A stretch of 55,205 nucleotides of DNA from Melioribacteraceae bacterium. Lineage in GTDB: Bacteria; Bacteroidota; Ignavibacteria; Ignavibacteriales; Melioribacteraceae. The stretch spans positions 1 to 55,205 of the forward strand of contig BQMY01000097.1 in NCBI GenBank assembly GCA_022181065.1, written 5' to 3'. Positions 1 to 55,205 of the stretch are shown here, piece by piece; position 1 is the stretch's first letter, and the number at the start of each line of letters is the position of its first letter. Made by a program: the position numbers and the translations under genes. A model generated the notes under the pieces. That model was not told the origin of the DNA, searched no databases, and worked only from the letters and a program-made list of their open reading frames with translations.

Positions 1-19
1 TCGAGTCCTACTCGTGGAG
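1..19 (+). tRNA. 3' end of a tRNA cut by the window edge
   Basis: The first bases read as the second half of a T-loop (TCGAGT), the 3' strand of a T-stem (CCTAC), a seven-base acceptor strand ending in A, and a G discriminator. CCA is not encoded. The rest of the gene would lie upstream of the window. A72 and G73 would suit tRNA-Gln, but too little is visible to name it. The same segment recurs at 378-396 and, with one change, at 755-773, where it is clearly only a fragment. This copy could therefore also be a fragment. Confidence 0.4.
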
Positions 20-26
20 CAACCAG

Positions 27-59
27 AACCCGGCTTGATTTTTTCTCTCCGGGTTTTTT
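27..59 (+). terminator. Rho-independent terminator after tRNA 3' end (unit 1)
   Basis: AACCCGG at 27-33 pairs with CCGGGTT at 49-55 around a 15-nt loop and runs into T6. It lies eight bases after the tRNA-like 3' end, so it would terminate that tRNA transcript. Confidence 0.75.
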
Positions 60-80
60 GTTTTTGAGGGAAAACAAAAA

Positions 81-338
81 ATGGAATACTCTCTTTATAT
101 ACTCCAATCCTTAAATCACAACAAGTTTTATGTTGGTATATCCAGCAATCCAGAGCGCCGGCTTGAATTTCATAACACAATAGAAAAAGGATTTACTTCG
201 AGATATAGACCATGGAGGATAGTTTTCGTAAAGAAATGCGATAGCAAATCAACTGCTCTGCAACTAGAGCGAAAAGTAAAATCATGGAAGAGCAAAAAGA
301 TGATTCAAAAACTTATCGATAAAGAAATTAGTTTATGA
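81..338 (+). CDS. Small GIY-YIG endonuclease-like protein, copy 1
   Basis: This 85-residue protein has the GIY-YIG core in its UPF0213/YhbQ-like form: YSLYIL at residues 3-8, then FYVGIS, with the expected Arg in ERRLEFHN, a RPWRIV segment and a basic C-terminus. The family ranges from structure-selective and homing nucleases to UvrC-type cleavage domains; stand-alone proteins of this size are poorly characterised. The ATG has GAGGG about ten bases upstream, inside the A-rich leader that closes each repeat. Its neighbours are a tRNA 3' fragment and terminator on the left and a perfect palindrome on the right. A second copy at 458-715 differs at the protein level only by K81N. A divergent homologue at 38796-39047 has the same kind of tRNA-repeat neighbourhood. 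Confidence 0.85.
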   Translation: MEYSLYILQSLNHNKFYVGISSNPERRLEFHNTIEKGFTSRYRPWRIVFVKKCDSKSTALQLERKVKSWKSKKMIQKLIDKEISL

Positions 339-351
339 CCATGTGGCTGTT

Positions 352-369
352 ATTCCGACCTGTCGGAAT
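352..369. repeat. Perfect 8-bp inverted repeat (unit 1)
   Basis: ATTCCGAC at 352-359 and GTCGGAAT at 362-369 are perfect inverted repeats separated by CT. It lies 13 bp after the GIY-YIG stop codon and 8 bp before the next tRNA fragment, so it marks the junction between gene and tRNA-derived sequence. The same palindrome is at 729-746. It could be a nuclease or recombinase recognition site, or a REP-type palindrome. Confidence 0.7.
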
Positions 370-403
370 GTAGGTCCTCGAGTCCTACTCGTGGAGCAAC
401 CAG

Positions 404-436
404 AACCCGGCTTGATTTTTTCTCTCCGGGTTTTTT
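404..436 (+). terminator. Rho-independent terminator (unit 2)
   Basis: This is an identical copy of the 27-59 hairpin and T-run, displaced by 377 bp. It may terminate the first GIY-YIG gene. Confidence 0.75.
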
Positions 437-457
437 GTTTTTGAGGGAAAACAAAAA

Positions 458-715
458 ATGGAATACTCTCTTTATATACTCCAATCCTTAAATCACAACA
501 AGTTTTATGTTGGTATATCCAGCAATCCAGAGCGCCGTCTTGAATTTCATAACACGATAGAAAAAGGATTTACTTCGAGATATAGACCATGGAGGATAGT
601 TTTCGTAAAGAAATGCGATAGCAAATCAACTGCTCTGCAACTAGAGCGAAAAGTAAAATCATGGAAGAGCAAAAAGATGATTCAAAAACTTATCGATAAC
701 GAAATTAGCTTATGA
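458..715 (+). CDS. Small GIY-YIG endonuclease-like protein, copy 2
   Basis: This is a tandem duplicate of the gene at 81-338, with the same 85-residue length and a single amino-acid change (N instead of K at residue 81). The few other nucleotide differences are silent, for example in the codon for the Arg preceding LEFHN. The GIY-YIG core, leader, terminator and trailing palindrome are all conserved. Such high identity means recent duplication or ongoing homogenisation. Both copies have intact reading frames, so neither is an obvious pseudogene. Confidence 0.85.
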   Translation: MEYSLYILQSLNHNKFYVGISSNPERRLEFHNTIEKGFTSRYRPWRIVFVKKCDSKSTALQLERKVKSWKSKKMIQKLIDNEISL

Positions 716-728
716 CCATGCGGCTGTT

Positions 729-746
729 ATTCCGACCTGTCGGAAT
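729..746. repeat. Perfect 8-bp inverted repeat (unit 2)
   Basis: This is an exact copy of the 352-369 palindrome after the second GIY-YIG gene. It again lies immediately before a tRNA 3' fragment. Confidence 0.7.
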
Positions 747-780
747 GTAGGTCCTCGAGTCCTACTCTTGGAGCAATCAG

Positions 781-813
781 AACCCGGCTTGATTTTTTCT
801 CTCCGGGTTTTTT
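781..813 (+). terminator. Rho-independent terminator (partial unit 3)
   Basis: Third copy of the AACCCGG/CCGGGTT hairpin with T-run. It closes the array; no GIY-YIG gene follows. Confidence 0.75.
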
Positions 814-835
814 GTTTTTGAGGGAAAACAAAAAA

Positions 836-1192
836 GTATCTTATTTATCATTTGTTCGAATAGCATAAGATGCATCAAAATGGTATGTCCTATCCATCAC
901 TCCACCTAAGGCAGAAAAATTTCGCAGGAATGACAATGCAAAATAGTTTCGCTCTCATGTGACTCAGCCTGCCTGTCTCTGGCACGGGAGAGGTTTGACA
1001 CGGCGAATAAGGGTGAAGTAGAGTAAAACCTTTAAAATAAAAAGGGATGGTCAGCGACCATCCCCGGTGAAAATATTTATGTTTTTCCTGAAGCGGACGG
1101 GGGTTCGAGCCCTTCGAGTGCCTCAGGGACCGCCTCACCAACCTAATGCCGTCTTTACCACTATGCACTCAGTACTTCGTACTCAGCACTAC
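836..1192. other. Intergenic region between the tRNA array and the C25 peptidase gene
   Basis: No convincing gene is seen in these 357 bp. They hold the terminator of the minus-strand peptidase gene (1030-1064) and, at about 1107-1130, a short CCTTCGAG...CTCAGGGACC segment. That segment resembles a dispersed palindromic repeat common in this bacterial group; a relative lies at 41658-41689, also downstream of a T9SS cargo gene. Confidence 0.5.
1030..1064 (-). terminator. Rho-independent terminator of the C25 peptidase gene
   Basis: GGGATGGTC and GACCATCCC (1044-1064) form a perfect 9-bp stem with a 3-nt loop. Read on the minus strand, it is followed by TTTTTATTTTAAA. It lies about 130 bp after the stop codon at 1193. 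Confidence 0.8.
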
Positions 1193-4100
1193 TTATTTCA
1201 TCAGCATCATTTTTTTGGTGTCAACGAAATTACTTCCGTCTACTCCCAAAGCTGTGATTGAGTAGATATACATTCCACTTGACAGCTCACCCGCGTTGAA
1301 GTCAACTTTATGAAGACCTACACTGTAACTTCGGGATACTACGTCTTTTACCTTCTGTCCCAACATATTGTACAAGGTTACTGTTACCTTACTATCTACA
1401 GGTACAGCAAACTTGATCCTTGTACTCGGGTTAAACGGGTTTGGATAGTTCTGACCCAGACTGTATTCTGTTGGTACAAAATCTACCTCTACAGCGTCAC
1501 TGTAGCTTGATGTTCCATCAAAGTCAACCTGACGTAATCTGTAGTAGTATGTACCTGATACCGCATGATGATCTGTGAAGGTATAGCTCTGTTTTTCACT
1601 TGTGGTTCCGTTACCATCCATGTAGCCTACTTTTGTGAATGACTCTCCGTCTTCACTTCTTTCTACTTCAAATCCCTTGTTGTTGGTCTCTGTGGCTGTT
1701 TCCCATGCCAACTGTATTGTTTCACCCACCACATTAGCAGCGAATGAGGATAGCTCTACAGGGATTGGAGCGTTGTAGTCAACAATAAGTTTTAGTTCTG
1801 TAAGTGATGTATTTGTTACCACTACCTGACCACCACCTTCGTTTACTACTTCATTTACAAGTACTCCACCAAAAGGATCCTGTACTGTCATTGTTACTGT
1901 ACCCGGTATTTCAGGGATATCTACATCAAGAGTCATAGATGTTCCACCGTCACCAAGCTGATACTTGAGTGTGTAGGTAACCTGACCTGTATAGTTGTTA
2001 TCACCTGTACGGTAGTCAGCAGGAGAACCTGTTGTACCGTCAGGAAGTATCATACGAGCGTCATATACACCTGCAGGTGGAAGTGGGGGCAGTTCTGTTT
2101 CGCCAAGGTCACTATCGATACCATCTGTAGCAGCAGGATCGATACCTAGCATAAGTCCGTATGAACCTGCGGCACCATCGGCAGTAGCAACACTGATTGT
2201 GTATAGCGCGTCTGCGTTTGGTGATTCCATTTCAGTGTCGTTACCTTTTTTAGCTACAGGCATCATTACCATTTCACCATCGGCTGATGCTTTAACCCAG
2301 TAACCTTCACCAGGATATAGTTCATCCGCTATTGAGTAGCCATTGTCATATCCGTAGAATACCGAAGCAATAATTCCCGCGGGATTTGTTACTATTTCAT
2401 CCGCGTTAACCATTGTTTCAAATGGACCAACTATGTTCCATCCTTCGTTAAGCGCTATGTTTATATGATCAGGCATACCTGTCATCATGTGTGTTCCACC
2501 ATCGTCGAACTTCAACCAGTAACCGGCTCCCATCGCGAGTTCTTCCATTGTTGTATAGCCGTTATCAAATCCGTATGCCGGTGATACAGCGTCAGGGAAC
2601 AACACTGATACACCCATATCTGGAGCGTGTACCGGAACTGAAAGGATGTTCCAGCCCTGAGATATAGTCATCTCTACGTTCATCATTTCAGAGTAAACGA
2701 TAAGAAGTGATGTAATAGAGCTGTTTGTTACTTCGTACATATCGGTTGATTTCATATCAACGTTGACAATTGATCCGCCGAACGGATCCTGCAGATAGAA
2801 ACTACCTTCAGGAAGTACGGTGTTATCCCAGCTGATGGTTACAGGATATCCATCTGTGCCTGTCTGGAACTGAAGTGTCCATGTAACTTCATCTTGTCCG
2901 AGAGGACGAATATCTGCAAGTGATGCTATATTGCCTGGTAGTACAAAACGTGAATCGAATACACCTGCAGGAGGTACAGGAGGTAGTTCAAACTCACCAA
3001 GGTCACTATCTATTCCATCTGTCGCGTTCGCGTCGCAGCCAAATGACATATCAAGACCATTTTTCATTCCGCCAGCATCCATTACGTTTACATCAACGAT
3101 ATAACCTTCCGGTCCGCCTTGTCCAACTTGCATACTTACAGGAACAACGATCATCGGGTTATTCGGATCATTACTGGTGATTTCCATATCCATTGAATAC
3201 TGACCTTCTTCAAGACCATCACTATTCAATTCAAGGATAACAGCAACTTGCTGACCATTATACAGTGTACCACCCTGGTTGCCGATTGCGAGCCAATCTG
3301 GTTCGGCTGAAATTTGCAATGCTTTTTCAGCGGTAACATATGATGAATTGTACGATACCTGAAGTCCGTCATCTCCACCATTGTTTTCAATACCGATAGT
3401 TGCGGATGTAACATCAAGATCAACAGAGTTGTAATAAACCTGGATTTTACCATTTTTATTCAAGACATACTGGAAGGTGATGGCACCGGTGCCAAAATAT
3501 TTTTTCCAGTTGGTGAATTGAACAATAAATCTGTTAGCTTCAGCTTTGTAATATACTGTCCCTTCGTCACCATCCATATCATCCCAGAAGCCCGCGATCA
3601 TATTATTGGGAACGTCTGAGTTTGGTATATCATCATTTGAATATGTGTTTTCGTTAAAGTCGTTGAATGTAATAAAACCGTTACTGGAGAAATAGACTGA
3701 AGTCTGAACTTCACCGTAAAATTTGAAATCAAATCCCAAATCGTATGGACCGGCTTTACCTTCATCCAATGGATCGAAAGTACCTGTTGGCGCCCAGTCA
3801 GTAACAGCTGTACCGGTTGAGGAAATATCTTCCCAAACATACTCGGGACCGTTTGGCTCATCGCTGTCTATCCATTCATAGCCAAAAAGGTCAGGTCCGC
3901 CAAAACCTTTGAATGAACCACCTTTAACTTCAACAGGCGCGTCTTTGGTGCCTGCATCTGTTGCGAGGTTTTTATTCACGAGAACTAATCTTGCGCTTAC
4001 ATTTTCAGGGAAAGTATTGTTGGTAAGTTCAATTTCGTAATCGAGAGTTGAGTTTCCGGTTGAAATATTTGAAACAGTTACTGTTTCTTCCTGAGTATCG

Positions 4101-6154
4101 TTTTGAGGCATATTCACACTAACTGACGTTGGGTTAACATCAATCAATGGGGCGCCGTAAGTGACACCGTTTACCACGTTTGACATTTCGGAAGCGTTAT
4201 TCCAAACGTCCATTGCTTTTATTGCAAACCAGTATTCGGTACCCATTTCAAGCTCTTCAACGAGGAAGTCTTTTGCGACACCGGCTGAATCACTGTTGCC
4301 GCCGTAGATAATTGAAGGCGCGTTGTTAAAGTCATCTTCATTAACAATCTGAGTAGTTGAGTAACGGATATCGTAAGAAGTTACACCACCGATTGTTGAA
4401 TCGTAAGGAGCAGTCCAGAATAATTCAAGAGAATTTGATGTAGCTTCACCAACCGCAAGGTCTGTTACAGGTTCAGGAGGAGTATTATCGGGAGGAATCT
4501 GCTGAACTGTCGGAAGTGAAGGATCACCCATCAGGTTATACATTTCAAGGTATCTGAGAAGTGTTTGTCCCGAAGTAACAACACCGCCATAATAGTTGAC
4601 AAGACCAACTTTACCGATATCCATCATAGGAGTAATTCTGGTCATATCATCTTCGTACCATCCTCTTACAATTTCTTTTTCGAGGATATCGTCTTCATCC
4701 CAATATGAGTTTACAGAAGAACCATAAAAACCTGATGCGCCATTTTCTGTTCTCAACCAGGTTTCACCGAAACATTCACCTGTTTCGAACTGACCGGTAA
4801 CACAAGCAAAAGAGAATACAAAAGAATAAACGGTGTTATTCAAGGCTTCTACCTGATCCTGGGTAAGCTGAGGACCATCCGCCCAGTAAGTAACCGCGCC
4901 GTGTCCTGAATAAATCGCGAAAATCTGGTCTTCATTAAGGGTGTTTATCAAATCTTCTGTTGTTGCGTTGTATGTAACCTGATACAATTTTGTGTTTTCA
5001 TATCCTGCTGGAACAAAATAATTATCAATAACATAATTATGTGTTCCTTCTGAAATACTATAATTATCTACTGATGCCATAAAGCAATTTTGCTTTGTGA
5101 AAGTAGCGATATAGTTTTCCATATAAACGTTTTTGTTGATAGCGTTCGCAAGTTCAGTGGCATTAGTAACTGAAAAACGACCAATAAATAAATCAGCGAA
5201 ATAGTCATCACCTTCAAGCTGGGCATAGTTAAGGTCAGTTGTAGGAGAACCCGCGCCTGTACCTGTCCACGCCGGAACAACATTCACATCACCAACAAGG
5301 AGTACAAATTCTGGTCTTTCCAGAGCGTTATTGTACATATCAGCGATGTAAGTTTTTATTGCTGAATTTGAGGTACCACATTCGGTAGTAGTGACAACAG
5401 ATACATTATATCCTTTGCCTTCTTTGTGAGTTACAAATGATTCAAGACCGGCTTCAAATTCTGGAGCGGTAATAATCAAATAATTGATGCCCGCTTTTGA
5501 AGAACCTGCTTCGTAGTTAACAAATACTTTTTCGAAGTAGCTGTTATAGTTTTCTGAAAACTGACCATCATAATAAGGAGCGTCAGCGGTAATGTTGATT
5601 TCAGCGGAAGAAATTACTGAAAGTTCGTTAGCCGAAGGATTGTATGAAAAAGGATAGATAGTTACAGTAACACCCTTCACACCACCCATAACGAACGGTT
5701 CGGAAATTTCTACAAAGTTATGATTGGCAACGCCATCTGTATTGTAGTAACTTCTATTAATGGTAAACGGTCTGTCGGCAATCGGTTTATTTTTTTCCCA
5801 TGGAGCCTGAAATGGATAAACTTTAGCCGAAAGTCCTGTTTTAGCCAAATTTTTAGTTTTTACTTCAAATGAGGGAATATTATCATTTTTATCTAAAGCA
5901 AGATTAAATGAAATAAGTGGAAGCGCCGGAATACCTTCGTTATATGTAACACCATATCCTGGTACTTCTATTTTGACAAAGTTTTCTCCATCAACATTTA
6001 CATTTTTAAAGTCGTAGTCGGGGAGATTGAATTGCACTTTGTAACCATCGGTTACCGGGGTTAATTTTACACCATTTAGTTCGGCAGCGGAGAGGAACAA
6101 ACTGGGGATCAACACCAATGCCGCAAATAGTGTAAGCAGAAACTGTTTTTTCAT
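1193..6154 (-). CDS. T9SS-exported C25 (gingipain-like) cysteine peptidase, multidomain
   Basis: This is a 1653-residue secreted protein. Residues 1-23 are a signal peptide. A propeptide-like region is followed by a C25 peptidase domain with the catalytic His in SGHG (H418) and Cys in SFACVTGQF (C451). A fibronectin type III module lies at about 553-655. Next come beta-rich regions, two GWNI-containing repeats (about 1166 and 1240) and a duplicated block rich in DGIDSDLGE..LPP[VL]PPAGV. A last Ig/FnIII-like domain (about 1480-1555) precedes a type A sorting domain (about 1562-1653) with NYPNPFNPS and a terminal KKMMLMK. T9SS would move it across the outer membrane. AGGAG lies 8 bases before the ATG. 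It is much longer than classical gingipains because of the stacked C-terminal modules. The peptidase assignment is firm; its substrate is unknown. Confidence 0.9.
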   Translation of the reverse strand: MKKQFLLTLFAALVLIPSLFLSAAELNGVKLTPVTDGYKVQFNLPDYDFKNVNVDGENFVKIEVPGYGVTYNEGIPALPLISFNLALDKNDNIPSFEVKTKNLAKTGLSAKVYPFQAPWEKNKPIADRPFTINRSYYNTDGVANHNFVEISEPFVMGGVKGVTVTIYPFSYNPSANELSVISSAEINITADAPYYDGQFSENYNSYFEKVFVNYEAGSSKAGINYLIITAPEFEAGLESFVTHKEGKGYNVSVVTTTECGTSNSAIKTYIADMYNNALERPEFVLLVGDVNVVPAWTGTGAGSPTTDLNYAQLEGDDYFADLFIGRFSVTNATELANAINKNVYMENYIATFTKQNCFMASVDNYSISEGTHNYVIDNYFVPAGYENTKLYQVTYNATTEDLINTLNEDQIFAIYSGHGAVTYWADGPQLTQDQVEALNNTVYSFVFSFACVTGQFETGECFGETWLRTENGASGFYGSSVNSYWDEDDILEKEIVRGWYEDDMTRITPMMDIGKVGLVNYYGGVVTSGQTLLRYLEMYNLMGDPSLPTVQQIPPDNTPPEPVTDLAVGEATSNSLELFWTAPYDSTIGGVTSYDIRYSTTQIVNEDDFNNAPSIIYGGNSDSAGVAKDFLVEELEMGTEYWFAIKAMDVWNNASEMSNVVNGVTYGAPLIDVNPTSVSVNMPQNDTQEETVTVSNISTGNSTLDYEIELTNNTFPENVSARLVLVNKNLATDAGTKDAPVEVKGGSFKGFGGPDLFGYEWIDSDEPNGPEYVWEDISSTGTAVTDWAPTGTFDPLDEGKAGPYDLGFDFKFYGEVQTSVYFSSNGFITFNDFNENTYSNDDIPNSDVPNNMIAGFWDDMDGDEGTVYYKAEANRFIVQFTNWKKYFGTGAITFQYVLNKNGKIQVYYNSVDLDVTSATIGIENNGGDDGLQVSYNSSYVTAEKALQISAEPDWLAIGNQGGTLYNGQQVAVILELNSDGLEEGQYSMDMEITSNDPNNPMIVVPVSMQVGQGGPEGYIVDVNVMDAGGMKNGLDMSFGCDANATDGIDSDLGEFELPPVPPAGVFDSRFVLPGNIASLADIRPLGQDEVTWTLQFQTGTDGYPVTISWDNTVLPEGSFYLQDPFGGSIVNVDMKSTDMYEVTNSSITSLLIVYSEMMNVEMTISQGWNILSVPVHAPDMGVSVLFPDAVSPAYGFDNGYTTMEELAMGAGYWLKFDDGGTHMMTGMPDHINIALNEGWNIVGPFETMVNADEIVTNPAGIIASVFYGYDNGYSIADELYPGEGYWVKASADGEMVMMPVAKKGNDTEMESPNADALYTISVATADGAAGSYGLMLGIDPAATDGIDSDLGETELPPLPPAGVYDARMILPDGTTGSPADYRTGDNNYTGQVTYTLKYQLGDGGTSMTLDVDIPEIPGTVTMTVQDPFGGVLVNEVVNEGGGQVVVTNTSLTELKLIVDYNAPIPVELSSFAANVVGETIQLAWETATETNNKGFEVERSEDGESFTKVGYMDGNGTTSEKQSYTFTDHHAVSGTYYYRLRQVDFDGTSSYSDAVEVDFVPTEYSLGQNYPNPFNPSTRIKFAVPVDSKVTVTLYNMLGQKVKDVVSRSYSVGLHKVDFNAGELSSGMYIYSITALGVDGSNFVDTKKMMLMK

Positions 6155-6410
6155 GAGAACTCCTAGAATTAATAAAACATTCAGACGTAACTGTCTTATA
6201 TAAGTGTTAAAAAGTCACATACATCTTTAAATATAATTAATATTTGTTACTTTAACATCGTAAATTAACTTTTATCATTTATTCGACTGAATAAATATGA
6301 GTATTTTTTAAATTCACCGAATTTTTAACCGCTTTTGAGATTTCTGTTCGTCTGTTTCAATCATTATTTTATCTTTATTTAACGATTTCTCAATATCTAC
6401 GGATGCCAAA

Positions 6411-6743
6411 TTGGAAAATGACAAACTTCTTCCCGCGCTTTTCGAGCTGCTTAACAAGGATTTCGCTGTCGCAAGAAGAGATTTACCCGAAAAACGGGAT
6501 TACAATCGGGAGCTTGAGGAGTTGCGGAAATTTCTTTCGGAGCGGGTGGCGATATTGATGAGCGAGGATTTCGACAGATTTGTAAACTCGCTCTACCGGA
6601 TAGATATTCCCGAAAATAAAATCCGCAAAGTATTTAATGATAAAAGTAACCCCGATTTATCAGGGAAAATTGCCGATTTGATCATTGAAAGACAGTTACA
6701 GAGGGCAAAAACCCGACTTTTGTACAAGGAGGGAAAATTATGA
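6411..6743 (+). CDS. Conserved-looking hypothetical protein, helical
   Basis: This 110-residue, highly charged and probably all-helical protein has no recognisable catalytic motif. The frame opens with TTG; the upstream ATG at 6403 is out of frame. The TTG is the most upstream start visible, preceded by GGAT, and is uncertain. Its TGA overlaps the ATG of the next gene (6740), so it is very likely translationally coupled to the class V aminotransferase. Family not recognised. Confidence 0.7.
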   Translation: MENDKLLPALFELLNKDFAVARRDLPEKRDYNRELEELRKFLSERVAILMSEDFDRFVNSLYRIDIPENKIRKVFNDKSNPDLSGKIADLIIERQLQRAKTRLLYKEGKL

Positions 6744-7870
6744 CGGTCAAGGAAGTACGGGAGTTATTCCCCCATATAGCTTCGGGGAAAATTTATTTTA
6801 ATCATGCTTCTATTGGTCCTTTGAGTGTGAATGTATCAAATGCGGTAAAAGCGTATGCAGATGAAAGAAGTTCGGGCAAAATTAAAAATTATGATGATTT
6901 CCTTGTTATTGAAGAAGAGACTAAAAAATTGCTCCCCGGAATATTGGGTTGTAAACCGCAAAATATTGCCTGGATTGATAATGTGTCCAATGCCATGAAT
7001 TTACTCGCGCGCGGAATTGAGTTCAAACCGGGCGACGAGATTCTCCTTTCAGATATTGAATTCCCATCCAACGTTTATCCTTTCTTAAACCTTCAGCAAA
7101 ATGGTGTTAAAGTAAACTTTGTTAAATCGGAACAGGGCAAGTTACCATTTGAGTCGATTATAAAATGTGTAACTAAAAAAACAAAACTCCTTTCTATAAG
7201 CTATGTGCAATTTGTCAGTGGCTGGCGTACAGATATTAAAAAGCTGGGTGAATTTTGCAAAAAGAACGATATAATTTTCAGTGTGGATGGTATTCAGGGA
7301 GCGGGCACTTTATTTCCCGACCTTGATAATACGTATGTCGATTTTTTTACCGGTGGTTCGCAAAAATGGCTGATGGCGCTGCAGGGGCTTTCTTACTTCT
7401 ATATTTCAGACAGGTTGCTGGAAAGACTTAAACAAACTTCATTAGGCTGGCTTTCGGTGAAAACAGCGTGGGAACTGCTGAATTACGATATGGAGTTAAA
7501 ACCGGACGCGTCAAGATTTCAGACAGGTACACAAAACGCGCTCGGGATATTCGCGCTTAACGCTTCTCTGAAAACCTTCAATGAGTTTGGCATTCATAAC
7601 ATAGAAAGAAATATTCTTGAAAACACTTTATACTTCATTTCAAAACTGAATAGGATTGGAGTTAATCCGCTTCTTTCGGATTGCAATGTGGAAAACCTTT
7701 CGGGAATTGTAACGTTTCCATTTCCTAATCCTGAAGAGAACCTCGAAAAGTTAAAAAGCAGCAATATTTATGGTGAGTTGCGTGAAGGTTATCTCAGATT
7801 TTCACCACATTTTTACAATACAAAAGAAGAGATTGACATTGTAGTAAAAGCACTGTCGGGATTAACCTGA
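6740..7870 (+). CDS. Class V aminotransferase / cysteine-desulfurase-like PLP enzyme
   Basis: This 376-residue protein has the fold-type I PLP architecture of the class V family. The N-terminal signature YFNHASIGPLS is followed by a PLP-phosphate region, the Asp-containing SVDGIQGAG and the Schiff-base lysine in GGSQKWLM (K209). This family covers cysteine desulfurases, kynureninase-like enzymes and isopenicillin-N-epimerase-like proteins. The substrate cannot be read from sequence, and no SUF/ISC partners are nearby. It is coupled by overlap to the small upstream gene. Its last 9 bp overlap the convergent antiporter gene, leaving no room for a classical terminator. Confidence 0.85.
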   Translation: MTVKEVRELFPHIASGKIYFNHASIGPLSVNVSNAVKAYADERSSGKIKNYDDFLVIEEETKKLLPGILGCKPQNIAWIDNVSNAMNLLARGIEFKPGDEILLSDIEFPSNVYPFLNLQQNGVKVNFVKSEQGKLPFESIIKCVTKKTKLLSISYVQFVSGWRTDIKKLGEFCKKNDIIFSVDGIQGAGTLFPDLDNTYVDFFTGGSQKWLMALQGLSYFYISDRLLERLKQTSLGWLSVKTAWELLNYDMELKPDASRFQTGTQNALGIFALNASLKTFNEFGIHNIERNILENTLYFISKLNRIGVNPLLSDCNVENLSGIVTFPFPNPEENLEKLKSSNIYGELREGYLRFSPHFYNTKEEIDIVVKALSGLT

Positions 7871-8779
7871 AAAATCGAAATACCATCGAACCACAACTAT
7901 CAGGAGCAGAATCACTCCTTCAACCCGTGAGACCTTCCAGCCGGTTCGCATAAAGAATACAACTACGAATAACGCCCCGGTAAGCAGAGTGATGCTTCCA
8001 AATGCTGATGGAATGATTGTGAGAGGTTTAATCAATGATGCAACTCCAAGAACACCGAGGAGATTAAAAATGTCGCTACCAATTAAATTTCCGGCCGACA
8101 TTCCGTGACGACCTTTGATAACCGCAACGAGTGAAGTAGCCATTTCCGGCGCTGATGTTCCCGCGGCTACAATTGTAACTCCGATAGCCCATTCGCTAAC
8201 ACCAAGAATTCGCGCAATTTCAGAGGCCGAATCAACAAAATAATGACCGCTTACCACAATAATTGCAGTTCCCGCGATAAATTGAAAGGAATGGTACCAC
8301 TTGAAATCGCCATCATCGTGGAATTCCGCTTCGGGATCTTTGTGGACAAAAAGATAGGCAAGGTAAGCTACGAGTAAAAACAGAAATATCGCACCTTCAA
8401 ACTGCGAAAGAGTCAGGTCGTACAAAAAAATGAAAAGAAGAATACTAGTTCCAATTAATACAGTTCCATCCCTGTACACCATCTTTTTTGTTGATTTCAC
8501 TGTGCCAACTACAGCTACAAGTCCGAGGATAAAAAAGAGATTGAAGATATTTGATCCAACTACATTACCAACAGAAATGTCAGATTTGTCTGCCAATGCT
8601 GCCGAGACAGTCACCGCAAACTCGGGAGCCGAGGTAGCAAACGCAATAACTGTCAAGCCTATAACAAGATCGGACATTCCAAGTTTTTTCGCGATACGCG
8701 AAGCACTGAGCACTATAATATCCGCGCCTTTCCAAAGACCTATCAAGCAGACAACAAGAATTAATAATGGGAGGAGCAA
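7862..8779 (-). CDS. Calcium/sodium antiporter of the CaCA family (YrbG-like)
   Basis: This 305-residue inner-membrane protein has the two inverted alpha repeats that define CaCA exchangers: GLTVIAFATSAPEFAVT in the first half and GVTIVAAGTSAPEMATS in the second. Each contains the ion-binding Glu after SAP, and conserved G[SN][ND]IFNL segments follow. About ten membrane helices are expected. The length matches bacterial YrbG. The only available start is TTG (8777-8779), because an in-frame stop lies 15-18 bp upstream; no strong ribosome site is seen. It is convergent with, and overlaps by 9 bp, the aminotransferase gene. It likely exchanges Na+ for Ca2+. Confidence 0.9.
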   Translation of the reverse strand: MLLPLLILVVCLIGLWKGADIIVLSASRIAKKLGMSDLVIGLTVIAFATSAPEFAVTVSAALADKSDISVGNVVGSNIFNLFFILGLVAVVGTVKSTKKMVYRDGTVLIGTSILLFIFLYDLTLSQFEGAIFLFLLVAYLAYLFVHKDPEAEFHDDGDFKWYHSFQFIAGTAIIVVSGHYFVDSASEIARILGVSEWAIGVTIVAAGTSAPEMATSLVAVIKGRHGMSAGNLIGSDIFNLLGVLGVASLIKPLTIIPSAFGSITLLTGALFVVVFFMRTGWKVSRVEGVILLLIVVVRWYFDFSG

Positions 8780-8900
8780 ATTATACCCGCACTTTTAAAT
8801 TTAATTAAGACCCAATCTCTGTTTACAAAGTAATTAATTTAACAAAAAGAAGTTATTTATAGTAACGAAATCGGATAAATAAGCAAGGAGAATCGTATTT

Positions 8901-10133
8901 TTAAGTAGTTAAAGATTCAATATAACTATTTATTGCTGCATCAATAGAGAATTCCGCATCGTAATGTTCCGCCAATTTGCCCATCACCCTCTCAACAACA
9001 GAATCAGGACAGGAAGCACCGCTTGTTATCACTACTTTTGGAGATTTTATCCCCCCGGGTAAAGAAGAATGAACCTCTTCTTTTTTGTGAATATCATAAA
9101 ATGAGATAGACCCTGTATCATCAATTTTTGATTCATCCGAAATGTAATAAACGGGGAATTTTTCCTCAAGTATCTCCACGATGTGGGTTGTGTTGGAACT
9201 GTTATAACCACCTACAACCACCGCAAAATCAGCATCAGTGTTTAACAGTTCAATGGTAGCACGCTGATTATCATTCGTCGCGTAGCACAAGGTATCTCGC
9301 GTATCAGCATAATGATGAGCGATGTTTTCCGCGCCATATTTTGTTATCATTACCTCTTTGAGATAATCAGATATTTCCTGTGTTTCGGTGGCGAGCATAG
9401 TTGTCTGGTTGACAACACCGACTTTCACCAGATGTTTATCTGCATCGAACCCCTCCGAAAACCGCCCGGCAAACATATCATAGAACTCGTTCCCCGGAAT
9501 TTCACCTGTAATAAATCGCGCGAGTAATTTTGTTTCTTCCATATCTTTCACGATCACCGCGGGTGCGTTTTTTACCGTATGAGAGAATGTAGCGCGTGTT
9601 TCCTCGTGATTATATTTTCCGTGAATAACAACGGTATGATCACCCTCACCTAACTGAGCCGATTTTTTCCAAACCTTTTCCACAAACGGACAAGTAGTAT
9701 TGTAAAGATATTTCTGAACACCCAACGCATTAAGCTTTTGTTCTATTTCTATGGTCGTACCGAACGCCGGAATTATAACCACATCGTCAGAGGTTAATTC
9801 GCTGAATGGTGTAATTTCATTCCCAAGTGTATCGGTGAGAAACTGCACACCATATCTTGTTAAATCTTCATTTACACCGGGGTTGTGGATCATCTCGCTT
9901 ATGAGAAAAACACGTTTCCCGGGATTTTCATCAACTGCCTTGTATGCTATTTCAATGGCGTTTTCAACACCATAACAAAATCCGAAATGTCTTGCCAGAT
10001 ATACCGAAAAATTTCCAAATTCCAATAACGCGGGGGAATAGTCTTTCTTCCTTGGATCGTTGACTTTTCGAAGTTCTTTTATCTTATTTATCAGATTACT
10101 TTTATAGTAAACGGGGATATCAAATTTTTTCAT
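8901..10133 (-). CDS. ispH: 4-hydroxy-3-methylbut-2-enyl diphosphate reductase (IspH/LytB)
   Basis: This enzyme catalyses the last step of the MEP isoprenoid pathway, converting HMBPP to IPP and DMAPP with a 4Fe-4S cluster. The three cluster cysteines are visible: C53 in HFGFCYGVE, C148 in NTTCPFVEKVW and C375 in SGASCPDSVVE. The catalytic HEET motif follows HGKYN. At 410 residues it belongs to the long subclass with an extended N-terminus, like cyanobacterial and plant enzymes, rather than the roughly 315-residue enterobacterial form. It is a monocistronic minus-strand gene, divergent from hemF across about 90 bp. Confidence 0.95.
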   Translation of the reverse strand: MKKFDIPVYYKSNLINKIKELRKVNDPRKKDYSPALLEFGNFSVYLARHFGFCYGVENAIEIAYKAVDENPGKRVFLISEMIHNPGVNEDLTRYGVQFLTDTLGNEITPFSELTSDDVVIIPAFGTTIEIEQKLNALGVQKYLYNTTCPFVEKVWKKSAQLGEGDHTVVIHGKYNHEETRATFSHTVKNAPAVIVKDMEETKLLARFITGEIPGNEFYDMFAGRFSEGFDADKHLVKVGVVNQTTMLATETQEISDYLKEVMITKYGAENIAHHYADTRDTLCYATNDNQRATIELLNTDADFAVVVGGYNSSNTTHIVEILEEKFPVYYISDESKIDDTGSISFYDIHKKEEVHSSLPGGIKSPKVVITSGASCPDSVVERVMGKLAEHYDAEFSIDAAINSYIESLTT

Positions 10134-10223
10134 AACTGAAGAATATCAAGTAATAATTATTATTTAACAATCAAATTAACTAAATTTTGGAAAACAAAAT
10201 AACCAAACCACATATCCTTTGAT

Positions 10224-11117
10224 ATGATTTTATCAGAACAATACAAAACGATGAAAGATTTCATTTCCTCATTGCAGGATGAAATCACCGGAACACTTGG
10301 CGAAATTGACGGAAAGTCATTTAGCGAGGATTCCTGGGAGCGTCCCGGTGGCGGTGGCGGAAGAACCCGCGTAATCGAGAACGGATCAATATTTGAAAAA
10401 GGTGGCGTGAATATTTCGGATGTTCATGGTGAACTCCCTCCTGAAGCAGCTGCACAACTGAATGTAAAACCGGGTAAATTCGGGGCTACGGGTATTTCTA
10501 TTGTTATACACCCCCATTCACCTAAAATCCCGACAATACACATGAACGTTCGCTATTTTGAAACTGAATCGGGCAAAGCATGGTTTGGCGGCGGGATAGA
10601 TCTTACTCCATATTTCCCCTATGAAGAAGATTTTGTGTTTTTCCACAAGGTTATGTCTGATGCCTGTGAAAGTGTTATTACAGGGAGCTATCCGGCATAC
10701 AAAACTCAATGTGATGAATATTTTACAATTAAACACAGAAACGAGATGAGGGGGATAGGCGGAATATTTTTCGATTATCTCGATGGTAAAAATCCTGACC
10801 ACTTTGCACTGGTAAAGAGCACGGGTAATTCTTTTCTGAAAGCATATCTCCCGATCGTCAAAAAACGAAAAGCTGCACTTTTCACTGATGACGAGAAAAA
10901 TTTCCAGCTACACCGAAGGGGAAGATATGTTGAATTCAATCTTGTTTATGACAGAGGAACGGTGTTCGGATTAAAAACCGGGGGAAGAATTGAATCTATT
11001 CTTATGTCATTGCCACCCGTGGTACATTACAATTACGACCCGACTTTTGAAAATGGTTCGCAGTTCGACATTATGAATCAATATTATCAACCAAAGGACT
11101 GGCTAAACTATGAATAA
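10224..11117 (+). CDS. hemF: Oxygen-dependent coproporphyrinogen III oxidase (HemF)
   Basis: HemF oxidatively decarboxylates coproporphyrinogen III to protoporphyrinogen IX using O2 in haem synthesis. The family signature is clear: WERPGGGGGRTRVI near residues 38-51, the GVNIS and HPHSPKIPTIHMNVRYFE segments, GGIDLTPYFPYEEDF, and the C-terminal LPP.VHYNYDP. Its 297 residues match the family length. It overlaps the downstream DUF423 gene by 8 bp, so the two probably form one operon. An O2-dependent enzyme implies at least microaerobic capability. Confidence 0.95.
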   Translation: MILSEQYKTMKDFISSLQDEITGTLGEIDGKSFSEDSWERPGGGGGRTRVIENGSIFEKGGVNISDVHGELPPEAAAQLNVKPGKFGATGISIVIHPHSPKIPTIHMNVRYFETESGKAWFGGGIDLTPYFPYEEDFVFFHKVMSDACESVITGSYPAYKTQCDEYFTIKHRNEMRGIGGIFFDYLDGKNPDHFALVKSTGNSFLKAYLPIVKKRKAALFTDDEKNFQLHRRGRYVEFNLVYDRGTVFGLKTGGRIESILMSLPPVVHYNYDPTFENGSQFDIMNQYYQPKDWLNYE

Positions 11118-11469
11118 ATATTATATCCTTACCGCCGCCATTTTCGGATTTCTGGCAGTAGCTATTGGTGCTTTTGGCGCTCACGGACTCAAAGATGTTA
11201 TACCTCCCGAAAAAATGGAGACGTTTCGTACGGGTGTTTTATATCATTTGGTGCACGCGGTGGCGCTTCTTGCGATATCACTCCACGGAAATGACAAGTT
11301 CGTACCCGGTTTTATCTTTATCGCTGTTGGAATTGTGCTTTTCTCATTTTCGCTCTACATATATTCAATTACCGGTACACGTTTCCTCGCCATGATCACT
11401 CCTGTTGGAGGTTTATCCTTCCTTATCGGCTGGGTATTCACCGGAATAAGAGCATTGAGCAAAAATTAA
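11110..11469 (+). CDS. DUF423 family small membrane protein (YgdD-like)
   Basis: This 119-residue integral membrane protein has four predicted helices. The first carries the family hallmark AVAIGAFGAHGLK, and the sequence closes with TPVGGLSFLIGWV. The biochemical role of DUF423 proteins is unknown. The ATG lies inside the hemF coding end, so translation is probably coupled to hemF. Its 3' end overlaps the convergent miaE gene by 4 bp. Confidence 0.9.
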   Translation: MNKYYILTAAIFGFLAVAIGAFGAHGLKDVIPPEKMETFRTGVLYHLVHAVALLAISLHGNDKFVPGFIFIAVGIVLFSFSLYIYSITGTRFLAMITPVGGLSFLIGWVFTGIRALSKN

Positions 11470-12041
11470 CCGTGCATTGTTGGTTCGTTTGTGAGATTTT
11501 CTACCAGTTTGGCTTCAAATTCTGATAATTCATCCAGGCGCTGTTTTACTTCTTCATTACTGTAATACGTACGAGCAATTTTTGTGAAAGTAACATAATG
11601 CCCCGCTTCGATATCCGCGAGTTCTTTGTAGAATGCCTTCAATTCCGGTTCTTCGATATGTTCAGCAAGAATCTGTAAACGTTCGCATGAACGAGCTTCA
11701 ATAATTCCGGCAACGAGTAAATGATCCAGAAATCTTCCCGGTTCATTTTTTCGCACCTGAGTAAAAAGATCCCGCGCGTAAGGATCGCCGGTATCACGAG
11801 AAAGCTTTTCTCCCATCTTATCGAGGAATTTAAGCACAGAGCGGTAGTGATCAATCTCCTCTTCGATCAGATTACACATCGCAAATCCGAGATCACTTTT
11901 TTCGGGGTATTTATTTATAAGTACCATTCCGGTGTTGGCTGCTTTTTTCTCACAATGGGCGTGATCTGAAATTGTAACAAGTAAATTCGCTTTAACAGCT
12001 TCAATCCAGCCCGGATTTGTTGAATTTTTAAGACATAACAT
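11466..12041 (-). CDS. miaE: tRNA-(ms2io6A37) hydroxylase, MiaE family
   Basis: MiaE is a non-haem diiron monooxygenase that hydroxylates the isopentenyl group of ms2i6A at position 37 of tRNAs reading U-initial codons. This 191-residue helical-bundle protein shows the expected carboxylate/His ligands in DHAHCEKKAA, EEEIDH, EARSCER and IEAGHYVTF. GAGG lies about 8 bases before the ATG. It is convergent with DUF423. Like HemF it uses O2. Confidence 0.88.
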   Translation of the reverse strand: MLCLKNSTNPGWIEAVKANLLVTISDHAHCEKKAANTGMVLINKYPEKSDLGFAMCNLIEEEIDHYRSVLKFLDKMGEKLSRDTGDPYARDLFTQVRKNEPGRFLDHLLVAGIIEARSCERLQILAEHIEEPELKAFYKELADIEAGHYVTFTKIARTYYSNEEVKQRLDELSEFEAKLVENLTNEPTMHG

Positions 12042-12172
12042 ATATTTACCTCTGTTTTTATATAATTAAAACTAATAATAATCAGGACAATTATAAAACC
12101 GTTTATTTCCTGAAGTTAAGCGGTGTAAAATTCCTTGTGATTTCTGAATTGGACTATTTTAACAAAATAGGT

Positions 12173-12180
12173 TAAATTTA
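12173..12180 (+). promoter_or_regulatory. Possible Bacteroidetes-type -7 box
   Basis: TAAATTTA fits TAnnTTTG/A, the -7 element used by the primary sigma factor of Bacteroidetes. It lies 26-35 bp before the candidate starts of the acidic protein gene. Prediction from motif only. Confidence 0.3.
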
Positions 12181-12205
12181 GTTTGGGATGCTGTGAAATA
12201 AACCG

Positions 12206-14008
12206 GTGGCTATTATGTTTGACAAAAAGAAAAAATTTATATACGATTTTAATATCAATCAGCTTAAAAAGCTTGGACCATATTTTACGATAGAAAAACT
12301 GGGTGAAGTTGATATTCATCCGGCTATTGAAACATTCGTAAATGCCGCTATTGATGATCTTATTTTTCAGGACAGGCAGCAGCTTACAGGGAATTCTATC
12401 TTCGATTATTCCGGTGACGAAATTGGTGGATATCTTGCATCGGTTGATGATATTCTGAAAAAAAGGAAGAAATTCTCGCTGAAGTTTTTTGCAGGACTAA
12501 TAGAGGAAGCGATAGATTTCAACATCAATTTTATCCAGACTCCCAAGCCTGAACTGCTCACTCTAGTTTTCCAGGATAAGCAGCACATGCCGGTACAGGA
12601 TATTATTCAGCGATTGAAACATCTTTATTATTACGAATATTTTAATAAGGTTATTATTTCTTTTGTCAGCAGAAAAAATATCATCGCCCTCAACAAAGAT
12701 GAATTTAATGAACTTTTAACCAGAGTAGATAAATTAAGCACCGAGTCAAATCAGAAGGAAATTCTCGAAAATTTCGTAACAGCCGCTTCTTCATTTTTCA
12801 ATATAGGTAATGCCGGTAAAAATGATATACCACTTGAAGCCTTCACACTCTTTATAGATGGTAAGGGTCTTCATACATACAACGAAGCGCTAAAAAACAG
12901 CATTGGTGATACTCCACAATCAGAATACGACCCGACATACTTTATCAAAATACTTAATTCCGTTGTTGAGGAGAAGGTGGAGTATGTAGCTGAAGAACCA
13001 GGTGTAAATGACATGGATACCGGGCTTGATGATTTTGAAGGAGGGGAAGTCTCAGAGGAAAAACCTGAAGAATTAACTTCATCTGTTGAAGAAATCAATG
13101 AAGAGCTTGATGAAATTCCCGAACAGGGTATTGAAGATAAGTCGGCTGCCGAAGAGATTAAAGATATAGCCCCATTTGAAGAAGGTACTGACGAGAAAGC
13201 CGAAGAGGAAGATCATTCTGTTACATCCTTTTTTGGCGCAATGCCTGATGAAGATGAAACAAATGAAACAGAAGAAGAGGATAATGAAGAATTTATTGTC
13301 GCGGATGGAATTAATCTCGACGATTTTACCGAAGTGGATGAAAATGAGGAAACTGATGATTCACCGTTAGAGGAAGAAGAGGAAAATGCCGGCAACGATG
13401 ATCCCTCTTTCGAAGAAGGTGAACCTGAAGCTGAAGATTTCGCTGATATATTCGCGGGTATTTCAGAAGAGACCGAAGAACCTGTCGATGAAGAAGAATC
13501 CGCGACAGAAGAAGCAGGAATCCCGGTGGAAGCGGAAGAAAAAACCGAAACGTTCCCCGACTTTAATTTTGAAAATGAAGATTCTGTCGAAGAGAACACC
13601 GAAACTGATGAGTCTGGGACAGATAATTTATACGAAGAGGTAAAGGATGAAACCAACACTCAGGATGAACCTGAAAATGTGTTGGATGATTCAAACGGAA
13701 CTTCTTTTAACGCGTCGATGGGTATAGGATTCAATGATGAAGAAGAGCAGGCTCCCCTTCCTTTAAATTCACAGGAAGTGATTGATCCTGCTGAAATTTT
13801 GGACCATCCCAATATGTCAAAGATCATAATTGAGGTTTTTGATTACGACATGGAAGAGTTCGCCGATACAATGGAATTGATCGCCCATTCAGGTTCTAAA
13901 GAGAAGGCTCTCGATATCCTTGACACCCTTTTTGAAAGAAATGGTGTAGAAAAATCCTCTAAAGAGGCACAAAATTTTATTGATATTATTTTAGAATATT
14001 TTGACTAA
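12206..14008 (+). CDS. Acidic protein of unknown function upstream of obg
   Basis: This 600-residue protein has three parts. Residues 1 to about 260 are a folded, helical-looking domain that starts basic (FDKKKKFIYDF). About 265-510 is an extremely Glu/Asp-rich, low-complexity and probably disordered linker. About 515-600 is a compact C-terminal helical domain (DPAEILDHPNMSKIIIEVFDYDMEEF onward). The track start is GTG; an in-frame ATG nine bases later (12215) is an equally good start. No family recognised. It ends 16 bp before obg and is probably co-transcribed with it. The acidic linker accounts for the long serine-rich antisense frame, which is not a gene. Confidence 0.75.
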   Translation: MAIMFDKKKKFIYDFNINQLKKLGPYFTIEKLGEVDIHPAIETFVNAAIDDLIFQDRQQLTGNSIFDYSGDEIGGYLASVDDILKKRKKFSLKFFAGLIEEAIDFNINFIQTPKPELLTLVFQDKQHMPVQDIIQRLKHLYYYEYFNKVIISFVSRKNIIALNKDEFNELLTRVDKLSTESNQKEILENFVTAASSFFNIGNAGKNDIPLEAFTLFIDGKGLHTYNEALKNSIGDTPQSEYDPTYFIKILNSVVEEKVEYVAEEPGVNDMDTGLDDFEGGEVSEEKPEELTSSVEEINEELDEIPEQGIEDKSAAEEIKDIAPFEEGTDEKAEEEDHSVTSFFGAMPDEDETNETEEEDNEEFIVADGINLDDFTEVDENEETDDSPLEEEEENAGNDDPSFEEGEPEAEDFADIFAGISEETEEPVDEEESATEEAGIPVEAEEKTETFPDFNFENEDSVEENTETDESGTDNLYEEVKDETNTQDEPENVLDDSNGTSFNASMGIGFNDEEEQAPLPLNSQEVIDPAEILDHPNMSKIIIEVFDYDMEEFADTMELIAHSGSKEKALDILDTLFERNGVEKSSKEAQNFIDIILEYFD

Positions 14009-14024
14009 CGACTGGAATTGATGA

Positions 14025-15011
14025 ATGTTTGTAGATTTTGCAAAAATTGAAATAGCCTCGGGTAAAGGTGGTGACGGACGAATAGCTTTCAGAAGAGAAA
14101 AGTTTGTACCCAAAGGTGGTCCCGCCGGCGGAAATGGCGGAAATGGCGGAAATGTAATATTTGAAGCCAATGAAAATCTGGCTACTCTTCTCGATTTTAG
14201 ATATTCGAGAAAATATGAAGCAGAGGATGGTCAGGAAGGTGGTACATCGTTAAAGGATGGCAAGAATGGGAAATCGGTAACGATTAAAGTTCCGGTTGGT
14301 ACTGTTATAAAGGAAGCAGAAACTGATGTTATCTTATGTGATCTTGATGAAAATGGGAAGACTTTTGTCGCGGCAAAAGGTGGCAGAGGTGGAAAGGGAA
14401 ACAGCAATTTCGCTACTTCAACTAATCAGGCTCCCCGCTATTCGGAAGATGGTAAACCGGCAGAAATCAAAACTGTTATTCTCGAGCTGAAATTAATTGC
14501 GGATGTAGGTCTGGTAGGTTTTCCCAACGCGGGGAAATCAACATTTATTTCTGCGGTTTCCGCGGCAAAACCGAAAATAGCCGACTACCCTTTCACAACA
14601 CTGGTACCCAACCTCGGAATTGTAAATTATCACAACTACAACAGTTTTACCATTGCTGATATACCTGGTATAATTGAGGGAGCACATGAAGGAAAAGGTC
14701 TGGGTTTACGTTTTCTAAGACATATTGAGCGAACACGTTCACTTCTGATAATGATTGATGTTAATTCGGAGGATATTCAGGCAGAATATGATACACTTCT
14801 GAACGAACTTCAAAAATATAGTGAAATTCTCAGTGGCAAGGATCATCTCGTCGCGATAACAAAACTTGATACAGCCGATGAAGAGAAAAAAGCAGAAATC
14901 AAAAACCTTAAAATAAAAGGGTATGATAAACCGATATATACAATTTCATCGGTCGCGCATCTCAACCTCAATAAAATTATTGACGCGCTTTGGGAGATGA
15001 TTCATAAGTGA
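14025..15011 (+). CDS. obg: GTPase Obg/CgtA
   Basis: Obg is an essential ribosome-associated GTPase acting in 50S maturation and stress control. The Gly-rich Obg domain fills residues 1 to about 158 (SGKGGDGRIAFRREKFVPKGGPAGGNGGNGG). The G domain follows with G1 GFPNAGKST, the switch region PFTTLVPNLG, G3 DIPG and G4 TKLD. The protein ends right after the G domain at 328 residues, so the variable C-terminal OCT domain of Bacillus-type Obg is absent. Its stop overlaps the start of the permease gene. Confidence 0.95.
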   Translation: MFVDFAKIEIASGKGGDGRIAFRREKFVPKGGPAGGNGGNGGNVIFEANENLATLLDFRYSRKYEAEDGQEGGTSLKDGKNGKSVTIKVPVGTVIKEAETDVILCDLDENGKTFVAAKGGRGGKGNSNFATSTNQAPRYSEDGKPAEIKTVILELKLIADVGLVGFPNAGKSTFISAVSAAKPKIADYPFTTLVPNLGIVNYHNYNSFTIADIPGIIEGAHEGKGLGLRFLRHIERTRSLLIMIDVNSEDIQAEYDTLLNELQKYSEILSGKDHLVAITKLDTADEEKKAEIKNLKIKGYDKPIYTISSVAHLNLNKIIDALWEMIHK

Positions 15012-16003
15012 TGTGGAAAGACGACACTTATTTTCTTCCGGTGTTATTTCTTCTGTTAATTGCGACCATATTTCTTGGTCTTCTGTCGGGATCTGTAACT
15101 ATAACTCCTTCCGAGATATTTAAGGTAATAAGCGGAACTTCGCAAAACAGCACCGCGCAGGGAATCATTCTTGATATACGTCTTCCCCGCGTACTGCTCG
15201 CTTTGGCAATCGGGGGGGGGCTTTCAGTTGTGGGTGCCGTATTCCAGGCGATACTCCGAAATCCACTGGCTGAACCATATATACTTGGAATATCAAGCGG
15301 AGGTACTTTTGGGGCGGTACTCTCGTTTTTGCTAGGTTTGTCACTCGTTGGAACGCAGATTTTCGCTTTTACAGGCGCATTTCTAGTTGTTATTCTGGTT
15401 TATTCGCTCGGAAAACGTTTTGGAGAACTCGATCCTAACACATTACTCCTTTCCGGTGTGATGATCGGGGCGTTTTTCTCGGCGGCAATTCTGCTTATGA
15501 TGACAATGCTCGATCACTCGCTTCGCAACGCAGTATTCTGGCTTATTGGTAATATTTCCCTCGCCACACCGGGATCGGTTTACTATATACTTCCGGTATC
15601 GATAATTGTATCGCTTCTACTCGCGTTAAACAGCCATAAGTATAATCTGATAACTCTGGGAAGTGAAGAGGCAAAGCACCTGGGTTTGGATACAGGGAGA
15701 TTGAAAGCCATCACATACATTTCAGGAAGCCTCCTTATTGGTGCGGTAGTTTCAGTGAGTGGTATAATTGGATTTGTCGGTTTACTCGTGCCTCACGTTT
15801 GCAGAATGCTTTTTGGTCTTGATAACCGCAAGACGATTCCTGCTTCCTTCTTCGTGGGAGGTATTTATCTTATACTTGCCGATACAATTGGAAGAACTAT
15901 TATTTCGCCTGCTGAAATACCGGTAGGTGCTGTAACGGCTCTTATCGGGGCCCCCGTTTTTATATACCTCTTAAAACGTAAAATCTATCACGGTGTTATC
16001 TGA
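15008..16003 (+). CDS. FecCD-family ABC transporter permease (BtuC/FhuB-like)
   Basis: This 331-residue inner-membrane permease has about ten helices. Family signatures include RLPRVLLALAIGGGLSVVGAVFQAILRNPLAEPYILGISSGG and the C-terminal GFVGLLVPHVCRMLFG (ATPase-coupling loop). These transporters import iron-siderophore, haem or vitamin B12 complexes. The matching binding protein and ATPase are not in the window. The start can be GTG (15008) or the adjacent ATG (15011); both overlap the obg stop, with GGGAGA upstream. Odd feature: a run of nine G at 15212-15220 encodes the Gly-Gly-Gly of AIGGGLS and is a potential slippage site. Confidence 0.9.
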   Translation: MMWKDDTYFLPVLFLLLIATIFLGLLSGSVTITPSEIFKVISGTSQNSTAQGIILDIRLPRVLLALAIGGGLSVVGAVFQAILRNPLAEPYILGISSGGTFGAVLSFLLGLSLVGTQIFAFTGAFLVVILVYSLGKRFGELDPNTLLLSGVMIGAFFSAAILLMMTMLDHSLRNAVFWLIGNISLATPGSVYYILPVSIIVSLLLALNSHKYNLITLGSEEAKHLGLDTGRLKAITYISGSLLIGAVVSVSGIIGFVGLLVPHVCRMLFGLDNRKTIPASFFVGGIYLILADTIGRTIISPAEIPVGAVTALIGAPVFIYLLKRKIYHGVI

Positions 16004-16086
16004 TTGTTAAACGTGATATTCCCGATAGCAATTAAGTTTTAATTTGTTATATTGCAACTCTCTATTGTTGAACCGAATATTTTTTT

Positions 16087-16341
16087 ATGAAGCGATTATA
16101 CATTTCAATATTACTGGCAACATTTCAAGTCATCTACTATTTGGGTTGGGTGTCTTACTCAAATAATTCTGATATAGAAATTATTGATGAGTTTAATACA
16201 CGTGATACCCGGGTATTAATGGTAGATTACGAAGAATTTGAGCCCGCTGTTCTCGAAAATTACAGTTACATCTCTCCCGATTCTCTCTCAAATAATGAAC
16301 TGAAATATCAGTTTGTAACAACCTCAAATCACTTCAATTAG
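16087..16341 (+). CDS. Small hypothetical protein with one membrane anchor
   Basis: This 84-residue frame has an N-terminal hydrophobic segment at residues 4-20 (LYISILLATFQVIYYLGWV) followed by an acidic, polar tail rich in Asp, Glu, Asn and Ser. It may be a signal-anchored periplasmic peptide. There is no obvious Shine-Dalgarno sequence upstream (a T-run precedes the ATG) and no family is recognised. It lies alone between the permease and the VIT/vWA gene. It could be a lineage-specific gene or a chance frame. Confidence 0.45.
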   Translation: MKRLYISILLATFQVIYYLGWVSYSNNSDIEIIDEFNTRDTRVLMVDYEEFEPAVLENYSYISPDSLSNNELKYQFVTTSNHFN

Positions 16342-16509
16342 GATATATCGTCTAAATAAGATTATCAGCACCTCTTTGTGCATATTATTCAACCAAACGC
16401 AAAATATGCATACTATTTACACAAACATGCATTGATTTTTCCCCAAATGTGATGTGGCACACAATTTGTCATATAGCCTATCGTAAACGATTTATTTATG
16501 GAGGGGAAA

Positions 16510-18585
16510 ATGTTCAAATTCTTACAGTTACTATCAATACTTTTTATTTCAACATCACTTTTCGCAAACGGGGTTGCAATAGTTAATTCGACAGCAGGAA
16601 TTTATTTTGACCTGGTCGATACGAAAATCGAGGCATCTGTTGAAAACCAGGTTGCGGTTGTTAAATCTACACAAACGTTCAAGAATACTCTAACCTACGA
16701 AACAAAATTCAAGTACGCGTTTCCTATGCCTGAAAACGCGACTGCGACACAATTGCGCTGGCACCTCGGGGGGGAATGGTACGAAGCATCAATATCACCG
16801 GTTCCTCAGGATACTACAACACCGGGCGGTTCAGACCCGAATCAGAATCTTAAAACATACCTGGGTGACACTCCGCTATATTTCGCGATTGAAGATAAGA
16901 TAATGCCCGATTCTTCGTTCAAATTCGAGATTACCTATGTTGAGCTGCTTCCTTACAGTTTCGGGAATGTGAGTTTTAATTATCCTAATGATTATTCGCT
17001 CATACAGCCGGAGCCAATTTTATTGCAGGAATTTGAGTTTGAATTGACCTCATCGAGGACGATTGATAATCTTCTCTTGCAGTCGCATTCATCAAATAAC
17101 TTCTTCAACAACGGTAATTTTGCATCCGTCTCTTTCCTAATAGAATCGGAAAGCGCGGATACAGATATCCAGCTACTCTATTCACTCTCTCTCGATGAGT
17201 TGGGTCTATTCAGTTTTAGTACATACCAGAATCCTGATGATGTGCCTGATGATCTGGGTAATGGTTATTTCGCGTTTGTAGCTGAACCGGATGCTTCTGA
17301 AAATAACGAGGTGATTGAAAAAGTATTTACCCTGATAATTGACAGATCAGGCAGTATGAGCGGTGATAAGATTGTTCAGGCAAAAAACGCTGCCACCTAT
17401 ATTATAAATAACCTCAATGAGGGGGACAAATTTAACATTGTCGATTTTCAGTCATTGGTTTATAATTTCCAGAATTCGCATGTTGAGTTTAATTCAACAA
17501 CTCAGACTCAGGCAATTAATTATATAAGCAGCATTAACGCCGGTGGAGGAACAAATATTTCCGGTTCATTTGATGTGGCAGTACCTCAATTTTCAACAGC
17601 AAATGATTCCACAGCAAATATTATAATATTCCTTACAGATGGCGAGGCTACCGCAGGAATAACTCATACACCTACACTTATTGAACATATTGACGACCTG
17701 ATCTCGGGAACAGAAACCAATATAAGCCTCTTTACATTCGGAATTGGCAGTTATGTAAATGAACAGCTGCTTTCTCAGATTGCGATACACAATAACGGGT
17801 TTGCCCGATATTTGGGTAACGACGAGCTTGAAGTGGTTATCACTCAATTTTATAACCAGATCCGTAACCCCGTTCTGCTTGATACCAAAATATCATTCAG
17901 TGGCAACGCTGTGCAGGAAGTTTATCCTGTTAGTCTTCCTAATTTGTTCAAGGGTCAGCAGCTTATAGCATCAGGGAGATACACCGAATCTACACCAACA
18001 ACAATAACTTTTTCAGGTAACGCGTTCGGGCAGCCGGTTTCATATCAATATGAACTCTCTTTAGCAGATAGTGTTGAAGCTGCGTTTCAGTTTTTACCCA
18101 AAGTTTGGGCAAAGCAGAAGATTGAGCATCTTATGGCTTTATACTATGCCGCGCCATCAGGAAGTAACGAGCAGGAATTATTAAAGGAAGAGATAATTAC
18201 AATTAGTACCCAATACGGTGTGATAACCGAATTTACAAGCTTCTCAGTTACGAGTCTGGAAGATGAAACCGACGAAAACCGGGAAATAATGGCTATACCG
18301 GAAGGATACGTCCTGCATGGAAATTATCCAAATCCGTTTAATCCATCCACAACAATTCGCTTTTCTGTCGGAGACCCGCTAAATCAGGAGATAAAAGTAA
18401 GGATCTTCAACTCGATTGGTGAAGTAGTAAGAACTCTAACCGTTGAAGTTAACGGTAGCGGATATTACGAAGTTAAGTGGGATGGAATGTTTGACAACGG
18501 AATCTCCGCTCCTTCGGGTGTATATTTTTACATTGTTGATTTTGAATATTTTAATCTAATTGGCAAGATGATTTTACTGAAATAA
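16510..18585 (+). CDS. VIT and von Willebrand A domain protein with T9SS sorting domain
   Basis: This is a secreted protein of 691 residues. After a signal peptide (FKFLQLLSILFISTSLFA), a VIT-like domain covers roughly residues 20-150, followed by a vWA domain (about 270-440) with the MIDAS motif DRSGS starting at D278. The C-terminus is a type A sorting domain with GNYPNPFNPSTTIRF. Inter-alpha-trypsin-inhibitor-like VIT/vWA proteins mediate protein-protein contacts at the cell surface. The frame is open from an ATG at 16498, but GGAGGGG sits just after that codon and is correctly spaced for the ATG at 16510, which is chosen here. Confidence 0.9.
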   Translation: MFKFLQLLSILFISTSLFANGVAIVNSTAGIYFDLVDTKIEASVENQVAVVKSTQTFKNTLTYETKFKYAFPMPENATATQLRWHLGGEWYEASISPVPQDTTTPGGSDPNQNLKTYLGDTPLYFAIEDKIMPDSSFKFEITYVELLPYSFGNVSFNYPNDYSLIQPEPILLQEFEFELTSSRTIDNLLLQSHSSNNFFNNGNFASVSFLIESESADTDIQLLYSLSLDELGLFSFSTYQNPDDVPDDLGNGYFAFVAEPDASENNEVIEKVFTLIIDRSGSMSGDKIVQAKNAATYIINNLNEGDKFNIVDFQSLVYNFQNSHVEFNSTTQTQAINYISSINAGGGTNISGSFDVAVPQFSTANDSTANIIIFLTDGEATAGITHTPTLIEHIDDLISGTETNISLFTFGIGSYVNEQLLSQIAIHNNGFARYLGNDELEVVITQFYNQIRNPVLLDTKISFSGNAVQEVYPVSLPNLFKGQQLIASGRYTESTPTTITFSGNAFGQPVSYQYELSLADSVEAAFQFLPKVWAKQKIEHLMALYYAAPSGSNEQELLKEEIITISTQYGVITEFTSFSVTSLEDETDENREIMAIPEGYVLHGNYPNPFNPSTTIRFSVGDPLNQEIKVRIFNSIGEVVRTLTVEVNGSGYYEVKWDGMFDNGISAPSGVYFYIVDFEYFNLIGKMILLK

Positions 18586-18702
18586 AATTTTAGTTGCGGA
18601 TACCGCTGGATAGGAACCCAGGTGGTTATAATAAGACGGTCTTCCGGGCTGAGGGTATGTGAAAGGGGAACAACGGGTTGTATCCCCTTTTTCTATTAAT
18701 TA
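18586..18702. other. Structured convergent 3' region
   Basis: These 117 bp separate two convergent genes. They contain small inverted repeats (GCGG/CCGC, CTGG/CCAG) before the terminator at 18662-18692. The segment looks more GC-rich and structured than the neighbouring intergenic DNA. It may be a 3' UTR or a small RNA; no known RNA family was recognised. Confidence 0.35.
18662..18692 (+). terminator. Terminator after the VIT/vWA gene
   Basis: AAAGGGG pairs with CCCCTTT, with an inner ACAA/TTGT extension and a CGGG apical loop, followed by a T-run. It lies about 77 bp after the stop codon. Confidence 0.7.
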
Positions 18703-19071
18703 TCAAGTTTTTAACCACCGAATGGCGTTCTCTCTATCTTTGAATATCTTAACTAATATACCTCGATTGAGACAAGCCATTTCATAGTACTCAACTCGTT
18801 CTTTCGTTTCATTAAGTTGAGGTAAAATTATAGCTTCCCTGAAATTGGGTAGTCTCAATTTTTCAAGCTCGCCAATGAATAGAGATAATTCGGAAATTGA
18901 AGCACCACTTTGAAGTCCTGAACAGTCTGCCAAAATTTTAATCGACTGATCCGGCAATATATAAGCTTTACCGGCTTCAAGCGCCTCTTTAAGTTGGAAT
19001 TCATTTACATTCCCTTCGTAAATAATCTCAATTATCTTTTCCTTATCGTGTAAAATAATTTCCCAGCTCAT
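18703..19071 (-). CDS. STAS/SpoIIAA-like domain protein, hypothetical
   Basis: This 122-residue soluble protein alternates short strands and helices (WEIILHDKEKIIEIIYEG..., IKILADCSG..., REAIILPQ..., ILVKIFKDRENAIRWLK). That matches the fold pattern of stand-alone STAS/SpoIIAA-like proteins in this group. In anti-sigma antagonists the STAS domain is phosphorylated on a Ser; no clear equivalent can be assigned here. It is a single gene on the minus strand. Function unknown and family call tentative. Confidence 0.6.
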   Translation of the reverse strand: MSWEIILHDKEKIIEIIYEGNVNEFQLKEALEAGKAYILPDQSIKILADCSGLQSGASISELSLFIGELEKLRLPNFREAIILPQLNETKERVEYYEMACLNRGILVKIFKDRENAIRWLKT

Positions 19072-19202
19072 ACTTAATATCTCTCAAACATAATTTTCAC
19101 GATAATAATACAAAATACCAAAAAACACAAGTCGCTTATACCGAGTTTGAAAGAGGAAAATTAAATTGGCGTATCTCTCTAATATGTCAGATATAAAGTT
19201 AT

Positions 19203-19210
19203 TATATTTG
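19203..19210 (+). promoter_or_regulatory. Possible Bacteroidetes-type -7 box
   Basis: TATATTTG matches the TAnnTTTG -7 consensus exactly. It ends 29 bp before the chosen ATG of the CocE-type hydrolase gene. The same box-to-ATG distance recurs at 26974, 28870 and 38761. Confidence 0.45.
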
Positions 19211-19238
19211 CTCTGAAATTCTAACTTTGGGGGTACGG

Positions 19239-21077
19239 ATGAGAAACACAATTTTTTTACTTCTTTTGTTAATTGCATGCAATGCAAAAACCCAAACATT
19301 CATAGAAAAAAACTATGATAAAAAAGAATACAAAATTGAAATGCGTGATGGAGTTAGGCTCTTTACATCGGTTTACTCCCCAAAAGATACTTCGCGGAGC
19401 TATCCGGTTTTGCTCTCGAGAACCCCTTACAGCAGTAAGCCGTACGGTGAGGAATACCGCGATATATATGAATATCTGCTAAAGGAGAAGTTTATTATAG
19501 TTTATCAGGATGTTCGCGGGAAATTTATGTCGGAAGGCGAATATGAAAATATGCGTCCGATTAAAAGTAATATTGATCCCGATGCTGTTGATGAGGCAAC
19601 CGACACATATGATACTATAGATTGGTTAATAAATAATATCCCGAATAATAATGGTAAAGTGGGTATTTTCGGTATTTCATATCCGGGGTTTTACGCCGCC
19701 GTAAGTTTGGTCAACGCTCATCCGGCGTTAAAGTGCGTCTCTCCACAGGCTCCAATTTCCGACTGGTTTGTTGGTGATGACATGCACCATCATGGTGCGC
19801 TATCATTACTTCTCACGTTTAATTTTTTCAGTGTTTTCGGGCAGGATCCTGATACGTTGTTTACTGAATGGCCGTCACGGATGGAATATATTTCGCAAGA
19901 CGCTTACAATTTTTTCCTCGAAATGGGACCGATAAAAAACGCGAACGAAAAGTATCTTCAAGGCAGGATACCCTTCTGGAATGAAGTAATGAAAAATGAT
20001 ACATATAACACGTTCTGGAAAGAAAAAAACACATTGCCACATTTTGCTGATGTAACTCCCGCGGTTCTTACAGTTGGTGGCTGGTATGACGGTGAGAATT
20101 TATATGGCGCGTTAAATACATACTCTTCTGTTGAGGATAAAAATCCCGGAATTGATAACAATCTTGTAATGGGCCCATGGATACATGGCGGCTGGGTGCG
20201 TACAACCGGCGAATCGCTCGGCGATATCAACTTTGGTGACGGTACTTTTGATTATTACACAGAAGAGATTGAATTGCCATTTTTCAGACACCATTTGAAA
20301 GATGATCCCAAGCCTGATCTGGCCGAAGCCACAATTTTTGAAACAGGCTCAAACACATGGCAAAAATATGATTCGTGGCCACCAAAAAAAGTAAAGGAAA
20401 CACGACTTTATCTGAGCACGAAAGAATCTTTACATTTTAACAAACAATCTGAGAGTAGCGGATTTAGCGAGTTTGTCAGTGATCCGGCAAACCCTGTCCC
20501 TTACACTTCAAAGATTCAGGACGCGAAGAAGTTTTATCACAAACCATATATGACAGAAGACCAGAGATTTGTCTCGTCGCGTCCCGATGTGCTTACTTTT
20601 GAAAGCGATATCCTCGAGGAGGCTGTGACTATTTCGGGTCCCCTTTTCCCTGAGCTGTACGTCTCAACTACCGGAACTGATGCCGATTGGGTTGTAAAAA
20701 TCATTGATGTCCACCCCGATACTGCCGCCGAAAAAGACGGTATTGAGTGGGGAGGCTACGAGGAGTTGATACGTGGTGATATCTTCAGGGGAAAATTCAG
20801 GAACCGTTATGAAAAACCTGAACCGTTTGTACCGGGAGAAGTAACGAAAGTATCGTTTAAAATGCAGGATATCAATCATACTTTCAAAGCGGGACACAAA
20901 ATAATGATTCAGATTCAGAGCAGCTGGTTTCCGCTATTTGACCGGAATCCGCAAACATTCACCAACATCAATGAGGCGGATGAAAGCGATTTTATAAAAG
21001 CCACACACAAAGTCTATTATGGCAAACAATACCCGTCCGCAGTGAAAGTGTATGTAAATAATGGAAATAAAGAGTAG
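19239..21077 (+). CDS. CocE/NonD-family alpha/beta hydrolase, predicted lipoprotein
   Basis: This 612-residue protein belongs to the X-Pro dipeptidyl-peptidase S15/CocE group, which includes acylpeptidases, cocaine esterase-like enzymes and glutaryl-7-ACA acylases. The nucleophile is in GISYPG (S147). The acid loop and the His in PWIHGGW follow, and a C-terminal jelly-roll-like domain completes the family architecture. The chosen start (ATG at 19239) is preceded by GGGGG; the longer frame from a TTG at 19227 is less likely. The N-terminus FLLLLLIAC gives a lipobox (LIAC), so it is probably membrane-anchored facing the periplasm. Substrate unknown. Confidence 0.88.
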   Translation: MRNTIFLLLLLIACNAKTQTFIEKNYDKKEYKIEMRDGVRLFTSVYSPKDTSRSYPVLLSRTPYSSKPYGEEYRDIYEYLLKEKFIIVYQDVRGKFMSEGEYENMRPIKSNIDPDAVDEATDTYDTIDWLINNIPNNNGKVGIFGISYPGFYAAVSLVNAHPALKCVSPQAPISDWFVGDDMHHHGALSLLLTFNFFSVFGQDPDTLFTEWPSRMEYISQDAYNFFLEMGPIKNANEKYLQGRIPFWNEVMKNDTYNTFWKEKNTLPHFADVTPAVLTVGGWYDGENLYGALNTYSSVEDKNPGIDNNLVMGPWIHGGWVRTTGESLGDINFGDGTFDYYTEEIELPFFRHHLKDDPKPDLAEATIFETGSNTWQKYDSWPPKKVKETRLYLSTKESLHFNKQSESSGFSEFVSDPANPVPYTSKIQDAKKFYHKPYMTEDQRFVSSRPDVLTFESDILEEAVTISGPLFPELYVSTTGTDADWVVKIIDVHPDTAAEKDGIEWGGYEELIRGDIFRGKFRNRYEKPEPFVPGEVTKVSFKMQDINHTFKAGHKIMIQIQSSWFPLFDRNPQTFTNINEADESDFIKATHKVYYGKQYPSAVKVYVNNGNKE

Positions 21078-21142
21078 AAAGCGTTCTATTTCGTTCCGTG
21101 ATTATTAAATAAAAATTGCAAAATTCCTGTTCTGGCATTGTC

Positions 21143-21176
21143 ATGCCCGGCTTGATCGGGCATCCAGATTTTTTTA
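21143..21176 (+). terminator. Terminator after the CocE-type hydrolase gene
   Basis: ATGCCCG (21143-21149) pairs with CGGGCAT (21157-21163), followed a few bases later by T7. The stem sequence resembles a widespread bacterial palindromic repeat, so it may be both repeat and terminator. Confidence 0.6.
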
Positions 21177-21199
21177 TACAAAAATGTTCATCTGCAGAG

Positions 21200-21781
21200 T
21201 TACTCTTTCTCTTTGTTTAATTTTATCACCAACTCGCCCACTTTCTCATCTCCTCTATCTTCCAGCTTTATTATAAAGCCGAAGCCGGTATCAGTTGCCC
21301 ATTGCCGTACTTCATCATTTACATCATGATCAAAAAGTATAACCCCACCCTTGTTTTTATATCCTTCCGCTGTGATTGAATGCAGATGAATATGCTGGTT
21401 TCCGTTGGTTTCATATTTACGAGGGACGACAGTTTCAAGCAGGCATTCACCGTCTGCATTTGTCCTAATTTTCCCGCTATATTTGGCAGTTGTTTCATCA
21501 CCAGGGATTGCAGGGAGATAATCACCGTTTTCATCAGCGTGGTAAAGGAAAATTTCAACATCCGATATCGGCTTTTCTGATTCTTCATCCAGAATTTTGA
21601 ATTGAATCGTGAGCAGATCACCCTCTTCATCAACTTCACGTAAATTCAGAGTTGGAATTTTTTCTGAACTGGAAATATCATTTGCGGTAATATTGGATGA
21701 GTTTAGATCGTCGCTATTTTTACAAGATACCAAACCTGCAATTATTAACAACAGGATGGAAAGCATTGTTCTGATTCGCAT
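21200..21781 (-). CDS. Lipoprotein with intradiol ring-cleavage dioxygenase-like fold
   Basis: This 193-residue protein begins with a lipoprotein signal (LLLIIAGLVSC). The body has the beta-sandwich pattern of intradiol dioxygenases: IFLYHADENGDY, then GKIRTNADGECLLETVVPRKY, then HIHLHS. This keeps a Tyr and the His-x-His pair that bind non-haem Fe(III) in true enzymes. The ring-cleavage role is uncertain, because many secreted relatives have other or unknown substrates. A frame extends to 21802, but GAGG positioned before the ATG at 21781 and the signal peptide both favour the shorter form. Confidence 0.75.
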   Translation of the reverse strand: MRIRTMLSILLLIIAGLVSCKNSDDLNSSNITANDISSSEKIPTLNLREVDEEGDLLTIQFKILDEESEKPISDVEIFLYHADENGDYLPAIPGDETTAKYSGKIRTNADGECLLETVVPRKYETNGNQHIHLHSITAEGYKNKGGVILFDHDVNDEVRQWATDTGFGFIIKLEDRGDEKVGELVIKLNKEKE

Positions 21782-21872
21782 AAATTCCTCATTTGTGGAC
21801 AATATATCCTATATGACGAAATAATTCGAAAAATGTGAGCAGTTTTCAGGAAATTAATCTTGCGGCGAATTG

Positions 21873-22853
21873 TTAATGAAGGTCATCCATCAGTTTGAAT
21901 AATTCAGTTTTGTCAGATGTGAGACCTAAAGCAAGCATGAGTTTGATTCGGGCTTTTTGTCCGTTCAGGTACTCAGCAAACATCACTCCGGCTTTCCTCA
22001 GCCATTTACCCGCGCCGGGATAACCGTAAACATCCAATGTTTCACCGGCAGGGCAGCGAGAGACAAGTACAACCGGGATATTTTTACTCAGTACATATTC
22101 TATCCCCTCAAATGCTTTTGGAGTAACGTTACCCACTCCGAATGCCTCTACTACCAGTCCATCCGCTCCGCTATCGGCACAAAACCTGAAGAGCTTATCA
22201 TTCATTCCGGCATAACATGTAAGTAGATCAACATTTGAGTTTATTTTATCTGTTTCGAGAGATTCAAGTTTGATTGGTCCGCGATTAAAAATAACACGTT
22301 CCCTGTCAACATATCCCATCGCTCCAAAATCAAGAGAGTGGAATGTTTCCACATCCTCGGTGTGAGTTTTGGTTACTTCGCTTGCGGCGTTTATCTCCCC
22401 GTTCAGGCATACAAGCACACCCATGCCGCGACTATTGGAGTTCGTGCAGATTTTTATTGCGTCAATCAGGTTTTTAGGGCCATCCCAATCAGGTTCCGAG
22501 CTGGTTTTCATGGCGCCTATCACAACGACCGGTTTTTCTGTCTTCACAGTAAGATCGAGCAGGTATGCTGTCTCTTCGAGTGTGTCTGTACCATGAGTTA
22601 CAATTACCCCGTCAATATTATCTTGTACCACAAATTCCCTGATCTTTCGGGATAATTCCAGCATAGTTTCGGGATACATATGAGGACCGGGAAGATTACC
22701 AAAATTGTAGATGTCAATATTTGCTCTTCCACTTGCTTCCGGGATCATCTCAAGGAGTTCTTCACCGTGAAAATATGGAACAGCACCACCGGTTTTTTCA
22801 TCAATTTTCATGGAAAATGTACCACCGGTGAAGACGATAAGCAGGTTTTTCAT
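21873..22853 (-). CDS. ansA: L-asparaginase, type I-like
   Basis: This 326-residue enzyme would hydrolyse L-asparagine to aspartate and ammonia. The two catalytic threonine motifs are clear: FTGGTFSM (T12 region) and VTHGTDTLEETAY. No signal peptide is seen, consistent with the cytoplasmic type I group; some relatives are glutaminases or act in Glu-tRNA amidotransferase systems. Its start overlaps by one base the stop of the upstream epimerase gene, so the two are co-transcribed. Confidence 0.88.
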   Translation of the reverse strand: MKNLLIVFTGGTFSMKIDEKTGGAVPYFHGEELLEMIPEASGRANIDIYNFGNLPGPHMYPETMLELSRKIREFVVQDNIDGVIVTHGTDTLEETAYLLDLTVKTEKPVVVIGAMKTSSEPDWDGPKNLIDAIKICTNSNSRGMGVLVCLNGEINAASEVTKTHTEDVETFHSLDFGAMGYVDRERVIFNRGPIKLESLETDKINSNVDLLTCYAGMNDKLFRFCADSGADGLVVEAFGVGNVTPKAFEGIEYVLSKNIPVVLVSRCPAGETLDVYGYPGAGKWLRKAGVMFAEYLNGQKARIKLMLALGLTSDKTELFKLMDDLH

Positions 22854-23785
22854 CAGGCGTTTTCCCCTTTAATATAATGATCCACAGTTTTTGCAAGTCC
22901 TTTATGAAGATCATACTCCGGCAGAAATCCGAGAGCTTTTCTGGTACTATCTATATCAGCCTTGCTATATTTAATATCTCCGGCACGCAAAGAGGTGTAA
23001 TCAATTTTTGATGAAGAGCCAGTAATTTCAATTATTTTCTGCGCCAGTTCCTTGATTGAGATCGAATCACCACAAGCAACATTGAACGTTCCTGTAAGGG
23101 TTTGACCAGTTGCCGCAAGGATATTAGCGCGAACAACGTCTTCAACAAAAATAAAATCGCGTGTTTGACTCCCGTCGCCATGAATAACAAGGTTTTCCCT
23201 GGAAAGCGCCTTATGAATAAATATCGGTACAGCTGCCGCGTACTGAGAGTTTGGATCTTGCCTGGGGCCATAAACATTGAAATATCTCAATGCGATTGTA
23301 TTTACTCCATACTCGCGTGTGAACATATCGCAATAATACTCTCCTGAAAGTTTTGTAATACTGTATGGGGAGAGGGGTTCCGGTTTCATGTCGGTTCTTT
23401 TGGGAATAATAGGATTATTACCATAAACCGCGGCTGAACTAGAAAGCACGAGCTTCTTTACACCATGTTCTCTTGAGGCTTCGAGGAGGTTAAGCAGACC
23501 AAAAGTATTGATGTTGATTGTTTCCCTCGGTTTTTCGATCGATTCGGGAATGGAAACCATTGCCGCGAGGTTAAACACATAATCCGCGTTTTTGAGGACT
23601 GAGTGCACGAGATCCATGTCAGTAATGCTGCCTTCATGCAGAACGACACTATGCAGACCGGAGATATTTTCCAGTTTGCCCGTCCGAAAGTTATCTATAA
23701 CGTGCACTTCTGCATCATTACGTGACCAATATTCCACTATATGGCTCCCTATAAATCCGGCACCACCGGCAACAACTACCTTCAT
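22853..23785 (-). CDS. NAD-dependent sugar-nucleotide epimerase/dehydratase (GalE-like)
   Basis: This 310-residue short-chain dehydrogenase-type protein has the Rossmann motif GGAGFIGSH near the N-terminus and the catalytic pair Y141/K145 in PYSITKLSGEYY. The RYFNVYGPRQDP segment is typical of UDP-glucose 4-epimerase relatives. It probably interconverts UDP-hexoses for surface glycans; the exact sugar is not readable. It is first in a two-gene unit with the asparaginase. A glycosyltransferase gene lies upstream beyond a repeat element. Confidence 0.85.
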   Translation of the reverse strand: MKVVVAGGAGFIGSHIVEYWSRNDAEVHVIDNFRTGKLENISGLHSVVLHEGSITDMDLVHSVLKNADYVFNLAAMVSIPESIEKPRETININTFGLLNLLEASREHGVKKLVLSSSAAVYGNNPIIPKRTDMKPEPLSPYSITKLSGEYYCDMFTREYGVNTIALRYFNVYGPRQDPNSQYAAAVPIFIHKALSRENLVIHGDGSQTRDFIFVEDVVRANILAATGQTLTGTFNVACGDSISIKELAQKIIEITGSSSKIDYTSLRAGDIKYSKADIDSTRKALGFLPEYDLHKGLAKTVDHYIKGENA

Positions 23786-23847
23786 ATAATCCTCCGTAGG
23801 AACAATAAATCCAAAGCTGGTAAATCTGATCTTCTGTATATCATATT

Positions 23848-23880
23848 CGACAATAAATATTATTTATTCAAGGCAATTGA
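23848..23880. repeat. Left direct repeat flanking element copy 1
   Basis: CGACAATAA...TTATTTATTCAAGGCAA matches the right-hand segment 24090-24120 with one substitution and short indels. The right-hand segment includes the last codons and stop of the glycosyltransferase gene. This segment therefore duplicates that gene end on the far side of the element, as expected for a target duplication. Confidence 0.7.
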
Positions 23881-24086
23881 CAATGTAGATTGTCTTAAAA
23901 GTCCTCCTTGGAAGGAGGTGGATTTCGACGAGAGTCGAAAGACGGAGGATGATTTATTCCTATTCTGTGACTTTTGGTCATCCCCCATCACAAAATCCGC
24001 CTGAGGCGGAGTGATTTCCCCCTTCAAAACCTGTGCGCCTCAGGCGTAGGGGGACTTAAAATTAAACTAAGGAGTTTTTCAACGAC
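23872..24086. mobile_element. MITE-like palindrome-rich element, copy 1
   Basis: This non-coding segment is homologous along most of its length to 34144-34336. Its core (23899-24057) opens with AAGTCCTCCTT and closes with GGGGGACTT, an imperfect terminal inverted repeat, and contains several nested hairpins: TTTCGAC/GTCGAAA and ATCAC...TCCGCC-TGA-GGCGGA...GTGAT. An outer inverted pair (TTGACAA versus TTTTTCAAC) marks the ends. Unlike copy 2, the last hairpin loop carries an extra roughly 19 nt that includes the palindrome CGCCTCAGGCG. There are no open reading frames, so it would be non-autonomous. Confidence 0.75.
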
Positions 24087-24089
24087 TTA

Positions 24090-24120
24090 CGATAATAATT
24101 ATTTATTCAAGGCAACTTGA
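24090..24120. repeat. Right direct repeat flanking element copy 1
   Basis: Partner of 23848-23880. It overlaps the 3' end of the glycosyltransferase coding sequence (VALNK-stop). Confidence 0.7.
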
Positions 24121-25214
24121 TAGTAGTCAATTACTCTGTCCGTTAAAAGTTCGATATCAAAGTGTTCTACAATTCTTTTGCGAGCATTGTGTGAAAATTT
24201 TTGCATCAATTCGGGTGAGGAAATCAGCTTGTCGAGTTTAGCGGTTAAGTCGTCCGCACTCTTAACTTCAAACAGAAGTGAAGTTTCACCATCAATTACA
24301 ATATCAAGCACACCATCAGAATTTGATACAACCGTAGGTTTGCCCATAGCCATCGCTTCGGCAAGCGCAATCCCAAACGCTTCACTGTGTGAGGGGAACG
24401 CGAAAATATCCATAGCTGATAAAACATCAGGGATATCACTCCTGAATCCGGTAAAGAATACATTATTTTCCAAGCCGCCCGAATTGACCATATCGACAAT
24501 TTTTTGTCCGTAATCATCTTCACCTCTGCTCGGCTCACCGACAATCATAAACTTCAGATTATCATATTTTTTAATCAGGTTGCCCGCTGCTGTAACAAAC
24601 TCCTCATGCCCTTTACCCCAACTGAACCGGGCAAGCATTCCGATAACAATTTTGTCATCCGCGAGATTAAACTCCTCACGAATTTTTTGTCTGTCTGCTT
24701 TTTCGGGATCGAACCTTTTGGTATCAACAGCATTATGGAGAAGTTTTACTTTATCGGGAGTTAGCGGACAAGTATCGAGCAGGTTTTTGGAGATAACTTC
24801 ACTTATAGCAAAAGCATAATCTAGACGGTTGTATATCCATCGGTGAAGAAAATCCTTTTTAACAATAAATGACCCGACCTGTTTGGTCATACAAACCGGG
24901 ATATATTTCTTCACCATCTTCACAGCAGGAATCAACACCCATAAATCTTTCGACGCCTGTGTGTGAACCAGATCGAAATCACCTGATTTGATAATACCGG
25001 CTACCTTTGCCGCCTCAAAGGGATGCAGATAACCGGTTGCTTTAATCCCGTGAACTTTTAACCCTTTTTTCTCTGCCGTTTCGTAAATTTTTGAACCGGG
25101 ATAACATAAAAGTTCGGTATGAATATTTCTTTCAAGAAGTTTTTCGACGGCATGAATAGCGAACATCTCCATACCGCCCCAACTTCTTGATAAACATGAA
25201 TAAAGTATTTTCAT
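24099..25214 (-). CDS. Glycosyltransferase family 4 (GT-B fold)
   Basis: This 371-residue GT4-type enzyme has an N-terminal acceptor domain starting MKILYSCLSRSWGGMEMF and the C-terminal nucleotide-sugar site, including FGIALAEAMAMGKPTVVSN (E-x7-E) at about residues 285-305. It would transfer a sugar from an activated donor during LPS or capsule synthesis. Its start overlaps the stop of the SpoIID-like gene by one base. The last codons are duplicated at 23859-23880 beyond the mobile element, so the element inserted exactly at this gene's 3' end without disrupting it. Confidence 0.9.
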   Translation of the reverse strand: MKILYSCLSRSWGGMEMFAIHAVEKLLERNIHTELLCYPGSKIYETAEKKGLKVHGIKATGYLHPFEAAKVAGIIKSGDFDLVHTQASKDLWVLIPAVKMVKKYIPVCMTKQVGSFIVKKDFLHRWIYNRLDYAFAISEVISKNLLDTCPLTPDKVKLLHNAVDTKRFDPEKADRQKIREEFNLADDKIVIGMLARFSWGKGHEEFVTAAGNLIKKYDNLKFMIVGEPSRGEDDYGQKIVDMVNSGGLENNVFFTGFRSDIPDVLSAMDIFAFPSHSEAFGIALAEAMAMGKPTVVSNSDGVLDIVIDGETSLLFEVKSADDLTAKLDKLISSPELMQKFSHNARKRIVEHFDIELLTDRVIDYYQVALNK

Positions 25215-26554
25215 CAGTATATTTTTTTAATTTCAGCGCCACGGAAATAGTGGAGCAAAATTTCATCAAAATTATAACCTTTTTCGCTCATTACAGCAGC
25301 GCCAATCTGACATAATCCAACACCATGACCCCAGCCGCCGCCTGTAAGGATAAATTTTGACGGAACATCGCCATCATCCTGAACTTTATCAACAACAAAT
25401 GCAGAACTGTAAAGATGGCTTTCGGAAAGAATCCTTCTAATTTCAAGCTCTTTTCCAATCGTTAAGGTTTTTTTGGTGCCGATAACTTTAAGTTTTATTA
25501 GTCTTCCCGAGTCACCTCTTTCGATTGGGACAAGGTCAACAATTTCACCAAAATCGATACCTGATTTTCTGGCGATGAGTTCAGAAATTTCTTTTTGAGT
25601 TAATTCAACCTTCCAGCGGTAAAAGTCGGTTGTTTCCTTATCATAATCCTGCAATACCTGAGATAATATTTTTTCATCATGTGTATTACAGAAAGCGGGT
25701 GGATCATTTCTCAGCCAGGTATCAGCGGCTTTTTCATCTTTCAGGTTAAGGTTAAAACCATCGGGATCAAATTTGTAATCTACAACTTTTGTTAGATAAG
25801 GATGGGAAATCGGTTCCCAAACATTTTCAAAAGATTCAGCTATACCACCGCAAGCTTTTGAGAAGCGCGCGTCACATATCCGGTTATCGTAGCTTAAAAT
25901 CAAACCACGTGTTTCCAGAACAGCGGTTTGAGCATTGTGAGCGTATAATTTTGTAATACCCTGATATCTCTGGCAATGGTCGTCCGCGCATACATCGTAA
26001 AGTGTATGATCTTCGCGGTCATACCAGCGGATTAGCTCTTCTTCATTTTCAATTTTTGAACTGTATTCTTCAGAATCAGCTTCAATTTTCTTATGCTTGT
26101 CAATCTGGGCGAGCAGCCAGCTTCTGGATATAATCGCATGGGCTTTCAGGAATTCCACAGAACTGTTTGCGTTCATTTCAGATGAAATTACCGATGTAAG
26201 ATAATCTTCAACAGGTAAGATATTTACCGCGCAGAGCGTATCATCTTCGATCAAAAACTTCAAAGAGCCAAGGAATCTCTGTTTTTCCTTTTGCTGCCAA
26301 TGGAACTGAATGCCAATTATTACATCTCTTATAAGAAACGATTCATTCTCAAAATCATCCGGTGTAAAAACTACTTCCTTGCCAAATGTTTTTGTGGTAT
26401 CACCGTTTGAAATAGTGATTTTACCATTCTCGTACCGGGCAGTGTATTTCCCGCTATAGTCCACATTTGATTCATCAATTGAGAACTCTCCGTAGAGCTC
26501 AAAATCAATTTTGTTTTCCTTTAATATTGCAACACTTACTACTGGTTCACTCAT
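25214..26554 (-). CDS. SpoIID/LytB domain protein
   Basis: This 446-residue protein has a SpoIID-like domain: PVEDYLTSVISSEMNANSSVEFLKAHAIISRSW in the first half, ARFSKACGGIAESFENVW in the middle and GGGWGHGVGLCQIGAAVMSEKGYNFDEILLHYF at the end. Family members are lytic transglycosylases acting on denuded peptidoglycan or amidase enhancers. No signal peptide is visible at the proposed start (MSEPVVSVAILKE), which is unusual for a wall-acting protein. It is translationally coupled to the downstream glycosyltransferase, suggesting an envelope role. Confidence 0.88.
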   Translation of the reverse strand: MSEPVVSVAILKENKIDFELYGEFSIDESNVDYSGKYTARYENGKITISNGDTTKTFGKEVVFTPDDFENESFLIRDVIIGIQFHWQQKEKQRFLGSLKFLIEDDTLCAVNILPVEDYLTSVISSEMNANSSVEFLKAHAIISRSWLLAQIDKHKKIEADSEEYSSKIENEEELIRWYDREDHTLYDVCADDHCQRYQGITKLYAHNAQTAVLETRGLILSYDNRICDARFSKACGGIAESFENVWEPISHPYLTKVVDYKFDPDGFNLNLKDEKAADTWLRNDPPAFCNTHDEKILSQVLQDYDKETTDFYRWKVELTQKEISELIARKSGIDFGEIVDLVPIERGDSGRLIKLKVIGTKKTLTIGKELEIRRILSESHLYSSAFVVDKVQDDGDVPSKFILTGGGWGHGVGLCQIGAAVMSEKGYNFDEILLHYFRGAEIKKIY

Positions 26555-26631
26555 GGTTGTCGGTCCACTTTGTTAACGATTTTAATCGGTAAATATAAGA
26601 AAATAAGAGCGAAAAGTATATTATGAATTAT

Positions 26632-26931
26632 CTATTTGCCTTCAATCCAGTCACTTATGAAGGATTGCGATTTTACAGGGTTGAACTCTATGTATTGATA
26701 ATGCGCAATGTTGTTAAGCTGATAAGGATCGTTTTGCAGATACAACGCAAGTTTTTCCATTGATTCCGAACGGGCAATTATCACTCCACCAATTTTTGGA
26801 ACCTGTGGACCTGAAGCCAGAAATATACCTTCATCATATCCTTTCTGAAGAAACTCTCTGTGCGCGCCAACAATTTCATTTACTTTTTCGATTGGGGCGC
26901 GATATACCAACTCTACTATAAAATGTTTCAT
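26632..26931 (-). CDS. YciI-like protein
   Basis: This 99-residue ferredoxin-fold protein of the YCII family has FIVELVYRAPIEKVNEIVGAHREFLQKGYDEGIFLASGPQVPKIGGVIIARSE. The conserved His (AHREFL) and an Asp/Glu pair are thought to form the active-site-like pocket, but the physiological reaction is unknown. It is a single gene on the minus strand, divergent from trhO. Confidence 0.85.
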   Translation of the reverse strand: MKHFIVELVYRAPIEKVNEIVGAHREFLQKGYDEGIFLASGPQVPKIGGVIIARSESMEKLALYLQNDPYQLNNIAHYQYIEFNPVKSQSFISDWIEGK

Positions 26932-26973
26932 TTTCTACTCCTCTTATATCTTTTAAACTAAAATAAGATTTCT

Positions 26974-26981
26974 TATCTTTA
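26974..26981 (+). promoter_or_regulatory. Possible Bacteroidetes-type -7 box of trhO
   Basis: TATCTTTA fits TAnnTTTG/A and ends 29 bp before the trhO ATG. Motif-based prediction. Confidence 0.35.
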
Positions 26982-27009
26982 CATCCACGAAAAATTAGGA
27001 TATGAGGTC

Positions 27010-27894
27010 ATGAGTTACAAAGTTTTACTTTTTTATAAATATGTAAAAATAGAAAATCCCGAAAAGTTCAGAAATGAGCATTACGATTTTTGCGTTGAAA
27101 ATAATATTCTTGGAAGAATTTACGTTGCCGAAGAAGGAATTAATGCTACTGTTTCCGGTTCGGAAGAAGATATAATTAAATACAAGCAGCATCTTACATC
27201 TGATCCACGTTTTAATGATGTATGGTTTAAAGAAGACCCTTCAAACGAACATGCTTTCTCTAAACTGATCGTAAAAGTAAAAAAAGAAATTGTCAATTCA
27301 GGGGGACTTGAAGTAAATCCTGAATATGGCGGTACCCGACTTAAAGCTGAAGACCTTCAGGCAATGTACGAAAATGAGGATGATTTTATAATTGTTGACG
27401 CCCGTAATGATTACGAGTATAAGATTGGTCATTTCAAAAACGCTATAAAACCTGACGTAACAAATTTCCGCGAGTGGAAAGAATTTGTTGAAGAACTAAA
27501 GGAGCATAAAGAAAAAAAGGTTGTAGCATATTGTACCGGTGGTATCCGCTGCGAAAAGGCGACAGCCTATATGGTGCAGCAGGGCTTCAAAAATGTTTAT
27601 CAGCTTGAAGGGGGAATAGTATCATATACGAAAAACTTCCCTGATCAGAATTGGCTCGGAAGTATATTCGTTTTTGATGAAAGAAGAATAATTTCACCAA
27701 ATAGCCGTGAATCGTTAAGGCACACAGCGGAGTGCTTTTATTGCGGTGAACCTGCTTCATATTATATAAATTGCCACAACCAGAACTGCGATAAACTCCT
27801 CATCACCTGCCATTCGTGCAAGGAAAAATATGATTATTGCTGCTCGGATGAGTGTAGAACATCCCCTAATCGAAGAAAAATATATCACGGCTAA
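27010..27894 (+). CDS. trhO: tRNA uridine(34) hydroxylase TrhO (rhodanese-like)
   Basis: TrhO (formerly YceA) uses O2 to form 5-hydroxyuridine at the wobble position of tRNAs. This 294-residue protein has an N-terminal acylphosphatase-like domain and a rhodanese domain whose catalytic loop is CTGGIRC (C175, C181). The C-terminal tail is Cys-rich (CFYCGEP..., CHSCKEKYDYCCSDEC), which looks like a zinc-binding site. GAGG lies just before the ATG. With MiaE at 11466 this makes two O2-dependent tRNA modification enzymes in the window. Confidence 0.92.
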   Translation: MSYKVLLFYKYVKIENPEKFRNEHYDFCVENNILGRIYVAEEGINATVSGSEEDIIKYKQHLTSDPRFNDVWFKEDPSNEHAFSKLIVKVKKEIVNSGGLEVNPEYGGTRLKAEDLQAMYENEDDFIIVDARNDYEYKIGHFKNAIKPDVTNFREWKEFVEELKEHKEKKVVAYCTGGIRCEKATAYMVQQGFKNVYQLEGGIVSYTKNFPDQNWLGSIFVFDERRIISPNSRESLRHTAECFYCGEPASYYINCHNQNCDKLLITCHSCKEKYDYCCSDECRTSPNRRKIYHG

Positions 27895-27978
27895 AGTATT
27901 ATTGCTTGAAACCTAACGAAATATTTCCAATATTGCTGCTTACAGAATAATATTATTATCGGGTGTGTTTTGGGGTTT

Positions 27979-28671
27979 ATGCGCTGCATTATTGTTGACG
28001 ACGAGGAAATGTCCCGCCAGATTATAGGGAAATTTGTCGATCAGACTGACTACCTTGAAAAAGTGGGTTCTTTCGACAGTGCTATAGACGCGTCTGCTCA
28101 ACTACGCAAAGAGAGTGTAGATATTATCTTTCTAGATATTGAAATGCCTGAAATGAGTGGTATGGACCTGATAAAGGTACTTAAGGATAAACCTCAGATA
28201 ATTCTTATCACTTCTGAGCAGAAATATGCCGTTGAAGCATTTGAGTACGAGGTAACCGACTATCTTCTAAAACCACTTACCTACGCCCGTTTTCTGAAAG
28301 CCGTGGAAAAAGCAAAAGAGAAAATTAATAGCACCGCTCCGGTTAATACTGCTCCAAAGGATGATTCTGTATTTATCAAGGTTGACAGCCGACTTGTAAA
28401 ACTTCAGAAGCAGGATATATTGTACATCGAAGCTTTACGCGACTATGTTATTGTCCATACCGATTCTAAAAAATATACGGTCTTTTCTACTATGAAGGGA
28501 ATCGAGAAAAATCTCCCTTCCGATGAATTTATCAGAGTCCACAGATCGTATATTATCAGATTGGATAAAATACTCGATATAGAGGATAATACTCTTGTTA
28601 TCAAAAACAAGGTTGTACCTATTGGTCCTTCCTATAAATCTGAACTGATGAACCGCCTCAATATTATCTAA
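27979..28671 (+). CDS. LytTR-family response regulator
   Basis: This 230-residue two-component regulator has a receiver domain (IIVDDEEMS at the start, phospho-acceptor D53 in IIFLDIEMPEMSG, KPL near residue 100). An Ala/Pro-rich linker leads to a LytTR DNA-binding domain (about 130-228, RLVKLQKQDILYIEALRDYVIVHT and FIRVHRSYIIRLDKI). The ATG at 27979 is preferred to a TTG nine bases upstream because GGGG precedes it. No histidine kinase gene is adjacent, so its partner must be elsewhere. Confidence 0.9.
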   Translation: MRCIIVDDEEMSRQIIGKFVDQTDYLEKVGSFDSAIDASAQLRKESVDIIFLDIEMPEMSGMDLIKVLKDKPQIILITSEQKYAVEAFEYEVTDYLLKPLTYARFLKAVEKAKEKINSTAPVNTAPKDDSVFIKVDSRLVKLQKQDILYIEALRDYVIVHTDSKKYTVFSTMKGIEKNLPSDEFIRVHRSYIIRLDKILDIEDNTLVIKNKVVPIGPSYKSELMNRLNII

Positions 28672-28869
28672 CCAACTCGCTTTTACCAGATTTTAATGCC
28701 GAATAGATTGAGAAATGATTAAAAGTCATCTGTCTTCGGTCTATTGCCTTTAGTCAAAACCACTGATACACCAATTCATCAAAGGGAAGAAATTCTACCT
28801 CACTATTGTTCAATGATTAACACCAAACTACATGGCAGAGTTAAAGTTTTATAGGTTCCTGAATATTAG

Positions 28870-28877
28870 TATATTTG
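28870..28877 (+). promoter_or_regulatory. Possible Bacteroidetes-type -7 box
   Basis: TATATTTG is an exact match to TAnnTTTG, ending 28 bp before the ATG of the DUF493 gene. It overlaps the upstream part of a longer frame that begins with TTG, which argues against that longer start. Confidence 0.45.
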
Positions 28878-28904
28878 CGGCAATACAAAAATGAAAGTGA
28901 AAAG

Positions 28905-29171
28905 ATGCTTGAGTTAAACAATTCGGATAAACCGAAAATAGAATATCCCTGTGATTGGAAGTACAAAATAATCGGCGATAATGTTGATAATATGTTAGCC
29001 GCGGTTAAGTATGCCGCAGATGGTCTTAAACATGAAGTTACCCCTTCCAACATAAGTAAAAAGGGGAAGTACTACAGTCTGAATGTAACTGTGCACGTCC
29101 CCAATGAAGAAAAGCGGAATGAAATTTATAAAACCCTTGAAGAAAACAAGAGTATCAAATTTGTATTTTAA
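28905..29171 (+). CDS. DUF493 family protein (YbeD-like)
   Basis: This 88-residue small alpha/beta protein has IEYPCDWKYKIIGDNVDNM and GKYYSLNVTVHVPNEEKRNEIYKTLEEN..IKFVF, the pattern of the ferredoxin-like YbeD/DUF493 family. The E. coli member lies in the lipoate synthesis locus, but no lipoate gene is nearby here. The start ATG at 28905 is chosen because the upstream TTG extension overlaps the predicted promoter. It is convergent with the DUF5686 gene, whose end follows immediately. Confidence 0.8.
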   Translation: MLELNNSDKPKIEYPCDWKYKIIGDNVDNMLAAVKYAADGLKHEVTPSNISKKGKYYSLNVTVHVPNEEKRNEIYKTLEENKSIKFVF

Positions 29172-31571
29172 CTAAAACGCGAAAGTGTTGATACCAAATA
29201 CAAAATTATCTTTTCCGCGATAGTTCAGCTTCCATGTAAATTCAAAAGCCATCGGCAATAATGGTAATCTCAAACCGAATCCGGCTTCATAAAACGGATG
29301 CGGGAATTCCAGACCCGCGAATGGAATTAAAGATTTCGAATTGTCCGATATGTTGAGTAATGCGCTATTCATATGTAAGCTCAAACCAACTTTTGAATCT
29401 TTAAGGAGTGGAATTGCCAGCATTCTGAATAGCTCATCGCGCAGATCCAGATTGAGGTAGGTGATAACACCTTCATCCCCGAATGCTTCACCAATTCCCA
29501 GTGTGCGAAATGAGTTGGATTTTGAAGCGGCATTTATGTTACCGGGAAGCGCGTACATATTTTGTAACGGGGTTGCACCTGTTGAAGTAAATCCTTCCAA
29601 ATCGAGTGTGAGTCTGGTAGTTCTGTATAAATCAGTCCAGGTTCTTAAGTTGAAATTATAGCGGGTATAGGTGAAGTCGCCTCCGGTTACATCTTTTTCG
29701 GCATAAAGCAAACCACCCCCAAACCTGAGATTAGGTCCGCCACCGGCGCGTCTGCGGAAATATCCGTCTTCAATAAATTTTCTGAAATCAAAATTGAGGT
29801 CGAGCGAAACCACACCCGATTTGCCGTTGTTTATTGGTTTATTGGGGCTGTAAGCCTGGTCACGCCTGAAAAAGGAAAAATCTGTATTAACCACAGCGGA
29901 ATTATCGTCATTATAACTATAGGAAAGTTCGCCATCGAGGAAGTTAAAAATGCCTGTCTCAAAACCCGCAAAAAATCCTCTTGAGTAGTAATAATCCCTG
30001 AAATCGTATTTGGTGAACAGGCTCAGGATTGTAGATGTCAAGCGGTTATACTTTATTGAATTTTCGAAAAGAGTATTAACATTGTTTTTTATTCCGCCGT
30101 ATAACCTGAAGGTTCTGTAGTCACCAAACAAATATTCGCCATCAATCGCGAATTTCCACTTTTCATCAGCAAAGCCGTAACTTGTTCCTCCGTATAAATC
30201 GAGACGCTGATTGGCAAGATTATTTCCCCAAAATTCAAAATTGAGCCCGTTACCTTCAACTTTGTTGAAATAATATAGTGTAAGAGGACCTGTGATAGTA
30301 TAATTGTCATTCAATGAAATATATGGTGCGAAAAAGGAAAATCTTTCCCGGAAAGTTGGTTTGACAGATTCTACACTATCAATTCGTTTATAGGCTGAAA
30401 CCTCTTCATTGGTGTATGGGAGGCTCTGAACATTCTTCCAATAGAGGGAATCAACATCGGCTGCACCTGGTCTTACTTTAATTATGGTCCAGTCGAAAAA
30501 GTCGGAACTGATATCAGTGTTGATATCGTAATCGTACATGATAGTGTTGATTTCAAACCCGAAATTAATCAACCCCATAAATCCGCCTTCCACAAAAAGC
30601 CTGTAATCCACTGGCATATAGATATCACTTTTTGTTGAGACAAATTGCTGGAATATGCTCACCTTATTAAATATTCCTTCGAAATTAGCTGCCTCGTTCA
30701 GGATTACATCAATTTTAAGGAGTGCGAAATCTTTATCGGAAATGTAAATATCCCCCTTGAATCCCGGATCAATAGTATCGTATGGTTCAATATATATCTT
30801 AAAAACGCTCTTGTCATCGATGGCGAGTGTATCCCGGAGATCAAAGAAATAATAATCCAGAGCGGCATCTTCGAGAGGTGCGATCATGGGTCTGCCGAAA
30901 AACTTTATATCATCATTGTAGAAGGACTGCACAATTCTGTTTCCCGTGAGCACATTTATACTCGATGGGAAATTTTCAGTCTGTTTCTGTGCCAATATCT
31001 CTTCCTTATACGAATCTGGAGCCTTAAAGAAACCTTTGCTCACATTTTCAACTATACCGTCAATTTTAACAGAATCGGTTCGATTACCACCCATACCAAT
31101 TGCAACGCTGTTATTGCCCGGGGTCATATCTGCATCAGTTCGGATGATGCCCTTCGTAAACGCGGTGAAAGAATAGTCTTTTATTTTCTCTTTTCTGTTT
31201 TTTTTAGTCTCAATTGCTTTACGAATTATTGCCAGAGCAGGATTTTCGCCCGGAAAAACCGTCACCTGTTCCAGTTTAAGCGCGCTCGGTTGAAGCTCAA
31301 ATTGATACAGTTTTGAATCATCATTGACGGTGATAGTATCGCTTACATATCCGATAAATGAGGCAACGATCAGGTTTTCACCTTCCGGAATTTTAAGGAT
31401 AAATTCACCATTGATATTGGAGGAAGTACCTTTACCGGAAATTTTATCAAGCACGTTTGCGTATGAAAGCTCTTCACCCGTGGATTTATCAATAATATTT
31501 CCTCTTATAACGAGTTCCTGCGCCGAAATAATAGATGAGATAATGAGTAATAAAAGTAAAATCTTCTTCAC
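29172..31571 (-). CDS. Outer-membrane DUF5686 protein with carboxypeptidase-regulatory-like domain
   Basis: This 799-residue protein has a signal peptide (MKKILLLLLIISSIISAQ) and a CarboxypepD_reg-like beta-sandwich at about 20-105 (RGNIIDKSTGEELSYANV...INGEFILKIPEG). The long remainder matches the DUF5686 family and ends in a beta-barrel-like region of alternating aromatic strands closing with FVFGINTFAF, a terminal Phe typical of outer-membrane proteins. This domain order is frequent in Bacteroidetes, where the proteins sit in the outer membrane with unknown function. It is a single gene on the minus strand. Confidence 0.85.
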   Translation of the reverse strand: MKKILLLLLIISSIISAQELVIRGNIIDKSTGEELSYANVLDKISGKGTSSNINGEFILKIPEGENLIVASFIGYVSDTITVNDDSKLYQFELQPSALKLEQVTVFPGENPALAIIRKAIETKKNRKEKIKDYSFTAFTKGIIRTDADMTPGNNSVAIGMGGNRTDSVKIDGIVENVSKGFFKAPDSYKEEILAQKQTENFPSSINVLTGNRIVQSFYNDDIKFFGRPMIAPLEDAALDYYFFDLRDTLAIDDKSVFKIYIEPYDTIDPGFKGDIYISDKDFALLKIDVILNEAANFEGIFNKVSIFQQFVSTKSDIYMPVDYRLFVEGGFMGLINFGFEINTIMYDYDINTDISSDFFDWTIIKVRPGAADVDSLYWKNVQSLPYTNEEVSAYKRIDSVESVKPTFRERFSFFAPYISLNDNYTITGPLTLYYFNKVEGNGLNFEFWGNNLANQRLDLYGGTSYGFADEKWKFAIDGEYLFGDYRTFRLYGGIKNNVNTLFENSIKYNRLTSTILSLFTKYDFRDYYYSRGFFAGFETGIFNFLDGELSYSYNDDNSAVVNTDFSFFRRDQAYSPNKPINNGKSGVVSLDLNFDFRKFIEDGYFRRRAGGGPNLRFGGGLLYAEKDVTGGDFTYTRYNFNLRTWTDLYRTTRLTLDLEGFTSTGATPLQNMYALPGNINAASKSNSFRTLGIGEAFGDEGVITYLNLDLRDELFRMLAIPLLKDSKVGLSLHMNSALLNISDNSKSLIPFAGLEFPHPFYEAGFGLRLPLLPMAFEFTWKLNYRGKDNFVFGINTFAF

Positions 31572-31717
31572 AATTTTTCCTTTTTTCGTTTGGACGAAAT
31601 TAAAATATTTCCGTTCCTTAATTATTTATATTTTAAATTATTCAGGGAAGAAAGTTTCCGTTAAACTTTAAATACGAATTTTTGTGTTATACTTATTTGC
31701 AATAAAACAGAACATTT

Positions 31718-32629
31718 ATGAAAAAAAGAATAGTAATTACCGGTGCGACCGGACTTATAGGTAAAAAACTGGTAAAAAGACTTTTACCAGATTTTGATAT
31801 TACGATATTTAGCCGCTCAATCGATAACGCGAAAAAAGTATTTCCGGAATGTAAAATTGTGAAATACAATTATGCCACTCCTGATGACTGGGAAGAGGAA
31901 TTAGAGGGTGTTTACGGCGTTGTTCATCTTGCCGGAGAGAATGTAGCATCGGGAAGATGGACGAAAATGCAGAAACAGAAAATTTATAATTCAAGAATTA
32001 TCAGTACAGAAAACCTCGTAAATGTAATAAACAAATCTGACGTAAAGCCGGAAGTTTTTGTGACGTCATCGGCTACAGGCTATTACGGTTACTCTGATAC
32101 GGAAGTCTTCACTGAAGACTCACCTGCTGGAGATGGTTTTCTGGCTGATGTTTGCGCTGACTGGGAGGATGCCGCTACATGTGAGCTACCCAAATATGTC
32201 AGGCATGTAGCTGTGCGAACTGGAGTTGTGCTTGATAAAAATGAAGGCGCGCTTGCCAAGATGCTCCTTCCATTCAAATTATTTGCCGGGGGTCCGCTTG
32301 GTTCTGGTAAACAATGGATGCCCTGGATTCATGTTGATGATCTGGTTGAAATATATTTTCGCGCGATTACTGATGAAACCCTCTCGGGTCCGGTAAATGG
32401 AACAGCGCCGAATCCGGTAAGGATGAAAGAATTTGCGGGAACTCTCGGTAAAGTACTTGGAAGACCCTCAATACTGCCTGTACCCGGTTTCGCGGTAAAA
32501 ATGCTTATGGGCGAAGCTTCCGAAATTGCACTGGAAGGAGCAAATGTTCTGCCTGACAAATTGAATAAATCTGACTTCAATTTTAAGTATTCAACATTAA
32601 AGAAAGCACTTGAGGATTTACTGAAATAG
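31718..32629 (+). CDS. TIGR01777-family NAD(P)-dependent epimerase-like protein (YfcH-like)
   Basis: This 303-residue extended-SDR protein has the Rossmann motif GATGLIGKKL at residues 7-16 and the family segments VVHLAGENVASGRWT and SSATGYYG. The C-terminal DUF1731-like domain begins near GRPSILPVPGFAVKMLMGEAS. Members are conserved in bacteria and plants (a plastid relative is linked to division), but no reaction is firmly established. It is followed 50 bp later by the DUF4139 gene in the same direction. Confidence 0.9.
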   Translation: MKKRIVITGATGLIGKKLVKRLLPDFDITIFSRSIDNAKKVFPECKIVKYNYATPDDWEEELEGVYGVVHLAGENVASGRWTKMQKQKIYNSRIISTENLVNVINKSDVKPEVFVTSSATGYYGYSDTEVFTEDSPAGDGFLADVCADWEDAATCELPKYVRHVAVRTGVVLDKNEGALAKMLLPFKLFAGGPLGSGKQWMPWIHVDDLVEIYFRAITDETLSGPVNGTAPNPVRMKEFAGTLGKVLGRPSILPVPGFAVKMLMGEASEIALEGANVLPDKLNKSDFNFKYSTLKKALEDLLK

Positions 32630-32679
32630 AACTTTTTACTTTCCGCGCTGTAAAAAAAACAAACACAACGGAGAAGAAA

Positions 32680-34047
32680 ATGAAAAAGATTTATTTGATA
32701 TTGATTTTGCTGATCAGTTTTACCCTGACTTTAGCTCAGGAAGCGGAAAGAAAATCTGTGGCGGTAACAATTTATAATGATAACCTTGCGGTTGTGAAAG
32801 ACTTGCGTTCTTTTGATATTACAGAAGGTCGTTCAACAATTGAAATGACCGATGTAGCTCAGATGTTAAATCCGGCGACGGTTCATATTGGTATTGATGG
32901 CGAGGTGCTGGAACAAAACTACAGATATGATCTGGTGAGTTTTGATAAAATATTGCAGCGTTATATTGACCGGGAAATTCAACTCTTCAATGAAAAGGGT
33001 GAGATGTTCGAAGGAACACTCCTTTCAAGTTTTGGCGGACAAATAGTTCTGAAGAAAAAGGATGGCGGATTGATGATGCTTCCCTCTACAGAAGATTACA
33101 GAATTTCAGTTACAGAATTACCCGAGGGACTTAAAACACGTCCAACACTTATTTGGGATATTCTTTCAGGTAAATCAGGCAAGCAGGATGTTGAAATATC
33201 TTATCATACCGGTGGAATGCGTTGGAGCGCAGAATATGTGGCGGTTTTGAGTGATGACGAGAAGTCACTTGACCTTAACGCGTGGGTAAGTATAGACAAC
33301 CAGTCGGGTGCCACCTATGAGGATGCTAAATTAAAACTTGTTGCCGGTGATGTAAATCGCGCGAAGCCTGTTTATGTAAACGGCGCGATTCCCAAGGATG
33401 CCCGAACTTTCGCAATGGTTGAAGATGCCGGATTTGAAGAGCAGCAGTTCTTTGAGTACCACATATATAACCTTCAAAGACCCACAACTATTTCAAACAG
33501 AGAAAAAAAACAGATTACGCTCTTTGAAGCAGATAAAATCTCTGTAAACAAAAAATATCTTTACAGCAACAGCTATAAACATGGACGAAGTTCGGGTGCT
33601 AACGGGAAAATTGCCGTAATGCTCGAATTCAATAACTCTAAGGAGAATAATCTGGGCGTACCAATGCCGAAAGGAACAGTCCGGGTTAATAAAAGTGATG
33701 GTGAGTCAATAGAGTTTATAGGTGAAGACTTTATTGACCATACACCGAAAGATGAAGATATTGAATTATATATTGGTAACGCTTTTGATATTACAGCAGA
33801 AGAAAAAACAACCGACACAAGAAAAATATCCCAGAAAGTTCGTGAAACCGATTTTGAGATAACTTTCAAAAATCATAAGGAAGAATCGGTATCAATTGAA
33901 GTGGTGAGAAATATCGGAGCAAATGGCAAGATCATCCGCGGTAATATTAAAGAAGAAAAAGAAGACGCATATACAGTTAAATTTGATGTAAATGTCAATG
34001 CAGATGATGAATTTACACTTAAATACACTGTTCGTTATACCTACTGA
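32680..34047 (+). CDS. DUF4139 domain-containing secreted protein
   Basis: This 455-residue protein has a signal peptide (MKKIYLILILLISFTLTLAQ). The first domain resembles DUF4140 (VTIYNDNLAVVKDLRSFDITEGRSTIEM). DUF4139 follows from about residue 165 (ISYHTGGMRWSAEYVAVL onward), rich in beta strands to the end (DEFTLKYTVRYTY). The biological role is unknown. GGAG precedes the ATG. Its terminator hairpin appears duplicated on either side of the element at 34144-34336. Confidence 0.88.
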   Translation: MKKIYLILILLISFTLTLAQEAERKSVAVTIYNDNLAVVKDLRSFDITEGRSTIEMTDVAQMLNPATVHIGIDGEVLEQNYRYDLVSFDKILQRYIDREIQLFNEKGEMFEGTLLSSFGGQIVLKKKDGGLMMLPSTEDYRISVTELPEGLKTRPTLIWDILSGKSGKQDVEISYHTGGMRWSAEYVAVLSDDEKSLDLNAWVSIDNQSGATYEDAKLKLVAGDVNRAKPVYVNGAIPKDARTFAMVEDAGFEEQQFFEYHIYNLQRPTTISNREKKQITLFEADKISVNKKYLYSNSYKHGRSSGANGKIAVMLEFNNSKENNLGVPMPKGTVRVNKSDGESIEFIGEDFIDHTPKDEDIELYIGNAFDITAEEKTTDTRKISQKVRETDFEITFKNHKEESVSIEVVRNIGANGKIIRGNIKEEKEDAYTVKFDVNVNADDEFTLKYTVRYTY

Positions 34048-34108
34048 AAAAATTGATGGTTGACACAACTAATACTTGAAATAACAAATAAAATTAGTTC
34101 ATCGATAA

Positions 34109-34137
34109 CCCTCACTCAAAGATACATGAGTGAGGGT
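34109..34137. repeat. Left copy of duplicated terminator hairpin
   Basis: CCCTCACTCA and TGAGTGAGGG form a perfect 10-bp stem here, followed by TCAGAC instead of a T-run. The segment matches 34341-34369 except for one loop base. It is the left half of a direct repeat that brackets the mobile element. Confidence 0.8.
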
Positions 34138-34143
34138 CAGACT

Positions 34144-34336
34144 GTTGACAAAGTCATTTCGTTTTAAGGTCCTCCTTTGAAGGAGGTGGATTTCGACGAT
34201 AGTCGAAATACGGAGGATGATTTATTGCATTTTTTGTGACTTTTGGTCATCCCCCATCACAAAATCCGCCGTTGGCGGAGTGATTTCCCCCTTCAAAAGG
34301 GGGACTTGAAAATCAACTACCAGGTTTTTCAACAAC
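34144..34336. mobile_element. MITE-like palindrome-rich element, copy 2
   Basis: This 193-bp non-coding element is homologous to 23872-24086. The ends are inverted (GTTGACAAA versus TTTTTCAAC), and an inner inverted pair reads AAGGTCCTCCTTTGAAGG against CCTTCAAAAGGGGGACTT. Internal hairpins keep their pairing while loops differ from copy 1 (CCGCC-GTT-GGCGG here, CCGCC-TGA-GGCGG there). It is flanked by a 29-bp direct duplication of a terminator hairpin. It lies 3' of the DUF4139 gene and has no open reading frame. Confidence 0.78.
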
Positions 34337-34340
34337 CACA

Positions 34341-34374
34341 CCCTCACTCAAAGATAGATGAGTGAGGGTTTTTT
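34341..34374 (+). terminator. Terminator of the DUF4139 gene (right copy)
   Basis: The 10-bp stem CCCTCACTCA/TGAGTGAGGG with an 8-nt loop runs into T6. It is the intact version of the hairpin duplicated at 34109-34137 and presumably was the original terminator before the element inserted. Confidence 0.8.
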
Positions 34375-34537
34375 GTGTCAACTTTAAGAGTCGAGAAATT
34401 GTGAGATGTTTTTATAAAGCAATAGCTTGATTAATGCATTATGATTTTAATCAAATGTTAACAATTTTCTATTTCGGTTGGAGGTATTTTTATTTATATT
34501 GATGATCAAACAGCAGAATTGAAATCGCCGGAACCTG
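34375..34537. other. Leader region of the PhoH-family gene
   Basis: Together with the element and its two flanking hairpins this completes a 490-bp gap between genes. Beyond them it holds only AT-rich DNA, with a GGAGG motif about 55 bp before the PhoH ATG. No other feature is seen. Confidence 0.4.
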
Positions 34538-35881
34538 ATGCCTAAAGTAGCTAAAACATTTATTCTTGACACCAACGTTATTCTGCACGACCCCAATTGT
34601 ATCCATCAATTCCAGGAGAATAATATTGTTTTACCTCTCGCGGTAATTGAAGAGATTGACTACTTCAAACGGGGCAGCAATGTTATCAATATTAATGCGC
34701 GTCAGTTTGCGCGAACAATGGATGCTATCACAGGAAGCGCGATTTTTAATGGCGGTGTTTCTCTCGGTGATGGCAAGGGAAAGGTGCGTGTTGAAATAAC
34801 CAAAGGTCTCCATAAAGATATTCAGGAAGCCTTCAGGGAAGATAGCGCGGATCATCGGATATTAAGCGCGGCATTCGCCATATTCGAAAAAGCTCCGAAA
34901 ACACAAAAGAAGAAAATAATTCTGGTTTCGAAAGATGTGAACCTTCGTATGAAAGCGAAGGCTATGGGTATCCTTGCTGAAGATTATAGCACCGACAAGG
35001 TGAAAAATGTTGAAGAACTGTATAGCGGTAAAGATACTATCGAAAATTTTGATGATGAACTTCTTCAGGCATTTTATCAGCCGCCCTACGAAGTTCCCGC
35101 CTCCGATGTTATTCAAAAAATAGACCAGGAAGCTGTACCTAATAAATATTTTGTGATCAGGAATACCAATCGTTCAGTTCTGGCGCAGCTCAATAACGAT
35201 CAGAGTTTGTTTACGAGAATTGACAAAACCGGTATTTTTGGTATTGTACCCAGGAATTCCGAGCAGACTTTCGCGATGGATGCCTTGCTGAACAAGGAAA
35301 TTCCACTGGTTACACTTACCGGGAAAGCAGGGACAGGTAAAACACTTCTCGCGATCGCTTCGGCTCTGCACGTAAGAAAATATTACCGACAAATATATCT
35401 CGCTCGCCCGATAGTTCCTCTTTCGAATAAAGATATAGGATATTTGCCCGGCGATGTTGAAAGTAAACTTGGTCCATACATGCAGCCGTTGTGGGATAAC
35501 CTTAAAGTTATACAGGATCAGTACAAGGAAACCGATAAAAATTATATCACCATCAGCAATATGATTAAGGATGAAAAACTTGTAGTTGAGCCGTTGAGTT
35601 ATATTCGTGGCAGAAGTTTACAGCGTATATTTTTTATTGTTGATGAAGCTCAGAACCTTACTCCTCATGAAGTTAAGACAATCATTACACGGGCGGGTGA
35701 AGGCTCCAAAATTGTTCTTACAGGTGATATCTACCAGATTGATCACCCTTATCTTGAATCGCAATCAAACGGTTTATCATACTTGATAGATCATTTCAAA
35801 GGTCAGAAATTATATGCACATGTTAATTTGGAGAAGGGGGAGAGATCGGAATTAGCCGAGCTTGCCAGTAATTTGTTATAA
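34538..35881 (+). CDS. PhoH2-type protein: PIN domain plus PhoH ATPase
   Basis: This 447-residue protein fuses an N-terminal PIN ribonuclease domain (residues 1 to about 150, TFILDTNVILHDP with the catalytic Asp, then ADHRILSAA and VSKDVNLRMKA) to a PhoH P-loop domain. The latter shows Walker A GKAGTGKT (G262-T269) and Walker B FFIVDEAQNLTP. PhoH2 proteins are ATP-dependent RNA helicases/ribonucleases in other bacteria. No partner antitoxin gene is adjacent. It is followed by a strong terminator shared with the convergent neighbour. Confidence 0.92.
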   Translation: MPKVAKTFILDTNVILHDPNCIHQFQENNIVLPLAVIEEIDYFKRGSNVININARQFARTMDAITGSAIFNGGVSLGDGKGKVRVEITKGLHKDIQEAFREDSADHRILSAAFAIFEKAPKTQKKKIILVSKDVNLRMKAKAMGILAEDYSTDKVKNVEELYSGKDTIENFDDELLQAFYQPPYEVPASDVIQKIDQEAVPNKYFVIRNTNRSVLAQLNNDQSLFTRIDKTGIFGIVPRNSEQTFAMDALLNKEIPLVTLTGKAGTGKTLLAIASALHVRKYYRQIYLARPIVPLSNKDIGYLPGDVESKLGPYMQPLWDNLKVIQDQYKETDKNYITISNMIKDEKLVVEPLSYIRGRSLQRIFFIVDEAQNLTPHEVKTIITRAGEGSKIVLTGDIYQIDHPYLESQSNGLSYLIDHFKGQKLYAHVNLEKGERSELAELASNLL

Positions 35882-35925
35882 AAGTTTCCAAATATAATGT
35901 CTCTCCACATTATATCCTTACCTAT

Positions 35926-35960
35926 AGCGATACTCTTCCCCCGGGGTATCGCTTTTTTTA
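35926..35960 (+). terminator. Terminator after the PhoH-family gene
   Basis: AGCGATAC (35926-35933) pairs with GTATCGCT (35946-35953), followed by T6 or more. It abuts the 3' end of the convergent SGNH gene. Confidence 0.8.
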
Positions 35961-37943
35961 TTCTATAGTTACCTGATTGGTTATCAGATACTCAATGCTT
36001 TTCTTCAAGTTCGACGCTCCCCTGAATTGCGGATTTATAGCAAGACATTGATTTATTGATGTTAACGCCGCGTCATATTTTCTGGAATTAAGGTATGCCC
36101 CCGACAAATTATACCAGGTTTGCGCGTCGGTGCTCTTGAATTCGATTGCTTTCCGTAAGAATGTTATAGCTTTGGAGTTGAAACCTCTGTCAAGTTCTAT
36201 AATTCCAAGCCATTTGCAGCTGAAGAAATCGGGTTCGATATCATAACGTCGCTTCACAAAATCGTACGCTGCATCATAATATTTTTTCGCAAGGAGTTTT
36301 TCCGCGGCAAACTGATAGTATTCGTATATTATCGGAAACTGGTCAATTACCGTGTTGTAATGCGCAATAAATCCGGGAATATTTCCTTTTTCCAACAGGT
36401 GATCCGCAATTTTTCTGTGGGCTTCTTCCCATGCCATCTTGTCATCAATAACGAGCAGCGCAAGTGAATCCTGGTATGTTTTCGCGTTAAAAAGTTTCAT
36501 CGTCTCCGCTGCTGTATAGGCTTTATCTACATAAGGCCAATCGGTTTTAAGTATGATAATTCTGTAACGGGCAAGGGTCGAATCGAAATTTGTGAAATCA
36601 AAATTATTCACAACTATGCTGTCAGCTTTTGCTTCTGGTAAAGTTACCCGGTCTCTCCCGGGAAGCATATTTGTTTTTGTCATAACATCAAGAAACTGAG
36701 CGCCCATCATCTGGTAAGCCTTCAGGTTGGGATGAAGGTGATCTACCATCAAATTATCACCAACAATTCCGTTGGGACTAGCATTGTTTATCAGTGAGTC
36801 GATATTTACCAGTGGCGCGGAATATTCCTTCGCCAAACTTTCAATGACTTCATTGAATTTTTCAGGTGCGCGAAAGCGTAGAGCATCAAGATCTTTTGAG
36901 TAACGGAATAATGAATCCGCTATACTATAATTACCTGATTCATACGCTTCTTTTGCCTGATCATAAACAGACTTTGCTTTCGGTAATCCTTCCTCAGGAA
37001 GAGATATAAAAGGTCGCTGATCTTTCAGATTTGAAGTAAGATTTCCCACGATAACCGGGATATTGTTTTCGTTTAGTATCGATAAAATTTCATCAAGGTT
37101 AGCGCGGAATTGCTCAACTCCCGCATGGTAGGTATCAGAGTTTAATGTGATACTCTGTTCCTGTGCCATTCTCGCCATCAGTGTACCGCCTCGCTTCGCT
37201 TTTTCCGAGAACAAACCGTAAAAGGCTCTGATAACATTACGTGTTAACTGAAATGTACGGAGTTTGTTGAGAGCAAGATTAAGTTTAATGAGACTCCGGG
37301 TATTTCCGATACTTTCCATCGAACCTACACCAAGGGCACCGTAATATTCATTATGTCCGGCATAGATTAACACACCGTCAGGATCATGCTCCAGTATGCC
37401 CGGAAGTATATCGAGCAGGGTATAACTGTTGATTGCCGACATCGCGCAATTCACAACCTCTATGGTGTTGTAAGGGTACATTATTTCTAGTCGTTTTCTG
37501 ATATATTTCGCGAACGAACCATTGGGCGCGTATGGATAACCGGCCGCGCTACTACCGCCAATAACAAAAATTCGTATGGCGTTTTGTTTCTTATCAACGT
37601 CAAAAACATCTTTGCTGGAGTAAGGTACATTTTCGGTGTTATAAAAGTATCGTTTGGCGAGATCGGGATTTAACATAAGTTTTGTATCTGTTACATTAAC
37701 CCATTGTTCATAATCTTCACCATAATCAGTAATTCTCAAACCGAGTTCAAGGAAGAGGAAAAAGATTACAGGAATAGCGAGTGCGAGAATGTAAAAAATA
37801 AAAGGAGTCTTTTTTCGTGGGATTTCGGAGATATATTCTTCTACATCCGAAAGTTTAACACTTAGTCTTTCCGCGATCTTTTTTGCGCTTAATTTTTTAT
37901 GGTTTTTATTTACAAATTCTTTTTGATTACTTGAAAGAGCCAC
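35958..37943 (-). CDS. Membrane-anchored SGNH/GDSL hydrolase-like protein with TPR tail
   Basis: This 661-residue protein has an unusual order. Residues 1-42 look like a small helix-turn-helix (KKLSAKKIAERLSVKLSDVEEYI). One membrane helix lies at about 47-68. The SGNH domain carries block I GGSSAAG (S131 or S132 as nucleophile candidate), GHNE in the middle and DHLHPN near residue 400. C-terminal tetratricopeptide-like helices occupy about 540-655. Related proteins with GGSxAxG modify envelope glycans, but no substrate can be named. The N-terminal HTH-like module could instead be a cytoplasmic docking motif. Confidence 0.8.
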   Translation of the reverse strand: MALSSNQKEFVNKNHKKLSAKKIAERLSVKLSDVEEYISEIPRKKTPFIFYILALAIPVIFFLFLELGLRITDYGEDYEQWVNVTDTKLMLNPDLAKRYFYNTENVPYSSKDVFDVDKKQNAIRIFVIGGSSAAGYPYAPNGSFAKYIRKRLEIMYPYNTIEVVNCAMSAINSYTLLDILPGILEHDPDGVLIYAGHNEYYGALGVGSMESIGNTRSLIKLNLALNKLRTFQLTRNVIRAFYGLFSEKAKRGGTLMARMAQEQSITLNSDTYHAGVEQFRANLDEILSILNENNIPVIVGNLTSNLKDQRPFISLPEEGLPKAKSVYDQAKEAYESGNYSIADSLFRYSKDLDALRFRAPEKFNEVIESLAKEYSAPLVNIDSLINNASPNGIVGDNLMVDHLHPNLKAYQMMGAQFLDVMTKTNMLPGRDRVTLPEAKADSIVVNNFDFTNFDSTLARYRIIILKTDWPYVDKAYTAAETMKLFNAKTYQDSLALLVIDDKMAWEEAHRKIADHLLEKGNIPGFIAHYNTVIDQFPIIYEYYQFAAEKLLAKKYYDAAYDFVKRRYDIEPDFFSCKWLGIIELDRGFNSKAITFLRKAIEFKSTDAQTWYNLSGAYLNSRKYDAALTSINQCLAINPQFRGASNLKKSIEYLITNQVTIE

Positions 37944-38067
37944 TTATACCTCAATGAAAATTAACACCTTTAACAAGTTATTTAAATTTTTAGAAAATTT
38001 CATTTTTCTTTTTGACGATTAACAAATTATTAACTACATTTACAATCTGTAAATTTTAGATTCACCC

Positions 38068-38155
38068 GGAGGGGTGGCAGAGCTGGTTGAATGCGGCGGT
38101 CTTGAAAACCGTTGTGGGTTTGCGCTCACCGGGGGTTCGAATCCCTCCCCCTCCG
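38068..38155 (+). tRNA. tRNA-Ser (anticodon TGA)
   Basis: This 88-nt tRNA is complete. The acceptor GGAGGGG pairs with CCCCTCC and the discriminator is G. The anticodon loop is CTTGAAA with anticodon TGA at 38103-38105. The long variable arm (TGTGGGTTTGCGCTCAC) is typical of class II tRNAs, and the T-loop is TTCGAAT. CCA is not encoded. A terminator follows at 38163. Five partial and altered copies follow downstream; this is the only intact one. Confidence 0.95.
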
Positions 38156-38162
38156 CAAGTTG

Positions 38163-38198
38163 AAAAAGTCTTTTCGGTATTTCCGGAAAGACTTTTTT
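38163..38198 (+). terminator. Terminator after tRNA-Ser
   Basis: AGTCTTTTCGG pairs (one mismatch) with CCGGAAAGACT around TATTT, with an A-run before and T6 after. It is copied with each downstream repeat at 38366-38401, 38569-38604 and 39188-39223. Confidence 0.85.
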
Positions 38199-38245
38199 CG
38201 TTTAAACACTTCTCATCAAAGACAAGTTTGAATGCGGCAGTCTTG

Positions 38246-38272
38246 CCACCGCTTTGCGGGGTCCCTTCGGGA
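38246..38272 (+). repeat. Double-hairpin mini-element in the anticodon loop (unit A)
   Basis: This 27-nt insert reads CACCGC, loop TTT, GCGGG, G, TCCC, loop TTC, GGGA. It splits the anticodon TG^A. Equivalent inserts lie in units B, C (38652-38678, mutated), D and E. It is homologous to the T-loop insert 38308-38337. Confidence 0.85.
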
Positions 38273-38307
38273 AAAACCGTTGTGGGTTTGCGCTCACCGG
38301 GGGTTCG

Positions 38308-38337
38308 TCACCGCACAGCGGGATCCCAATAATGGGA
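38308..38337 (+). repeat. Double-hairpin mini-element in the T-loop (unit A)
   Basis: This 30-nt insert reads CACCGC, loop ACA, GCGGG, A, TCCC, loop AATAAT, GGGA, placed between TTCG and AAT of the T-loop. Stems match those of the anticodon-loop insert exactly while both loops differ. Copies also occur in units B and D, the latter with one G-to-A change. Confidence 0.85.
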
Positions 38338-38760
38338 AATCCATTTTCTCCCCCTCCGCAAGTTGAAAAAGTCTTTTCGGTATTTCCGGAAAGACTTTTT
38401 TCGTTTAAACACTTCTCATCAAAGACAAGTTTGAATGCGGCGGTCTTGCCACCGCTTTGCGGGGTCCCTTCGGGAAAAACCGTTGTGGGTTTGCGCTCAC
38501 CGGGGGTTCGTCACCGCACAGCGGGATCCCAATAATGGGAAATCCATTTTCTCCCCCTCCGCAAGTTGAAAAAGTCTTTTCGGTATTTCCGGAAAGACTT
38601 TTTTCGTTTAAATACTTCTCATCAAAGACAAGTTTGAATGCGGCGGTCTTGCCACCGCTTCGCGGGGTTCTTTCGGGAAAAACCGTTTGAGTTGCATCCC
38701 CGTTTGCGGAATATCCGTTCTACTCCTCCGCGATATTCTTTTGATTACAACAAAATCTTG

Positions 38761-38768
38761 TATATTTC
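38761..38768 (+). promoter_or_regulatory. Possible -7 box of the second GIY-YIG gene
   Basis: TATATTTC resembles the TAnnTTTG box and ends 28 bp before the ATG, the same spacing as at 19203 and 28870. TTTTG lies 17 bp upstream as a possible -33 element. The gene may thus have its own promoter independent of tRNA-Ser. Confidence 0.35.
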
Positions 38769-38795
38769 GGCTTACACATTTAAGTTCGAAAGTAT

Positions 38796-39047
38796 ATGAA
38801 TTACACTGTCTATATTCTTAAAAGTGAATTAAACGGACGTCATTATGTTGGTCACACAGGAGATATTGATGCCAGACTGAAGGCACATAATTCCGGTAAG
38901 GTTCGCTCCACAAAAGCATACAGAACTTGGAAAATAATTTATAAAGAGGAATATCCCGACAAACAATCCGCATACAAAAGGGAAATGGAAATTAAAGGTT
39001 ACAAAGGTGGGGAGAGCTTTAAACTATTAATTGATTTACAAGCGTGA
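38796..39047 (+). CDS. Small GIY-YIG endonuclease-like protein in the tRNA-Ser array
   Basis: This 83-residue protein opens MNYTVYILKS, then HYVGHT, ARLKAHNSG, a YRTWKIIY segment and a Lys-rich end. It has the same GIY-YIG/UPF0213 core as the proteins at 81 and 458 but is clearly divergent from them (the motif is shared, most other positions differ). It lies between the degenerate unit C and unit D; its stop codon is 2 bp before unit D. No strong Shine-Dalgarno is visible. The recurrence of this family inside tRNA-fragment arrays of a different tRNA suggests a functional link rather than chance. Confidence 0.85.
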   Translation: MNYTVYILKSELNGRHYVGHTGDIDARLKAHNSGKVRSTKAYRTWKIIYKEEYPDKQSAYKREMEIKGYKGGESFKLLIDLQA

Positions 39048-39049
39048 TG

Positions 39050-39330
39050 TTGAATGCGGCGGTCTTGCCACCGCTTTGCGGGGTCCCTTCGGGAAAAACC
39101 GTTGTGGGTTTGCGCTCACCGGGGGTTCGTCACCGCACAGCGAGATCCCAATAATGGGAAATCCATTTTCTCCCCCTCCGCAAGTTGAAAAAGTCTTTTC
39201 GGTATTTCCGGAAAGACTTTTTTCGTTTAAACACTTCTCATCAAAGACAAGTTTGAATGCGGCGGTCTTGCCACCGCTTTGCGGGGTCCCTTCGGGAAAA
39301 ACCGTTGTGGGTTTGCGCTCACCGGGGGTT
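39050..39330 (+). repeat. tRNA-Ser-derived repeats, units D and E
   Basis: Unit D (39050-39252) is another 203-bp copy with both mini-elements and the terminator. Unit E (39253-39330) breaks off in the T-arm at GGGGGTT, the T-loop position where insertions occur in the other copies. The GIY-YIG gene therefore has tRNA-derived repeats on both sides. Confidence 0.9.
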
Positions 39331-39422
39331 AATAATCTCTACTAATATGGTTATAAAGTTTACAACTTAAGTAAACCGGGATTGTTCTGATAATTGTTTA
39401 ATTATTATTCTGATGCGTCTAA

Positions 39423-39698
39423 TTAAATAATTTCATACCAGGTAAGAATTATCACTAATGCCGTTGACACAATTACCGCGATGTTCCAATACTTTACCTC
39501 AGCAAACTTTTTATCTTTATACTTATCTTTTATTGATTCAAATATTACCATCATAAATGGGGGAATTGCCGCGGGTAGATACTTTATCGGCTGAGGCAGA
39601 ATCTTTTTTGAAAAGTATGCCAGAACTATAATACAAATGCCTGTTACCAAAGCTATTTGCACATGAGGTGATTTTACAAACTTTTTTAACTTCGACAT
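39423..39698 (-). CDS. Small membrane protein, hypothetical
   Basis: This 91-residue basic protein has three probable membrane helices (VQIALVTGICIIVLAYF, IKYLPAAIPPFMMVIF, WNIAVIVSTALVIILTW). The GAAGGTG ribosome site 4-10 bases before the ATG is good. No family recognised. It is the last gene of a small minus-strand cluster (40220-39423) with another membrane protein and a 32-codon frame. Confidence 0.6.
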   Translation of the reverse strand: MSKLKKFVKSPHVQIALVTGICIIVLAYFSKKILPQPIKYLPAAIPPFMMVIFESIKDKYKDKKFAEVKYWNIAVIVSTALVIILTWYEII

Positions 39699-39736
39699 TA
39701 TTCACCTTCTTCTTATTGCTGTATTCTGCAATTTAT

Positions 39737-39835
39737 TCATTTTTTCATAATATTGACCACTTCATCAAGATTTTCTATGTCAGCCAGTGATCTATCAGCA
39801 AAAGAAACTTTTAGTATGTAATCCTCTTTATTCAC
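39737..39835 (-). CDS. Possible 32-residue coding frame
   Basis: A GTG-started frame overlaps the end of the upstream membrane protein gene by 8 bp and encodes MNKEDYILKVSFADRSLADI followed by ENLDEVVNIMKK, then TGA. The charged, amphipathic composition and the overlap typical of coupled genes make it plausible. It has no recognised family and could be chance. Confidence 0.35.
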   Translation of the reverse strand: MNKEDYILKVSFADRSLADIENLDEVVNIMKK

Positions 39836-40220
39836 CTAATTTTTTTATGATAAATGTTGCAAGATAGGCCTCCAAAATACTTAATGGAATGGCAAATGGT
39901 AAAATCCCGTAAGGGAGGACACTCATATTTCCCGTTACAAGCCACATTAAAACGAAGCCCATAAACCATGCAATGAAAGTAGTTTGAAGCAGAGAAAACT
40001 TCCGCGATACTATATAAATCCCTGTAGCAAAACATAACGACCATAGCCCCCAGATTGCTCCGTTAACAGGTTCGGATGGAAAAATTAATCCCATACTTTC
40101 ATAATGATTTGACCAGTATGATTTTAGTAAAAATTCATTCCGTACGAATTCAGAAATACTTATCCATATTGTAGCCACGAGGATTGGGAAGATCATTTTA
40201 AATAAATGCTTTTTTGCCAT
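39828..40220 (-). CDS. Four-helix membrane protein, hypothetical
   Basis: This 130-residue protein has about four transmembrane helices (FKMIFPILVATIWISIS, AIWGLWSLCFATGIYIV, TTFIAWFMGFVLMWLV, ILPFAIPLSILEAYLATFI). GGGAG lies just upstream of the ATG. The family is not recognised, though similar proteins of about this size are common in Bacteroidetes-type genomes. It heads the small minus-strand cluster. Confidence 0.6.
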   Translation of the reverse strand: MAKKHLFKMIFPILVATIWISISEFVRNEFLLKSYWSNHYESMGLIFPSEPVNGAIWGLWSLCFATGIYIVSRKFSLLQTTFIAWFMGFVLMWLVTGNMSVLPYGILPFAIPLSILEAYLATFIIKKLGE

Positions 40221-40390
40221 TTATACTCCCTACCAATTTTTGCTGTTTTATTGAAAATAATCTCCTTCTCGTAAAATCACATTCGCCAATTGTTACCTGC
40301 GCAGAAGAATCGAAGAAATATATACATTTTTTATATATAAATATTAAGAATACAATAGAACATACTGTCCGAGTCAAAACAAAGCTATTG

Positions 40391-41422
40391 TTAACTATTA
40401 TTCCCAATTATTTTGAAAATTCTGCTATTTATGATTTCTGACAAGTTCCAGTTGTACAATTCAGAGTCGGTGGTACTGTAGAATGCAACAACGACTGCGT
40501 CAGTATCCTTATCATACATTGCGAAACTCTGGTAGCCGGGCACCCAGCCAGAATGTTCATATTTATAAATGGAAGAATATATTTCCTCTTCTCCTGGTTC
40601 AAATAAAGTTCCATCGTTCAAAGCTCTCAGGAATCTACCAACATCTTCTGCCGAAGCTAACATACCATGTTCCGCCTCCTTTAAATCGTGCGGATACCCC
40701 ACATGATACCCACTCATCACATCGTTCAAATCCACTTCCCTCAAAGAACTAAAAGTGTTATTAAGATTCAGGGGACTTAAAATTTCATCCTGAATAAATT
40801 GAAAATTGCCATAACCAAGTACGTCATCCATTATCTTGTTTATCAAGAGATAATTAGTATTACAATATTCATAGTCTTCGCCCGGATTAAAGTTTGCCGG
40901 TTTATCCTGAATCAATGCCAGACTCTCTTCAAATGACCTTGTTGGAGCAGCCCAAAAATTCGGAGTGTCTGTAAAATTGGGAATACCACTCCTATGCTGA
41001 ATCATCAGTCTGAGCGTGATCTTCTCAGCGTTTTCGATTTTTCCAACAAGATCAGGTAAATAGTCGGCAATAGTTTTATCCAGGGAGAGTTTTCCGGCAC
41101 TCACCAGTTTGGTCACGGCTACAGCATCATAAAGCTTACTTATACTGGCAATTTTATACAGAGCCTGAGGTTTGGCAGGAATTCGGGATTCACGATTGTG
41201 CCATCCGGCAGCATAATATTGAGCCGGTTTACCCGTTTGCTCTATATAGACGATCATTCCGTCAAACCCATGACTAATCGCTTCATCAAGCTGTTCCTGA
41301 ACTGTATCCGGAAGTGGCAGTATCCATGCCTTTACCAAAAGCCAGGGTACAAAAAACATTGAAACAATCGTTCCAGTCAACAATGCTAATCTAACTATCA
41401 GTTTTGTTTTTTTGTTTGTCAT
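40391..41422 (-). CDS. Serine hydrolase of the class C beta-lactamase / DD-peptidase family
   Basis: This 343-residue protein has an N-terminal membrane anchor (LALLTGTIVSMFFVPWLLVKAW). The family motifs are SISK (S93-x-x-K96), YCN (Y186-x-N188) and a late HSGWVPGY segment standing in for the third motif. Such proteins are D-aminopeptidases, esterases or penicillin-binding relatives; nothing in the sequence favours true beta-lactamase activity. It is a single minus-strand gene in an AT-rich region. Confidence 0.85.
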   Translation of the reverse strand: MTNKKTKLIVRLALLTGTIVSMFFVPWLLVKAWILPLPDTVQEQLDEAISHGFDGMIVYIEQTGKPAQYYAAGWHNRESRIPAKPQALYKIASISKLYDAVAVTKLVSAGKLSLDKTIADYLPDLVGKIENAEKITLRLMIQHRSGIPNFTDTPNFWAAPTRSFEESLALIQDKPANFNPGEDYEYCNTNYLLINKIMDDVLGYGNFQFIQDEILSPLNLNNTFSSLREVDLNDVMSGYHVGYPHDLKEAEHGMLASAEDVGRFLRALNDGTLFEPGEEEIYSSIYKYEHSGWVPGYQSFAMYDKDTDAVVVAFYSTTDSELYNWNLSEIINSRIFKIIGNNS

Positions 41423-41610
41423 ATTATTGCTGCCAGTATTTATAAAGATTAGTCGCGGTTATCAGAATTATCTTTTTTATAGTACTACTATAAATTATAG
41501 AATCAAGAATCCAGCACCGAATATATGGCTTTAAGATAAGTCAAACAAAAATATCTACGAAAGTTGGCTGGACTAAAAACTACAAAATAAATTCAAAACG
41601 GGGAAGTATT

Positions 41611-41638
41611 AAAAAAAGAGGAGGCGCAATGATCCTCC
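41611..41638 (-). terminator. Terminator of the GHL10-type gene
   Basis: GGAGG and CCTCC pair around a 9-nt loop and, on the minus strand, lead into TCTTTTTTT. Confidence 0.65.
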
Positions 41639-41657
41639 CCCGAAATAATTATATTGT

Positions 41658-41689
41658 ACCGGGTCCTTCGAAGGGCTCAGGCACCCGGT
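41658..41689. repeat. REP-like hairpin downstream of the GHL10-type gene
   Basis: ACCGGGT (41658-41664) pairs with ACCCGGT (41683-41689). The loop has CCTTCGA..GGCTCAGG, similar to the segment near 1109-1130. Both lie just downstream of T9SS cargo genes. Confidence 0.5.
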
Positions 41690-41742
41690 TAAGTATAATG
41701 GTGGTGAGCTTTTACCTGCTCCGACAATTTGCCGGTAACACT

Positions 41743-44100
41743 CTATTTCATTAAAATGAGTTTCTTCTGACTGCTGAATTCAGGTGTTGAGATACGATAA
41801 ATATATATTCCTGATGAGAGCGCGGACGCGTTAAAGCTGACGGTATGTGTACCGGCTGATTTAACTCCATCCAGTAATGTTGCTACTTCTCTTCCGAGGA
41901 TATCATATACTTTCAGCGTAACCATCGACTGTTCAGGCAATGAAAATCTGATTTTAGTCAACGGGTTAAACGGATTCGGGTAGTTTTGAGATAATGAGTA
42001 ATCACTCGGAATGTTTTCCTCTTCGAGTGAGGTTAATTGTTCAGTTTTGAAACCGAATGCCTCTGACCACTGACCGGAACCGAGATCATTAATTCCACTT
42101 ACTCTCCACCAGTAAACCCTGAAATAATCCAGACCTGTAGCGATAACAGATGTATCTCCAACTACAACGGTATCAAATGCTACTGAGGGTTCATCGAAGT
42201 ATTTGTTGATACCAACCTGTATTCTGTATGATGTAGCGCTTTCTTTTTTCGCCCATACAAGTTCCGGATTTACTGACAAGTCAGTGCTTGCATGTTCAGG
42301 ATACAATAATATCGGTTCTGCCGGGTATCCGGTTGTGAAACTGAAAACATCACTATATTCACTCTCACCAGCGGGATTATATCCTTTTACTCTCCAGTAA
42401 TAAGTCCTCTCACCTTCGAGCACCAATGGCTGATAAGTTGTGTCTGTTATGTTTTCCCACACAAGTGTGTTCCCTGCGGGGAAAGAATCTTCATCCGATA
42501 TTTCAAGTGTGTACTGCGAGGTAATATGTTTGTAATTCCATTTCAGTTCAACATCTTTGGCGATATCATCAGCACCATTTGCTGGAAATTCGAGTGGGGG
42601 TGCTTCAGGAGCGGCAACTTCAATCACATTGCTGATAACAGATTCATTGAAGTTTCTATCAAAAGCGGTAACAACAAAGTACTGGGTACTTCCCTGATTG
42701 TTCGCGAGAAGATTAAAGTGTTTTTGTCCGGTGAGCATCTCAAAATTGTCGGTATTTTCCAGATCGGAAGGATTTATTGTCGGGGTATCAAAACGATATA
42801 CACCATAGAAAAATGCGGTATCGCCATCTGATGCAGGTTGGGGTATATCCCAAACCAGCGCTCCAAGTCCAACTTCCGGAGATAGACCTGTGACAAGATT
42901 TTGAACAGCGTTTGGAGCAATTCCATCGAGCCAGTTCATTGTTGGAGGAACAGCCGGATTTCTGTATAGGTCGTTTCTTAATGAATCTGTAAATCCTTTT
43001 TCGTTATCAAGAACACCGGCACGCGCTCTGAAAAACACACTGCCTCCTGCGGTAGCGTTAGCACGATTGGCACGCATTTGTCGCTGAATTTCTGATATAT
43101 CCGGGAAATCGGGTATGCGATAGGCTGCATGTCCCGGATAAAAATGTTTGTCATAAACAGATACAGAGTCCGCCCACCAGTTCATTAGTGAACCATAATC
43201 CTGATTGCCACCATGCCTCCAATAAAGCTGAGGAGTAAGGTAATCGAGTTTGCCGCGCTGCATCCAGTTCATCGGATCACAATAGAGTGAGTAGTATGAT
43301 GAAAGCCCCGAAACGCCGGCGGGGTAACCACTCTTCCAGATTCCAAATGGTGACACACCAAATTTTACATGCGGTTTAACTTCTTTAATGTTGGTGTAAA
43401 CCGAATCGACGAAGATATTTACATTATCTCTTCTCCAGGAGTTGATATCGGAAAAGCCACGCGGTTCTGCCTGAAAAGTGGACCAGTCCTGATTAGAAAT
43501 ACCTTCATAAGGATAGAAGTAATCGTCGAAATGAACGCCGTCAATATCATAACGGTTTACAACATCCATGATAACATCAACCACATATTCACGGACTTCC
43601 GCCATTCCGGGATTAAGTATTTTTAAACTTCCTGACTGGATAGTCCATTCGGGATGAGTAATAGTAACGTGTGACGAGTGTTTGGGGTATCCTGCTCCCC
43701 TGTCGGCACGGTACGGATTAAACCATGCGTGAAATTCAATTCCTCGTTTGTGTGCTTCTTCAACGGCGAATTCGAGCGGATCGTAAAACGGTGCCGGTCC
43801 CTGCCCCTGAACGCCTGTCATATAGTATGACCATGGTTCATAGCTGCTGTTGTAAAACGCGTCGCATTCCGAGCGAACCTGAAAAACAACCGCGTTAAAA
43901 TTGAGTTTCTTAAGTTCATCAAAAAGATAGATTATCTGTGATTTTTGCTCTTCAGTTGAAAGATGTGGATTTGTAGGCCAGTCAAGGTTAACTACCGTTG
44001 CAATCCACGCAGCTCTGAACTCATCTTTGGGCGGAGGATTCTGCGCAAAAATAATTGAAGAGATAAATAGCAATAATAAAAAGGTCGATCTTGAAAGCAT
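41743..44100 (-). CDS. GHL10/DUF187 glycoside-hydrolase-like protein with T9SS sorting domain
   Basis: This 785-residue secreted protein has a signal peptide (FLLLLFISSIIFAQ) and a TIM-barrel GHL10 (DUF187) domain at about 25-400. Conserved segments are RAAWIATVVNLDWP, FNAVVFQVRSECDAFY, GIEFHAWFNPYRA and YDIDGVHFDDYFYPY, the last carrying catalytic-type acidic residues. Two or three fibronectin-like modules (about 500-690) precede the sorting domain with QNYPNPFNPLTKIRF. Relatives are thought to act on peptidoglycan or surface polysaccharide, but the bond cleaved is uncertain. Exported by T9SS. Confidence 0.9.
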   Translation of the reverse strand: MLSRSTFLLLLFISSIIFAQNPPPKDEFRAAWIATVVNLDWPTNPHLSTEEQKSQIIYLFDELKKLNFNAVVFQVRSECDAFYNSSYEPWSYYMTGVQGQGPAPFYDPLEFAVEEAHKRGIEFHAWFNPYRADRGAGYPKHSSHVTITHPEWTIQSGSLKILNPGMAEVREYVVDVIMDVVNRYDIDGVHFDDYFYPYEGISNQDWSTFQAEPRGFSDINSWRRDNVNIFVDSVYTNIKEVKPHVKFGVSPFGIWKSGYPAGVSGLSSYYSLYCDPMNWMQRGKLDYLTPQLYWRHGGNQDYGSLMNWWADSVSVYDKHFYPGHAAYRIPDFPDISEIQRQMRANRANATAGGSVFFRARAGVLDNEKGFTDSLRNDLYRNPAVPPTMNWLDGIAPNAVQNLVTGLSPEVGLGALVWDIPQPASDGDTAFFYGVYRFDTPTINPSDLENTDNFEMLTGQKHFNLLANNQGSTQYFVVTAFDRNFNESVISNVIEVAAPEAPPLEFPANGADDIAKDVELKWNYKHITSQYTLEISDEDSFPAGNTLVWENITDTTYQPLVLEGERTYYWRVKGYNPAGESEYSDVFSFTTGYPAEPILLYPEHASTDLSVNPELVWAKKESATSYRIQVGINKYFDEPSVAFDTVVVGDTSVIATGLDYFRVYWWRVSGINDLGSGQWSEAFGFKTEQLTSLEEENIPSDYSLSQNYPNPFNPLTKIRFSLPEQSMVTLKVYDILGREVATLLDGVKSAGTHTVSFNASALSSGIYIYRISTPEFSSQKKLILMK

Positions 44101-44313
44101 GGAACTCCTTTATATTTTATAACGGTTAAAAGTCTGATTCGAAATATAGTAATAATGAAATTTAGTTTTGGGGCAAAATTAAGGTAAGTACATACTATCA
44201 TTTCATGTAGTTGCGTTTTATAAAATAAATTTTTAATATCGACAAAGTAACCAATTTTGCTTTGAACACAGACTGTTACATCTAATCATAAACCAATCAC
44301 TAACGGAGGTTTT

Positions 44314-45879
44314 ATGCTGAAAAGTATAAAATTTATAGCCTTTCTCACCATTTTTGTGGCACTAACAGGCACAACATTCGCCCAATTTGATATATTGTGG
44401 GAAAAATCAGCCGGTTCAAGTTCACTACCAAGCTGGTTTTCAGACGCATCAAGTACCGAAAGAGGTTTCGGGTACGGGGTTGTTGACGGAAACGAAAGAA
44501 TTGTCGTTCCAAGCCGTAATGGCGGAAGTTTTGTATATGTAGTTGACGCGACTGACGGTTCGGATGTTGGTCAGCTTGATATGACAGGTGTTGGCGGCGG
44601 TACATTTGCTGTTAACGATGCTGACGTCGCGGATGGCGATATCTATGTTTGTAACCTGACTATTGATGCTACCACATCAGCATTTAAAGTTTACAGATGG
44701 TCAAGCGAATCAGCTGTGCCGGAAGTTGTAATTGAAGAGACTTCTTTCGCTGGTCGTTATGGTGACAAATTTACCGTGAAAGGCTCAAAATCTGACAACA
44801 CACTAAAAATCTACGCTGCTTCAGGTGGCTCAGCCGATTTCGTTGTTTATTCAACTGCTGATAATGGCGCAACTTTCACCGGCTCACAGGTAACTTTGGG
44901 TGACGGTGCGGGTGGCTCTTCACCTTCAGTAGACATGATTCCAACCCTTGGTTATTTTTACAACGGTAATGGAACAAATGTAAAATTTTATGACTTTGGC
45001 GGTATGCTTGAAGGTACTATCGATGGTGCGGTTGTTCCTACAGGAACTAACGCTATCCGACATTTTTACGCTGCGGATAATACACTTTATACTGCTATAT
45101 TCAGATATGGCTCAGGTTTCCAGAACGCGATGGTAGTTGAAGTTGAACCTTTCGGCGGAACCGCTAACCTTTACGCTATGACCAATACTCTTGGTGATAA
45201 TGGTAACGGAAACGGTACCGGTGATGTTGCGGTTAAAGATAACGGCGACGGTACTTTTACAATATTCGTATTGTGTACAAATAATGGTATGGGTTCATAC
45301 CTGACAACAGATTCTCCTCTTCCTGTTGAGCTAACTTCTTTCAGCGCTGATGTTTCAGGTACCACAGTTAATCTAACCTGGAAAACCGCTTCTGAATTGA
45401 ACAACAAAGGCTTCGCGGTTGAAAGAGCTTTGGAAGGTCAGGAATTTTCTCAGATAGCTTTCATTGATGGCGCTATTAACAGCACCGAAGAAACTGTATA
45501 TAATCTTGCTGATGCTAACCTTCAGTCAGGTACATATCTATACAGACTTCGCCAGGTTGATCTTGATGGTACAGAAACAATCTCAAATGAAATTTCTGTA
45601 GAAGTTGCCGTACCAATGGAATTTGCTTTGGCACAGAACTATCCTAACCCGTTCAACCCTTCAACTACAATTAAATTTGCTGTCCCAGAAAACGGGAATA
45701 TAAAACTTTCTGTATTCAATATGCTGGGTGAAGAAGTTGCTACTTTGGTTAACGGTTATCATGAAGCGGGAAGCTACGAAGCTAAATTTGACGCAAGCGC
45801 TTTGAACAGTGGTATTTATCTTTATAAAATAGAATCTGGCGATTTTGTAAACATCAAAAAAATGATGCTCGTGAAATAG
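44314..45879 (+). CDS. Secreted DUF4623-like protein with T9SS sorting domain
   Basis: This 521-residue protein has a signal peptide (FIAFLTIFVALTGTTFA) and a beta-propeller-like N-terminal region (about 20-340: FDILWEKSAGSSSLPSWFS, repeated Asp/Gly-rich strands). An Ig-like domain (VELTSFSADVSGTTVNLTWKTASE) and a type A sorting domain with QNYPNPFNPSTTIKF and a final KKMMLVK follow. The first region resembles DUF4623, of unknown function. CGGAGG precedes the ATG. The Ig-like domain is similar to that at the C-terminus of the C25 peptidase (1193-6154), so the two share a common export cassette. Confidence 0.85.
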   Translation: MLKSIKFIAFLTIFVALTGTTFAQFDILWEKSAGSSSLPSWFSDASSTERGFGYGVVDGNERIVVPSRNGGSFVYVVDATDGSDVGQLDMTGVGGGTFAVNDADVADGDIYVCNLTIDATTSAFKVYRWSSESAVPEVVIEETSFAGRYGDKFTVKGSKSDNTLKIYAASGGSADFVVYSTADNGATFTGSQVTLGDGAGGSSPSVDMIPTLGYFYNGNGTNVKFYDFGGMLEGTIDGAVVPTGTNAIRHFYAADNTLYTAIFRYGSGFQNAMVVEVEPFGGTANLYAMTNTLGDNGNGNGTGDVAVKDNGDGTFTIFVLCTNNGMGSYLTTDSPLPVELTSFSADVSGTTVNLTWKTASELNNKGFAVERALEGQEFSQIAFIDGAINSTEETVYNLADANLQSGTYLYRLRQVDLDGTETISNEISVEVAVPMEFALAQNYPNPFNPSTTIKFAVPENGNIKLSVFNMLGEEVATLVNGYHEAGSYEAKFDASALNSGIYLYKIESGDFVNIKKMMLVK

Positions 45880-45903
45880 TCGATCGTCATAAGTCTTTAA
45901 TCG

Positions 45904-45937
45904 AAAGTCCCGGTAATAGCTTTATCGGGACTTTTTT
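45904..45937 (+). terminator. Terminator after the DUF4623-like gene
   Basis: AGTCCCG pairs with CGGGACT across a 13-nt loop, followed by T6. The far end abuts the convergent YCF48-like gene. Confidence 0.8.
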
Positions 45938-48050
45938 ACTTTAAAAGCACCATTTTTTTAGAGAGGGAATTATCTTTGTAATCCATGTTAAAAATATATA
46001 CTCCGCTTGCTAAATGTGATCCATCGAATTTATAACTATACTTTCCGGCTTTAAGATCGGGCGTAAACGACCCATACACTTTTTCACCAATCAAGTTATA
46101 TATAGTAATTTTTACTCTTCCGGCGGCTGGAATGATAAAGTTAAAAACCGTAGAACTGTTAAACGGATTAGGATAGTTTTGTTCAAGATTAAAACCCATT
46201 TTAAGATCATTATTTTCAGCTATAATTTCATTGATTATAAAATTCATATCGGGATTGTGTAAGACTTTCAAATTTGTCGTTTGAAGAGCAAAAACACCAC
46301 CCGAATAGTCAGATTGAAATTCATCAACTATTCCTGAAAATGGAGAATTTTCCTCAGTCCAGGTAATGCCGAAATCATCTGAATAATAGAGTCTATTTTT
46401 TCGACCGGAAACATAATTTTTACCATTATTATCCTGAATTACACTATAAAAAATTTCACCTGTGACATTTTTGGTTAATGTCCATAAACTTCCGGCATTA
46501 TTAGTCGTGTATATTACTCCGGATAATTCATAAGGATTAGGGTTGTTATAGTCATACCCCACTGCAACAATATTGTTAGAATCCGCTGCAGAAGCATCTT
46601 CGAATGAAAAAACACCAGTCCAGATTTTTTCCCATGATTCACCTGCATTGGTTGTTTTGTAATAATAACCGCCCGAACCGAATATGTATCCTGTCAGCTT
46701 TGTGGTAAACAATATTTTTTCAGGAAGAAAATTTGTAGCCGGATTATCTGAAAGTTTTTTCTCTTCCCATAAAAGACCTGAATTTGTAGTTTTGAATGTT
46801 ATTGTGTCACAAATAATAAAACCTGTGAAATCATCAATAAAATGAACTATTGAGGAATTATTAAATATACCTTGATTTATCCAGGCTATACCTCTATTTG
46901 TTGTTTGATACATAACGTTATTGAAAAGCAGATATCCTTTATCTTCATTTATGAAGAATATATCTCCAGTCTTAAATTCGGCAGATTGAGGCAGGTCAAT
47001 ATTTTCCCATTCCTCACCTCTATCACCGGTATAATGGAGGTATTTACCGAGAACAAAACCGGTCTGATCATCGATAAAATGAAAATCTTCATATGGTCTG
47101 TTGTTAAACATCGCTATCTGAAAAAAAGTATTATCGTATTTTCTTTTGCCGATCAAGTTAGGGGATCCAAAATAAAATGTACTCTGATGCAAGTCTTCAA
47201 TGTATCGTGCGCTGTTCAACTTACCGTATCCCGGTAAAGTGCCCTCCTCGACACTACTTTCTGTGATTTCTACAAAATGAAGATTAGACTCATAGAAAGT
47301 ATATCCGGTATTATTATATGTTAACGCGACATAGAATGAGTCAGGAGCCGGAATTTGTGTATCTTCTATCCACGAATCACCATAATCGGTCGTTTTATAT
47401 GCACAGTCTGATACAACAAAGCCAAACCCCGTCGAATTAACGATTACATCAATAATATCATTATTTGTTGGACTGATTAAATTCTTCCAATTTTCCCCCT
47501 CATTCTGCGATCTCAAAATCAAACCTTCGTTTCCAACAATGTAAAGCCTTGAGTTTTCGTCGATGTAAATCTTATTCAGGTGTGTACTTGCCAATGTATC
47601 ATAAACCCAGTCAAAACCACCATTTGTGGAAATACCAAAGAGACCATTATCACCAATCAAATAACCTTTGTCAGATTCAGAAAACTCCAACTGCCTTATT
47701 AAATGTGTCTCGGGAATATCAATATGCTCGAAACTATTCAACGAGTCCTCCGAAACTAACAATACACCATCTCCGGCAAAGAATATACGAGAATTACATA
47801 ACGTACACGAATTGAGGTCATTGAGGGTTCCGGTTGAATATTTTTTAAAATTATAATTGAAGTTGTTTTCTTTTGCCTTTATAACAACGCCATTATCACA
47901 CGCCATTACCAATGAATGAGAATCATTCGATTCTTCCCAAAGTGCGTCGATATCATTTATTTTGTAGCCTGCTAATTCGGGGGAAATATCTATCCATTGT
48001 GCGGTGCAGATAAGGTTTATGAAAACAAAAAAAAGAAAAGTATATTTCAT
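45936..48050 (-). CDS. YCF48/BNR-repeat secreted protein with T9SS sorting domain
   Basis: This 704-residue protein has a signal peptide (YTFLFFVFINLICTAQ). At least seven repeats follow the pattern T[TS][ND]xGxxW, such as ISTNGGFDWVYD, KTTDYGDSWIED and KTTNAGESWEKI, forming a sortilin/YCF48-type beta-propeller over residues 20-600. The end is a type A sorting domain with QNYPNPFNSSTVFNF. Propellers of this kind bind ligands or act as adhesins; in cyanobacteria YCF48 assists photosystem II, which is not implied here. It is convergent with the DUF4623-like gene. Confidence 0.85.
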   Translation of the reverse strand: MKYTFLFFVFINLICTAQWIDISPELAGYKINDIDALWEESNDSHSLVMACDNGVVIKAKENNFNYNFKKYSTGTLNDLNSCTLCNSRIFFAGDGVLLVSEDSLNSFEHIDIPETHLIRQLEFSESDKGYLIGDNGLFGISTNGGFDWVYDTLASTHLNKIYIDENSRLYIVGNEGLILRSQNEGENWKNLISPTNNDIIDVIVNSTGFGFVVSDCAYKTTDYGDSWIEDTQIPAPDSFYVALTYNNTGYTFYESNLHFVEITESSVEEGTLPGYGKLNSARYIEDLHQSTFYFGSPNLIGKRKYDNTFFQIAMFNNRPYEDFHFIDDQTGFVLGKYLHYTGDRGEEWENIDLPQSAEFKTGDIFFINEDKGYLLFNNVMYQTTNRGIAWINQGIFNNSSIVHFIDDFTGFIICDTITFKTTNSGLLWEEKKLSDNPATNFLPEKILFTTKLTGYIFGSGGYYYKTTNAGESWEKIWTGVFSFEDASAADSNNIVAVGYDYNNPNPYELSGVIYTTNNAGSLWTLTKNVTGEIFYSVIQDNNGKNYVSGRKNRLYYSDDFGITWTEENSPFSGIVDEFQSDYSGGVFALQTTNLKVLHNPDMNFIINEIIAENNDLKMGFNLEQNYPNPFNSSTVFNFIIPAAGRVKITIYNLIGEKVYGSFTPDLKAGKYSYKFDGSHLASGVYIFNMDYKDNSLSKKMVLLK

Positions 48051-48171
48051 GTTAATTGCCCTTTTATTATAATCAATTTAATCTCTCATCAACAGAAAAT
48101 CAATTTCCAGCTCAATTGAAAATATTTTAGTATTATTCTAAACGATAATTTTTGAATTTGGAGTTGGAGAA

Positions 48172-48510
48172 ATGGCATCGGATCAAAAGTTTGTTGATTT
48201 TGTTTTGGAACAGATGGGAGCGGCGGGTGATGTGACCGCAAGGAAAATGTTCGGTGAATATGGTATTTATCTTAACGGCAAAATTATTGGTTCCGTTTGC
48301 GATAATAAGCTCTTTATAAAACCGACCTCAGCCGGTAGGGAGTTTATCGGTGATGTTAAGGAGGCGCCACCATATCCCGGGGCAAAACCAAATTTCTACA
48401 TAGATGATAAAATTGAAGACAGGGCGTGGCTGGCAGATTTGGTGAAAATAACGTATGAAGAATTACCCGCGCCCAAACCAAAAAAGAAAAAAACTGCCAA
48501 AAAGAAATGA
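48172..48510 (+). CDS. TfoX/Sxy N-terminal domain protein
   Basis: This 112-residue protein matches the TfoX N-terminal domain: FVDFVLEQMGAAGDVTARKMFGEYGIYLNGKIIGSVCDNKLFIKPT, followed by a Lys-rich tail (PKPKKKKTAKKK). TfoX of Proteobacteria activates competence genes, but the stand-alone N-domain protein common elsewhere has no proven role. GGAG lies before the ATG. It is followed by GNAT and methyltransferase genes on the same strand. Confidence 0.88.
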   Translation: MASDQKFVDFVLEQMGAAGDVTARKMFGEYGIYLNGKIIGSVCDNKLFIKPTSAGREFIGDVKEAPPYPGAKPNFYIDDKIEDRAWLADLVKITYEELPAPKPKKKKTAKKK

Positions 48511-48542
48511 CCATTTAATATTCTGTAAAAATATTCTGAATT

Positions 48543-49091
48543 ATGAATAGTAGCTATATTATCCGAAAAGCCGACCTCTCCGATGTGCTTAATCTTACAG
48601 TACTTAAGCAGCAGGTGTGGATTTCAACATACGCTTTTAACGGAATCAGGGATGAGTTATCGCAATATGTTCTGGAAAATTTCACTCCCGATAAAATCAA
48701 AAGTACGATAGATAATCCAAACAATATCGTTCTTGTTGCTGAAAAGGATGATCATATTGTTGGTTGCGCCGAGATTGATTTGTCGTCACAATGTCCGGAA
48801 GAGAATTATTTTGGTAGTCCGGAAATTTCAGTTTTATACGTTCTCGAACGATTCCAGTGGATTGGTATTGGAAAAAAATTGCTGAACAAATGTATAGATG
48901 TACTTGCTTTACTTGGTTACAAATCAACGTGGTTAACGGTCTATGATCAGAATTTTCAGGCTATCAAGTTTTACGAAAGGAATGGTTTTGAGAATATAGG
49001 TTGTACGCATTTTAAGATGGGGGGTAATAAAATTCCCAATGAGATTATGTTCCTCACTTTTAACAATATGGTAAAGAATGAAAACTCGTGA
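48543..49091 (+). CDS. GNAT-family N-acetyltransferase
   Basis: This 182-residue protein has the GNAT fold: IRKADLSDVLNLTVL at the start, the beta4 segment ISVLYVLERFQWIGIGKKLLNKCID with the acetyl-CoA pyrophosphate loop (Q/R-x-x-G-x-G/A type, QWIGIG), and the C-terminal AIKFYERNGFENIG. The acceptor substrate is unknown. Its last 14 bp overlap the methyltransferase gene. Confidence 0.9.
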   Translation: MNSSYIIRKADLSDVLNLTVLKQQVWISTYAFNGIRDELSQYVLENFTPDKIKSTIDNPNNIVLVAEKDDHIVGCAEIDLSSQCPEENYFGSPEISVLYVLERFQWIGIGKKLLNKCIDVLALLGYKSTWLTVYDQNFQAIKFYERNGFENIGCTHFKMGGNKIPNEIMFLTFNNMVKNENS

Positions 49092-49656
49092 AAGTGGAAT
49101 GCCTGATGAGAACTATTGGGTATCTTTTTTTGATGTGGATCATATCTTCAAAGAACTTGAGATCAATGATCAGGTATTTTCCCTTGTTGATTTCGGGGCG
49201 GGATACGGTACTTTTAGTCTGCCAGCCTCAAGAGTTATTTCTGGAAAAGTTCATGCATATGAAATTGAGTCTGAACTCGCGGATGAGCTTTTAAAAAAGA
49301 GCCAAAAAGTCGGATTGGATAATCTAACAATTCATAATAGAGATTTTGTGGAGTCCGGTAGCGGACTTGAAGAAAATTCGGTTGATTATGTAATGATATT
49401 TAACATTCTTCACGCAACCGAATCTCCTGAAATATTAAAAGAAGCATATAGAATATTAAAACGAGGTGGGAAACTTGGTGTTATTCACTGGCGTTATGAC
49501 CAGACCACGCCACGAGGACCAGGAATGGATATTCGCCCAAAACCGGAGGAATTGGAAAAACTTATTCAGGGAGCAGGATTTAAGATTTTAAAATTCAATA
49601 TTGATCTCCCCCCGTATCATTATGGAATTTTAGCAAAAAGAAAAAATCAAATCTGA
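49078..49656 (+). CDS. Class I SAM-dependent methyltransferase
   Basis: This 192-residue Rossmann methyltransferase has motif I VDFGAGYGTF near residues 37-46, an acidic motif II (AYEIE), motif IV DYVMIFNILH, and EAYRILKRGGKLGVIHW in the usual place. The substrate cannot be inferred; the UbiE/Methyltransf_11 group is closest in pattern. The start overlaps the GNAT gene by 14 bp, so the two are translated together. The stop is directly followed by the end of the convergent MNT gene. Confidence 0.88.
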   Translation: MKTRESGMPDENYWVSFFDVDHIFKELEINDQVFSLVDFGAGYGTFSLPASRVISGKVHAYEIESELADELLKKSQKVGLDNLTIHNRDFVESGSGLEENSVDYVMIFNILHATESPEILKEAYRILKRGGKLGVIHWRYDQTTPRGPGMDIRPKPEELEKLIQGAGFKILKFNIDLPPYHYGILAKRKNQI

Positions 49657-49974
49657 TTATACTATTCGAATACCTGATTCCATTATTTCTCTCGCAAAAG
49701 GATTACCCATGTTAAAATCTTTTGGATTGAATGGCATCACTTCTAAATCCGAACTTACTGATAACGTTAGTTTTCTAATCTTACTCCTGTCAGGAATTCT
49801 TTTCCCCTCGAAAATCTCGGAAATTAAGGCTATATCAATGTCGCTATATTCACTTTGTTCACCTTTGGCATAGCTTCCATAGAGAAATAGACTCTGTACA
49901 GGAATTCCATTATAGTTTAGCAAGTTTACATAACTTTCAATAACTCTCTTTATTTTATCCGGGATTTCAACCAT
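49657..49974 (-). CDS. Minimal nucleotidyltransferase (MNT) of a HEPN/MNT pair
   Basis: This 105-residue protein has the DNA polymerase beta-type core GSYAKGEQSEYSDIDIALI, where GS and the DxD aspartates bind nucleotide and metal. In characterised HEPN/MNT modules the MNT protein acts as antitoxin by adenylylating the HEPN ribonuclease. Its start overlaps the upstream HEPN gene by 25 bp, so the two are made from one transcript. Confidence 0.88.
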   Translation of the reverse strand: MVEIPDKIKRVIESYVNLLNYNGIPVQSLFLYGSYAKGEQSEYSDIDIALISEIFEGKRIPDRSKIRKLTLSVSSDLEVMPFNPKDFNMGNPFAREIMESGIRIV

Positions 49975-50342
49975 ACATACATCTCTTTAATTTTAACGAT
50001 ATACTCTTCAGCGTATTCCTTTGTGCAGGATTTATAAAACTCATTTTTATATTCCGGATACCGTATTTCCAGATTAAAATCATTTACTTCATCAAGAAAA
50101 ACTTTTTTTTCTTCATCTAATTTCAAACCGGAAAGCTCAGACAGTTTGACAAGATTATGACTTTTGGGAGGCATTTTATTATCATTACACGCAACAAATA
50201 ATGCTTTTAGTGACTTTTCCAAAACTAGATGTCCAATGAATAGACTCCAATCATATTTCTCTGCGGAAAGAAGGCTTTCAACAGTTTCAAGATCATGCTC
50301 AGCACTCCCAAGCCAATAATTTATGTGTTCTTCCTTTGTCAT
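49950..50342 (-). CDS. HEPN domain protein, partner of the MNT protein
   Basis: This 130-residue all-helical HEPN protein has YWLGSAEHDLETVESLL, HLVLEKSLKALFVA, KSHNLVKLSELSGL and the late EIRYPEYKNEFY. The RYP motif occupies the usual active-site helix, but the Rx4-6H ribonuclease signature is not seen (no His follows within six residues). Toxic RNase activity is therefore doubtful, and a substrate-binding role is possible. It lies upstream of and overlaps the MNT gene. Confidence 0.85.
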   Translation of the reverse strand: MTKEEHINYWLGSAEHDLETVESLLSAEKYDWSLFIGHLVLEKSLKALFVACNDNKMPPKSHNLVKLSELSGLKLDEEKKVFLDEVNDFNLEIRYPEYKNEFYKSCTKEYAEEYIVKIKEMYVWLKSRIK

Positions 50343-50421
50343 CTCTAGTATTAAATTTAGTTTAATTTAATAATTCTTTTCTAAAATTACATCAATTTGT
50401 TATAGTGATAACACTAAAAAT

Positions 50422-50453
50422 AAAAAACCCCAAACAGAATACTGAATGGGGTT
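50422..50453 (-). terminator. Terminator of the surface-polysaccharide operon
   Basis: AACCCCA and TGGGGTT pair around a 14-nt loop. On the minus strand the stem runs into a T6 tract. It ends the gene group running from the window's right edge to 50476. Confidence 0.75.
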
Positions 50454-50475
50454 AATGATAATTTATATATCGAAT

Positions 50476-50952
50476 TTATTTTTCGTCAATGTAACGTATG
50501 ATCTTCGCGGGTACTCCTGCTACAACGGCATTTGGAGGCACATCTTTCGTTACAACGGCACCTGCTCCGATAAGGGCATTCTTACCAACCCGTACTCCAC
50601 ACATAATGGTGGATGATGAACCGACGGAAACATTATCTTCAATGAATGTTTCTTCCAAAGTCCAGTCGGCTTCAGTCTGCATTGAACCATCAGGATTGAC
50701 TGACCTTGGATTCCTGTCATTGATGAATGTAACGTTATGTCCGACAAAAACTCCGTCACCGATATGCACACCTTCACAAATAAATGTGTGTGATGATATC
50801 TTGCAGTTTTTACCGATTGTCGCGCCTTTCTGTATTTCAACAAAGGTACCAACTTTCGAACCATCATCTATTGAGCAGCCGTAAAGATTTACAAAATCGA
50901 AAATCTTTACATCTTTACCCATCTTGACGTTATTTATATTTTTCTTTTCCAT
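50476..50952 (-). CDS. Left-handed beta-helix acetyltransferase (WbpD-like)
   Basis: This 158-residue protein consists of hexapeptide repeats (DDGSKVGTFVEIQKGATIGKNCKI..., GVHIGDGVFVGHNV, GVRVGKNALIGAGAVVTKDVPPNAVVAGVPAKII). It resembles WbpD, which N-acetylates UDP-GlcNAc(3NH2)A using acetyl-CoA. It is the last gene of a WbpE/WbpB/WbpD-like run with 9 bp to its neighbour. The pathway assignment comes from context and could equally fit another 3-amino sugar. Confidence 0.85.
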   Translation of the reverse strand: MEKKNINNVKMGKDVKIFDFVNLYGCSIDDGSKVGTFVEIQKGATIGKNCKISSHTFICEGVHIGDGVFVGHNVTFINDRNPRSVNPDGSMQTEADWTLEETFIEDNVSVGSSSTIMCGVRVGKNALIGAGAVVTKDVPPNAVVAGVPAKIIRYIDEK

Positions 50953-50961
50953 TAAATAACC

Positions 50962-51963
50962 TTAAGCTATTTCAATCAATTTACCACGGTTTTTGATAGA
51001 CTCTTCACTCGCTTCAAGAATCTTTACTACATCAAGACCATCTTTGCCGCTGGTCAATGGTTCGCGACCTTCATTGATAGACGCGATAAATTCTTTCGCG
51101 CCCAACGCAAGAGCTTCAGTCGCGACAACTTTTGGTGAATGCATATCACCAATACGATACTGTACCAACGCTTCATGGATTGATTCGGTTGTTTTCATTT
51201 CAATACCGCTATCATAAACTTTGATCTTCTCAAAGTTTTCCATGTCGTCAAATACGAGCATTTTTTTGGTGCCGCCAAGTAGCATCTTACGGATTTTCAC
51301 CGGTGAAGTCCAGTTTACATGAAAATGCGCGAAACTGTTATTATCGAAATAAACTGATATCTGCGCGATATTTTCATGGTCATAATAGCTCGCTACACCA
51401 TGAGCCGCGACAGCAACAACTTTGTGACCCTCAAGCAGATAGTTCATTATCGAGAGATCGTGAGGAGCGAGATCCCATATTACGTTTACATCATGCTGGA
51501 AAAGACCAAGATTGATTCTTACAGAGTCGAAATAAGTGATATCACCTATTTCACCGGAATCAACCAGTTCCTTGATTTTTTTAACCGCGCCGGTATAAAT
51601 AAATGTATGATCTACAAATATGCGAAGGTTTTTTTCAGCCGCGATATCTATCAATTCCTGAGCGTGTGCTGATTTGGCTGTAAAAGGTTTTTCCACCCAG
51701 ATATGTTTTCCGGCTTCGAGTGCTTTTTTCGCCAATGGATAATGAAGATCAACCGGGGTAGCAATGATAACGGCGTCAATATCTTTTGCGAGCATTTCGT
51801 CGTAATCGGTCATCAATTCTACCGCAGGAAAGCGCGACGCTATAAATTTTATTCTATCTTCTTTTTTGTCGCAACCGTAAACTTTTTCAACTTCAGGATG
51901 CGCTAAAAAATTTCTTACCAGATTGGGACCCCAATAACCGAGTCCGATAATTCCAACTTTCAT
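50962..51963 (-). CDS. Gfo/Idh/MocA oxidoreductase (WbpB-like)
   Basis: This 333-residue NAD(P)-dependent oxidoreductase has the Rossmann motif GLGYWGPNLVRNF at residues 6-18, the family WVEKPF (EKP) near 93-98 and APHDLSIMNYLL in the second domain. In WbpB-type pathways it oxidises C3 of UDP-GlcNAcA to give the keto substrate for transamination. The order aminotransferase, oxidoreductase, acetyltransferase supports that role. It starts 15 bp after the aminotransferase stop codon. Confidence 0.87.
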   Translation of the reverse strand: MKVGIIGLGYWGPNLVRNFLAHPEVEKVYGCDKKEDRIKFIASRFPAVELMTDYDEMLAKDIDAVIIATPVDLHYPLAKKALEAGKHIWVEKPFTAKSAHAQELIDIAAEKNLRIFVDHTFIYTGAVKKIKELVDSGEIGDITYFDSVRINLGLFQHDVNVIWDLAPHDLSIMNYLLEGHKVVAVAAHGVASYYDHENIAQISVYFDNNSFAHFHVNWTSPVKIRKMLLGGTKKMLVFDDMENFEKIKVYDSGIEMKTTESIHEALVQYRIGDMHSPKVVATEALALGAKEFIASINEGREPLTSGKDGLDVVKILEASEESIKNRGKLIEIA

Positions 51964-51978
51964 TTAATCACCTTCTCA

Positions 51979-53109
51979 CTATTTGAAGAATTCGTGCATT
52001 TTTTCAGAGATATATTCAATTTGTTCATTTGTCAATTCAGGGAACATAGGAAGAGATAAACCTTGTTCAGCCAATGCTTCAGTTACAGGGAAGTCGCCTT
52101 TTTTGTATCCGAGATGGGCAAAACATTCCTGCTCATGCAGCGGTATCGGGTAATGCAGACCGCTTGCTATATCATTCTCACCAAGGAATTTCTGAAGCGC
52201 GTCTCTTCGCTCTGTTCTTTCCTGACCGTCAAGACCTTTGACCTGTATAACAAAGAGATGGTAAACATGTTTCGCGTAATCCATTTCTTTTGGAACGATG
52301 ATGCCATCGATATCAGATAGCATTTCACGATATTTCGCTGCGGCTCTTCTTCTGCCTTCCGTCCAGTCGTTAATATATTTCATTTTGATACCAAGAACCG
52401 CGCCCTGGATACCTTCCATGCGGTAGTTGTGACCATACATCAGGTGATGATATTTTTGTTTGGCGCCATGATCGCGTATCATTTTGAATTTTGTACTTAG
52501 TTCTTCATCGTTGGTCATAACCGCGCCGCCTTCACCATAAGCACCGAGGTTTTTACCGGGATAAAAACTGAATGACGACGCGACACCCAATCCACCGATT
52601 TTTTTACCTTTGTATTCAGAAAGGTGAGCTTGTGCGGCATCCTCTACTACAGGGATATTATGTTTTTTACCAATTTCCAAAATCGCGTCCATATCCGCCG
52701 GCTGACCATAAAGATGAACAGCAACGATAGCTTTAGTTTTTGGCGTTATCGCTGCTTCCAGTTTTGCGGGATCAAGGTTGTAGCTTTCCGGATGGCAATC
52801 AACAAATACCGGAGTAGCGCCGCATAGTGTAGCTCCCCATGCTGTTGCGATAAAAGTGTTTGCAGGAATAATTACCTCGTCGCCATGCTGAATATCCAAA
52901 CCCCACAATGCCACATGATTACCATCTGTACCCGCGGAAAGCGCTGTACAATAATTTGTGTTATGTATTTCGGCGAATTTCGCTTCAAAATCAAAAACAG
53001 GTTTTCCCATAACAAAGGCTGTATTTTCAAATACATTCTCCACAGCAGGCAGAACTTCATCTTTTATTTGTCTGTATTGAGCTTTAAGATCTAAAAATGG
53101 TACTTTCAT
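51979..53109 (-). CDS. DegT/DnrJ/EryC1/StrS sugar aminotransferase (WbpE-like)
   Basis: This 376-residue PLP enzyme opens VPFLDLKAQYRQIKDEV and contains ALSAGTDGNHVAL (phosphate loop), VVEDAAQAHLSEYKGKKIGG and the PLP lysine in SFYPGKNLGAYGEGG (K186). It transaminates a keto-sugar nucleotide, probably UDP-3-keto-GlcNAcA given the neighbours. Relatives in other loci make perosamine or 4-amino sugars, so the exact sugar is inferred. GGAGG precedes the ATG. Confidence 0.9.
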   Translation of the reverse strand: MKVPFLDLKAQYRQIKDEVLPAVENVFENTAFVMGKPVFDFEAKFAEIHNTNYCTALSAGTDGNHVALWGLDIQHGDEVIIPANTFIATAWGATLCGATPVFVDCHPESYNLDPAKLEAAITPKTKAIVAVHLYGQPADMDAILEIGKKHNIPVVEDAAQAHLSEYKGKKIGGLGVASSFSFYPGKNLGAYGEGGAVMTNDEELSTKFKMIRDHGAKQKYHHLMYGHNYRMEGIQGAVLGIKMKYINDWTEGRRRAAAKYREMLSDIDGIIVPKEMDYAKHVYHLFVIQVKGLDGQERTERRDALQKFLGENDIASGLHYPIPLHEQECFAHLGYKKGDFPVTEALAEQGLSLPMFPELTNEQIEYISEKMHEFFK

Positions 53110-53139
53110 AAACTTCCTCCAAAAAAGAAAACTTAGTTG

Positions 53140-54318
53140 TTATTTTTTACTTCTCTCTTTCAATTCGTTGTAAAGGTTTAGCAATTCTTCAGAATCAACT
53201 CTCCAGTTATATTTATTTTGTACTGCTTTAATTCCGTTTTGACCATAGTTTTTATCAGATTCATATAATAGTTTTATTGTATCGGCAAAACTTTGCGGAT
53301 TATTCGATTTGAATACTTCACCTGCTCCGGTCTCATCAATAATCCGTTTCAGAGGTTTCGCATCAGAAACTATTACTTTCTTGCCCTGTGACATATACTC
53401 AAAAAGTTTATGCGGAATGGTAGTATCTGTGAATGAATTTGAGGGCCAAACCATAATGCAGATATCTGATGCATTCAGGTATGAAGGGATAATTTCATGA
53501 CCTTGCCAGGGTAAAAATTGTGTGCCGGAAATATTTTCATCCGCTATTATTTTTTCAATTCTCGGTTTATCAGGTCCTTCACCGAGTATATATAGTTTTG
53601 CTTCAGGATAATACTCCCTGAGATATTTCATTCCTCTTACCGGGGTATCAAGCCCTTTGTCTGGCCCTACCAATCCCGAATAAATCAACACCGGATTACC
53701 TTCGAGGTCTATTTCCCTGAAATTTTCACTTATATCAAATGTGTCAAGGTCAACTGTATTGGATACTACATGTACTTTTTCTGCGGGAACACCCATTTTT
53801 ACAAGTCTGCTCTTACTCTCTTCAACCACAACTACAAGTTTGTCAAATTTGTGTACAATCCACTTTTCAAGAATTCTGGCGAGTCTGTAATTTTTGAAAA
53901 TAAAATTAATCAATCCCTTCTTATTGAAAGATTTAAGTGCTTCGGGATATACTTCATGTAGATCGAGGATTGTTGGTATTCCGAAAAGTTTATTCAAAAA
54001 CCAGCCCAACGGTGCCATTGGTAAATCATGAACATGAAGAAAATCGGGTTTGAATTTTTTTATTGCCTTGATAGCATACCAGAGGAAGCGCGGATTTGCA
54101 AAGAGTGGAAAATTCAATAACTTATTTATTTTAATATTACCTGAAACAGCAGGAATACGGAATAAGGTAACTCCCGGATATTCAGAATTTTTCTCTTTGT
54201 TGTATTGATTGCATAGCAGAGTTACATCAAAACCACCATTGCTAAAACTTTTTATCTCCTTCTCAAGGCGGATATCTGGTGGAAATTCCGACTGGAGTAG
54301 CATTAAAACTTTATTCAT
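53140..54318 (-). CDS. Glycosyltransferase family 4
   Basis: This 392-residue GT-B glycosyltransferase has an N-terminal domain with MNKVLMLLQSEFPPDIRLEKEIKSFSNGGFDVTLLC and a C-terminal donor site including LIYSGLVGPDKGLDT and HKLFEYMSQGKKVIVSDA. The usual E-x7-E is reduced to a single clear Glu (LFEYMSQGK). It would add a sugar to a lipid-linked surface glycan. Its start overlaps the upstream GT2 gene by 8 bp. Confidence 0.9.
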   Translation of the reverse strand: MNKVLMLLQSEFPPDIRLEKEIKSFSNGGFDVTLLCNQYNKEKNSEYPGVTLFRIPAVSGNIKINKLLNFPLFANPRFLWYAIKAIKKFKPDFLHVHDLPMAPLGWFLNKLFGIPTILDLHEVYPEALKSFNKKGLINFIFKNYRLARILEKWIVHKFDKLVVVVEESKSRLVKMGVPAEKVHVVSNTVDLDTFDISENFREIDLEGNPVLIYSGLVGPDKGLDTPVRGMKYLREYYPEAKLYILGEGPDKPRIEKIIADENISGTQFLPWQGHEIIPSYLNASDICIMVWPSNSFTDTTIPHKLFEYMSQGKKVIVSDAKPLKRIIDETGAGEVFKSNNPQSFADTIKLLYESDKNYGQNGIKAVQNKYNWRVDSEELLNLYNELKERSKK

Positions 54319-55205
54319 CTTTTAAATCTCTTACTCTCTGTTTATCTTTTTCGGGATAAACAAAAATCTGTCTTAAATAAAAAAAAGACTTAAACAATAT
54401 CTCTTTGTCAAATTTAATTAAACTCAATGCAAGATACACCGGAATTCGTAAAATAAGCCCTGAATAATGGAATAATAATGCCGGAATATATTGATGAAGT
54501 GGAAAATGTTTTCTGTAAAACCTGATTTTCGCGGATGCCTGCCATTTGTACATAAACCAGGGCATTTTTTTAGAAACGCCTCCTCCAACATGAATTATCC
54601 CGGTTTGGGGATAATAGATTACTTTTCCACCCGATTTTTTAAATCGGTAGCATAGATCAGACTCTTCACCATAAAAGAAGAAATTCTCATCAAACCCGCC
54701 AAGTTCCTCGAAGTCCTTTTTTCGCATCATCATAAACGCGCCCTTGACAATATCAACCTCGGTTGCGGTAGAAAGATGCCTGTAATGTAGATAATATTTG
54801 TTGAACCATTCTGATTTTGGGAAAAGCAGGTACAGAAACAAGTTGGTGCTCATTACATATCTTAACGAATCAAAACTGTTGATTGAAATTTGATGTGAAC
54901 CATCTTTATTTAAAAGTTTCGGACCAACAAAGTACTTTCCTTTCAAAGATTTGAGATAATTAAGTGATGTTTTAATTACATCCTCGGTGAATATCATATC
55001 GTTGTTCAGCAGCAGGAGATATTCTCCAGTAGCGTGCTTGGCTCCGGTATTGTTAGCTTTGGCAAAACCGTCATTTGATTTATTCTTGATTAACTTGAGA
55101 TTTTCAATACCCTTTATTTCTTTTTCAACATCTCCCTTTGTGGACGCATTATCAATCAGAATTATTTCATAATCTAGATCTTTGGTGTATTGCTGCAGAG
55201 TTACA
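54311..55205 (-). CDS. Glycosyltransferase family 2 (5' end outside the window)
   Basis: The frame stays open to the right edge, so the gene is truncated there: at least 298 codons, not just the 228 from the first internal Met. The extra part reads IILIDNAS, GFAKANNTGAKHATGEY and LLLLNNDM, the classic GT2 rhamnosyltransferase-type core with the metal-binding region at NND. Downstream come GAFMMMRKKDFEELGGFDENFFFYGEESDLCYR and a membrane-associated tail. It is the most upstream visible gene of the polysaccharide operon. Confidence 0.9.
   Translation of the reverse strand, partial: VTLQQYTKDLDYEIILIDNASTKGDVEKEIKGIENLKLIKNKSNDGFAKANNTGAKHATGEYLLLLNNDMIFTEDVIKTSLNYLKSLKGKYFVGPKLLNKDGSHQISINSFDSLRYVMSTNLFLYLLFPKSEWFNKYYLHYRHLSTATEVDIVKGAFMMMRKKDFEELGGFDENFFFYGEESDLCYRFKKSGGKVIYYPQTGIIHVGGGVSKKMPWFMYKWQASAKIRFYRKHFPLHQYIPALLFHYSGLILRIPVYLALSLIKFDKEILFKSFFYLRQIFVYPEKDKQRVRDLKDE

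Follow-up and report, generated by a model that had tools for sequence, protein, structure and literature searches.

Short paired hairpins with a linked small gene for a nuclease-like RAYT transposase of the Y1 type are characteristic of REP/BIME palindromes. The elements described here resemble them in combining short paired hairpins with a linked small nuclease-like gene, but show by eye no GTAG-type foot, are linked to a GIY-YIG gene and lie mostly in tRNA loops. Islands that target tRNA genes, for their part, usually leave behind a tRNA gene that has been split and rebuilt, together with 3' copies. Double-hairpin elements of fungal mitochondria were reportedly described by Paquin in 2000. 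According to the available portions of two reports, these elements and the yeast GC clusters consist, like ours, of two adjacent small hairpins whose structure is kept and whose loops vary, and mobility has been proposed for the fungal elements; theirs are mitochondrial and dispersed, whereas ours are bacterial, mostly placed in tRNA loops and often adjacent to a nuclease gene (PMC5910586, PMC4478555).

The closest described nuclease system is SegB, a free-standing GIY-YIG homing endonuclease of T-even phages, studied in T6 (PMC13096335, PMC2988022, both available in part). The accessible text of the former states that SegB cuts inside tRNA genes and drives tandem amplification, and gives a mapped motif, RAWTSGAAC, present in 23 of 83 cut sites (PMC13096335). 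SegB therefore resembles what we propose here in having a GIY-YIG gene within a tRNA cluster, in cutting inside tRNA genes and in the tandem amplification of a tRNA segment; it differs in that the accessible portions of both papers mention neither the splitting of tRNA genes with rebuilding nor hairpin inserts. The closest solved structures are UPF0213 and SLX1, which share the same catalytic domain, the relation being one of sequence; SLX1 bears the name of a structure-specific endonuclease.

Our analysis concerns a window of 55,205 nucleotides, the whole stretch of DNA studied, from a Melioribacteraceae bacterium (contig BQMY01000097.1). We propose, with a probability of roughly 45%, that an array in this window consists of displaced tRNA pieces left by a SegB-like GIY-YIG cassette in tRNA genes, and that small double-hairpin inserts break the target loops of these pieces, or stumps.

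Organization of the window arrays

The array lies 3' of an intact tRNA-Ser(TGA) gene and comprises five units, of which three are complete (203 bp), one is degenerate and one is truncated (Table 1). In each complete unit the tRNA runs from its D-loop (TTGAATGCGGC) through its 3' end and is followed by the terminator and a spacer; three segments are added to it, namely an insert of 27 nt in the anticodon loop, one of 30 nt in the T-loop and the five bases ATTTT in the T-stem. With these parts located, the unit arithmetic of the preliminary description proved correct (27 + 30 + 5 = 62 = 203 - 141), and its central observation, that the tRNA-Ser copies bear homologous double-hairpin inserts in both loops, was confirmed with the coordinates recovered. 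The array totals five anticodon-loop and three T-loop inserts. Their stems had been called exact and their loops different; this holds for all but the copy at 39130, which has one stem change, and the copy at 38652, which has three changes, two of them in a stem. The terminator-like hairpin recurs in all complete units (38366-38401, 38569-38604 and 39188-39223). The array belongs to the 3' arrangement, the junction falling in the D-loop, and its units retain the D-loop core TTGAA. None of the units was accepted as a cloverleaf by the tRNA finders, and the intact gene was the only call.

Table 1. Coordinates of the array features in the 55,205-nt window
Feature	Position	Strand	Remarks
Second array, tRNA 3' pieces with GIY-YIG genes 81-338 and 458-715	1..835	+	
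tRNA-Ser(TGA), intact	38068..38156	+	ARAGORN; Rfam RF00005, 57.6 bits
Terminator-like hairpin with T run	38163..38198	+	
Unit 1: tRNA D-loop to 3' end, both inserts, terminator, spacer	38228..38430	+	
Anticodon-loop double-hairpin insert, 27 nt	38246..38272	+	
Further anticodon-loop inserts	38449-38475, 38652-38678, 39068-39094, 39271-39297	+	
T-loop double-hairpin insert, 30 nt	38308..38337	+	
Further T-loop inserts	38511-38540, 39130-39159	+	
Unit 2	38431..38633	+	99% identity to unit 1
Unit 3, degenerate; anticodon-loop insert retained, T-arm decayed	38634..38711	+	
GIY-YIG nuclease gene, open, 83 aa	38796..39047	+	Pfam PF01541, E 1.4e-15, 57.8 bits
Unit 4, complete	39050..39252	+	99% identity to unit 1
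Unit 5, truncated inside T-arm	39253..39330	+	

The preliminary description did not contain the GIY-YIG gene inside this array, which is located between the degenerate unit and unit 4, the latter starting 3 nt past its stop codon. A second array at the beginning of the contig has two GIY-YIG genes in tandem among tRNA-Asn-like pieces (by eye, in comparison with locus L318) whose anticodon arm forms a perfect hairpin; since the contig starts within this array, the intact tRNA is out of view. Between the two arrays, positions 1193-6154 encode a large peptidase of the C25 family, which carries a Por secretion tail and is ordinary for the phylum.

The start of the contig inside a repeat would be compatible with an assembly artefact, and tRNA pseudogenes may also decay at random. 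Either origin can practically be dismissed, given that the same architecture occurs in many genomes, including eleven units within one long contig of genome G353, and in the cultured strains Litoribacter ruber and Tangfeifania diversioriginum, and that the stems of the inserts show compensatory changes.

A small nuclease gene and the halves of split tRNA genes

The window nucleases, of 83-85 aa, have a single Pfam domain, with no separate DNA-binding domain. The catalytic GIY-YIG domain is present with its conserved Y/G, R and E residues, and Y6, Y17, G19, R27 and E63 are invariant in an alignment of seven proteins (A1). The phage protein SegB is larger than nucleases of this type. Since the window protein is an 83-aa catalytic domain only, the specificity of SegB cannot be assumed for it. 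A phage origin was rejected on a search of viral contigs, in which the window nuclease had no relative and the double hairpin matched two records.

The source genome has 15 GIY-YIG matches, several of them beside tRNA pieces, and such genes occur in 72 of 79 genomes of the family (E 1e-10). Of 30 loci, each the best protein match in its genome, 25 had an intact same-strand tRNA within 500 bp, with a bias toward tRNA-linked loci because the nuclease profile was built from tRNA-linked members. Genomes with inserts contain more nuclease genes than the others (median 6 in 30 genomes versus 3 in 49, p 5e-6), in a comparison that ignores kinship and genome quality and in which the source genome was added by hand to the insert group. 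The seven genomes lacking the nuclease contain no insert (Fisher 0.04 for both insert types together; 0.09 and 0.59, not significant, for the types apart).

Other GIY-YIG genes of the source genome have different surroundings. At L023 / L073 (contig C76, about position 7992), such a gene lies between direct repeats of a 3' end that is tRNA-Met-like by eye, with the hairpin TCCGCC..GGCGGA in the T-loop of the repeat and an adjoining reading frame that is HNH-like by eye; no intact tRNA was called in this 4.5-kb stretch. At L014, L018 and L025 (contigs C86 and C126), non-tRNA GIY-YIG genes, once in three tandem copies, are flanked by intergenic palindromes that seemingly have small hairpins in their own loops.

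In the relatives, the intact tRNA, the nuclease gene and the stump are linked on one strand in two mirror arrangements: either the intact tRNA is followed by the nuclease gene and a 3' stump with a broken T-loop, or a 5' stump with a broken D-loop is followed by the nuclease gene and the intact tRNA. Among the 3' stumps at nuclease loci with a called tRNA, the T-loop is interrupted in 16 of 17, two of the 17 being window units and the copies of L317 and L292, loci with no tRNA call, falling outside the count. The exception is the tRNA-Asn stump of L318, with the T-loop TTCGAGT. Seven of the 16 interruptions belong to the main type of double hairpin defined below, and nine are other inserts, mostly hairpins by eye. 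At L317 (genome G073, positions 1-800), a GIY-YIG gene lies among four tRNA-Asn-like 3' copies that stand in tandem and contain a hairpin in their anticodon arm; three of the four have an intact T-loop and are interrupted in the anticodon arm only; one tRNA-Ser copy at L292 likewise has an intact T-loop and is interrupted only in the anticodon arm or loop.

The comparison of occupied and empty sites covers one 5' and one 3' case, at two loci of another genus of the family, neither being the window locus, for which no empty counterpart turned up. At a tRNA-Ser locus, G028 has the cassette and G027 lacks it, the two genomes being syntenic on either side, and their alignment revealed that the host leader continues into the stump, while a new complete 5' half stands behind the nuclease gene. 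A tRNA-Glu locus, occupied in G026 and G029 and empty in G028 and G021, shares a downstream flank of about 1.4 kb and a leader of about 50 bp, and at the occupied sites the host terminator now follows the stump. As the host leader or terminator is now joined to the stump, the stump is the displaced half of the host and the tRNA was rebuilt by the newcomer. In these relatives, therefore, a nuclease gene entered a tRNA gene, a new half rebuilt the tRNA and the original half was left as the stump, which adds to the preliminary description the identity of such copies as displaced halves of a split tRNA gene. G022 was left out of the empty tRNA-Glu sites, having no cassette downstream but tRNA-like pieces upstream by eye. 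At the tRNA-Ser locus of G025 two stumps are stacked, and at the tRNA-Glu locus of G023 a stump with a double hairpin is found with no nuclease gene there, perhaps the scar of a lost cassette. By analogy with these relatives, the window array would have arisen by the same route, and the tRNA-Ser(TGA) in front of it would be a rebuilt functional copy.

Split and rebuilt tRNA genes with 3' copies also match the usual trace of islands, and the array could in principle consist of ordinary attachment-site remnants of tRNA-targeting integrase islands with REP-like debris. This origin is very improbable, as the segments inserted at both empty-site loci measure about 300 bp with the nuclease gene alone inside, both 5' and 3' halves are displaced, and the 12 neighbouring window proteins scanned, besides the two nucleases, include no integrase.

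Structure and distribution of the double hairpins

Folded singly as DNA, the window inserts have no unusual stability (z -0.5 to -1.25); single-sequence folding, not being significant, was dropped as structural proof, and the structure was therefore tested on relatives. Over 82 distinct sequences, the two-hairpin model pairs in 98.8% of the cells, and changes on both sides of a pair occur in 99 cells versus 27 in shuffles. The covariation is 0.419 versus 0.147 in shuffled alignments, a score reached by none of 500 shuffles, and sliding the partners destroys the signal. Two measures confined to pair count or pair type do not exceed the shuffled values (reached in 264 and 352 of 500 shuffles), and because the search pattern dictates the two innermost pairs in either stem, these pairs are uninformative. 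Two adjacent hairpins are kept by compensatory change among the relatives, and the structure of the window inserts rests on this covariation. A single long palindrome was rejected as a model: it is paired in 75.3% of the cells with a covariation of 0.112, and complementarity between the hairpin loops (16 of 110, shuffled mean 21) is not beyond chance.

The main type has the outline GGTTC-TCCC-N3-GGGA-NTCC-N3-GGAN-GAATCC and is placed in the T-loop. A pattern including the tRNA flanks found it at 24 places in 16 of the 79 family genomes, the match at L086 being no double hairpin, and in 26 of 392 genomes of the phylum (control 0); with the flanks dropped and the outer stem positions free, 24 of the 79 family genomes had matches (control pattern 1). 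A scan of the genomes of about 85,000 species gave at least 119 stretches with the main type. Of the 80 loci among these that have titles, all but four come from Bacteroidota, Calditrichota or Marinimicrobia, and the four exceptions are not located in tRNA copies.

The T-loop of a tRNA copy accounts for 110 of 141 distinct main-type places, or for 91 of 122 when 19 places, all tRNA-like, from loci fetched by the tRNA-flank pattern are excluded. By best match, the 110 copies derive from tRNA-Ser (44), Glu (15), Val (13), Pro (12), Arg (10) and Cys (7), with nine places across six further kinds and none from Leu. An intact gene for the same tRNA is present in the fetched stretch for 78 of the 110, on the same strand in 77 and upstream in 72. 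A GIY-YIG gene was found within 600 bp at 35 of the 110 tRNA-loop places, always on the same strand, compared with two of the 31 other places; at the remaining 75 tRNA-loop places none was found within that distance.

Stump, nuclease gene and tRNA share one strand within a few hundred bases, and the stem halves are well kept, the 15 nt 3' of the T-loop being exact in 47 of 78 stumps. Both features might suggest selection at the RNA level, with the stump transcribed together with the intact tRNA and the hairpins blocking mispairing or processing as a tRNA. We consider this improbable: hairpins in the loops leave the stem strands free to mispair, and plain deletion would serve better, yet the stumps persist.

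The anticodon loop and the D-loop are also occupied, according to loop assignments based on an alignment that left out 34 of the 110 tRNA-loop places, which could not be aligned. Double hairpins in the anticodon loop were found in tRNA-Ser copies only (L067, L099, L153, L162 and L229), while in copies of other tRNAs the anticodon arm often bears a single hairpin (L088, Glu; L139, Pro; L178, Val). Single cases of D-loop double hairpins in tRNA-Ser copies are L143 and L172.

A second type, CATCGC-N-GCGAR-RTYCC-N-GGRA, occurs in 12 of the 79 family genomes (control 0), and the window inserts (YCACCGC-N3-GCGGG-RTCCC-N-GGGA) belong to it by eye. At all 19 of its distinct places, the insert comes after the GGYTG of the D-loop in a 5' piece of tRNA-Ser; 17 of the 19 are upstream of an intact tRNA-Ser and 12 have a nuclease gene 31-186 bases downstream, and among the 18 stumps whose ends were counted, 16 end in the anticodon arm.

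Related tandem arrangements were observed elsewhere. In G353 (L266, 1360-2690), the eleven units, of about 112 bp each, stand in tandem behind an intact tRNA-Thr, every unit comprising the T-arm, a double hairpin, the tRNA-Thr 3' end and a terminator. In G045 (L063, 700-1200), tandem tRNA-Ser 5' copies end exactly at the T-loop TTC, and one of them is called as a tRNA gene by ARAGORN, which makes it a trap for annotation.

The 31 main-type places not classed as tRNA include five borderline cases and four, L165, L192, L196 and L197, with broken, chance-like stems. Eight of the 31 sit by eye between C-rich-TTC and GAA-G-rich arms (L134, L146, L161, L173, L177, L185, L210 and L218); five of the six titled records among them are from Balneolaceae or Rhodohalobacter. 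In genome G016, eight dispersed intergenic palindromes, with stems of at least 7 of 9 pairs by eye, have window-type inserts in their loops (L367, L371, L373, L375, L377, L379, L380 and L381); the stems of the palindromes vary and the double hairpin is near-identical, and the fetched stretches contain no tRNA and no nuclease gene.

These palindromes and the 31 of 141 non-tRNA places keep alive another reading, in which the double hairpin is a tiny mobile element that lands in hairpin loops, tRNA stumps merely tolerate it and the nuclease is at most its carrier or mobiliser. The eight places between the C-rich and G-rich arms, the covarying stems with two hairpin loops that vary independently of each other, and the stumps with an intact T-loop all fit such an element. 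So does the L162 stump, in which, as in the window, the stems of the anticodon-loop insert are identical to those of the T-loop insert whereas the hairpin loops are not; the proposal in the preliminary description that two loops of one tRNA copy were invaded is thereby borne out by an independent repetition of the pattern. Its wider proposal of a mini-element family entering loops gains from the independent T-loop, D-loop and anticodon-loop cases, but finds no dispersal in the source genome (4.9 Mb), where the six matches of the strict double-hairpin pattern all lie in the window array (reversed-pattern control 0); a plain dispersed REP is ruled out there. Besides this confinement, the strict D-loop placement of the second type in tRNA-Ser and the opening of stumps by several kinds of hairpin rather than one argue against a mobile element, and T-loop interruption in nearly all counted stumps at nuclease loci is hardly expected of a rare one. 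We regard it as a strong alternative, if on balance a less probable one than the cassette.

Presumed target loops and the possible origin of the inserts

The reverse complement of the SegB motif, GTTCSAWTY, corresponds to the T-loop of tRNAs: the best score falls there in 120 of 121 tRNAs and is perfect in 83. The main text of PMC13096335 contains neither "T-loop" nor "T-arm", and this link was made in the present analysis. The main-type double hairpin sits in the middle of the motif. It is this coincidence of motif, T-loop and double hairpin that led us to propose SegB-like cassettes with broken target loops. The shorter core T[CGT]GAA occurs in 29 of 33 tRNA-Ser anticodon loops but in 0 of 88 from other tRNAs, which fits the restriction of anticodon double hairpins to tRNA-Ser; for the full nine-base motif, the tRNA-Ser anticodon loops are no outliers (4-8 of 9, others 4-7). 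The entry into loops described earlier is borne out by the T-loop counts of the main type, but in tRNA-Ser the choice of loops may be explained just as well by a local sequence common to them, TTS|(G)AA, as by their structure, and both site rules fit these data alike. The D-loop insert of an Arg(CCT) copy does not fit the sequence rule.

In the cassette reading that we prefer, the cassette would comprise the nuclease gene and a fresh copy of one tRNA half. On its entry, the fresh half would rebuild the tRNA and the original half of the host would be displaced as a stump, and repeated entry or tandem amplification would yield arrays. In most stumps, the loops with the presumed target core, namely the T-loop and, in tRNA-Ser, the D-loop and the anticodon loop, all of the form TTS|(G)AA, would be opened by double hairpins, which would prevent renewed cutting. 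Stumps with no nuclease gene would be scars of lost cassettes. The position of the inserts and their two-hairpin structure are observed in the relatives; that this nuclease cuts tRNA loops and that the inserts block cutting we infer, as we do the way in which the inserts are made.

The interrupted T-loops, the uniform D-loop placement of the second type and the excess of nuclease genes in genomes with inserts all support the cassette reading. Against it, the rebuilt tRNA keeps every presumed target, so that protection of the stump alone cannot explain the survival of the host. The intact T-loops in some stumps (L317, L292 and L318), the single hairpins in other anticodon arms, the retention of the D-loop core in the window units, the 75 tRNA-loop places with no nuclease gene found within 600 bp, the 31 main-type places not classed as tRNA and the inserts in the G016 palindromes also count against it. 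A combined scheme, in which Bacteroidota double-hairpin mini-elements insert into the loops of folded DNA, whether the D, anticodon and T loops of tRNA genes or those of palindromes, and are moved or selected by GIY-YIG nucleases of about 80 aa that read folded shape or the loop core instead of an extended sequence, appears rather unlikely to us.

In listings and abstract beginnings of the open-licence literature, neither double hairpins within tRNA copies of bacteria nor bacterial GIY-YIG cassettes splitting and rebuilding tRNA genes turned up, and no role for such small GIY-YIG genes in bacteria was encountered. The cassette would represent a previously unreported form of free-standing homing endonuclease, and the inserts could be a new kind of element, if they are mobile or guided by structure.

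To conclude, related double hairpins occur in the T-, D- and anticodon loops of tRNA pieces in many Bacteroidota, and the window array is one case among them. In these leftover tRNA pieces, the inserts indicate mobile or protective DNA of a kind not known before. The empty sites display a minimal selfish cassette that splits and repairs an essential gene in one act, and tRNA copies such as those of L063 can mislead tRNA annotation. If the view of a loop-reading mini-element is true, a structure-guided insertion system undescribed so far would be at work. The inserts are a clean, countable trace either of the presumed target of the nuclease or of a loop-directed insertion process, and the long-standing question of the origin and movement of double-hairpin elements is therefore testable in cultured bacteria.
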